Assembly: GCA_027618475.1 (NCBI GenBank)
Contig: JAQCEJ010000044.1
Coordinates: forward strand, 1 to 41,512
Reading direction: 5' to 3'
DNA length: 41,512 bases
DNA from: Planctomycetota bacterium
GTDB taxonomy: Bacteria; Planctomycetota; Planctomycetia; Planctomycetales; Planctomycetaceae
The notes under the pieces were generated by a model. The model ran no database searches, was not told where the DNA came from, and was given only the letters and a program-made list of their open reading frames with translations. Positions within the stretch are counted from its first letter, which is position 1; each line of letters starts with the position of its first letter. Of the stretch, positions 1-41,512 are shown piece after piece. The translations under genes and the position numbers were made by a program.

Positions 1-1203
1 GAGGCGGCGGTTTCCCAAATTGTCGATATCGTCGACATAGGCGGTCGAATCGCTGGCCCGCAACCGAAGCAGATAACGGATCGCGTTGACAAAGTCTTCG
101 GGGCGCAACGTCATTTCGGCATCGGGAACGTCCTGATTGAACTTGCGGTTGATGCGAAATCGTCCCACACGACCGAGACGGTAACGGTTCACATCGAAGA
201 ATTTCTCGCGGAACAAATCCATCGCCTTTTCGAGTTGCGGCGGATTTCCCGGACGTAGACGCTGATAAATCTTCAACAACGCTTCTTCATGCGTGTTAGT
301 GGCGTCTTTCCGCAAGCTGTTCAGGATAAGCTGATCATCGAGGTGCTCGAGTACGTCGACGGTTTTAAACCCGGCATCGACGATCTGCTGAGCGGCGGCG
401 GCATTGATCGTCTGGCCGCAAAGCAGGATGATTTCGCCAACTCGCTCGTGCTTCGCCGGGTAGATCAGATCGTCCGACGTGATTTTATTGACGAGGTCGG
501 CCCCCATGTCCGACTTATTAACCTTCATCGTCTTGGGCTGGTAGAATGTGCGGACCAAAGTCGAGTTCGACGAGAAATCGGCGTTCATTGCGCGGAGCAA
601 CGTCATCGCGGAGAATTTTCCGCTCTGATCGATTCGAACCAGAAGTTCGTCGTTCTTATTGATAACAAGTTCGATCCAACTTCCCCGTTCGGGAATAATT
701 CGGCAGGAATAACTTTTCTTCTCGCCTGGTTCCGAACTCAGGACAAAATCGACACCGGGAGAACGGTGCAACTGACTGACGACGACGCGTTCGGCACCAT
801 TGATAATAAATTCGCCACCCCCCAGCATAATCGGAATATCACCGAGGTAGACTTCCTCTTCGATCGGTTGCTCTTTGACCAACCGCAGCCAGATACGGAA
901 GGGCCGGCCGTAGGTCAGGCGAAGCTGGCGGCACTCGGTTGCCGTGTAACGAGGTTTTCCGAGTTCATAGCGAAGGTATTCGAGTTTGTACTGCCCATCG
1001 TACGATTCGACGGGAAAAATTTCCCGCATAATCTCTTCGAGACCTTCCCCCTTGCGTTCGCGGGGATGACGGTCTAACTGAAGGAATCGAGCAAACGATT
1101 CCGTCTGAATGCGGGTCAGATCGGCAATTTCGAACTCACCAGAAAGGGCACCCATCTGATGAACGGAATCGGACTGCAACGTACGGACGGGAGGTATCGG
1201 CAT
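1..1203 (-). CDS. rpoB: DNA-directed RNA polymerase subunit beta, N-terminal 401 codons (partial)
   Basis: This is the beta subunit of RNA polymerase, which forms one side of the catalytic cleft. The reverse strand reads open from an ATG at 1203 to the window edge, so only the first 401 codons are present. The protein begins [12 protein letters not shown]. It carries the conserved protrusion/lobe segment with [20 protein letters not shown] at about residues 142–161, which is typical of bacterial beta subunits. A GAAAGAG stretch about 6 bases upstream can serve as ribosome binding site and supports this start. It is the last gene of the ribosomal-protein block, and rpoC would be expected beyond position 1. 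The gap to rplL is unusually long (about 1.1 kb), so rpoB may have its own promoter or leader. Identity is certain; only the exact start is inferred. Confidence 0.97.
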
Positions 1204-2321
1204 GCGTCGCTCTTTCACTGAAGATATGAATTCAAAACCCAGCAGACGTTTCACGGAGACTGAAACGACATCTGACCAAAAGGCCGTACACGGGTTTCTG
1301 AATTCTAAATGGCTCGTATGTTATTGGGACGGTGGCATTGCAAATCGTTTATCGACGATGGTGTCGGATGATAACAAATTCGCGTAACCATTTTTGGTAC
1401 GTTGACAGACAGTTAATTCGTGTATTGGCAAAACCGCTATCGTGGTTCTTAGTTCTGTGACTCTGAAAACGGGCAGAATGTCAAATATTATTCTGGTGGA
1501 AAAGCTCTCTTATAGTGACACCGGTGTGGCGAGCCATTCGTCGACGACGGAATTCATTTCGACCGGCACCATCGACAACCGCCGTAAACGACTTCGCTGG
1601 CGTCAAGTGCGAGGCGAACCGGAATGAACCCGCATCCCCCTGAAGATCCCCCCCTCGGCGGTTCGGGTGTTGAAAATTGTTGGCCGGAGAAGAAAAAACA
1701 GACACCAACGGAAGGCGACGAATCGATGGAGGATCGATCCGCAAAATTCGGCAGCGAAGCAGAGGATCCAGCCGGGAAGATACGGACAAGCAGGAGAACG
1801 AACAGCGACAGCGCGGCGAATCAGCGGCACCATGACAAAACGATACATTCGCACGCACCTTCTCCCTGCCCCCCTGTCTGGAGTTTGAAAAAAGCACTGC
1901 AATACTCTCTGTCATGCTGATGGAACGCATGCTGATGGAACACCACCCCACAGGGTTATTATCCCTTGCGCTGTTCCTGATGTTACCCGTCTAAATTCGG
2001 CTAGCTCATTAACCGTCGAATCGCCCTACACCTGTCTTCGTCTTGAGACACACCGCCTCACCGCGCCGCCAAAAAATTGACAGACCACAACATACTGTGA
2101 TTTGCCGCAACTCGAGAATCACCCCACTCCTGAAGTAAACGCGACCAACAGAAACGAAAAGTCAACCTCAGTCGCCTCGGCCCGCCATTCGGTCACGGTC
2201 CATCATAGACCGAAAACGGACGAAGATTCGACAACGCTCTTTGCGCGAGTCGCCAAGAAACAAGATCGCCAGCTGCCAGTATCAACCAGTAACTCTCCCG
2301 CACCGCATAGTACGAGGTATC
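1204..2321. other. 1.1 kb rplL–rpoB spacer without a convincing gene
   Basis: No convincing gene was found here on either strand. Several open frames of 60–156 codons exist: 1481–1951 and 1603–1902 on the minus strand, 1624–1920 and 1667–1888 on the plus strand. They overlap each other, are rich in Arg, Ser and Cys, match no family I recognise, and lack good ribosome binding sites. The stretch separates rplL from rpoB, which lie close together in most bacteria, so it may hold a promoter, an attenuator or an RNA processing site for rpoB. No clear sigma-70 promoter or hairpin stands out by eye. A 14-bp tandem repeat lies at 1913–1941. Confidence 0.5.
1913..1941. repeat. Tandem 14-bp direct repeat
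   Basis: The sequence CATGCTGATGGAAC occurs twice in direct orientation, at 1913–1926 and 1928–1941, with one base between copies (period 15). It lies in the long rplL–rpoB spacer. It could be a small duplication or a pair of protein-binding sites upstream of rpoB. Function is unknown. Confidence 0.6.
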
Positions 2322-2714
2322 CTACTTAATTTCTACCTTCCCGCCAGATTCTTCGATCTCTTTCTTCAACTTTTCGGCATCTTCCTTCGAGATACCGGTT
2401 TTCAAAGGCTTCGGCACCCCTTCGACAAGATCCTTGGCCTCTTTGAGCCCCAGGCCTGTAGCGGCCCGCACAACCTTGATCACGGCGATCTTGTTGTCGC
2501 CGAAACCGGTCAAAACCACGTCAAAGTCGGTTTTTTCGGCTGCGGCCTCAGCAGCAGGAGCCGCAGCAGCCATCATCACGCCGCCTCCGGCCGGCTCGAT
2601 GCCATGCACATCCTTAAGATAATCAGCCAGGGCCTTGGCCTGTAACAGGGTCAGACCGACAATCTTGTCACCCAAATCTTTTGTATTCTGATCGAATTCA
2701 GCTACCGTCGACAT
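2322..2714 (-). CDS. rplL: Ribosomal protein L7/L12
   Basis: This is the acidic stalk protein of the 50S subunit, which recruits translational GTPases; dimers bind L10. The 130-residue product starts [11 protein letters not shown] and shows the standard layout. There is an N-terminal dimerisation helix, an Ala-rich hinge ([15 protein letters not shown], about residues 46–60), and a C-terminal domain ending in GGKVEIK with the conserved [16 protein letters not shown] and [13 protein letters not shown] segments. An upstream in-frame ATG would add nine residues. The start at 2714 is chosen because it fits the family and has AGGA elements just upstream. It lies downstream of rplJ, as usual, but 189 bases away. 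A long gap separates it from rpoB. Confidence 0.97.
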
Positions 2715-2903
2715 GCTCGTCCTATCCTTTCTCGCGTGCACTTCTGTGCAAGAGGGTCATCTCCCCGATCCAGCACACTCTGAAAACGTTTCCAACCACC
2801 AGATTGATGGTTCACATACTCACCATGATTTCACCGATTGTCAATCCAACCGGCATATTTTTTGCAAAAGAGGTGACACAATCGGCACCTGCAGGGATAC
2901 CTA

Positions 2904-3461
2904 TCACTCCGCAGCCGGAGTCGCCTCCACTGACGCTTCCTCTCCGGACGCTTCCTTCTCGGCGAGCGCCTTGAGCTGACCGGAAATTTTACCGCCGGGA
3001 CCAAGCAGAAGAGCACCCAACTGACGCCCGGGACTCAGCATCAACGTCACAATTTCGCCCAGCGTTTCGATACGACCGGCACTCTTGCTGAGGGAATCAA
3101 CGTCAGCAGAGGATAAGGCTGCCCCTTCGGCAACCCCCCCCTTGATCTCGAGAGTGGCAATATCCTTCGCCCATTTGGCGATTTCTTTGGAGAGAGCAAC
3201 AATATCTTCGCCTCCCCAGACCAGCGTCGACGGACCTTCCAGGACGCCATCGAGTGCCGTCACGCCGTTTTGACGCAGCGCAACAGAGGCTAGTGCATTC
3301 TTCACGGTCAACGCCGCGATATTTTTCTCACGCAATGCGATTCGCATTTTATTGGTTGTGACGGCGTCAACCTTGGCCAAATTCACGACAAGGAAGTTCG
3401 TTTCGTCGCCGATGCGTTTTTGCAATTCGGTGATCACCATCTGCTTAACCTGCTTACTCAT
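2904..3461 (-). CDS. rplJ: Ribosomal protein L10
   Basis: L10 is the base of the ribosomal stalk. It binds 23S rRNA and carries L7/L12 dimers on its C-terminal helix. The product has 185 residues, slightly longer than the E. coli protein (165), with a Glu/Ala-rich C-terminal extension (EKEASGEEASVEATPAAE). The N-terminal domain begins MSKQVKQMVITEL. It contains the family signature region around FLVVNLAKVDAVTTNKMR (about residues 23–40) and the VKNALASVAL segment. GAGGG lies about 4 bases before the ATG. The gene sits 71 bases after rplA, a short leader in which L10/L12 feedback control might occur, as in E. coli. I did not see a definite L10-binding fold. Confidence 0.96.
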   Translation of the reverse strand: MSKQVKQMVITELQKRIGDETNFLVVNLAKVDAVTTNKMRIALREKNIAALTVKNALASVALRQNGVTALDGVLEGPSTLVWGGEDIVALSKEIAKWAKDIATLEIKGGVAEGAALSSADVDSLSKSAGRIETLGEIVTLMLSPGRQLGALLLGPGGKISGQLKALAEKEASGEEASVEATPAAE

Positions 3462-3532
3462 CGCCCTCGTATCCTCTCAACACAATTATCCGCGATCACT
3501 CAATACCGAAACCTGCCGACAGTCACATACTG

Positions 3533-4237
3533 CTACACGGCAATCGAGATCGAAGGCGAGATGGTTGCCGTCAGACTGATGCCCCGCATGTAAACACCCT
3601 TAGACGCGGAAGGCTTCAGATTGTTAATGTATTTCACCAGCGCTTCGATGTTGTCGATCAACTTCTGCTCGTCGAACGACATCTTGCCCACGACACAATG
3701 CACGATGCCGCCGGCATCGACGCGGAACTCGACCTTACCGGCCTTGTATTCTTTGACGGCATTAGCGACATCCTGCGTGACCGTACCGGCACGTGGCGAC
3801 GGCATCAATCCACGGGGACCGAGAACGCGACCGAGTGGACCGACCACACCCATCATATCCGGGGTCGCGATCGCTACATCGAAATCGGTCCAGCCATCTT
3901 TCACTTTGTCGGCCAGATCTTTACCGCCAACGTGATCGGCACCAGCCGCTTCGGCAATCGCCACATTCGGCCCCTGACAGAAGACGAGAATCCGTTGGGC
4001 CTTGCCGATGCCGTGCGGCAGTACGATCGAACCGCGAACGATCTGGTCGGCCTGCTTGGGATCAACGCCGAGTCGCAGCGCCAACTCGACCGTCTGATCG
4101 TAACGGCAGGGGCGCACCCCCTTCGGGAGGTCGGACTCCAACCCCTTCAAAACCTTTACTGCCTGAGGAACGTCGACCGGGCCGAGATTGATAACCTTGC
4201 CTAAAACGTGTCGATAGCGTTTCGATTGTTTCGCCAT
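3533..4237 (-). CDS. rplA: Ribosomal protein L1
   Basis: L1 binds 23S rRNA at the mobile L1 stalk, which helps release deacylated tRNA. In many bacteria it also represses its own operon. The product has 234 residues, the same as in E. coli. Visible signatures are the N-terminal region [11 protein letters not shown], the [11 protein letters not shown] segment at about residues 69–79, and the L1 signature [20 protein letters not shown] near residues 127–146. The C-terminal part contains the [21 protein letters not shown] core-domain strand. The sequence before the start is only weakly purine-rich. It lies 76 bases after rplK in the usual rplK–rplA order. Confidence 0.97.
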
Positions 4238-4313
4238 GAGTCTGCATTCTTACAAAATATTTGTCGATGTATTCGAATTCAACTTGTGGATGACCGACCG
4301 CCGTCACAGATGC

Positions 4314-4739
4314 CTACCCGACGACCTCGATCCCCATGCTTCGCGCCGTGCCGGCGATCATCTTGGCCGCCTGATTTAAGTCCTTCGCATTCAAATCGTT
4401 AACCTTCATCTTTGCGATATCTACGAGTTGCTGCTGAGTAACCGTACCGACCTTCTCACTCTTGACCTTAGCGGCCCCTTTTGCAATTTGGGCAGCCTGC
4501 TTGAGGAGAACCGACGCCGGCGGACTTTTGAGAATAAACTCAAACGAGCGGTCGTTATAAATCGTGACAATCACCGGAATGACCGTCCCTGCCATTTCGC
4601 GGGTCCGCTCGTTGAACTGCATAACGAACTGACCGATATTCACACCGTGAGGGCCGAGCGCCGTTCCGACCGGCGGCGCCGGAGTAGCCTGCCCCCCCTT
4701 GGCTTGAAGTTTGACCTGAGCAACAACCGATTTCGCCAT
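4314..4739 (-). CDS. rplK: Ribosomal protein L11
   Basis: L11 binds the GTPase-associated centre of 23S rRNA and takes part in factor function and the stringent response. The product has 141 residues, the normal length. The N-terminal domain carries GGQATPAPPVGTALGPHGVN (residues 15–34), the proline-rich segment typical of L11. The C-terminal RNA-binding domain ends with NQAAKMIAGTARSMGIEVVG. It is the first ribosomal-protein gene after nusG, with a 109-base leader. That leader is the place where L1-dependent control would act if it is conserved; I could not confirm a binding site by eye. Confidence 0.97.
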   Translation of the reverse strand: MAKSVVAQVKLQAKGGQATPAPPVGTALGPHGVNIGQFVMQFNERTREMAGTVIPVIVTIYNDRSFEFILKSPPASVLLKQAAQIAKGAAKVKSEKVGTVTQQQLVDIAKMKVNDLNAKDLNQAAKMIAGTARSMGIEVVG

Positions 4740-4848
4740 GATGTTAAATCTTCAACTCTTGAACAATGAAAAATGAACTTACCGTGACAACTTTATGGAA
4801 ACTCTTCTGCGAAGGCCGCAAACCGAGATGGCTTTTATGCTGAAACAA

Positions 4849-5424
4849 TCAAACAGCCTCGACCTGCCAATATTCCAGTTCCGTCGGCGTCGAACGACCG
4901 AAAATCTCAACAAGAACCGTCACCTTGCCGTTCGCTTCATCGATCGAATCGATCGAACCCTCAAAACTCTCGAACGGGCCTTCTTTGATCTTCACGATTT
5001 CGCCGCGCGTGTAACCGATCTTGACCTTCGTCGGTTCACTGAGCTTAACCTCTTCCTGACCGAGCATGCGTTTAATTTCATGCTCCTGCATGGCGATTGG
5101 CTTGCCGGCCGCTCCGGTAAAATCACCCACACCACTGGTGTTACGAACAAGGTAAAACGTTTCATCATTCAGAATCATCTGAATCATGAGATACCCCGGA
5201 TACAGCTTTCGCTCGGTGACCTTTTTCTTGCCCCCTTTGGTTTCGACAACCTTTTCGGTCGGGATTATCACTTCGCCAAAGAACTCTTCCACGCCGTCAC
5301 GCTTAATCGAACGGAGCAACGAATCGCGAATCGATTTCTCGCGATTGCTCTGAACCTTCAACACGTACCAGCACATCGACTGGTCGATTGGAATGGGAGA
5401 TTCGGTTTGCTGCTGGTCGTCCAT
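4849..5424 (-). CDS. nusG: Transcription termination/antitermination factor NusG
   Basis: NusG binds RNA polymerase through its NGN domain and links it to Rho or to ribosomal protein S10 through its KOW domain. The product has 191 residues from the ATG at 5424. The NGN domain (about 17–120) contains [13 protein letters not shown] and [11 protein letters not shown]. The KOW domain (about 135–191) contains [19 protein letters not shown] and ends in [12 protein letters not shown] eight codons upstream is in frame but has no better ribosome binding site, so the ATG is preferred. Neither start has a strong Shine-Dalgarno sequence. The gene lies between secE and rplK, as in most bacteria, but a 382-base spacer separates it from secE. 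Confidence 0.96.
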
Positions 5425-5806
5425 TGTTCTGCCAATTGTCTTGATCAAGCGATCACAAACACTTCGAATTCTAATCCGTTCAATCGGGCGAAACGATCAG
5501 ACGCCCTCCGCCGTATCGACGGAGTATTTCAACAGAAATGCCTGCCGCCGCTTGAAATCGACCGATTGAGGGCTGCGATTTCGGGAAGAATTCGCAATCA
5601 TGGCGTAACGCGAAGAAAATTTCAAGAAACCTGACCCCAGAATCACGATTCTTTGCCAGAGTCGGTCCTTTAACCTGTAATTTATAGTTCCACTACCCAA
5701 GATTCAGACAGGAAGTGTTCGCCCGAGATCAAAAAAAAGAGCTTGCACGCCATCGTTCATTTATTCTTGTACCTGCTTAACGATTTAACGATCACGAAGA
5801 GGGTCG
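5425..5806. other. secE–nusG spacer, no gene seen
   Basis: This 382-base stretch has no supported gene. A 67-codon frame on the minus strand (5497–5700) has no recognisable features. The spacer holds an eight-pair hairpin at 5506–5524 and, on the minus strand, a run of eight T at about 5732–5739 that lacks a clear preceding stem. It may contain a promoter or leader for nusG and the downstream ribosomal genes. Confidence 0.4.
5506..5524 (-). other. Short hairpin in nusG leader
   Basis: On the minus strand CTCCGTCG and CGGCGGAG can pair around a three-base ATA loop. This gives an eight-pair stem with one G·U pair. It is not followed by a U run, so it is not a classic terminator. It lies about 80 bases upstream of nusG and may be a leader structure. 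Confidence 0.35.
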
Positions 5807-6253
5807 TCAGGCAGTAATTTCAAGAACGTGTAGCCAGCGGAACAGCTGTTGCCAGAAAAAATCGAACAGCAGCAGCAAAAACCCCATCAGAAACATCGTT
5901 CCCAGCACGACCAGTGTCGATCGAATCAATTCCTGTTTGCTTGCCCAGGCGATTTTGTCGACCTCTCCCTCGACCGAGATCAAGAAATCGGCAAAACGTG
6001 GGAGATTGACGATGCGAAACACGACCCACAACCCGGCAACGATCAACACGAAGGGGACGCCGACTTTGACCGCTCGACCGCTCTCTTGCAGAAAGGCCTG
6101 AGAAAATGTGTAGAAGCCGGCAATCACCGCAACACCAAGCGCGACCGCCGTGAGCTGGCGAATCAGCCGTCCCTGGTTGCGTTTATAAAAGGACGACACG
6201 AACAGAGTCGCCCAGATACCGAGATTCGATGCACTGTCTTTTGATTTTCCCAT
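5807..6253 (-). CDS. secE: Preprotein translocase subunit SecE
   Basis: SecE clamps the SecY channel in the inner membrane and is essential for protein export. From the ATG at 6253 the product has 148 residues with three hydrophobic segments at about 34–52, 64–84 and 111–134. It is therefore the long, three-helix form, as in E. coli, rather than the short single-helix form. The conserved SecE core begins near residue 87: an amphipathic segment with VEGEVDKIAWASKQELIRST runs into the last membrane helix. A longer in-frame start at 6328 is possible but the extra residues look non-native. The gene lies between tRNA-Trp and nusG, the common bacterial arrangement. Confidence 0.93.
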   Translation of the reverse strand: MGKSKDSASNLGIWATLFVSSFYKRNQGRLIRQLTAVALGVAVIAGFYTFSQAFLQESGRAVKVGVPFVLIVAGLWVVFRIVNLPRFADFLISVEGEVDKIAWASKQELIRSTLVVLGTMFLMGFLLLLFDFFWQQLFRWLHVLEITA

Positions 6254-6352
6254 AGTGTGCCACAATACTTTGTTGAAGCTGAACCCGAGAGCGGCCGACC
6301 GATCCGTCGCCCGGCACCACGCTGACACGGGTCAACGTCCTCCGCACCAGAA

Positions 6353-6424
6353 CACGGGCGGAGGGACTTGAACCCCCAACCGCCGGATTTGGAATCCGGT
6401 GCTCTGCCATTGAGCTACACCCGT
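6353..6424 (-). tRNA. tRNA-Trp (anticodon CCA)
   Basis: The minus strand folds into a 72-base cloverleaf. The acceptor stem is ACGGGTG with CGCCCGT, the D arm is GCTC/GAGC, the anticodon stem is CCGGA/TCCGG with loop TTCCAAA, and the T arm carries TTCAAGT. The anticodon is CCA, for tryptophan, and the discriminator base is G. The 3' CCA is not encoded. It lies just before secE, a placement seen in many bacteria. Confidence 0.96.
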
Positions 6425-6461
6425 AAAACGATTGAATTGAAACAAGGGTTCAATCGCACCA

Positions 6462-6614
6462 TTATTTCTTTCGCGACTCTTTGTGCAATGTATGCTTGCG
6501 AAGCTTCGGACAATACTTTTTCAACTCGAGGCGATCGGCGCCGCGCGTTTCTTTAATGACCCGGTAGTTCCGCTGCCCCGATTCGGTACACTCCAACCAC
6601 ACATATTCTCGCAT
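6462..6614 (-). CDS. rpmG: Ribosomal protein L33
   Basis: This 50-residue protein of the large subunit begins MREYVWLECTESGQRNY. It contains LELKKYCPKLRKHTLHKES, the diagnostic C-terminal half of L33. Zinc-binding L33 proteins have two CxxC pairs. Here only the first Cys of each pair remains (Cys9 and Cys35), and the partners are Ser12 and Leu38. The rest of the sequence resembles the zinc-binding type, so the ribbon seems to have lost zinc binding in place. The gene lies between tuf and tRNA-Trp/secE, its normal position. The start has no strong ribosome binding site, but no other in-frame ATG fits the family. Confidence 0.95.
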   Translation of the reverse strand: MREYVWLECTESGQRNYRVIKETRGADRLELKKYCPKLRKHTLHKESRKK

Positions 6615-6747
6615 ATCTCACCATCACGCCAGGATTGAACTATAACCATCGTGCTAACGCATCCGCTTCATCCCCCCACAATCGTTTGTGGAACCCACGA
6701 AAGCCGTCGGAGCGATGAAACGACACACAAAACCGAAAATGAACAGA

Positions 6748-6780
6748 ACCGGCGCCTTGCCGAAGAGGAAAGACGCCGGT
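6748..6780 (-). terminator. Hairpin downstream of tuf
   Basis: Twelve bases after the tuf stop codon the minus strand reads ACCGGCGTCTT, an 11-base loop, then AAGGCGCCGGT. This gives an 11-pair stem with one G·U pair. The following sequence is moderately T-rich (TTCTGTTCATTTT) without a perfect U run. It is a likely terminator or attenuator between tuf and rpmG. Confidence 0.6.
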
Positions 6781-6792
6781 CAATTATTGAAC

Positions 6793-7989
<1,197 letters not shown>

Positions 7990-8165
7990 TTCTTTCTTTT
8001 CTCCCGTAGTATCAAACCGGACACCGAATCAAGCCGGACAACCGAGGTTTTTCCTCGTAAGATTTATTTGCCGCGGAGAGATTTTAGCGATTGGGGAGGT
8101 ATTCCGCCAACACGCACGAGAACGGATTTCAATTTCTCCACAAAACAAAATACATGGACCGACCA

Positions 8166-8238
<73 letters not shown>

Positions 8239-8371
8239 AATCCTCACCTTGGTATCGAGCGAGGCCGGGACAAGGCTGGCAGCCATCCCGGCCACACTAC
8301 CATTCAACTCAACTTAAACTTCTATTCCAGGTCCATGTTCGACGGCACCCATGCCGTCGAAATCTATACAG

Positions 8372-8442
8372 AGCGGGTGAAGGGAATCGAACCCTCACAG
8401 CCAGCTTGGAAGGCTGGTACTCTACCATTGAGTTACACCCGC
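8372..8442 (-). tRNA. tRNA-Gly (anticodon TCC)
   Basis: The minus strand folds into a 71-base cloverleaf with acceptor stem GCGGGTG/TCACCCGC-type pairing. The anticodon stem is CCAGC/GCTGG with loop CTTCCAA, and the T loop is TTCGATT. The anticodon is TCC, which reads GGA and GGG. It corresponds in position to glyT in the E. coli tRNA–tufB operon. Confidence 0.95.
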
Positions 8443-8562
8443 AGTTTCGCGAGATCATTAAGCCACGGTCGCCTTATCACCAAAAAGCAGCACTCATCGA
8501 TTCCAATCGTCACAGACCGACGCCTCATGCGATCTTGCCGACATGTTTATTCCTTTGTCGAG

Positions 8563-8644
8563 TGGGGGAAGCAGGATTCGAACCTGCGAAGGCATTGCCA
8601 CCAGATTTACAGTCTGGCCCCTTTGACCACTCGGGTATTCCCCC
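8563..8644 (-). tRNA. tRNA-Tyr (anticodon GTA)
   Basis: This 82-base class II tRNA on the minus strand has acceptor stem GGGGGAA/TTCCCCC and anticodon stem CCAGA/TCTGG with loop CTGTAAA, so the anticodon is GTA. It has a long variable arm (about TGGCAATGCCTTC), as expected for bacterial tRNA-Tyr. The discriminator base is A. It corresponds in position to tyrU of E. coli. Confidence 0.95.
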
Positions 8645-8832
8645 CCGATTCTTGCATTGAAAATCAAGTTGATATCGTCAGATCAGGAACCAGATTCCTT
8701 GCTGTAGAAGTCAAACCATCGCAGATCTCGACGACACACACGTCCGCCGAAAAACTTCTGGTCAGATCGATCAAAAATACGTCGGCGATGTCGTGGGGGG
8801 ATGGACCAGTTGAATACAGGTGGCCACCGGTG

Positions 8833-8905
8833 AGCTAGCGGAGGGACTCGAACCCACAACCCCCGGTTTACAAAACCGGAGCTCTGCCAATTGAGCTACG
8901 CTAGC
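8833..8905 (-). tRNA. tRNA-Thr (anticodon TGT)
   Basis: This 73-base cloverleaf on the minus strand has acceptor stem GCTAGCG/CGCTAGC and anticodon stem CCGGT/ACCGG with loop TTTGTAA, so the anticodon is TGT, reading ACA and ACG. The T loop is TTCGAGT. It is the first gene of the tRNA–tuf unit, like thrU in E. coli, and lies about 28 bases downstream of a promoter-like sequence. Confidence 0.96.
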
Positions 8906-8933
8906 CAGTTTGTTTTACAGGGTTAAGTCGCTC

Positions 8934-8961
8934 AATATAACAAGCCCGCTTGAGCTTGCAA
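8934..8961 (-). promoter_or_regulatory. Promoter-like site for the tRNA–tuf operon
   Basis: On the minus strand TTGCAA (8961–8956) and TATATT (8939–8934) are separated by 16 bases. This resembles sigma-70 –35 and –10 boxes. The –10 box lies 28 bases before the first tRNA, a sensible distance for a stable-RNA promoter. The spacer holds a small CAAGC/GCTTG inverted repeat. Assignment is by motif and position only. Confidence 0.55.
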
Positions 8962-9365
8962 GGCAGAATCCCCACACCTCGCGAGAAAAGTAGACTTTCC
9001 TCCCGGCATGTTTTCCAATCGGTTTCATCCCCCGCAAAGGGGCTTGGCTACCAAGTTTCCGCCCATAAGTTATCGTGCATCTCACTTCGCCGCAATCCTG
9101 AATCGGTCGATTCTTCCACCCCAGACCAGAACTGATCGCATGTCTCCATTTTAGGCAGCTCATAGCGGGGATCGCGCCTTCACAAATAATATGAACAAAG
9201 AAGAATCAACCGAGTGGCTTTTCCTGTTGAATATAGACACTCCTTACTTGGTCAAGTTCGCTCCATCAATCGGTTTCTGTTTGCTTTTGCACTGAACCTT
9301 TCTATCCTTCCATGTTGAGTGATCCATTATTGCTGAATATCCTCTTTTCAGAAGGGATCAACCGC
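8962..9365. other. Divergent spacer, no gene seen
   Basis: This stretch lies between the tRNA-operon promoter (minus) and the first plus-strand gene. An 82-codon minus-strand frame (8915–9163) covers the promoter and has no recognisable features. The promoter for the propeller gene must lie here, but I could not pick a convincing one. Confidence 0.4.
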
Positions 9366-11072
9366 ATGAGCATTTTTCCATCGACCTGCAGACAAAATCC
9401 GGACAAACGATGTGTTCTTGCGTTACTCATCGTTTGCTGTCACTTCAACCCGGTCTCTTCCCAGGAAATCGACAGCGACCTCAAGAATCTCGACGGCTAT
9501 AAAATCACCAAACTCGATGTTGGCCTGCACGACTGGCCGCAGTTCGGCGGGACATCCCTGCGCAACAACACGCCGGTTGGAAAGAACATTCCCACCGATT
9601 GGAACGTCGACACCGGATTGAATATCAAATGGAGTGCGAAGCTCGGTTCGCAAACCTACCCCACCCCAATCGTCGCCAATGGTAAGGTCTTTATTGGTAC
9701 GAACAATGGTGCCGGGTATGTCAAGCGGTTTCCGGGCAAAATTGATCTAGGTTGCCTACTCTGTTTTGACGAAATAACGGGTGAATTTCTCTGGCAACAC
9801 TCGAACGCAAAGTTGAAAACGGGCCGCAGGCACGACATGCCTTTTCAGGGAATCATCTCGGTTCCAGTGGTCGACGGCGACCGGATCTGGTATGTCACCA
9901 ACCGAAACGAAGTCGTCTGTCTTGATACCGAAGGCTTTCGCGATGGCGAAAACGACGGTGTGGTGCAAGACGAAAAAGTGATCGCCGACGACGAAGCCGA
10001 CGTTGTCTGGACATTCGACATGATGGGCAAGCTCGGCGTCAGTCCGCACAACGCTTCGCCCTGTTCGTGCACGATCGCCGGAGACCTGTTATTCGTGGTG
10101 ACAGGCAATGGCGTTGACGTCAGTCATTTCAACATTCCTAACCCGTCGTCGCCCAGTTTTCTTGCGATCAATTGTTACACCGGCGAAACAATCTGGACCG
10201 ACAATTCACCCGGTGAAAATCTCCTGCATGGTCAATGGTCCTCCCCAACATATGCGGTGTTGGGTGGACACCCTCAAATTCTGTTTCCCGGTGGCGACTG
10301 CTGGCTCTACAGTTTCGACCCACAGGGAGACGGAAACGGAGGTTCTAAGCTGTTATGGAAATTCGACTGCAATCCCAAAGATTCTCGTTATATCCTCGGT
10401 AGCGGCGGTAGGGGGAAGAGAAACGAGCACATTACGATTCCCGTGATCTATGACAACAAGATTTATGTCGCCACAGGGCAAGATCCCGAACACGGCGAAG
10501 GGGACGGGCATCTCTGGTGCATTAATCCTGCCGTTCGATTTGACGGTGGTGAAGTCAGCCCGATGCTGGCGTTCGACAGCAATGGTCAACCGCTGCCGCC
10601 GCGCCGATTGCAGGCTGCCGATCGTCAAAAAGGAGACGTGCTGAGGCCCAATCCCGATTCTACCGTCGTCTGGGACGTCGAGAATTGGATTACACCCGGC
10701 ATGAGTGAAAAACAAATCTTCGAAAACACCATGCACCGCACGTTCAGCAGTCCCGCCATCAAATACGACTTGCTCATCATCACCGATTTCAGCGGCATGG
10801 TCCATTGTTTTGACGCTCAAACCGGCATGCAACATTGGTCTCATGACCTGTTCGCAGCAACGTGGGGGCTCAGTCCGTTGATCGTCGAAGACAAAATTTA
10901 CGTCACCGACGAAGACGGCGACATTACCATCTTTAAACTCTCGGACCAATTGGAAATCATCAACGAATTCAATCTGGGAAATTCGGTGTACAGCACGCCG
11001 ATTGTTGCAAACGATGTATTATTCATCGCCAACAAAAACACATTATTCGCGATCAGTCCTGACGGGAAGTAA
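9366..11072 (+). CDS. Exported PQQ-like beta-propeller protein
   Basis: The 568-residue product starts with a Lys/Arg-containing N-region and hydrophobic core (CVLALLIVCCHFNPVSS, about 16–32), consistent with export. The mature part is a string of propeller blades of the PQQ/WD-like type. Each pairs VANGKVFIGT- or GDRIWYVT-like strands with CFDEITGEFLWQH- or AINCYTGETIWTD-like strands (AxxxxTGxxxW motif). The last blades read VEDKIYVTDEDGDITIF and VANDVLFIANKNTLFAI. An upstream ATG at 9312 is in frame, but the start at 9366 has AAGGGA about 9 bases before it and gives a better signal peptide. Such proteins are abundant in planctomycetes and mostly of unknown role. Whether it binds PQQ cannot be told. 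It is probably periplasmic. Confidence 0.85.
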   Translation: MSIFPSTCRQNPDKRCVLALLIVCCHFNPVSSQEIDSDLKNLDGYKITKLDVGLHDWPQFGGTSLRNNTPVGKNIPTDWNVDTGLNIKWSAKLGSQTYPTPIVANGKVFIGTNNGAGYVKRFPGKIDLGCLLCFDEITGEFLWQHSNAKLKTGRRHDMPFQGIISVPVVDGDRIWYVTNRNEVVCLDTEGFRDGENDGVVQDEKVIADDEADVVWTFDMMGKLGVSPHNASPCSCTIAGDLLFVVTGNGVDVSHFNIPNPSSPSFLAINCYTGETIWTDNSPGENLLHGQWSSPTYAVLGGHPQILFPGGDCWLYSFDPQGDGNGGSKLLWKFDCNPKDSRYILGSGGRGKRNEHITIPVIYDNKIYVATGQDPEHGEGDGHLWCINPAVRFDGGEVSPMLAFDSNGQPLPPRRLQAADRQKGDVLRPNPDSTVVWDVENWITPGMSEKQIFENTMHRTFSSPAIKYDLLIITDFSGMVHCFDAQTGMQHWSHDLFAATWGLSPLIVEDKIYVTDEDGDITIFKLSDQLEIINEFNLGNSVYSTPIVANDVLFIANKNTLFAISPDGK

Positions 11073-11177
11073 TACGAAATTTATTGCGTCGATTTGAACG
11101 GGCCGTCTCAGACGATAGAATCGTGGAATCTCTGAATTTCGATTTGACGATTCTTTTTCGTTGATGAGGCCAGCTCG

Positions 11178-12374
11178 ATGTCCCCAACCAAAATCGATGC
11201 ATCCACCGTCAAAACTATCAAACAAGCGATCTCCGCACAGAGAATCGTCGATACCGCGACCAAACTCATCGGTATTCCCAGCCCCACGCAATCGGCGGCG
11301 GATGTTGCCGATGCGATGGCCGAAATGTTGGCGGCGGAAGGTTTCGACGTTGAACGGCCGGTGGCCGGTTGGGAACCGGCACCGGCGGTAGTCTGCCGGT
11401 TCAACTCCGGTCAGCCGGGGCCGATTTTGCAGTTCAACGGGCATCTCGACACGGTGCATTTGCCGTTCGTGCCGCCGCGCGTCGAGAACGGCATGCTCTA
11501 CGGCAGCGGTTCATCGGATATGAAGGGAGGCATCGCCGCCATGATCGAAGCGATGCGAGCACTGCGTGAGACGAAATCGCTCACGCACGGCGGAATTCTC
11601 ATCACTGCCCACGACCTGCACGAATCCCCCTGGGGAGACGGGCATCAGGTCGATGAGCTCATTCGTGGCGGTTATCTCGGCGATGCGGTGCTGCTCCCCG
11701 AATATCTCGCCGACCGATTGTCAGTTGTCGGCCGCGGCTTGTGCATTCTCGAAATCGATGTGAAACGAGAAGGGATTCCGGTACACGAAGTTCTCGGTGG
11801 AATCGAACAGCCAAGCGTGATCTACGCCGGTGCCGAAATCGTCCGAAGATTTCAGATGTTGGACGCAGAACTGGCGAAACTCACACATCCGTTGGGACTT
11901 CGCGAAAGCATTTTCGTCGGGCAGATTCACGGCGGTGAAATTTACAACCAGGCTCCGACGACGTTGCATATTTCGGGCACAAGACGCTGGTTGCCGGGAC
12001 ACGACTGGGATGAAGTCCATGCAGAACTCGAAGCGCTGTTAAAGTCGATCGCGAAAGAGACGGGGACCGAGATCACTTGCGAATATCATTTTTCTCGCGA
12101 TGCTTATGAAATCGATCCGTCACATCCGGCGATCAAAGCATTTGAAGTGGCCTGCATTCAAATCATGGGCGAGCCGCTACCCAACGGGGCGAAACCGTTC
12201 GTTGACGACGGCAACACCTTCACCGCACTCGGCAAAATTCCTGCGATCACGCACGGCCCCGACGCGAAGGGGGCCCACACACTCAATGAAGAAGTCCCGG
12301 TCGCCGAACTCGTCAGGGTGGCGGAAGTATACGCGTTAACGGCGATCGGATATTGCAACGGCATATACGCGTGA
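11178..12374 (+). CDS. M20-family metallohydrolase (ArgE/DapE-like deacylase)
   Basis: This 398-residue cytosolic hydrolase belongs to the M20 family, which removes acyl groups or cleaves peptide bonds with two zinc ions. The metal-binding GHLDTV motif gives His89 and Asp91, and SSDMKGG gives bridging Asp114. The C-terminal metal His lies in KGAHTLNE. A lid/dimerisation domain sits around residues 190–300. The usual catalytic Glu-Glu pair is replaced by DLHES (His148-Glu149), so either the base or a metal ligand differs from ArgE. The start has GAGG 8 bases upstream. The next gene is a class III aminotransferase, so the pair might act on an N-acyl amino compound. This is inference; the substrate is unknown. 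Confidence 0.82.
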   Translation: MSPTKIDASTVKTIKQAISAQRIVDTATKLIGIPSPTQSAADVADAMAEMLAAEGFDVERPVAGWEPAPAVVCRFNSGQPGPILQFNGHLDTVHLPFVPPRVENGMLYGSGSSDMKGGIAAMIEAMRALRETKSLTHGGILITAHDLHESPWGDGHQVDELIRGGYLGDAVLLPEYLADRLSVVGRGLCILEIDVKREGIPVHEVLGGIEQPSVIYAGAEIVRRFQMLDAELAKLTHPLGLRESIFVGQIHGGEIYNQAPTTLHISGTRRWLPGHDWDEVHAELEALLKSIAKETGTEITCEYHFSRDAYEIDPSHPAIKAFEVACIQIMGEPLPNGAKPFVDDGNTFTALGKIPAITHGPDAKGAHTLNEEVPVAELVRVAEVYALTAIGYCNGIYA

Positions 12375-12458
12375 CGTTCGATTTGCGGTGTTCGGCGCGG
12401 TATGATGATCAGTTCATCCAGCAAAAGCGTATCAATGTAAACATCAACGCCCCCGAGC

Positions 12459-12555
12459 GGCGGGGTTTATCCCCGCCGAAGAAAGCGTCCCGGACAGAAA
12501 AATATCAACCTTTGCACATCAATGCATGAGAACGGCGGGGGTAAACCCCTCCGCC
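12459..12555. repeat. Pair of inverted REP-like palindromes
   Basis: GGCGGGG-TTTAT-CCCCGCC at 12459–12477 is a perfect seven-pair hairpin. About 56 bases later, at 12534–12555, lies GGCGGGGGTAAACCCCTCCGCC. This is nearly the reverse complement of the first copy and also self-complementary. Two head-to-head palindromes in a gene gap resemble REP/BIME elements. They lie between the M20 gene and the aminotransferase and could end or stabilise transcripts. Confidence 0.6.
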
Positions 12556-12631
12556 CATATTCAACGATTTCTCAACATTAAACGCGACGGCGTGCTTCGG
12601 GCCCGTCAAGACCAAACTATTTGAGGCGGAT

Positions 12632-14047
12632 ATGGAACAGGCAGTTACTCAACCAGACAGCGCAACAAAACCCGGCCTCACCGGGTCACCGGCGGTCGAT
12701 CTCACCGACGTCGAGACGACACTCACCGAGAACCTGCGACATTTGTTTGTCCGCTCGCAAATGACCGATTTCGTCAAAGATCCGCTCGTGATGGCGAAGG
12801 CTGAGGGGGTTTATTACTGGGATGTCCACGGCAAGAAATATCTCGACGCTCTCTCGGGGATCTATACGGCAAGCTTGGGACATGGGCATCCGAAAATCTT
12901 GAAGGCCATCGCCGAGCAGATGGAGCAGTTGCACTTCTCGCCGGTGATGCACGGCACGAACCCTGTCGCCGTGCGGCTGGCGAAACGAATCATCGAACTC
13001 GCTCCGGGTGACTTGTGGGGGGTGAAATTGCTCTCAGGGGGGTCGGAAGCGACCGAAGCCGCTTTCAAAATGGCGAGGCAATACCATAAGCTGACCGGCA
13101 ACGCGACAAAATACAAAATCATCGCGCGGTATCAATCGTGGCATGGATCGACGTACGGCTCGCTCTCGGCGTCGGGGTTGACGTCGCGACGGACGCAGAG
13201 CGAACCGCTGACGCAAGGATTCGTCCATGTCTTTCCGCCGACCTGTTATCGCTGTCCCTTCGGCAAGGAATACCCCACCTGTGAATTGACCTGTGCCACG
13301 CTGATCGAAGACGTCATTCGCGGCGAAGGGCCGGAAACGGTCGCGGCGATCATCGTCGAACCGATCGGTCACACCGGCGGTATTATCGACCCGCCCGATG
13401 AATACCTGCCGATGCTTCGCGAGATGTGCGATCGGCATAATATCTTACTGATCTTTGATGAAGTCATCACGGGGACAGGACGGACAGGCGAACTGTTCGC
13501 CGCTGAAACGTTCGGTGTGACGCCCGATCTGCTTTGCTTGGGTAAAGGAATGAGCGGGGGATATGTGCCGCTGTCGGCGTTGATTTGCCGGAAGCATGTC
13601 GCCGAAGCATTCTGGGGCAATTCGAGTGAGAACCCCGGTTTTGTGGAAGGCCATACATTCGAAGGGAATCCGGTCTCGGCGGCGTGCGGGCTGGCCGTGC
13701 TCGATGAGATTGTTTCGAACGATCTCTGTGCCAATGCTCGCGAGATGGGAGCCCGGTTGCGAGCAGGTTTGGAACATCTGCGCAAATACAACATCATCGG
13801 CGACATTCGGGGCAAAGGATTGTTCCTCGGCGTCGAGTATGTCCGTGACGCTGCAACCAAAAAACAATTCGAAGTGCCGATTGGCCAGCTCATCGGCAAA
13901 CGGTGTCTGCACAATGGTTTGCTCACTCGCTTCGACCCCCACTGGATGGCATTCGGGCCGGCGCTCAATATCAGCGCCGAGCAAATCGATGAAATGTTGC
14001 AGTTATATGAAAAGAGCATGGTCGAAGTGCTGGCGACGGTGAATTGA
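12632..14047 (+). CDS. Class III (omega-type) PLP-dependent aminotransferase
   Basis: The 471-residue product is a fold-type I class III aminotransferase, which moves an amino group between an omega-amino donor and a keto acid. Signatures are LSGGSEATEAAFKMAR (PLP phosphate binding, about 135–150), YQSWHGSTYG (stacking region), LIFDEVITGTGRTG (PLP-pyridine Asp) and CLGKGMSGGYVPLS with the Schiff-base Lys305. A Cys-rich insert, CYRCPFGKEYPTCELTC, is typical of one subgroup. GAGGCGG precedes the ATG closely. Substrate cannot be read from the sequence. It lies 257 bases after the M20 hydrolase, and the two may act in one amine or amino-acid degradation route. Confidence 0.88.
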   Translation: MEQAVTQPDSATKPGLTGSPAVDLTDVETTLTENLRHLFVRSQMTDFVKDPLVMAKAEGVYYWDVHGKKYLDALSGIYTASLGHGHPKILKAIAEQMEQLHFSPVMHGTNPVAVRLAKRIIELAPGDLWGVKLLSGGSEATEAAFKMARQYHKLTGNATKYKIIARYQSWHGSTYGSLSASGLTSRRTQSEPLTQGFVHVFPPTCYRCPFGKEYPTCELTCATLIEDVIRGEGPETVAAIIVEPIGHTGGIIDPPDEYLPMLREMCDRHNILLIFDEVITGTGRTGELFAAETFGVTPDLLCLGKGMSGGYVPLSALICRKHVAEAFWGNSSENPGFVEGHTFEGNPVSAACGLAVLDEIVSNDLCANAREMGARLRAGLEHLRKYNIIGDIRGKGLFLGVEYVRDAATKKQFEVPIGQLIGKRCLHNGLLTRFDPHWMAFGPALNISAEQIDEMLQLYEKSMVEVLATVN

Positions 14048-14086
14048 CGACTGGAAAAATTCCAAAACCTCGAAAGTGGACCTGAT

Positions 14087-16201
14087 ATGAATCGGAAATG
14101 CATCCATTGGCTTTTCCTTGCGATCCCGTTCGTAATGATTGTCGCGACCAAACTCTACGCGGACGACGAACCGAAAACCGATCCCGTTCCCGAATACACG
14201 ATTCATCGCGCGGGGACGCCGATTACGATCGATGGAAAGCTCGACGAGCCGGCGTGGGTCGCCGCCCCCGATGTCGGTGCGTTTCATTTCACCTGGTACA
14301 AAGAGGGCGATAAAGAGCGAACGGTCGCCAAGATGTTGTGGGACGACGAAAACCTCTACGTCGGCCACATCTGCGAAGACGCCCACATTACGGCGCGGCA
14401 TACCGAACGCGATGGCATGATTCCTAAAGATGACTGTTTCGAAGTGATGATTACGCCGAACGTCGATCATCCCGAGGTTTACTTCAATCTCGAATGGAAC
14501 GTCATCGGCGGGCTGGTCGATAATCATCGTCCGAACGGACCGAAACAACCGCGGGCGCCGAAGTGGGACGCCGAGGATGTGCAGATCGCTGGAACGTACG
14601 TCGGCACGCTCAACGACGACGACGACAGCGACGGCTACTGGATCGTCGAGGTGGCGATTCCGTTCAAAAACTTCGAAAAATATATGGTGCATACGCCGCC
14701 GGAACCAGGGGATGGTTGGAATCTGAACCTCAATCGTCACGGCGGCGACGTGAATCTGCAATACAGCCAATGGTCGAAAGCGAACACTCCCGAACCGAGT
14801 TTTCACACTCCCGATCGATTCGGCCGGGTCTGGTTCAGCGAAAAGACGAGCCCGTTCGATATTCATTCAAAACGAGATGGCTTTCGGAATCTGCAAAGCG
14901 CAACACGGGATGCGTACGTCGATGTGACGGTCGCAATGGGGGACATCAAAATATCGACGTCGACGACCGAACAATCGATCCGCGGCGAAGAATGGCCAGG
15001 ATGGCGCGGACCACGCGGCGACGGAACGTGGCATGGTCCCAACGTTGTCACCGAATGGCCTGCAGATGGATTAAAACGACTCTGGCGACATGAAATCGGC
15101 GGCGGATACGCGGGAATTTCTGTTTCAGAAGATAAAGTGATCGCACTCGACCGGCAGACGGTTCCTGCGGAAGTTGAACGAGCAATTTGTTACGACGCCG
15201 AATCTGGTGATGTGCTCTGGACCCAAAACTGGCCGGTCACCTACGGCAAACTCGATTACGGCAACGGCCCACGTGCTGCTCCGACCATCGAAGGAAATCT
15301 CGTCTACGTGCAAGGGGCCGTCGGCGAGTTGGTCTGCTTGAATCTCGACGATGGGGCGATCGTCTGGTCGGTCAATCTCATTCGTGATTTTCAAGGCCGA
15401 TTGGCGGAGTGGGGCTATGCCGCATCGCCTTTGGTGTACGGTAAAATGCTGATCGTGCAACCCGGCGGGGACGCCGGGAAAAGCGTGGTCGCATTAGACC
15501 GCGCGACTGGAGAAACGATTTGGGCCAGCCACGACGACAAACCGGGATATACCAATCCGCTGGTCGTCGATTACGGAGGCTACAAAACGCTCCTTTGCTG
15601 GACGCCTTCGCATATTCGCGGCATGAACCCTGACACCGGCGACCCCTTCTGGAACATCGAATACGAAATCACCTATGGTGTTTCCATCGCTACACCGATT
15701 TTTCAAGAGGGGATCGCCTTCGTCGCCGGCTATTGGGACGGAGCGCGAGCGATTCAATTCGGCGAACGCCCACCAGATGCCAAACTCATCTGGGAGGATC
15801 GCAAAAATCTGCAAGGGTTGATGTCTCAGCCGCTCTATCGTGACGGTTATGCCTACCTGCTCGAACGAGATCAGGGACTAACCTGTTTCGAACTGGCAAC
15901 CGGCAATAAACTGTGGGACGATGGCCAAAAGCTCACACCGCGGGGTCGCAATCCACAAGCATCCCTCGTCTGGCTGGGCGACGAAGACCGTGTGATCGCT
16001 TTCAATTCGGTTGGCGAACTTGTCTTATGCCGACTTAATCCCGACGGGTATCATGAATCGTCGCGAACCCAGATTCTCATCCCGAAGGGGGAATCGGACG
16101 AACGAAAAAAACCGACATGGTCACACCCGGCGTACGCGAAAAACCGCGTATTTGTACGGGACGACGAGGAAATCATCGCGTACGAACTGCCGACGCAATG
16201 A
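14087..16201 (+). CDS. Exported fusion: CBM9-like domain plus PQQ-like propeller
   Basis: The 704-residue protein has a signal peptide (hydrophobic core WLFLAIPFVMIVATKLYA, about 8–25). A CBM9-like domain follows (about 33–265), with ITIDGKLDEPAWVAA, LWDDENLYVGHICED and PKDDCFEVMITPN. A propeller of PQQ-like blades fills about 290–704, with repeats such as GNLVYVQGAVGELVCLNLDDG and CYDAESGDVLWTQNW. CBM9-like domains bind carbohydrates or occur in outer-surface proteins. The link to a propeller suggests an extracytoplasmic binding or scaffold role. The start is the only ATG giving a signal peptide, with a weak ribosome binding site. It lies 39 bases after the aminotransferase gene, and its stop codon overlaps an ATG of the next frame (ATGA). 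Confidence 0.85.
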   Translation: MNRKCIHWLFLAIPFVMIVATKLYADDEPKTDPVPEYTIHRAGTPITIDGKLDEPAWVAAPDVGAFHFTWYKEGDKERTVAKMLWDDENLYVGHICEDAHITARHTERDGMIPKDDCFEVMITPNVDHPEVYFNLEWNVIGGLVDNHRPNGPKQPRAPKWDAEDVQIAGTYVGTLNDDDDSDGYWIVEVAIPFKNFEKYMVHTPPEPGDGWNLNLNRHGGDVNLQYSQWSKANTPEPSFHTPDRFGRVWFSEKTSPFDIHSKRDGFRNLQSATRDAYVDVTVAMGDIKISTSTTEQSIRGEEWPGWRGPRGDGTWHGPNVVTEWPADGLKRLWRHEIGGGYAGISVSEDKVIALDRQTVPAEVERAICYDAESGDVLWTQNWPVTYGKLDYGNGPRAAPTIEGNLVYVQGAVGELVCLNLDDGAIVWSVNLIRDFQGRLAEWGYAASPLVYGKMLIVQPGGDAGKSVVALDRATGETIWASHDDKPGYTNPLVVDYGGYKTLLCWTPSHIRGMNPDTGDPFWNIEYEITYGVSIATPIFQEGIAFVAGYWDGARAIQFGERPPDAKLIWEDRKNLQGLMSQPLYRDGYAYLLERDQGLTCFELATGNKLWDDGQKLTPRGRNPQASLVWLGDEDRVIAFNSVGELVLCRLNPDGYHESSRTQILIPKGESDERKKPTWSHPAYAKNRVFVRDDEEIIAYELPTQ

Positions 16202-16299
16202 GCAACAGTCATCGACAACTCTTTGAGATTTGCTATCATAGTTTCTGTGATGAGAACACGCCTGATCATCATTTCCCATTTGTAGCGAAAAGAGATTCC

Positions 16300-18162
16300 G
16301 TGAAATCGAACGCCAATGACGACAGACGACGCCACGTTGACCTGGCACTACGGTTGCGGCCACTGGTCTGCCTTGTGGTCGTGTTGCTTCTAAATTCCGG
16401 TTTCGTCACTCGTCCAGCGCGGGCCGTCGATGAATTCGACCCTCGCGTGCAGGCGAGCGTAGAAAAGGCTGTGAATTACCTCTATGCGAATATTCTGACG
16501 GGGGATGAAGGTCGCGACAGCATCGCCGCTTACGCGTTGATGAAAGCCGGAGAGTCGGAGGAAAATGCTCCCATTGCAGAAGTGATTCAAAGGATCCGCT
16601 CTCGTGCTTCCGGGGGAACGTATAACCCCAAATTCAATCAACAACGTTATGAGATCTATATCGCTGCGGTCGATTTGCTGACGCTGGCTGAAGCGAATCC
16701 TGAAAAATACCAGGCAGAAATTCGCGGGATTATCGCATTCATCCGCAGTCGTCAGGCTGAATATGGTGCTTATGCCTATCCACCCGGAACGGAAAGTGTG
16801 GATGCGGGGGGTGACACCAGCATTACACAGTACGCTGCGTTAGCATTGTGGGGGGCCACGCAATCGGGAGTCGACGTCGATCCCGAAATATTTGATCGAA
16901 TTTCGGCCTGGTGCATCAACACGCAATCGTCGGGTGGCGGATTCGCATATCACCCGTCCGATAACCAGGGAGCAACTCCGCTTCACAGTATGACCGTCGG
17001 TGGTTTGCAGACGCTCTTGATCGCCAGAATGCACCTGTATCCGACAGGCGGAAATCCCGACGATGATGCCGATGCAGAAAAAACCGACAAAAAGTCCGAC
17101 CAACCTGCGAAAACGGCCGCCGATAAATTCAAGGTGCTCGAGAAGGTCGATCTCGATGAAGAAGCGAATGACATCGCTCGCCGTGCGGGCAAGCGGCATT
17201 TCAAAGCGCACGCTCCCAAGAAGCATAACTACAAGCCGAAAGTCACCATCGCCCAATTTCAAGCAGCGATCGATGCTGGACAGCACTGGATGGACGAGCA
17301 ATATACTGCGACAAACCCCACAGGATGGAAATGGTATTATTTCTACGGTTTGGAACGTTACACCGCCCTTGCCGGTGTGGAAACAATCGGTGGGCACGAC
17401 TGGTACAGCGAAGGCATTGCCGAAGTCATGAAGAATCAACAGGACGACGGCAGTTGGGGAGTGACGCACAGCGCCAGCAACAAACTTGCCGAGACCGCCT
17501 TTTGCATTTTATTCTTGACCAAGGCAACAGCACGGATCTTCAAACCGATCAAGAATCCGACAATGATCGGAACGGGCCTGTTGGTGGGAGGTCGCGGGCT
17601 TCCTGACAATTTGGATCGTCTTGAGATGAAGAACGGAAAGGCGGGTGCCAAGAAAAAACTGGGAGAAATCGACGACCTGCTCAAAGCGCTGGAAAACCCG
17701 CAACTCGCCGATGTCGAATCGACACAGACCGATCTCGTCGAAGCCGTTCAACTCGGTGACCGGAATCTGCTGATTCAGCAGAAGAACCGGTTGTTGAAAC
17801 TCGTCGAACATCCCGATGCGGAAATTCGGCGGACCGCCATCTGGGCACTCGGTAGAACCGGCGATATTCGTATGGCGCAGCCGATACTTCAAACAATGCA
17901 GGAAAACAACGTCGACGTGCTCGTCGAGTCTAACAACGCACTCTGCTGGTTAAGTCGACGGCCACTCGGCGTTGGACTCCCCGATTCACCATATGATGAG
18001 ATCGAAGAGGGCGCTACCGAGGTCGAAAAGCAGGAGGCATTTGAAGCATGGAGGCGGCAGTTGCAGGAACGCTGGCAAAACTGGTATCAGGCAGCGCAAC
18101 CGTACGACGAACGCGACACGGTCGTCAATCCGTCGAATACATCCAAACGTACCTCTCGTTGA
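16300..18162 (+). CDS. Exported alpha-alpha toroid (prenyltransferase/squalene-oxidase-repeat-like) protein with HEAT-like tail
   Basis: From a GTG at 16300, preceded by AAAAGAG, the product has 620 residues. It starts with a basic N-region and a strong hydrophobic stretch (LVCLVVVLLLNSGFVT) ending in ARA, a likely signal peptide cleavage site. In-frame starts exist further upstream, including an ATG at 16198 overlapping the previous stop, but they would bury the signal. Two toroid halves carry repeats like GGGFAYHPSDN and KNQQDDGSWGVTHSASNKLAETAFCILFL, split by a Lys/Asp-rich linker. A C-terminal part (about 500–570) has HEAT-like helices (AEIRRTAIWALGRTGD). This domain mix is common in planctomycetes with no known function. 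Cyclase-type DxDD was not seen, so it is probably not a terpene cyclase. Confidence 0.75.
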   Translation: MKSNANDDRRRHVDLALRLRPLVCLVVVLLLNSGFVTRPARAVDEFDPRVQASVEKAVNYLYANILTGDEGRDSIAAYALMKAGESEENAPIAEVIQRIRSRASGGTYNPKFNQQRYEIYIAAVDLLTLAEANPEKYQAEIRGIIAFIRSRQAEYGAYAYPPGTESVDAGGDTSITQYAALALWGATQSGVDVDPEIFDRISAWCINTQSSGGGFAYHPSDNQGATPLHSMTVGGLQTLLIARMHLYPTGGNPDDDADAEKTDKKSDQPAKTAADKFKVLEKVDLDEEANDIARRAGKRHFKAHAPKKHNYKPKVTIAQFQAAIDAGQHWMDEQYTATNPTGWKWYYFYGLERYTALAGVETIGGHDWYSEGIAEVMKNQQDDGSWGVTHSASNKLAETAFCILFLTKATARIFKPIKNPTMIGTGLLVGGRGLPDNLDRLEMKNGKAGAKKKLGEIDDLLKALENPQLADVESTQTDLVEAVQLGDRNLLIQQKNRLLKLVEHPDAEIRRTAIWALGRTGDIRMAQPILQTMQENNVDVLVESNNALCWLSRRPLGVGLPDSPYDEIEEGATEVEKQEAFEAWRRQLQERWQNWYQAAQPYDERDTVVNPSNTSKRTSR

Positions 18163-18407
18163 TCGACGGCCTGCGACGTACAGCCGGGCGCGAATCGCAT
18201 GTGATCGGTCTCGGGGGCTGTTCGTCATATCGACTCTCGGTTCCCACAATTCTCTGCCAACATCCCTCATGTCGCTGAAATGCGACGATAGTCTTTCAAC
18301 GGGCGAGTTTGTCCGCACCCTGCATTCCAGACGTCTAGCCGTGAGTTCCGCTCTTGCCTCATAAGCGTCGTTGAAGTCCTCTGTTGAGCAATGGATCAAA
18401 TATAAAC

Positions 18408-19988
18408 ATGGATCAGCAAACGGCAATTATCATCGGTGCCGGACCGGCAGGCCTTACGGCTGCGTTCGAACTGCTCGAGAGAACTTCGATTAAACCCGTG
18501 ATCTTTGAAATGTCATCCGCTATCGGTGGCCTCTCGCAAACGGTCAAGTACAAGGGGAACCGCATCGACATCGGCGGACACCGATTTTTCTCGAAATCCG
18601 ACCGCGTGATGGACTGGTGGCGCGAACGGCTTCCCATTCAGGGGTCTCCCACGGGAGAACTCGAAATTTCGTATCAGAACAAATCGAAAACGATCCCCGT
18701 CGATCGTAATGGTCCCGACGCCGAAAAGTCCGATCTCGTCATGCTGATTCGTTCGCGGCTGTCGCGGATATTTTATCTGCGGAGTTTTTTCAACTACCCG
18801 ATATCACTTTCGAAAGAGACCGTGCTCAACCTCGGTATCGTTCGTATGGTCCGCATCATGTTGAGTTATCTGAAGGCAGCGGCATTTCCTATTCGTAACG
18901 AACGATCGCTCGAGGATTTTCTGATCAACCGTTTCGGGCGTGAGCTATACCTGACATTCTTCAAGGACTACACCGAAAAAGTCTGGGGGGCAAAGTGCAC
19001 CGAAATTTCGGCAGAATGGGGCGCTCAGCGGATCAAAGGGCTTTCGATTACCAAAACGATTCTGCACGCCCTGCGAAAGATATCGGCCGGAGAGCGAAAC
19101 ATCGAACAGAAACAAACGGAGACCAGTCTGATCGAGCAGTTTCTCTATCCCAAACATGGCCCCGGACAAATGTGGGAGGAAACGGCCAGGCTGGTTCTGG
19201 CCAAAGGAGGCGAACTGCATCTTAACAGCGTCGTCGAACGCATTAGCATCGTCGACGGTGAGGTCACTTCCGTTTTTATTCGCGATACTTCGACGAACGA
19301 TGTGACAGAACATAAAGGGAACTATGTATTCTCGACGATGCCAGTCAAAGAACTGGTGCAGTCGCTCGAAGGAGATGCCGTTCCTGAGGATGTCGAGCGT
19401 GTCGCCAAAGGCCTTCTCTACCGTGATTTTATTACGGTCGGACTATTGCTGAAAAAGCTCAACGTCCGTTCGAGACGTCAGAGAATTCCTCAAGAGATGG
19501 TCCCGGACAATTGGATTTACATTCAGGAACGAGATGTCAAGATCGGACGATTGCAGATCTTCAATAACTGGAGTCCGTATCTCGTCAAGTCTCCCGATAC
19601 CGTCTGGCTGGGGCTCGAATACTTCTGCAACATCGGAGACGAACTCTGGAGCATGTCCGACGAGGAGTTTAAAGCGTTCGCGATCGAGGAGCTTATTAAA
19701 ATCGATTTTATCGCCCGAGAAGACGTTCTCGATGCAACGATCATTCGTATGCCCAAGACTTATCCCGCCTACTTCGGCACCTATAACGAGTTTCACGTCA
19801 TCCGAGAGCACCTCGACCAGATCGAGAATTTGTTTCTTATCGGACGCAACGGCATGCACAAATACAATAATGCCGACCACTCGATGTTGACGGCGATGAC
19901 TGCGGTCGACAACATCGTTAACGGCATCCGCACGAAAGACAATATCTGGCAGGTGAACACCGAAGCCGAATACCATGAAAAAAAGTAG
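18408..19988 (+). CDS. FAD-dependent oxidoreductase, UDP-galactopyranose-mutase-like
   Basis: The 526-residue product opens with an FAD-binding Rossmann motif, [17 protein letters not shown] (GxGxxG at residues 10–15). It then shows [22 protein letters not shown], the pattern of the amine-oxidase/UDP-galactopyranose mutase superfamily. The C-terminal FAD segment reads [19 protein letters not shown]. The family often sits in surface-polysaccharide loci and acts on sugar nucleotides or lipid-linked sugars. Here that fits its partner, a membrane glycosyltransferase whose start lies inside its last codons. A TTG 24 bases upstream is in frame, but the ATG at 18408 starts directly before the Rossmann strand. 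No strong ribosome binding site is visible. Exact substrate unknown. Confidence 0.8.
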
Positions 19989-21513
19989 TCTTTTCCATTT
20001 GAGACCCACCGCCGCGTGGGACTATGCGTGCCTGCTTTCGCTACTGCCAATATTAATGCTGGTGATCGCTAACGGTGAAATGGGAAATGACGAGGGAATC
20101 TGGAGTTACATCGGTCGCATCTGGATCGACCAGGGAATCCCCCCCTACCGGGGGGCCGTAGAAAACAAGACTCCTGGCATTTTCCTTCTTTTTACGGTGG
20201 CACAGGCCGTCTGGGGACTTCAAGTTTATTTTGTCCGCATGATTGGCGTGCTGGCTGTCTGTTGTTCTGCCGGTCTCATCTATTGCATCGGTCGCGAACT
20301 TTGCGATCGACGCGCCGGATTGTTGGCCATGCTCGTTTTTGGTTTGAGCATGGGCTGGTCATTGACGGACGGCCCCTATGCCGCACAGACCGAAACATTT
20401 ATGGTCTTGTTTTCGGTCCTGGCGTTTTACGGCCTGTTCCGCGCGGTTGATATCTCGTGCGGTTCGCTTCATTCCAACGCGAACCCGATGTCAGCAGTGC
20501 CTCGGGCTGTGACTTCGTCACATTTTTTTTGGCTCGCTGTCGCGGGATTTTCCATCGGTCTGTCGATCGCGTTCAAGCAGATTGCCGTGACGACGGCTGG
20601 CGCCATGATGCTGAGTTTTTTCGTACTGATGTGTGCGAAAGGATCGGGCGCATGTTCGACCGGTTCCCTAATCGGAGGGATCGCAACAATCGTGATGGGT
20701 GTAGTCGTGGCGACCGCACTCAGCGTTGTCCCTCTCTTGTTCAGCGGCGTTTCTCTCGGTGAATACATCGACGGAGCCTGGCTGATTCTGGCCAACGCCG
20801 GTTCGAGCCCCGTCGGAATTTTCAGTCGAATCCATCGCATGCTACAGGTCTTTACAAACTCGAAAATGACGCTGTTTTATCCGTTTATCATCATTTTCCT
20901 CATTCTCAATCCGATGCGCACGAAGCCCACAGCGGCTTGTTTGCTGATTTGGCTGATTTGCGATTTTATCGGCGTGAATGGCTCGGGGGCATATTTCGGG
21001 CATCAACTCAGGCAACTCTTACCGGTTCTCTCTCTGATCTGTGGCATCTCGATGAGTCAGATCGAATTGCGTGTCGCCAACGACGACTCAGGTCGTCTGT
21101 TCAAGAAAATGGCGATAACAGCTGCACTTTATCTGATGTTTTTCCCTTATAGTTCGTGCAGCCAGAACCTGTACCGACTGAAATTTGGATTCCATGACCC
21201 CAAAGTTGAACTCGGGTACTGGCTGAGAGACCATACTGAACCGGGAGACTACGTTTATGTCCACGGCACTGTGTGCGATGTCGTGACCTCGTGTTCGGGG
21301 AGATTGTCGTCCAGCCGCTATTTCAACAACGTCTTTGTGAGCGATGACGCAGCCCAGTCGCAGCGGTTGCACGATCTGTCGAACCATCCCCCCCGTTATT
21401 TTCTACATCAACAACCGGGGATCGAGTTCGACGCCAACCTCAAATACTATCTCGAACAACACTACCAGCTCGAAAGAATTGATAATGGATTCGCCATCTA
21501 CCGTCGGCTATGA
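19975..21513 (+). CDS. Membrane glycosyltransferase of the GT39/ArnT type
   Basis: The 512-residue integral membrane protein has about ten hydrophobic segments. Near the N terminus it carries [18 protein letters not shown] followed by [16 protein letters not shown], the acidic first-loop motif and ExKxP-type signature of GT-C enzymes (PMT/ArnT family). These move a sugar from a polyprenyl-phosphate carrier to lipid, protein or glycan on the outer face of the membrane. A soluble C-terminal part follows the last helix. It overlaps the end of the flavoprotein gene by 14 bases in another frame, so the two are probably translationally coupled. Together they may make and transfer one unusual sugar; this is inference. 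Confidence 0.8.
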
Positions 21514-21578
21514 GACATCCATTAACCGGTGAAGAGCAGAACTTCTGGTTCGATATGAGATGAGCGGAACCAAAGGAA

Positions 21579-22148
21579 CTACTGCGGGGCCTCCTGGCCG
21601 AATGACAACCGCAGCTGCAAATCACGCTGGGTTTGAAATTCCTTGTACAACATGCTCGGCTGGATATCGCGGTTGTGCTGATACTTTTCGCTCTGGTATT
21701 CGGTCACTTCGCCTTCGATCGTGTGATAGAAAATCTGACAGATCGGGATACCGGCGAAGATCCTCACAGGCTGAACGGCAAACATTTCGAGGGTCCAGTG
21801 GCCACAAAAACCGATGTCGCCGAAACCCGCCGTCACGTGTACGAACAGCCCCAGCCTGCCGACCGACGAACGCCCTTCAAGCATCGGCACCAGATTGTGC
21901 GTTTCGGTCCGTTCAACGGTCCGTCCCAGGTACAACTGATTCGGGTTAAGAACCAGCCCTTCGGGGGGAATGGTATATCGCCGATACCTGTTGGGGCGAC
22001 TCATATCCAGTACGATTTCTTCGTAAACGAGCAACTCATTGTGCAGCCGCATATTGTAGCTGTTGGGATTCAGTTGCCGTTCGTCGAACGGATCGATCTG
22101 GATGTCATCGCCGAGACGAGATTGAATTTCGTTCCCAGTCAGAATCAT
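21579..22148 (-). CDS. dcd: dCTP deaminase
   Basis: The 189-residue enzyme converts dCTP to dUTP for thymidylate synthesis. It begins MILTGNEIQSRL, the typical Dcd start. It contains LNPNSYNMRLHNEL, LEGRSSVGRLGLFVHVTAGFGD (substrate-binding Ser/Arg) and GFCGHWTLEMF with the catalytic Glu. A TTG 42 bases upstream is in frame but is preceded too closely by AGGAG, and the family start favours the ATG at 22148. The downstream neighbour, on the opposite strand, is the membrane glycosyltransferase, so the two genes converge. It is a housekeeping gene with no functional link to its neighbours. Confidence 0.93.
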   Translation of the reverse strand: MILTGNEIQSRLGDDIQIDPFDERQLNPNSYNMRLHNELLVYEEIVLDMSRPNRYRRYTIPPEGLVLNPNQLYLGRTVERTETHNLVPMLEGRSSVGRLGLFVHVTAGFGDIGFCGHWTLEMFAVQPVRIFAGIPICQIFYHTIEGEVTEYQSEKYQHNRDIQPSMLYKEFQTQRDLQLRLSFGQEAPQ

Positions 22149-22371
22149 AGACGGAACTCGGATGAGAGGTCGGAAGTCGAAGCTCGCCAACTCCTGAAGA
22201 ATTGACCCTGTTTCATCAACTTAGCCCCCGCAGGGACTTAACGCAAGATTCAAAGGCCAGACACTCCAGCGACGTCGGAAAGAATAAAATTCAAGTCCAT
22301 GCCGCGTCCGCGATATTGACTTCGTGAACTCCGCGACTTCAGTCAAGCGGGTTTCGCCAAATTCCATCACG

Positions 22372-24504
22372 TCAGCGCGTTTCCAACGTCACCATGATGT
22401 CGAGTTCTAGTGAGCCTCGAAGTACGTGGAGCGAGATTTCATCGCCGCTCTTGAGTTTTTTTACACGATTGGCGAGTTCCTGATGCGAATTGACCCGCTG
22501 ATCGTTCAATCGTTGAATCAAGTCTCCCTCCCGCAAACCCGCTTTTTCCGCTGGTCCTTCGGCGACGACCTGTTTGACCTTCAAGCCATTCTCTTCGGCA
22601 TTCGGTTCGCAAAACACGCCAAGATACACCGTATCCCGGTTGCTCGACCGCGACGTGGTGCGTCTGCTCCCAGTCCCGGAGGGCAATAACGAGGTGATCG
22701 AGAACGATTCGCTCGTTATGTTGTATGTCGGACGATTGTCCCTCTCGGCAATCTTGATCGCAAGGTCCGCAACCATCTCGGCAATACGCCGCATGCCGGC
22801 AATGTTCAGCTTGTCGTAATCATCTGCGGGACGATGATATTCCGGATGAAACCCTGTAAAAAAATGCAAGACGGGAACCCGTCGGCTGTAAAACGAGGCG
22901 TGATCGCTCGGGCCGTAGCCATCTTTCTTGCGAGTGAAACGAAAACCGTAATCGCGTTCGAGAGGCAACAGGTATTCACCGAATTCGGGAGCCGTTCCCG
23001 TGCCGTAGACGGTTAAATGATCGTTCCGCAAGCGACCGACCATATCGAGGTTTAACATGGCGACGGTCTCTTCCAGCGGGATGAGAGGGTGCCGTACGTA
23101 ATATTCACTTCCGACGAGCCCTTGTTCTTCAGCCGTGAACGCAAGAAACAGCACCTGACGCAGCAACGGTTGCTTTTTCGCCCGTTCGGACAGCAACCGG
23201 GCAACCTCCATCAGCACGGCAGTTCCCGAGGCATTGTCGTCGGCTCCATTGTGAATCTCATTAGGTGATGTGAATTCAAGCGATCCCCAGCCACCACGCC
23301 CCAGATGATCATAATGAGCTCCCACGATGATCGTTTCATCGGACTTCGCTCCCGTGCCGCCGATCATACCGGCAACGTTTTTTAACTCCGAACCGTTCCA
23401 CGTGACTGAGACCTCGCCGGTAATCTTCCAATCATCGAAAAGATGACTGGACGGCTTGTGGGAATCGACGATGTGCTGTTCCAGGTCGTCGAGCGATCGC
23501 GAAAGCGAGGCGTCCACAATTCGATTGACCAGCGCCCGTTTGCAATGCAGAACAGGGATCGATCGGTCGGCAAAGCTCGAGCTGCTCGTTTGCAAATCTA
23601 GCAACGGATCGACCGACGTCTGGTGATCGGTACCTGCTTTCACGACAGCATCGATGAGCGGCTGAAGTTCTTTGAGGTGTGAAGTCCATTCTTCGGGCGA
23701 TACTTTGTTCTTTTGTTGTTTCATTCGTTCGCGCCAGGCGGACTCGGCGATCATCAGACGATCGATCGTCGACTCCCATCGTTCACGACGTTCTTGGAGT
23801 TCGGATCCAACGTGGTTCTTGTCGGTGCAGAAGATGACGGCGACCGCACCGTGGTCGATGGCGTTCTCGATTTTGCGAAAGAGATAAGCGTGATCGGAAA
23901 CGGCGTCGGTACTCTTATCGTCGTCATCGCTCTTCGACTTCGGCACCCACTCCGGTTCGTTTCTGAGGACAATCACGCAATGTCCTTTCACATCGATTCC
24001 GGCATAATCGTCGTACTTCCATTCAGGAGCGGAGATGCCGTAGCCGACAAACGCCAACGGGACGTCGATTTGTCCGGTCTGGCTCCAGGAGAGGGGGGAA
24101 TAATCTTCGCCGAGTTCCGGTTCGATACGCGAATCACGCCCTATCAGACGAATTTGATTTTTGGAACCGAGAGCGTATTTGCCGCGACGCTGAAAAAACT
24201 GATACGGTTTGTCGCCGAATAACTTAGTATTAAGCCCCGCATTGGAAAATTGCTCGGCGATGAATTCGGCGGCGAGATCGAGTCCTTTTGTGCCGACCCC
24301 CCTGCCTTCAAGTTCGTCTGATGCCAGATATTTCACGCTGTCGAACAGACGCTGTTCGCGGACTTTGACGACATCGTCACTTTCCGACTTGACGGTATCG
24401 TCCGTGGCAAAAGCGATTAAACTTGCCGTTGAGAGGATGTAAACCGCGACGACACCGGTGATTTCGAGCCGACGATATCGCCCACCCCATTTTTCCCGCA
24501 ACAC
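22372..24504 (-). CDS. Exported M28-family metallopeptidase with C-terminal PDZ domain
   Basis: The 710-residue protein starts at a GTG (24504) preceded by GAGGTG at a good distance. An N-terminal hydrophobic segment (about 15–33) targets it to the membrane or periplasm. A PA-like insert lies at about 150–250. The M28 zinc core carries GAHYDHLGRG, NGADDNASGTAVLMEVAR, FTAEEQGLVGSEYY with the catalytic Glu pair, LNLDMVGRL and GPSDHASFY. A PDZ domain (about 615–705) includes YLGVFCEPN and GPAEKAGLREGDLIQRLN. M28 enzymes are aminopeptidases that remove N-terminal residues, and the PDZ domain may bind substrate tails. It diverges from the creatininase gene. Functional partner unknown. Confidence 0.9.
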   Translation of the reverse strand: MLREKWGGRYRRLEITGVVAVYILSTASLIAFATDDTVKSESDDVVKVREQRLFDSVKYLASDELEGRGVGTKGLDLAAEFIAEQFSNAGLNTKLFGDKPYQFFQRRGKYALGSKNQIRLIGRDSRIEPELGEDYSPLSWSQTGQIDVPLAFVGYGISAPEWKYDDYAGIDVKGHCVIVLRNEPEWVPKSKSDDDDKSTDAVSDHAYLFRKIENAIDHGAVAVIFCTDKNHVGSELQERRERWESTIDRLMIAESAWRERMKQQKNKVSPEEWTSHLKELQPLIDAVVKAGTDHQTSVDPLLDLQTSSSSFADRSIPVLHCKRALVNRIVDASLSRSLDDLEQHIVDSHKPSSHLFDDWKITGEVSVTWNGSELKNVAGMIGGTGAKSDETIIVGAHYDHLGRGGWGSLEFTSPNEIHNGADDNASGTAVLMEVARLLSERAKKQPLLRQVLFLAFTAEEQGLVGSEYYVRHPLIPLEETVAMLNLDMVGRLRNDHLTVYGTGTAPEFGEYLLPLERDYGFRFTRKKDGYGPSDHASFYSRRVPVLHFFTGFHPEYHRPADDYDKLNIAGMRRIAEMVADLAIKIAERDNRPTYNITSESFSITSLLPSGTGSRRTTSRSSNRDTVYLGVFCEPNAEENGLKVKQVVAEGPAEKAGLREGDLIQRLNDQRVNSHQELANRVKKLKSGDEISLHVLRGSLELDIMVTLETR

Positions 24505-24697
24505 GCAATCACCTCATTCTACGAATAATGCCCAGGCACACAGTTTTCATTCTAACGTTGTAATCCACCGCTGTGAACAAGCGACTTTCAAATCTTGTGC
24601 ACCATTCGGATTTTCAGTAGTCCGGCGTTACAATGTTTAGGAAAGCCTTTCCCCCCATTGGAGCCCAAAAAACACCGAACGATTGCGAGAATGCTGC

Positions 24698-25492
24698 ATG
24701 AGACCCTGGATTCTGTCGGAAGTGAATTACGGTTATGTGAAGGAACATCCTTACGAGGTCGCGGTGCTGCCGATGGGTGCGACCGAACCTCACAACTTGC
24801 ATTTACCGTATGGGACTGATGTTTTTGAAGCAGAAGCGATCTCCAGCCAGTCTTGTGAGGCCGCCTTTCGCGACGGAGCCAAAGTTGTGATGCTTCCCCC
24901 GGTTCCGTTCGGGACCGAGACAAACCAACAGGCTTTTCCGCTGTCGATGAATCTCAATCCGTCGACGCTTGCACTGGTAATCCGCGACATCGTCGAATCA
25001 TTGGAAAATACCGGCATTCGGAAATTGCTGATTTTGAACAGCCATGGTGGAAACGATTTCAAATCGGTGCTGCGTGAGCTTTTTGGAAAGACGACCGTCC
25101 ACGTTTTTCTCTGCGACTGGTTTCGCATGGTCGGCGACGTTTATGACGAGATTTTCATTCATCGCGATGATCACGCCGGAGAGATGGAAACGTCTCTGGC
25201 GCTTGCATATTTCGGTGAATTCGTCTCATGCGATCCGAAAACGGGAAAACTACTCGCGGATGACGGAGCAACGGCATCGTCACGATTCGAGGCGGTCAAC
25301 AAAGGATGGGTTTCGTTAACGCGGCCGTGGCATCTGCTCACGACAAACAGCGGTTCGGGCAATCCCAGCGACGCCACCAAAGAAAAGGGAGAAAAGTTGA
25401 TGGCGATCATCGTTGAGCGGTTATCGAAATTTCTCGTCGAACTGGCACACTCGCCGCTCGACGAACACTTCCCATTTGCACGCCGGAAATAA
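24698..25492 (+). CDS. Creatininase-family amidohydrolase
   Basis: The 264-residue cytosolic protein carries the creatininase-fold metal motifs. These are GATEPHNLHLPYGTDVFE (Glu, His, Asp ligands, about 26–43), LNSHGGNDFKSV and DDHAGEMETSLAL. The family includes creatininase and mycofactocin- or riboflavin-related amide hydrolases that open cyclic or formamide bonds with a binuclear centre. Sequence alone does not identify the substrate. A TTG five codons upstream is in frame, but the ATG at 24698 starts right before the conserved RPWILSEVNY segment. The gene converges with a small membrane-protein gene 9 bases away. Confidence 0.85.
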   Translation: MRPWILSEVNYGYVKEHPYEVAVLPMGATEPHNLHLPYGTDVFEAEAISSQSCEAAFRDGAKVVMLPPVPFGTETNQQAFPLSMNLNPSTLALVIRDIVESLENTGIRKLLILNSHGGNDFKSVLRELFGKTTVHVFLCDWFRMVGDVYDEIFIHRDDHAGEMETSLALAYFGEFVSCDPKTGKLLADDGATASSRFEAVNKGWVSLTRPWHLLTTNSGSGNPSDATKEKGEKLMAIIVERLSKFLVELAHSPLDEHFPFARRK

Positions 25493-25501
25493 AACGACGC
25501 C

Positions 25502-25693
25502 TTAATCTTGCAATGCAACTGAGTCGCCGGTATCCCAGCTGGGAGGGGAAGCGACAAACGCATTGCGGGCGCGATCCCAGGCACGGGTCTCGCCGTCATC
25601 GTATCCGGACTGGTAGCCGCTGAGCCAGACCATACTGGCCCCGTAAACGAAACAGCTGACGGCGGCAACGCCCAGAAAGAGTTTACGCGACAT
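25502..25693 (-). CDS. Small single-pass membrane protein, function unknown
   Basis: This 63-residue reading frame starts at an ATG preceded by GGTGG. A short basic N terminus (MSRKLF) leads into a hydrophobic helix (LGVAAVSCFVYGASMVWLS). A hydrophilic C-terminal part follows, with GYDDGETRAWDRARNAF and a Trp. It looks like a membrane-anchored small protein rather than random sequence. It matches no family I know. A longer in-frame start at 25732 would add 13 residues unlike a signal peptide. Confidence 0.6.
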   Translation of the reverse strand: MSRKLFLGVAAVSCFVYGASMVWLSGYQSGYDDGETRAWDRARNAFVASPPSWDTGDSVALQD

Positions 25694-26063
25694 GAATCCA
25701 CCCCACAAACGGCGGTGTTGCAGCAAATGCACCCACCCGATTAACGTTAAGAAACGATGAAGATCACGTGAATATTATTTGCATTATACGTTCTTATCAA
25801 GATCGAAATCCCTCTGAATTTCCCGGTTCATACCATTCTTAACAAAGTTGATCATCGTGATATATGAAAACGGCAATTACTTCACTGCCTCGACGATTTC
25901 CAAGTGGCAGCGATCTAGAGTTTCCTAACAGTTCTGCCCCTTTCACTTCCACGTCAGACTTGAACGTCATGCAACCACACGGGACACTGGATGAATACGA
26001 TCTCCCCCCGTATGACCGGTCGTCGGTTTCTTCCGCCGTGACATGCAATATTGAATGGTCCAT
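25694..26063. other. Divergent spacer upstream of the cobA–hemD gene
   Basis: No convincing gene is seen in these 370 bases. A 67-codon plus frame (25864–26067) ends by overlapping the next gene's ATG (ATGA). It starts on top of a promoter-like –10 box, so it is probably not translated. An overlapping 115-codon minus frame (25839–26186) is also unconvincing. The stretch carries a promoter-like pair at 25839–25866. Confidence 0.4.
25839..25866 (+). promoter_or_regulatory. Promoter-like site upstream of cobA–hemD
   Basis: TTAACA (25839–25844) and TATATG (25861–25866) are 16 bases apart and resemble sigma-70 boxes. A transcript from here would have a leader of nearly 190 bases before the methyltransferase gene. 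Assignment by motif only. Confidence 0.35.
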
Positions 26064-27599
26064 ATGACAAATGTCGGCAAGGTCTATCTCGTTGGAGCCG
26101 GACCGGGTGATCCCGGTTTGCTCACGTTGCGCGGCTACGAACTGTTGCAGCGCGCCGATGTCGTGCTGTATGACGGGCTGGTCCACCCCCTCGTCTTGGC
26201 ATTCGCTAAGGGAGAACTCGTTCGCACATCGCGCGCCAATAAAAATGAAGATGCCGCAAAAAAACAGTCAGCCATTCACGAACTCCTGATCGGTGCGGCG
26301 CGCGAGGGGAAAACCGTCGTCAGGCTTAAGGGAGGCGACCCGCTGATTTTCGGTCGTGGCGGTGAAGAAGCCCTCGCCCTGACAGATGCGGAAATTCCTT
26401 ACGAAATCGTCCCCGGCATCACCGCGGCGACCGCGGCCTGCGCCTACGCCGGTATTCCGTTGACGCATCGCGAATCGGCATCGGCGGTCGCGCTGATTAC
26501 TGGTCACGAAGACCCTACCAAGCCCGAGTCATCACTCGATTACGGTGAACTGGCCAAATTCCCCGGCACGCTCGTTTTTTATATGGGGCTTCATCGCTTG
26601 GAAGCAATTGTTGATGCGCTAATCGCCGCGGGACGCAATCCTGCGGAAGCGGCGGCGGTCATCAGTCAGGCAACCACACCGATGCAACAGACGGTAACCG
26701 CGGCCCTGTCAGAACTCCCCACCCGTGTTCGCGAGGCGAACGTCCATGCTCCATCGGTGATCGTCGTCGGAGCCGTCGCTGATTTACGATCGACGATTCA
26801 ATGGGTAGAAAAACGTCCGTTGTTCGGAAAGCGGATCGGCATTACGCGGGCCGAAGGACAGTCGTCGGAAGTTATCAAACAGGCGTGGGAACTTGGAGCC
26901 GAGCCGGTTCTGATGCCGATGATCGAAATCCTGCCACCGGACGACTGGGCGGCTGTCGATGCCGTCATCGATCGGTTAAATGAATTCGACTGGCTGATCT
27001 TCACGAGCGCCAACGGCGTACGTGGGCTGCTTGACCGACTTTACGACACCGGTCACGATCTCCGTAAACTTTCGTGCATTCAACTCGCCGCCATCGGACC
27101 GGCAACGGCAGAAACGTTGAACGCCTATCACCTGCGAGCCGATCTCGTGCCGACAGAGTATCGCGGCGAAGCGCTTGCCGACGCCTTGTCGCCTCTCGTC
27201 TGCGGCAAAAAAGTATTGTGGGCCCGAGCGAATCGCGGACGGGATATTATACCAGAGCAATTAAAAGCATCCGGAGCCGATTACGAAGAGATAGTGGTTT
27301 ACAATCATCGCGACGTTGCATCGCTCCCTGACGAACTGCAAATACAGCTTGCGCACGGTTCGATCGATTGGATCACCCTCAGCAGCCCTGCGATCGCCCG
27401 GCAGTTTCGCACCATCATGGCGGACGAAACATTATCGGCTCTTCAGGAGGGTAAATTTCGTCTCGTCAGCATCAGTCCTGTCACCACGGCCGCTGCAAAC
27501 GAGGTTGGTTTACCAATCTCCGCCGAAGCGACGGAATACACCTGGAACGGAATATTCCAGGCAATTCGACGAGCGGAAGAAATTTCACGCGGCGATTGA
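26064..27599 (+). CDS. cobA-hemD: Fused uroporphyrinogen-III C-methyltransferase / uroporphyrinogen-III synthase
   Basis: The 511-residue protein joins two tetrapyrrole enzymes. The N-terminal half (about 1–245) is the SAM-dependent methyltransferase making precorrin-2, with VYLVGAGPGDPGLLTLRG, VRLKGGDPLIFGRGGEE and VPGITAATAACAYAGIPLTHR. The C-terminal half (about 255–511) is HemD-like, with GKRIGITRAEGQSSEVIK, DWLIFTSANGVRGLLDRL and ITLSSPAIARQF. HemD closes hydroxymethylbilane to uroporphyrinogen III, and the N-terminal half diverts it to siroheme or cobalamin. Two ATGs three codons apart (26055, 26064) are possible and neither has a strong ribosome binding site. It precedes fhcA by 113 bases. 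Fusions of this kind are known in several phyla. Confidence 0.92.
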   Translation: MTNVGKVYLVGAGPGDPGLLTLRGYELLQRADVVLYDGLVHPLVLAFAKGELVRTSRANKNEDAAKKQSAIHELLIGAAREGKTVVRLKGGDPLIFGRGGEEALALTDAEIPYEIVPGITAATAACAYAGIPLTHRESASAVALITGHEDPTKPESSLDYGELAKFPGTLVFYMGLHRLEAIVDALIAAGRNPAEAAAVISQATTPMQQTVTAALSELPTRVREANVHAPSVIVVGAVADLRSTIQWVEKRPLFGKRIGITRAEGQSSEVIKQAWELGAEPVLMPMIEILPPDDWAAVDAVIDRLNEFDWLIFTSANGVRGLLDRLYDTGHDLRKLSCIQLAAIGPATAETLNAYHLRADLVPTEYRGEALADALSPLVCGKKVLWARANRGRDIIPEQLKASGADYEEIVVYNHRDVASLPDELQIQLAHGSIDWITLSSPAIARQFRTIMADETLSALQEGKFRLVSISPVTTAAANEVGLPISAEATEYTWNGIFQAIRRAEEISRGD

Positions 27600-27712
27600 C
27601 TGGCGATATGACACGCTGTCCACGATACTGGATTGAAGCCGATGGTGAGGCAGCGCGACGAAATGTCGTACACCCCACCCGACAATTCATACCCTCACGA
27701 AAAAATATCCGC

Positions 27713-29365
27713 ATGACGCTTCTGAAAATATCGCAAGGGGTCGTTTACGACCCGAAAAACAATATCAACGGCGAAATCCGCGACATCTGGATTCAGGACG
27801 GCAAGATTGTTGGTTTGCCGCTCGATCCTGCGACGCGTCCCGACAAAACCATCGATGCCACCGGCATGGTGATCATGGCGGGTGGAATCGACATGCACTG
27901 TCATATCGCCGGCCCGAAGGTCAACACCGCCCGCAAGATGATGCCCGACGACAAGCGTATTGCACGAGTTGTGAAGCGAACTCGCACGACCCGTTCGGGA
28001 ACGGTGGGGAGTGTCCCTAGTACATTTGCGACCGGTTATCTGTACGCCGGATTAGGTTACACCACGGCATTCGATGCGGCGATTCCACCGTTGGGAGCAC
28101 GACACGCTCACGAAGAATTGCAAGACACTCCGATCATCGACAAAGGCTTCTACGTCTTAATGGGTAACAACCATTACGTCATGAAGCAGATTCATGCAGG
28201 TGAACCGAAGCTGCTCAAGTCGTACATTGCCTGGCTGCTAAACGCGACGAAAGGGTATGCCTGCAAACTCGTCAACCCCGGAGGCGTCGAAGTCTGGAAA
28301 GGGGGAGGCGGCAATGTCACCGGTCTCGACGAAAGTGTCGAACATTTTGACGTCACACCACGGCAGATCATTCAGCAGGTTGCCCAGGCCGCAGGCGAGT
28401 TGAAACTGCCGCATCCGGTGCATATTCACTGTAACAATCTCGGCATGCCCGGCAATTTCCAGACGACGCTCGACACGATGCAGGCACTCGAAGGGCACAT
28501 TGGGCATCTCACGCACATTCAGTTTCACAGCTACGGCGGCGATGCCGACGATCCGCTCTCCTTCCGCTCGGAAGTCACGAAACTCGCGGAGTACGTCAAC
28601 TCGCACAAAAATCTCACAATCGACGTCGGCCAGGTGATGTTCGGAGAAACGACGTCGATGACAGGCGACGGACCGCTTGGTTATTTCCTGCACAAAGTGA
28701 CCGGACGCAAATGGTTTTCTGCTGATACCGAAATGGAAACCGGCTGCGGGATCGTGCCGATCACCTATAAAGACAAAAGTCTGGTGCACGCCTTGCAATG
28801 GGCGATCGGTCTCGAATGGTTTTTGCTGATGGACGACCCCTGGCGAGTCGCCCTTACGACCGATCATCCCAACGGAGCCTCGTTCCTCGCGTATCCCGCG
28901 ATCATCGCGTTGCTTATGGATAAAAACCGAAGACGCGACGTTCTCAATGGTCTGCCGCCGAAAGTGCGCGAGCGGTGTGTGCTCGGTGATCTCGATCGTG
29001 AATACACGCTGAATGAGATTGCCATCATCACACGCGCGGCTCCCGCAAAACTGTTGGGGCTCGATCGCAAGGGACATCTCGGCCTCGATGCCGATGGCGA
29101 TGTGACGATCTATCAACCGCAGGATGACGTACAATTGATGTTCGAACTGCCGCGCTACGTGATTCGCAACGGCCAGATCGTCGTTGAAGATGGTGAAGTT
29201 CGCGAGAGTCTCGAAGGCAAACTGCTGCACGTCGCCCCGAGTTACGACGAGGCCGCCGTCGACGACATCCAAAACTGGTTTGAAGAACATTACACGATCC
29301 GCTTCCGCAATTATCCTGTCGACGACAGTTATCTGCACGAGCACGAAATCATCGAAACGATATAA
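27713..29365 (+). CDS. fhcA: Formyltransferase/hydrolase complex subunit A (formylmethanofuran dehydrogenase subunit A-like)
   Basis: The 550-residue protein belongs to the FwdA/FmdA/FhcA amidohydrolases. In methylotrophic bacteria the Fhc complex moves the formyl group of formyl-H4MPT to methanofuran/methylofuran, and subunit A hydrolyses it to formate. Diagnostic motifs are GGIDMHCHIAGPKVN with the metal-binding His62 and His64, HIHCNNLGMPGNFQTTLD (His237, His239), LTHIQFHSYGGD and TTDHPNGASF with Asp384. Length matches the bacterial family. The ATG at 27713 is chosen because it starts directly on the conserved beta strand; an upstream in-frame TTG at 27596 adds 39 odd residues. Subunits B, C and D are not in this window. 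mfnD/mfnF-like genes lie 7 kb downstream. Confidence 0.92.
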   Translation: MTLLKISQGVVYDPKNNINGEIRDIWIQDGKIVGLPLDPATRPDKTIDATGMVIMAGGIDMHCHIAGPKVNTARKMMPDDKRIARVVKRTRTTRSGTVGSVPSTFATGYLYAGLGYTTAFDAAIPPLGARHAHEELQDTPIIDKGFYVLMGNNHYVMKQIHAGEPKLLKSYIAWLLNATKGYACKLVNPGGVEVWKGGGGNVTGLDESVEHFDVTPRQIIQQVAQAAGELKLPHPVHIHCNNLGMPGNFQTTLDTMQALEGHIGHLTHIQFHSYGGDADDPLSFRSEVTKLAEYVNSHKNLTIDVGQVMFGETTSMTGDGPLGYFLHKVTGRKWFSADTEMETGCGIVPITYKDKSLVHALQWAIGLEWFLLMDDPWRVALTTDHPNGASFLAYPAIIALLMDKNRRRDVLNGLPPKVRERCVLGDLDREYTLNEIAIITRAAPAKLLGLDRKGHLGLDADGDVTIYQPQDDVQLMFELPRYVIRNGQIVVEDGEVRESLEGKLLHVAPSYDEAAVDDIQNWFEEHYTIRFRNYPVDDSYLHEHEIIETI

Positions 29366-29404
29366 CACCCCTCCTCCCTATCTCACTTGAGGAAGGTCGG
29401 GGTG
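29366..29404 (+). terminator. Hairpin after fhcA
   Basis: Directly after the stop codon, CACCCC (29366–29371) can pair with GGGGTG (29399–29404), with partial pairing of CCTCC/GGAAGG inside. No U run follows. It may end fhcA transcription or be part of a dispersed repeat; the GAGGAAGG text recurs near 33250. Confidence 0.4.
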
Positions 29405-29564
29405 AGGGTACCCATTGCCGCGGTCATTGACAGGGGACTAAACAAAAAAGTGCTTCGCAATGGCTCGCGAGCGTCCCTTTTGTATAAGTCCATTGCGATC
29501 TCGTTCATCGTTTCATCATAATAAGGCGATCGATTCCATTCTTTACGGTAAAAGGAAGATCGTT

Positions 29565-31910
29565 ATGAAATATCCTGCTTCTCGACCGTGGCTTCGATTT
29601 TTTGTTCTCTTCGTCGTTGCGACTACCCTGCAGAGTGCCCGGGCCGACGTTTCGCTCGTCGTCGATGGCGAACCAAAAGCGGCGATTTTCGTCCCCGATC
29701 GTATCTGGGATGACGCCGTTGCGAATCCCGAGCAGATCAATATCTGGAGTACACTCGATGCAGAAGCCAATCGCCGTCGGCTTCGTGAATCGGTGAAGGA
29801 TATGGTCGGCATCATCCAGCGGATGACCGGTGCCACGCTCTCGGTCGAAGTCGGCTTGCCGCAAGCCGGCGACACGCGCACGGCGATTCTCATCGGCGAA
29901 TATGCCAACGACAAATTCGGTGCGCCGCAAGACAAACATCCCTATGAACAGGGATTGCGCATCGTCATCGACAACGACAATTCCATCGGGCTCGGCGGCG
30001 AATCGGACCTTGCGACCAGTTACGCCATTTATACCCTGCTCGATCAGCTCGGCTGCCGCTGGTTTATGCCGAGTGCGATGGGAGAGGTACTTCCCGAAAC
30101 GAAGACGATCACTTTAAAATCACAAGATGTCTCGACCGGTCCTTACACGTATTATCGAGGTCTCTGGTATTGCGATAACGATTTCGGCCGTCGCAACCGG
30201 CTGGGTGGTATGGCAATCGCCGCAGGACATTCTCTTGAGATCATGGTCACCGATGAATTCCGAAAAGAGCATCCCGAAATTCGCGCGATTATCAAAGGGG
30301 AACCGCACGATCACTGGGTCAAATGGACGCATCCGCTCGTTGCCGAGGCAGTGATCAAAGGCTGCATGGAGAGTATGAAGCAATATCCCGATCAGAAATC
30401 GCTTTCACTCTCGCCGAACGACGGAGCGACATGGGACGAATCGGATGATACCAAATACGATGCAGGTGATTTCGACGAGGCGTTGCAGACTGTCGCCAAA
30501 GCCGACCGGTTAATGGTTCTCTGCAACCGCGTCGCCGAAGCGGTTACGAAGGTTTATCCTGACATGAAATTTGGCGTGCTGGCGTACGTCGACTACACCC
30601 GTCCGCCGGTCCGCGAGAAACCACACCCCGCCATCGTTCCGCAGATTGCACCGATCATTTTCAGTCGAGCACAACCGATGGATGATCTCGGCGAACCGAA
30701 TAACGCCTCGGTCCGACACATCGTCGAGGGTTGGGGTAAACTCGTCCCTGCAACGAGTTACTATTTTTACGGATACAACCTCGCCGAAGTTTCGTCGCCG
30801 AACCCGATGATCACGAAGTGGGGACACGATATTCCCTATATTTACGAGAAGGGAGCCTGCCGTTATTGGCAACCCGAGACAATCACCAACTTCGAAACAT
30901 CGATGCACGCGCATTGGCTGGGCCTTCGCATGGCATGGGATCCATCGCAAAAACCAGCCGAGATCATCGATGAAATCAACACGACGTTTTATGGCCACGC
31001 GGCCGAACCAATGGCGGCATACTGGAATTTCATCGACAAGACGTGGGTCGACACTCCCGAATACGCCGGCTGCGGTTTCGGACATCTGCGTCGCTGGAAC
31101 CTCAAAAACATGACCGAAGCCCGCCGATTGATGGACGCCGGGATCGCTGCCTGTCAAACCGATGATGAAAAAACCCGCGTCGACATGGCCAATGAATCGC
31201 TGAAATTGTTCGAGATGTTCATGAAACAGCGCCGCGACCTCGCCGAGGGGAACTGGAAATTGCTTGACGAACAGGTGAAGGAATACCGACAGAAGTTGAT
31301 CGAAGTTGGGGAGAAGTATCAACCACAATTTGCGTTCTCGCGGATGGGCTGGACCGGCGAAAATACGCTGACAGTACGATACTCCGATTATTTTTACGGT
31401 GTAACGCACACTGACGCTGCCAGAATTCGCAACGAACACACATTGCTCGTCGCACCGATGAAGAATTGGAAATTTCAGCCGGATAAAGAGAAACAGGGTG
31501 AAGCCGACGGCTGGTTCAAACCCGAGTTCGACGATTCATCGTGGCGCAGCACCAACTGCGTCGTCGACACATGGTCGTCACTCGGTTTGCACAACTATAT
31601 GGGGAGCGCGTGGTATCGTATGAACGTCAAAGTTCTCGACGTCCCTCCTGGAAAGAAAATCAAACTCTGGATCGGCTCGACCGATGGCCGCGTGAAAGTC
31701 TATATCAACGACCGGCACATTCCTTACGTGGACGACAAAGGGGAAACCACCGAATCGGTGAGCGGTTTCTGCCAGCCGTTTACGTTCGATATCACCTCTG
31801 CACTCAAACCCGAAGAGAACAATACGATCGCTCTGTACTGCACGCGCGAAGTGGTCAATGAACTCGGCACCGGTGGCCTGTTAGCCCCGGCGGCGATTTA
31901 TGCCGAGTGA
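29565..31910 (+). CDS. Exported DUF4838-type glycan-active protein
   Basis: The 781-residue protein has a signal peptide (hydrophobic FFVLFVVATTLQSARA after a basic start) and an ATG with AAAAGGAAG about 6 bases upstream. An N-terminal alpha/beta part (about 30–170) resembles the accessory domain before alpha-glucuronidase-type barrels, with RMTGATLSVEV and LATSYAIYTLLDQLGCRWF. The DUF4838-like barrel (about 180–480) contains SLSPNDGATWDES and YYFYGYNLAEV. A helical region follows. A C-terminal galactose-binding-like beta-sandwich (about 650–780) contains WFKPEFDDSSWR and KIKLWIGSTDGRVKVYINDRHI. The layout suggests a glycoside hydrolase on plant or algal polysaccharides. I cannot name the catalytic residues or the substrate. 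Confidence 0.78.
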   Translation: MKYPASRPWLRFFVLFVVATTLQSARADVSLVVDGEPKAAIFVPDRIWDDAVANPEQINIWSTLDAEANRRRLRESVKDMVGIIQRMTGATLSVEVGLPQAGDTRTAILIGEYANDKFGAPQDKHPYEQGLRIVIDNDNSIGLGGESDLATSYAIYTLLDQLGCRWFMPSAMGEVLPETKTITLKSQDVSTGPYTYYRGLWYCDNDFGRRNRLGGMAIAAGHSLEIMVTDEFRKEHPEIRAIIKGEPHDHWVKWTHPLVAEAVIKGCMESMKQYPDQKSLSLSPNDGATWDESDDTKYDAGDFDEALQTVAKADRLMVLCNRVAEAVTKVYPDMKFGVLAYVDYTRPPVREKPHPAIVPQIAPIIFSRAQPMDDLGEPNNASVRHIVEGWGKLVPATSYYFYGYNLAEVSSPNPMITKWGHDIPYIYEKGACRYWQPETITNFETSMHAHWLGLRMAWDPSQKPAEIIDEINTTFYGHAAEPMAAYWNFIDKTWVDTPEYAGCGFGHLRRWNLKNMTEARRLMDAGIAACQTDDEKTRVDMANESLKLFEMFMKQRRDLAEGNWKLLDEQVKEYRQKLIEVGEKYQPQFAFSRMGWTGENTLTVRYSDYFYGVTHTDAARIRNEHTLLVAPMKNWKFQPDKEKQGEADGWFKPEFDDSSWRSTNCVVDTWSSLGLHNYMGSAWYRMNVKVLDVPPGKKIKLWIGSTDGRVKVYINDRHIPYVDDKGETTESVSGFCQPFTFDITSALKPEENNTIALYCTREVVNELGTGGLLAPAAIYAE

Positions 31911-32008
31911 GTTTTCTCATTTGTAACACCTGGCGAGTCGCCAAGGGTCGATGGTCCAACAATCCCTCCCGGTCGATGACCGGAGGCCAGAAGCAAAGAT
32001 TTTTTTCC

Positions 32009-33205
32009 ATGCCTCCCCCCATCGTTTTTCGCGGCCAACTTGTATTACCCGACCACATTGTCACCGGGGCGATGTTGGTTCGCGATGGCCGGATTGTAGA
32101 AATTCTCGATCTGGCGGCGGTCGTTCCTGACGATGCAGTGATTGTCGACGCCGGTGACGGTTATCTCTCGCCGGGGTTCGTCGATCTGCACGTGCATGGT
32201 GGGCTTGGTGGCGACTTTATGGACGGGACCACAGAAGCCTTTCAGAATGCATTGACGGCCCATGTCCGGCATGGCACGACACGAATGGCAATTACAACGA
32301 CCGTCGCACGGCACGAACAAATTCTTGCCACATTACAACTGGCGCGTCAGTTTCGAAAGTCGCCTTATCCAGCAGGAGCGAGGGTCCTAGGCGCTCACTT
32401 TTATGGACCTTATTTTCGGTACGAGGCAAAAGGGGCTCACCCGGGAGCAGCCATTCGCCCGGCGATTTCTGAAGAATTCGAACAATATCTTGAATTTGCC
32501 GACGACCTCGTCACCGCAACCGTCGCCCCGGAAATCGAAGGGGCGAAGGAATTCGCCCTGGCTTGCCGTGAACGAGGCGTGAGAACGAATGTCGGTCATT
32601 CCTGGGCGACATTTGCACAAATGGAAGAAGCGGTCGACTGGGGCGTGCGACACGTCGACCATCTGTTTTGTGCGATGTCTGACAAGACCAGACTGCGTCA
32701 ATTTCAGATGTATCCCATGCAGGGAGGCGTTCTTGAGGCAACGCTGTTTTTCGACGATCTGACAACCGAGGTGATCGCCGACGGAAAACATCTCGACTCG
32801 GGATTACTTAAACTCGCCCTCAAAATCAAAGGATCAGACAAGCTTGCGCTCGTCACCGATTGCAGCCGCGCGCTCGATATGCCCGATGGCAACTACATGA
32901 TCGGCCCGCTCGACGGGGGTGAACCACTGATGAAAAAGAACGGTGTCGGTCAGATGCCCGACGGACTTGGTTTGGCTTCGAGTGTCGAAGGAATGGATCA
33001 CATGCTTCGCACATTCATCGAATACACCGGCTGCCCGTTGTGGGAAGCGGTGAAGATGGCGTCTCTTACTCCTGCCCGTATCGCCGGTCGCGACGCTGAA
33101 CTCGGCAGCCTCGAACGGGACAAGGTTGCCGACGTTGTTGTGTTCGATCGCGATCTAAACGTCAAACGCGTCTTCATCGACGGCGGCGAGATCAAACTCT
33201 ATTGA
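32009..33205 (+). CDS. NagA-like amidohydrolase (N-acetylglucosamine-6-phosphate deacetylase family), altered active site
   Basis: The 398-residue protein aligns over its whole length with NagA. It has GFVDLHVHGG, TNVGHSWATFAQ (metal His), HVDHLFCAMS (metal His), IADGKHLDSG (substrate His), LVTDCSRALD (catalytic Asp) and a C-terminal LGSLERDKVADVVVFD. NagA normally has a metal-binding Glu in HLEGP, residue 131 in E. coli. Here the motif is HFYGP with Tyr132, so the Glu is lost while the other ligands stay. The reaction may still be deacetylation with a single metal, or the substrate may differ. The start at 32009 begins at the conserved first strand; an in-frame ATG at 31976 and a longer frame exist. 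It follows the DUF4838 gene. Confidence 0.82.
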   Translation: MPPPIVFRGQLVLPDHIVTGAMLVRDGRIVEILDLAAVVPDDAVIVDAGDGYLSPGFVDLHVHGGLGGDFMDGTTEAFQNALTAHVRHGTTRMAITTTVARHEQILATLQLARQFRKSPYPAGARVLGAHFYGPYFRYEAKGAHPGAAIRPAISEEFEQYLEFADDLVTATVAPEIEGAKEFALACRERGVRTNVGHSWATFAQMEEAVDWGVRHVDHLFCAMSDKTRLRQFQMYPMQGGVLEATLFFDDLTTEVIADGKHLDSGLLKLALKIKGSDKLALVTDCSRALDMPDGNYMIGPLDGGEPLMKKNGVGQMPDGLGLASSVEGMDHMLRTFIEYTGCPLWEAVKMASLTPARIAGRDAELGSLERDKVADVVVFDRDLNVKRVFIDGGEIKLY

Positions 33206-33223
33206 ACCGATCTGTTGCCCCCT

Positions 33224-33255
33224 CTTCCTCTGGGATGCGACTGCCCCAGAGGAAG
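33224..33255. terminator. Bidirectional terminator-like hairpin between convergent genes
   Basis: CTTCCTCTGGG (33224–33234) and CCCAGAGGAAG (33245–33255) form an 11-pair perfect stem around a 10-base loop. It sits between the ends of the NagA-like gene (plus) and the Gfo–DUF1080 gene (minus), where a terminator for both is expected. No long U run follows on either side. Confidence 0.6.
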
Positions 33256-33271
33256 GTGATTCCTGGATCTG

Positions 33272-34942
33272 CTATTCCGTCAGTTCGAGTATCTTGACGT
33301 TCTTGAACCAGACTTTATGGCCGTGGTCCTGGAAGCCGAGATATCCCTTGCGGGGGAAATCTTTCAGGGCTTTAGTGAATTTGTTCGATGAACCATCGGG
33401 ACGAACACCCGGCTCGACCCATTCGTCAGCATTCACCGATGAGACCTCCACGCCGTTGACTTTGATGCTCATCATCGGGCCTTTGCAGGTGATTTCCATC
33501 GTATCCCATTTTCCGTGACCATGCGTGGCATTCACTCGAATCGGAACGAGATCGTACAATGCACCAAAGTCGTGCATTCCGGTGCCGTTGCCGCTCAAGA
33601 CTTGTGCTTCGATTCCGGTTTGTACGGGATCGTTGGGATCGCCAATTCGAAAAAAGACACCGGAGTTGCAGTCGTCCCCCATCAGCACGTCGCAGCGAAA
33701 CACAAAATCGGCGAACTGATCTTCGTGAATGACGAGATACCCTCCCGACTGGTATGGAACGATCGAATGCTGCTCGATGGACGCCGCAATCTCTTTTCCG
33801 TTGTTGCATTTCCACCCATCAAGCGATTCGCCGTCGAACAACAATTTCCAACCCTTGGCTTGTTCATAAGATGTGAGAGCGTTGTCGGCGGGGGCATTGT
33901 CGGCGATGCGGCTTTCGGCTTCGGCATGGGCTTTTTCCATGACGCTGGCCAGGGTAATCGGTTTTCCCCCCTGACGTTTGCTTTCATCAGCCGCTTCCAT
34001 AAAGGCATAAATTTCAAGTGATTCTTCTTCGCTCACCGGGGCGACGCCCGTGCGGAAGAACTTGACAATTTCGACGAGAAGTTCTTTATAGCTGCCCTTC
34101 GAACCGAATGTGGCTTCGCCGCCGGTTCCTGTAGCTGTGCCGCCGTATCCTCCGGGACCACCCTTGCGATAGCCGCGGAAAACGCCACTGCGATCGTTCG
34201 CCCAGACACCGGTGACCTCATCCATATCTTCGTTGCTGATGGTGCGAGTGGCCGTGAGACAGCCGGTCCCCATCGTCGTGAACAGGAGTTCGACACCATG
34301 AATGCCATACCAGAACAAATCGGGATGCGTCGGTTCGAGACTGGCCGGACTGTACGTCTCGGCGTGCTGCACTTTACCGACTTTACCGTGACGAACGTCT
34401 TGCGTTCCTTCGTAATAGCGAAGCGAAGACGATGTGAAGATTGGCACGTTGTACTTTCGGGCCAACTCGTAAATGGCGACCGCATCGGTCAGGCTACCGG
34501 CGACCGGCTTGTCAATAAAGCACGGCTTTCCTGCTTTAAGTACGGGAATGAGTTGTTCGAGGTGCGGCCGACCGTCGTTGGTTTCGAGAAACACGACATC
34601 CACCTTTTCCAGCAGTGCATCAATTGAATCGACGATCTCGACATCCATCTTTACGACCTGCTCGATGTAGCCCGGTACACGAATCGTACTCGATTCGATA
34701 TCGGGACTCCCCTTGGGATATGCCGCAACGATGCGACAACCGGCCAGTTCTTCAGGAACTTCAGCGGCATTGAGCATGCTGGTGAATGCGATGGCGTGTG
34801 ACGTATCGAGACCGATAATTCCCGCCTTCAACTCTTTACTCGGTTCGTCGGCATAAATACCAGGGGAAAATGCCGCCATGACGCCGGACACAATGGCGAG
34901 GAAGCCGAGGGTGAGTGCCCTCTCTTTGCGTTTGAGTTGCAT
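33272..34942 (-). CDS. Exported Gfo/Idh/MocA oxidoreductase fused to DUF1080 (3-keto-glycoside hydrolase-like) domain
   Basis: The 556-residue protein has a signal peptide (TLGFLAIVSGVMAAFSPGIYA after a basic start) and an ATG with GGAG 8 bases upstream. Residues about 35–340 form a Gfo/Idh/MocA dehydrogenase with KAGIIGLDTSHAIAF as Rossmann start. IDKP is present in place of the usual EKP, keeping the catalytic Lys. Residues about 355–556 are a DUF1080 beta-sandwich (GWKLLFDGESLDGWKC to VWFKNVKILELTE), a family that includes 3-keto-disaccharide hydrolases. The two could oxidise a sugar at C3 and then cleave the 3-keto-glycoside in one polypeptide. This is inference. A longer in-frame start at 35050 would destroy the signal peptide. 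Confidence 0.85.
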   Translation of the reverse strand: MQLKRKERALTLGFLAIVSGVMAAFSPGIYADEPSKELKAGIIGLDTSHAIAFTSMLNAAEVPEELAGCRIVAAYPKGSPDIESSTIRVPGYIEQVVKMDVEIVDSIDALLEKVDVVFLETNDGRPHLEQLIPVLKAGKPCFIDKPVAGSLTDAVAIYELARKYNVPIFTSSSLRYYEGTQDVRHGKVGKVQHAETYSPASLEPTHPDLFWYGIHGVELLFTTMGTGCLTATRTISNEDMDEVTGVWANDRSGVFRGYRKGGPGGYGGTATGTGGEATFGSKGSYKELLVEIVKFFRTGVAPVSEEESLEIYAFMEAADESKRQGGKPITLASVMEKAHAEAESRIADNAPADNALTSYEQAKGWKLLFDGESLDGWKCNNGKEIAASIEQHSIVPYQSGGYLVIHEDQFADFVFRCDVLMGDDCNSGVFFRIGDPNDPVQTGIEAQVLSGNGTGMHDFGALYDLVPIRVNATHGHGKWDTMEITCKGPMMSIKVNGVEVSSVNADEWVEPGVRPDGSSNKFTKALKDFPRKGYLGFQDHGHKVWFKNVKILELTE

Positions 34943-35072
34943 GGAATATCTCCAGAAAAAACAGGGGGGATCAAGTTGTGTGCCATGGACGCGACGACAC
35001 GTCGTACATCTACATATCGTAACCAAACTCAAGTAGCGAAACCAACCCAACGGGCCATTATGAGAATGCCCA

Positions 35073-35102
35073 TTGCTTCAACGACCACATACCATTTAAG
35101 AT
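35073..35102 (+). promoter_or_regulatory. Weak promoter-like site before the 35155 gene
   Basis: TTGCTT (35073–35078) and TAAGAT (35097–35102) are 18 bases apart in the divergent gap and point to the gene starting at 35155. The boxes match the sigma-70 consensus only partly. Confidence 0.25.
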
Positions 35103-35154
35103 AGAGTGGACTCAGCGTGAATGATACTGCTCCCACCGACAAAAAGGAGACGCA

Positions 35155-35865
35155 ATGACAATCAAAATGCGAACGCTGTACGGAGTAGGCGTATTACTAC
35201 TGCTCGCCAGCGGCGGAATGATGGTCAGGGAGGAGCCGTCGAGCCAGGCGCAGGGGCAGACCAAAAACAGCAAATCGAAGAAGGACGACAAAGCGTCGGT
35301 AAAGGCGATCGACATTCGCGCCGAAGAAGTGCAGGAGAGTTTCATTCGCGATTCGGTAAAACTGGCACGCGACTACGAAGATGCCGGACTGCTCGAAAAG
35401 TCGAAACAAGTACTGGAAACGATCGTTAAACTGAAAGACGATCTCCCGGGCCTGAAGGATAAGATCAAAACACTCGACGAAGAGTTACTGAGCGCGAATA
35501 ACGCCGAGGTTGAAATCGACGCGTCGAAAGGCTGGGGAAACCCGATTGGTCAGGTCTATAAAAATCAGACCGTTCGCTTTCAGGCGTCGGGCTCTTATCG
35601 CCTCGTGACAAATCTCAATCTCGACGCGACAGGCTTCTCGAATCGCGATCCGATTACCGACCTCGCCGAAGGAGTTCCTTTAGGAGCACTGATCGGCATG
35701 GTTGTGGACAAAGACAAGAAGACCGAAATCTTTCTTGTCAGTTCCGCGACCGACTATTCCCCGAAAATGGACGGTATCCTGTTCCTCAAGATCAATCTCC
35801 CCCTGGGACACAAGAGCTCGGGAAAACTAAAGGTCAAGATCAGCGGAAACATCGAGACGAGATAA
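35155..35865 (+). CDS. Exported protein with coiled-coil and beta-sandwich region, function unknown
   Basis: The 236-residue protein starts at an ATG with a strong AAGGAG about 6 bases upstream. A hydrophobic N terminus (LYGVGVLLLLASGGMMV) suggests a signal peptide or anchor. A Lys/Ser/Gln-rich linker follows. A helical, charged region (about 55–110) with LLEKSKQVLETIVKLKDDLPGL could form a coiled coil or TPR-like hairpin. The C-terminal part (about 118–236) looks like a beta-sandwich, with KNQTVRFQASGSYRLVTNLN and GILFLKINLPLGHKSSGKLKVKISG. This resembles lectin-type sandwich domains often seen in planctomycete exported proteins. I do not recognise a family with known function. Confidence 0.7.
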   Translation: MTIKMRTLYGVGVLLLLASGGMMVREEPSSQAQGQTKNSKSKKDDKASVKAIDIRAEEVQESFIRDSVKLARDYEDAGLLEKSKQVLETIVKLKDDLPGLKDKIKTLDEELLSANNAEVEIDASKGWGNPIGQVYKNQTVRFQASGSYRLVTNLNLDATGFSNRDPITDLAEGVPLGALIGMVVDKDKKTEIFLVSSATDYSPKMDGILFLKINLPLGHKSSGKLKVKISGNIETR

Positions 35866-35881
35866 TACCGCAAGCAAAGCG

Positions 35882-35901
35882 TCGGGTCAGTTGTAGCCCG
35901 A
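35882..35901. terminator. Small hairpin between convergent genes
   Basis: TCGGGT and GCCCGA pair around an eight-base loop, giving a six-pair stem. It lies between the ends of the 35155 gene (plus) and the 35921 gene (minus). It could terminate either transcript, but no U run is present. Confidence 0.35.
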
Positions 35902-35920
35902 AATGGGTAGCGGGCAGGTG

Positions 35921-36163
35921 TTATTGAGGAGACGATTCGTGATTCTGCGACGAAATCAACTCGTTTCGCTCTTCCAGCAATGGAATCACCTGATTGAGAA
36001 TCTGGCGCATATCCCGAATGATGCCACTCTCCAGTTCTTCGGTTGAAATCCCCTCACAGGCCTCGACGCACGCGATCACACGACGGGCAACTTCCTGATT
36101 CTCGGGCGTATTCTGCGACGCTATCAAACCGTCGGCAGAAAGCACGAATTGCGGTGTTGTCAT
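35921..36163 (-). CDS. Small acidic protein, function unknown
   Basis: The 80-residue frame begins with an ATG preceded by AGGGTGAAAG. The product is acidic and helical, with VARRVIACVEACEGISTEELESG near the middle and LNQVIPLLEERNELISSQ near the end. A similar CVxACxGIxTEELE phrase occurs in many small proteins of phages and bacteria with no known function. It lacks a signal peptide. Its direction is the same as the mfn-like operon, 289 bases upstream, so read-through is possible. Confidence 0.6.
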   Translation of the reverse strand: MTTPQFVLSADGLIASQNTPENQEVARRVIACVEACEGISTEELESGIIRDMRQILNQVIPLLEERNELISSQNHESSPQ

Positions 36164-36452
36164 GTTGATACTTTCACCCTATCGGAACCGAAATACAGCA
36201 AACAAATCGCATGAGATGCGTTGCGAACGGATTGGTCTTTTTATTCATCGGCGTATAATCCAGATCGTATTCAGAGCGATTCTTGTTTAAATTCAGATGA
36301 TTACGACAAATTGTGTCGATACGACGACTCCTGCGTCGTTAAAGTTTTCCAAGCCGGAATAATTTGCCAAATTGGGTTGTTTCGGCGACCCTCAACACGA
36401 AAAACATGGAAACTCGCGAATTGCTGTGATCGCGCAAATCAGAGAGAATTCA

Positions 36453-37478
36453 CTATTTTCTGAACAGTCCATTGCGCTCTTTCAGCAGCGATGCTGCGGC
36501 AAAAGCACACGCCGCCGATGAAATCGACGCACCGAATGCACTTGTAAGCGAAATGACCTCTGCCTGACGGAGATCGGCGTGATTCCGAGCGATACGCAAC
36601 GCCAGAAATTCACCGCTTCCCGAAACAAGAACCACGCGCGGAGGAATACTGCTACGGGAAACAACCGCTGATACGGCACCTTCTATTTGTTCGTATTGAC
36701 GTTGCGCCAACTGACGGCACATTTCGTCGAGTTCGTCATTGCTCACCTCCGTGCAATCGCAGCAAATCATTCGCGCCAACCGCTCGGCTGCTTCATCGCG
36801 CGTCGCCGGTCGGCCGTTCGCCGTTTCACAGTCGGCCTCATCCTGTGCTACGTCGTTGCGCCAAATATAGACATCGTGCATCGTCGCAAACACTTCGGCC
36901 GCCAGACCAACTGTCGATTCTCCCAGTCGTACGTCACGCCCGATCGCACACAGTGGAGTCCTCTTGACTCCACTGTAGACAAGTTCGCCCGACGACAATC
37001 GTTCGCGATCGGTTCGTCCATGTGAATTCGGCAATCCATCGCACAGTGGTATTACATCGGTGGTCGTCGAACCAATATCGATAAGCAACCCGTTCCCTTC
37101 AGCAACAAACCGACCCGCGAATGTGGCCAGCAGATGCCAGTTCGCCGCTGCGACCAACTCGGGTGAATCGCGAGCGACATCTGGTGAGACGAACTCACCT
37201 GCGGTCTGCCAGACCATCACCGGCTTGCCGCATGCCACTTCCTCCACCGCTCCGAGAATGCAATCGACTCCTTCCGACTTCGTGCGAAAGCAATCAGCGA
37301 GTTCACCCGTCATCGTGACGGCCAAACCGTCGATACTATTGATCTCAATTATCCCGCGAAGGTTGTGCGCCAATTCGTGCGGATGCTTCCATAACGGAAA
37401 CGCCCGAATCCGCGAGTTTCCGTACGAATCGCTCGATTTGAGGTTTGCCCCACCGATGTCGAGGCCGACAATGGTCAT
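36453..37478 (-). CDS. MfnF-like protein, hydantoinase/oxoprolinase (ASKHA) family, H4MPT-linked C1 pathway
   Basis: The 341-residue protein belongs to the hydantoinase-A/oxoprolinase-like group that accompanies H4MPT pathways. In Methanocaldococcus the homologue MfnF joins the furan diphosphate unit to gamma-glutamyl-tyramine in methanofuran synthesis. ASKHA-type motifs are GLDIGGANLKSS (5–16), VTMTGELADCF (54–64), LLIDIGSTTTDVIPL (131–145) and LVSGSGEFLALRIA near the C terminus. The ATG has AAGGTGAAG upstream. It starts 15 bases after the stop of the ATP-grasp gene, so the two form an operon. In bacteria the product would be methylofuran. Family assignment is strong; the exact reaction is inferred from homology and context. 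Confidence 0.85.
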   Translation of the reverse strand: MTIVGLDIGGANLKSSDSYGNSRIRAFPLWKHPHELAHNLRGIIEINSIDGLAVTMTGELADCFRTKSEGVDCILGAVEEVACGKPVMVWQTAGEFVSPDVARDSPELVAAANWHLLATFAGRFVAEGNGLLIDIGSTTTDVIPLCDGLPNSHGRTDRERLSSGELVYSGVKRTPLCAIGRDVRLGESTVGLAAEVFATMHDVYIWRNDVAQDEADCETANGRPATRDEAAERLARMICCDCTEVSNDELDEMCRQLAQRQYEQIEGAVSAVVSRSSIPPRVVLVSGSGEFLALRIARNHADLRQAEVISLTSAFGASISSAACAFAAASLLKERNGLFRK

Positions 37479-37493
37479 GTTTCTGACTTCACC

Positions 37494-38564
37494 TTATAAA
37501 CCCGCTTCAGGTCTGAACCGTATCGTCTTACCGCAATCCCAGAATAACGATTCCAGCCGATCATCGCGTTCGAGCATCCGCTCCGCAAGATTGGTAGCTG
37601 TGAGTTGTCGATAACCGAGATAACTCGTCGTCAGCCGCGGATTGATTTCGACGATTAACGGATCGTTCGGTTGTTGAAAGGGAAGGATCAAATCAAACCC
37701 GACATACCCCCTGAGGCCGGGAACATTTCGACAAACCGTGCGTATCATTCGACAAATCGATGCCTGCACATCGGCAGCCAGCGCCGGTTCGACCGGAAGC
37801 TCTCCCCCTTCATAAGCGAATTCCTTCTCGACATTGATGTACTGTCGGCCTATCGGAAATATGTCGCATTCCTCTTGTGAGTAAAATAACGCCGAACACG
37901 ACAATGACATCCCGGCGATGTAAGGCTGCAAGAGATATTCTACGTCAGAATTCCGATGCGTATCCAGCAATGTACGATACGCTTCAATTGCGTCGGCGAA
38001 ATCAACTCGATGCATCCCCTGCGAGCCGGCACCGTCTCGCGGTTTAAGTACACAACCATTCTCACAATTCATGTCCATCTCATCGAACGCAGCCAACCGG
38101 TAGCGAGAAAGTGGTTGCGTTTCGATCGTCGGTAGTCGTAGCAACCTTAGGAATCGAAATGTTTCCCATTTGTCGCTACACAGTCGAATCGCCTCGGCAG
38201 AAGGCCCGAGTAACCGGCATCCGCGACTTTCGAAAAACTCGGCACGCGCGGCGAGTATGCCGTGCGACTCCGGTGCGATCACCAATACATCGGATAGATC
38301 ACCAATCAAGCGTTCCCAGGCACTTCGTTCTTCCTCCGGTCCGCTGACGGGAATCACGTTTACGCCATCGAAACGAGGAGTTCCCCATCGTCTATCCCAT
38401 GTGGTCCAGATTTCCAAGTCAGAAACACGGCTGAAATCGGCCAGAATGGCCGACAGCATCGCCTTCCCTTCCCGAAAGAGTGAGTCCGAGGGATGGCGTG
38501 CTTCGCATCCTCCGCCGCAAATCGATTCCGAAACCAGCACGCGTCGTTTCGAACGATGAACCAA
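37494..38564 (-). CDS. ATP-grasp ligase, MfnD-like (tyramine/tyrosine–glutamate ligase)
   Basis: The 356-residue protein is an ATP-grasp ligase. The N-terminal part has SICGGGCEARHPSDSLFREG (14–33), typical of the MfnD-like group. The ATP-grasp core contains CVLKPRDGAGSQGM (171–184), a glycine-rich loop around YIAGMSLSCSALF, GYVGFDLIL (287–294) and the Mg-binding VEINPRLTTSYLG (305–317). MfnD adds glutamate to tyramine in methanofuran synthesis; bacterial methylofuran uses tyrosine and more glutamates, so the acceptor may differ. The start is a TTG with GGAG 8 bases upstream; a GTG eight codons later is possible. It heads an operon with the MfnF-like gene, and the two would do consecutive steps. 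Confidence 0.8.
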   Translation of the reverse strand: MVHRSKRRVLVSESICGGGCEARHPSDSLFREGKAMLSAILADFSRVSDLEIWTTWDRRWGTPRFDGVNVIPVSGPEEERSAWERLIGDLSDVLVIAPESHGILAARAEFFESRGCRLLGPSAEAIRLCSDKWETFRFLRLLRLPTIETQPLSRYRLAAFDEMDMNCENGCVLKPRDGAGSQGMHRVDFADAIEAYRTLLDTHRNSDVEYLLQPYIAGMSLSCSALFYSQEECDIFPIGRQYINVEKEFAYEGGELPVEPALAADVQASICRMIRTVCRNVPGLRGYVGFDLILPFQQPNDPLIVEINPRLTTSYLGYRQLTATNLAERMLERDDRLESLFWDCGKTIRFRPEAGL

Positions 38565-38673
38565 AGTGACTTCTCCACAACAATCAGACGAAAATGAACT
38601 TGACGATGGAATACGTCGATCGATGAAATATAATCGAACCCAAAATCAATGACGGTACTCGCGACTAGAACTG

Positions 38674-38749
38674 GTTTCATAACCCGGTTGGCGACGTAAT
38701 GATCGTCCAAATTGTCCTGAAAAACTCAAAGTCCAGAGGGTTATGAAAC
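38674..38749. repeat. 12-bp perfect inverted repeat upstream of the mfn-like operon
   Basis: GTTTCATAACCC (38674–38685) and GGGTTATGAAAC (38738–38749) are exact reverse complements separated by 52 bases. They lie in the divergent gap between the ATP-grasp gene (minus) and the DUF3592-like gene (plus). They could be paired operator sites or the ends of a tiny mobile element; no target-site duplication is evident. Confidence 0.75.
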
Positions 38750-38811
38750 TGCTTGTAAGAACTCTGACGCAAAACGAGTTTCAACTCAAGGGATCGCTTC
38801 AATAGTCGGGA

Positions 38812-39336
38812 ATGAAAGAGATGCTCTTCGGATCACCGTTGAGACGCATGGCCAATTACGACGAAGAGACAGAGTCAGAAGCTCTCAAACTCAAGTGGCT
38901 CCTGATAGCCGGGGTCGCATTTTTAGTTTCGGCGTATTATTCGTATCGTGAATTCAAATACCTCGTCTGGGGAAAAACCGTTGCCGCTGTCGTCACGCGG
39001 ACGTACGAACATCAGGAACTCAGTCGCCGGGGCCGGAAAAAAACAGTACGTGTCGTCGAATACGCATTCGACGACGAAAACAACACGAACTGGAGAGAAC
39101 GCGATACGGTCCCGCTGAAGAGGACGATCACCGAACCGCTCGTCGCAGTTCAGTACCTGCCGGGCGAAAGAAAATCGTCGCGGCTCGAAGGAAACTCTCA
39201 TTACTTTGCCGTATGGGTTTTTCTCGGTTGTGTCACTTGGCTTGGGTATTCGTTCTTCCGGCTTTATCAGGAGGCCAACGAACCGGTCAGGCGTGCACGG
39301 CCAGGTTCACGAAAACCTCGCGTGCGTGATTTTTAA
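38812..39336 (+). CDS. DUF3592-like membrane protein
   Basis: The 174-residue protein has two membrane helices (about 29–47 and 129–148) flanking a soluble region. That region holds KTVAAVVTRTYEHQEL, VRVVEYAFDDENN and EPLVAVQYLPGERKSSRLEG, the pattern of DUF3592 domains, which are found in many membrane proteins of unknown role. The C terminus is basic (RRARPGSRKPRVRDF). Start sites at 38812, 38821 and 38848 are all in frame, and none has a clear ribosome binding site. It diverges from the mfn-like operon across the inverted repeat. No functional link to neighbours is evident. Confidence 0.75.
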   Translation: MKEMLFGSPLRRMANYDEETESEALKLKWLLIAGVAFLVSAYYSYREFKYLVWGKTVAAVVTRTYEHQELSRRGRKKTVRVVEYAFDDENNTNWRERDTVPLKRTITEPLVAVQYLPGERKSSRLEGNSHYFAVWVFLGCVTWLGYSFFRLYQEANEPVRRARPGSRKPRVRDF

Positions 39337-39602
39337 CGACGCGAATGACAGGAGACCTGCTTTTCGATCGCTTTCCATTTACACGTTACCGGTCTCGAAA
39401 TGCGTGATGACCGAATACTCGATTCTGTTGTTCTTCTGTGCGATACCGACTTCGTCTGCCAATTCGACTCATGACGAATGCAAACGGACCTTGTTCCAGC
39501 GTCTGCAGGTGCAACAGTGCCTCCTCGGTGATACATTAGAGCATGCGAATGCCTTTCCCGATCTATCCGCAAAAAAGTAAGTCGACTCTCGGAGAACGTT
39601 TC

Positions 39603-41330
39603 ATGCCGCGCACCTTGCTTGTCCTGACCCTTCTGCTGATTTCCTCGACAGTCTCTGCCGCTTCTCCTGACTTGATTCTGCATCACGGCAAGGTCGTCAC
39701 TGTCGATCACGAGTTCTCGATCGTCGAAGCATTTGCGGTCACGGGAGACCGCATTTCTGCGGTGGGAACGAACGATGAGATTCTCAAACTCAAAGGGCCG
39801 GAGACAATCCTCGTCGACGCCGAAGGGAAATGCGTCATCCCTGGTCTGATCGACTCGCACGTTCACGCGACGGGAGCATCGCTGTACGAGTTCGATCATC
39901 CGATCCCCGAGATGGATACGATTGCCGATGTCCTGCAGCATATCGCCTATCGCACGACACAAGTGCAGGAGGGGGACTGGATCATCCTCAGCCAGGTTTT
40001 CATCACCCGCTTGCGCGATCAACGGTATCCGACGCGAAACGAACTCGATCGGGTCGCGCCGAAGAATCCGGTGATGTTTCGCACCGGCCCCGATTGCGCT
40101 CTCAATTCGCTCGCTCTCGAACTCAGCGGCATCGATAAGAATTTCACACTCCCCGAAGGTTCGACCGGTCTGATCGAACGCGACGAAAGCGGCGAGCCGA
40201 CCGGCATCCTCCGTAATGCCTCGGGGTATGTCAAAACGAAATCGAACGAACGCTCTCCCAATAACGACGAACGTCGCGAGAGACTGCGATTGCTGCTCGC
40301 CGATTACAATTCGGTGGGGCTCACCAGTATCGCCGACCGTGGTGCCGGAGAAGGTGCGATCGCACTCTACAAAGAATTGTTCGACCGCGGTGAATTGACC
40401 TGCCGGGTCTTCATGTCGTACACCGTTTCGGGTTCGGCCCCCATCGAAGAGATCGAAAAGCAAATCCAGAAAGCGGCCGATCACCCGCTGCACGCCGAAG
40501 ATCGCTGGCTCTGGGTGCGGGGAATCAAAGCATTTCTGGACGGAGGCATGCTCACCGGCAGTGCGTACATGAGAGAGCCGTGGGGGGTCAGCGACATCTA
40601 CTCGATCCGCGATCCCGAGTATCGGGGAATTCGTTTCATCCCCTCCGATAAACTCGAACACATGGCCCGCTACGCTCTTGAACACGATTTGCAGTTCACG
40701 GCTCATTCCGTCGGCGACGGAGCCGTCCATGCTCTCATCGACGCTTACACGGCGATTAACGAAACGCTCCCCGTGCGCGATCTGCGTCCCTGCATCACGC
40801 ATTGCAATTTCATGTCGGCCGAGGCGATCGCGCAGATGAAAAAAATCGGTGTCGTCGCCGATTTGCAGCCCGCCTGGCTCTGGCTCGACGGCGCCACGCT
40901 CGAACGTCAATTCGGCAGCGACCGGCTGGCTTACTTTCAGCCGTACAAGTCGATGTTCGACGCCGGCGTTTTCTGCGGGGGAGGGTCTGACCATATGCAA
41001 AAAATCGGCAGCCTCCGTTCGGTGAATCCGTACAATCCCTTCCTGGCGATGTGGATCACAATCACCCGCGAACCTCGCCGGCTCGATCATGTGTTTCATC
41101 CCGAGCAATGCCTCTCCCGCGAACAGGCCTTGAGATTGTACACGATCAATAATGCGTATCTCACATTCGAAGAACAGCACAAAGGATCGCTGGAAGTCGG
41201 CAAGCTCGCCGACTTCGCCATTCTGAACGACGATCTGCTGACATGCCCCGAGGAACGCATTCGGGAGATCACCGTCCACAAGACCTATGTCGGAGGGTCG
41301 CAGGTCTATGCCGAGAAAGTGAATGAATAG
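39603..41330 (+). CDS. Exported YtcJ-type amidohydrolase (amidohydrolase family 3)
   Basis: The 575-residue enzyme has a signal peptide (TLLVLTLLLISSTVSA) and an ATG with GGAGA 7 bases upstream; an in-frame ATG 60 bases earlier lacks one. It shows the family layout: LILHHGKVVTVD, CVIPGLIDSHVHATG (metal His pair), KAFLDGGMLTG, FTAHSVGDGAVHALI, CITHCNFMSAEAI and VFCGGGSDHMQKIGS (metal Asp). A C-terminal GSLEVGKLADFAILNDDLL closes the composite domain. Family members hydrolyse N-formyl or other amide and urea bonds; the substrate cannot be predicted. The exported location is unusual for a primarily cytosolic superfamily but common in planctomycetes. A very long open frame lies antisense to it and is a shadow. 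Confidence 0.88.
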   Translation: MPRTLLVLTLLLISSTVSAASPDLILHHGKVVTVDHEFSIVEAFAVTGDRISAVGTNDEILKLKGPETILVDAEGKCVIPGLIDSHVHATGASLYEFDHPIPEMDTIADVLQHIAYRTTQVQEGDWIILSQVFITRLRDQRYPTRNELDRVAPKNPVMFRTGPDCALNSLALELSGIDKNFTLPEGSTGLIERDESGEPTGILRNASGYVKTKSNERSPNNDERRERLRLLLADYNSVGLTSIADRGAGEGAIALYKELFDRGELTCRVFMSYTVSGSAPIEEIEKQIQKAADHPLHAEDRWLWVRGIKAFLDGGMLTGSAYMREPWGVSDIYSIRDPEYRGIRFIPSDKLEHMARYALEHDLQFTAHSVGDGAVHALIDAYTAINETLPVRDLRPCITHCNFMSAEAIAQMKKIGVVADLQPAWLWLDGATLERQFGSDRLAYFQPYKSMFDAGVFCGGGSDHMQKIGSLRSVNPYNPFLAMWITITREPRRLDHVFHPEQCLSREQALRLYTINNAYLTFEEQHKGSLEVGKLADFAILNDDLLTCPEERIREITVHKTYVGGSQVYAEKVNE

Positions 41331-41512
41331 CAGCATTGTTCTTGTCCTCCTGAAGAGCCCCCGCGAGGCCCATCGATCGGTCTCGCGCAACCGATCCGAG
41401 AGACTGCCTCGTCACCCAAACGGAGTGAGTTGCGCCAGGCCCCGAAAAACCGAGAAATTTCAGTCCTTTACCCCTCGCCGTTGCGCTCTCGTGCATCGTT
41501 GTTTCAGAATGC
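41331..41512. other. Window end, no gene seen
   Basis: The final 182 bases show no supported gene. A 75-codon minus frame (41269–41496) overlaps the amidohydrolase end and has no recognisable features. Any next gene must start beyond the window. Confidence 0.4.

Follow-up and report, generated by a model that had tools for sequence, protein, structure and literature searches.

A dispersed MITE-like element inserting at TA sites in a planctomycete genome, with relatives in other genera

The inverted repeat found in front of a group of mfn-like genes in a Planctomycetota genome (assembly GCA_027618475.1) very probably represents the two ends of a dispersed, MITE-like element that inserts at TA and would be moved in trans by a DDE-type transposase. 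It was detected in contig JAQCEJ010000044.1, whose 41,512 nucleotides are referred to here as the window, and the initial annotation had offered two readings for it, an operator pair controlling C1-cofactor genes or a miniature element. The second one is borne out by at least 148 copies scattered over the genome and by the duplication of the TA target. The element family is real and has been recently active; as far as our searches reach, both its sequence and its host group are new, and it is ordinary in kind.

The repeated unit and its dispersal

The two 12-bp arms, GTTTCATAACCC and GGGTTATGAAAC, are perfectly complementary and separated by 52 bases, exactly where they had first been described. 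The extent of the repeat, on the other hand, had been drawn too narrowly at the outer ends of the arms, and the unit that is actually repeated is longer (Table 1). Only one copy was found in the window by the search with our covariance model (R1), which aligned to it over positions 1–92 of 92 with 111.3 bits. This copy has stops in five of the six frames, and the sixth is open for 30 codons only.

Table 1. Location of the element, its parts and the neighboring genes in the window.
Feature	Position	Strand	Evidence
MfnF-like gene	36453..37478	-	TIGR03123, above cut-off
Neighbor, MfnD-like ATP-grasp protein	37494..38564	-	NCBIfam NF040722 and Pfam ATP-grasp_3
Whole repeated unit (TA + 88-bp element + TA)	38666..38757	+	Covariance model R1; flanks of 51 and 146 copies
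Left TA, target-site duplication	38666..38667		TA/TA in 101/146 copies; concordant dinucleotide in 5/12 non-TA copies
Left end, GAACTG-GTTTCATAACCC-GGTTG	38668..38690	+	Conserved in own genome and, with changes, in other genera
Left 12-bp arm, GTTTCATAACCC	38674..38685	+	Arm of the initial annotation, re-found
Variable center	38696..38729	+	Mean consensus identity 0.76 (arms 0.97) in 121 copies of 92 bp
Right end, CAGA-GGGTTATGAAAC-TGCTTG	38734..38755	+	Copy alignments, own genome and other genera
Right 12-bp arm, GGGTTATGAAAC	38738..38749	+	Arm of the initial annotation, re-found
Right TA, target-site duplication	38756..38757		Copy-end counts and disrupted gene at locus L101
Neighbor, 174-aa ORF	38812..39336	+	No family match

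The claim that such a match is unlikely by chance is weak if the window alone is considered, as perfect 12-bp inverted repeats with gaps of 3–100 turned up in 56 of 200 first-order Markov sequences as long as the window (mean 0.315). It is the whole genome (5.93 Mb) that decides the matter in its favor: the 12-mer is present 226 times (108 + 118), against none for the reversed pattern that served as control. The exact 76-bp unit (12 + 52 + 12) appeared at 71 places and arm pairs with a gap of 40–65 at 77. The model R1, built from 40 distinct copies, retrieved at least 148 full-length copies and two cut ones (the best 150 of 2906 candidates). Manual inspection beyond the model matches added two more degenerate copies (C64:166 and C104:5524). 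The figure of 148 is a lower bound and amounts to about 0.2% of the genome. The search for the 12-mer and its spacing, proposed at the outset as a means to tell a regulon from a mobile element, has thus given the many scattered copies expected from the latter. Some of these copies are recent, as eight of them are identical over 88 bp.

The 12-mers lacking a model match (on C19, C50, C104 and two on C64, inspected by eye among 100 of the 226 places) did not reveal any long element; other than the two degenerate copies already mentioned, they were degenerate or truncated. Two copies in the same orientation, with 34 bp between them, were found at C129:88029-88246 (L153). At the end of contig C64 (L142, from 2986 onwards) there is a left end that lacks a right end over the last 190 bp or so. 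It is probably a copy that has been truncated and may otherwise be an autonomous element cut by the end of the contig.

The boundaries were established by aligning 51 copies together with their flanks. The copies resemble each other from the TAGAACTG that precedes the left arm to the TGCTTGTA that follows the right one. Beyond these limits the flanks share only a short target preference and are otherwise unrelated. We recovered 146 of the 148 full-length copies (all except C104:25007 and C153:73744), and their length was 92 bp in 121, 91 bp in 16, 93 bp in four, 90 bp in two, and 95, 89 and 82 bp in one each, although R1 was itself built from copies with near-perfect arms, and weak copies or those of other lengths may be too few in this set. 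The 51 aligned copies had also been selected for near-perfect arms, and arm conservation was therefore measured in the model-based set. In the 121 copies measuring 92 bp, the mean identity to the consensus was 0.97 in each arm and 0.76 in the center, while the outer bases reached 0.97 at the left and 0.87 at the right. The 12-bp arms were fully complementary in 71 of these 121 copies, and the six bases outside them pair imperfectly.

Insertion at TA and duplication of the target

Insertion takes place at TA, which is duplicated. The clearest evidence on the mechanism of insertion is a gene disruption at locus L101, where one copy (1416-1507, i.e., C21:10055-10146) interrupts an IS200-type Y1_Tnp gene. 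If the element is removed leaving a single TA, the reading frame runs across the junction (...LIHLIYST-KHRMPWISNE...) and the conserved N-terminal stretch with the HxxxST region is recovered. The protein restored in this way aligns without gaps through the junction with its paralogs at L098 (45% identity over 141 aa) and L099 (42% over 145 aa), and those of L102 and L103 also align across it and have a single gap beyond. With both TAs left, the part before the junction falls in another frame and the conserved stretch is lost, and with no TA left stops appear. As the frame is restored with one TA only, the gene must have gained 90 bp, the 88 bp of the element plus a duplicated TA.

TA was present at both ends in 101 of the 146 copies, at one end only in 33 and at neither in 12. 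These last 12 include five with the same dinucleotide at both sides (GA/GA three times, TT/TT and TC/TC) and seven in which the two are discordant. When the right ends were shuffled among copies, five or more concordant pairs arose in 17 of 100,000 permutations, and the three concordant cases among the 96 copies with clean ends were equalled in 91 of 100,000; the permutations assume independent copies and these are related, so that the figures are not exact probabilities. In the TT/TT copy (C84:110334) the 76-bp core is that of the commonest identical type, which would hardly be expected had both its flanks mutated independently.

The preferred target is palindromic, about TGAC-TA-GTCA, and stronger at the right side, with G at +1 in 102 and A at +4 in 92 of the 146 copies (chi-square with 3 df of 184.6 and 112.9, respectively). 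At the left the values were 40.4 at -4, 35.4 at -3 and 24.9 at -1. Because the TA is duplicated and the target is palindromic, we infer a DDE-type enzyme that makes a 2-bp stagger: a transposase supplied in trans would bind both ends of the element and cut its palindromic target with a 2-bp offset in the manner of IS630/Tc1-mariner. The 33 copies without TA at one end and the seven discordant ones among the 12 without any TA count against this explanation.

Relatives in other genera

Matches to the model (E up to 0.01) were found in 11 of 120 genomes of the same family, including the original one, and in seven of 58 genera; stricter filters were used in this search, and the approximately 35 copies found in the rich genomes are a lower bound. 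Outside its own genome, the arm type of the window, with arms at 40–65 bp, was detected in a single one of 148 relatives (G064). Most copies of other genera have instead GTTTCAAAACCC / GGGTTTTGAAAC, i.e., both arms have mostly changed together (CATAAC to CAAAAC), and the outer six bases also vary somewhat. One or the other arm type appeared in at least 53 stretches across GTDB genomes, 52 of those listed belonging to planctomycete records. The core measured 76 bp in 57 of 64 copies, collected with a pattern that allowed 74–78 bp.

Three things are unusual in this family: a length that hardly varies from genus to genus, arms that change in pairs, and the missing enzyme. The first of these speaks against the explanation that we prefer, as the length is kept more tightly than decayed transposons would lead one to expect, although the model and the patterns used favor that length. 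The paired arm changes could come from a single enzyme that recognizes both ends or from template-switch correction of palindromes.

In one relative (IP29b_bin.70, L191, about 3180-3343) two copies follow each other in tandem and their junction, TGTCTGGTGGAG, is repeated, which resembles a BIME. A match in an Acidobacteria MAG (L190, 1561-1653), a 77-bp palindrome whose arms are the GTTTCAAAACCC of the other-genus copies, was rejected as a member of the family for its GC-rich, unrelated interior and weak model score (E 0.0024).

The search for the transposase

No autonomous partner was found among the DDE_3, DDE_Tnp_1, DDE_Tnp_1_2 and Y1 loci of the draft genome, and this also weighs against mobilization by a DDE enzyme; an autonomous copy that is itself repeated could be hidden by the assembly, which consists of 218 contigs. 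The only DDE_3 (IS630-type) locus of the genome (L096, 1378-2678) is split over two overlapping frames, which indicates a broken or frameshifted gene, and its own ends, compared by eye, are different from those of the element. The nine DDE_Tnp_1 loci and two DDE_Tnp_1_2 loci (which coincide with two of the former) had no arm pair, and at L360 a copy truncated by the locus edge shows its left part only and points away from the transposase gene. DDE_3 matches were present in eight of the ten element-bearing relatives and missing from two that are rich in the element (G045 and G051). The 30 DDE_3 loci of the relatives did not contain any arm pair, and nine of them had single 11-mers with one mismatch.

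A different kind of enzyme has to be considered here. REPIN-like doublets are moved by Y1 (RAYT or TIRYT) HUH transposases as a hairpin of paired palindromes that inserts as single-stranded DNA without duplicating its target, and the element resembles them in its hairpin-forming doublet with conserved ends and a variable center. The genome has 14 Y1_Tnp genes, some arm changes are paired, and REPs and TIR-flanked Y1 genes have been described in Planctomycetes (PMC3733652), although what the accessible part of that work portrays is a different type from our element. In spite of this we find such an origin improbable. None of the 14 Y1_Tnp loci (taken with 1.5 kb, less at contig ends) is flanked by the element, as would be the case for a RAYT with its REPs, and a copy is present in just one of them, the L101 gene, which it interrupts. 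Neither the 2-bp target duplication nor the palindromic target described above is expected from HUH insertion. The interrupted gene is flanked by a 44-nt inverted repeat of its own, 82% complementary (1268-1311 / 1962-2005) and unrelated to the element, apparently the REP/TIR pair of that gene.

The hairpin and its covariation

That the hairpin itself is under selection, as a structured non-coding RNA or a transcript-stability element, seems less probable still. Its folding z-scores were -2.28 and -2.92 on the two strands, and covariation was sought in an alignment (A3) of 32 sequences from 11 genomes, restricted to arm and near-arm pairs and leaving out L168 and L185. Four of the 16 pairs, with 11 cells, had changed on both sides across genera (shuffled means 1.4 and 2.1), the plainest example being columns 15 and 80, with A-U in 25 sequences and U-A in seven. 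Pairing was maintained in 94.3% of the cells, compared to 90.6% after shuffling and at most 64.1% in the slid controls. However, slid controls reached 18 and 16 two-sided cells, and a slide of -1 gave a covariation score of 0.113 versus the 0.103 observed. The covariation across genera therefore beats the shuffles and not all of the slid controls, and is not conclusive.

Within the original genome, three of the four two-sided arm changes were compensatory, against 73 arm cells that had changed on one side only. RNAalifold found no two-sided change there, in copies picked for perfect arms in which only five inner pairs are informative. No Rfam family was recognized in the region, the sole match (E 0.69) being far below its gathering score. 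Template-switch correction of palindromes, or the shared recognition of both ends, could likewise account for the paired arm changes.

Placement and the neighboring C1 genes

The copies are placed mostly between genes. Of those with at least 500 bp at each side (120 of 146, the other 26 having short flanks), 111 were intergenic, six overlapped the end of an ORF and three were spanned by one, according to a crude ORF calling based on codon usage. Among the 98 copies with a called ORF on both sides, 69 lay between tandem genes, 17 between divergent and 12 between convergent ones, and the nearest called ORF on a side was a median of 60.5 bp away (208 sides). We scanned 120 of the 200 called neighbor ORFs (from the first 150, omitting some short ones), and no protein family was matched by more than four of them, DUF1501 and PSD1 being at the top with four each. 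H4MPT-pathway families were absent from the 25 most frequent among the 139 Pfam and the 602 NCBIfam families matched by these neighbors, and single C1 genes may occur among the rarer ones.

The description of the genes beside the window copy as mfn-like was broadly right. The MfnF-like gene exceeds the cut-off of its family, while the MfnD-like one matches NF040722 (E 1.1e-25) with 90.6 bits for a cut-off of 400, and ATP-grasp_3 with E 3.7e-26. Matches to mfnD-like genes were present in 114 other genomes, and the 29 for which the locus was returned were searched with the model (E up to 1). The element was absent beside the mfnD-like gene in all 29, including four from genomes that carry it elsewhere (G051, G065, G023 and G088), and the same search found the window copy as a control. 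These loci come from other genera, with proteins 36–44% identical, and their synteny at the far side is not assured. Absence from the same site in relatives is what the initial annotation itself had named as evidence against its proposal. An operator pair or regulatory site for H4MPT/C1 genes was attractive for the perfect match of the 12-bp arms and their place between two divergent genes, of which one is MfnD-like, yet with at least 148 copies over the genome, no dominant neighbor family among those scanned and no copy at the 29 mfnD-like loci, it is refuted as the origin of the repeat and retains next to no probability. The window copy would simply have landed between the mfnD-like gene and the divergent ORF, and any effect on either of them would be incidental.

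Comparison with known elements

A short (<200 bp) non-coding sequence with terminal inverted repeats (TIRs), a target-site duplication and many dispersed copies corresponds to what is called a MITE. Bacterial MITEs have TIRs, TA termini and target duplication, and experiments are said not to have supported so far their mobilization by transposases (PMC2229807, in the text available to us). By these descriptions our element appears comparable to RUP, Correia and ERIC. RUP, from Streptococcus pneumoniae, is a 107-bp MITE with 108 copies that is ascribed to IS630-Spn1; in the same available text it is small, devoid of open reading frames, intergenic and directed to TA, and it inactivates IS transposase genes, as one copy of our element does (PMC2229807). 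Compared by description rather than by sequence, RUP differs in having a cognate IS, while none was found here, and it was described from a single species (PMC2229807) whereas this family spans seven genera.

The ERIC or IRU sequences of Enterobacteriaceae are similar in being family-wide, with an inverted repeat, TA termini and duplication, and tens to hundreds of copies (PMC2229807 and PMC10969869, as far as the available parts tell). The likeness is one of type and not of sequence, ERIC being 127 bp long with a contiguous TIR of 7 bp, against 12 bp in our element. Correia or NEMIS elements of Neisseria, again by description only, share the TIR, the TA termini, the target duplication and the more than 100 copies, and differ by their 24-bp TIR and by occurring in two size classes. 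They are reported to have functions that involve promoters, IHF and RNase III.

No description of this element family was found among the top results of our literature searches, the coverage of which leaves out most subscription papers. The arm sequences were met in nine papers, on unrelated organisms and subjects judging from titles and the beginnings of abstracts, and the term "planctomycet" does not occur in the main text of a review on MITEs (PMC10969869).

Implications

The analysis removes a false regulatory lead beside the H4MPT-cofactor genes and adds an apparently undescribed repeat family that is common to seven genera. It also carries a warning for annotation, as the element provides convincing intergenic palindromes and can break genes. 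Going beyond the MITE-like reading, elements of about 90 bp directed to TA might have persisted throughout the family during the divergence of its genera, their two arms changing together and their length staying almost the same, served by a single-copy, perhaps domesticated, DDE transposase that is not linked to them. We consider this scenario rather unlikely. If it were true, an unlinked single-copy enzyme of this kind would be the DDE counterpart of the REPIN-RAYT arrangement, and if one such enzyme keeps the element moving, its copies would make up a tractable, long-lived population of parasites inside bacterial chromosomes.
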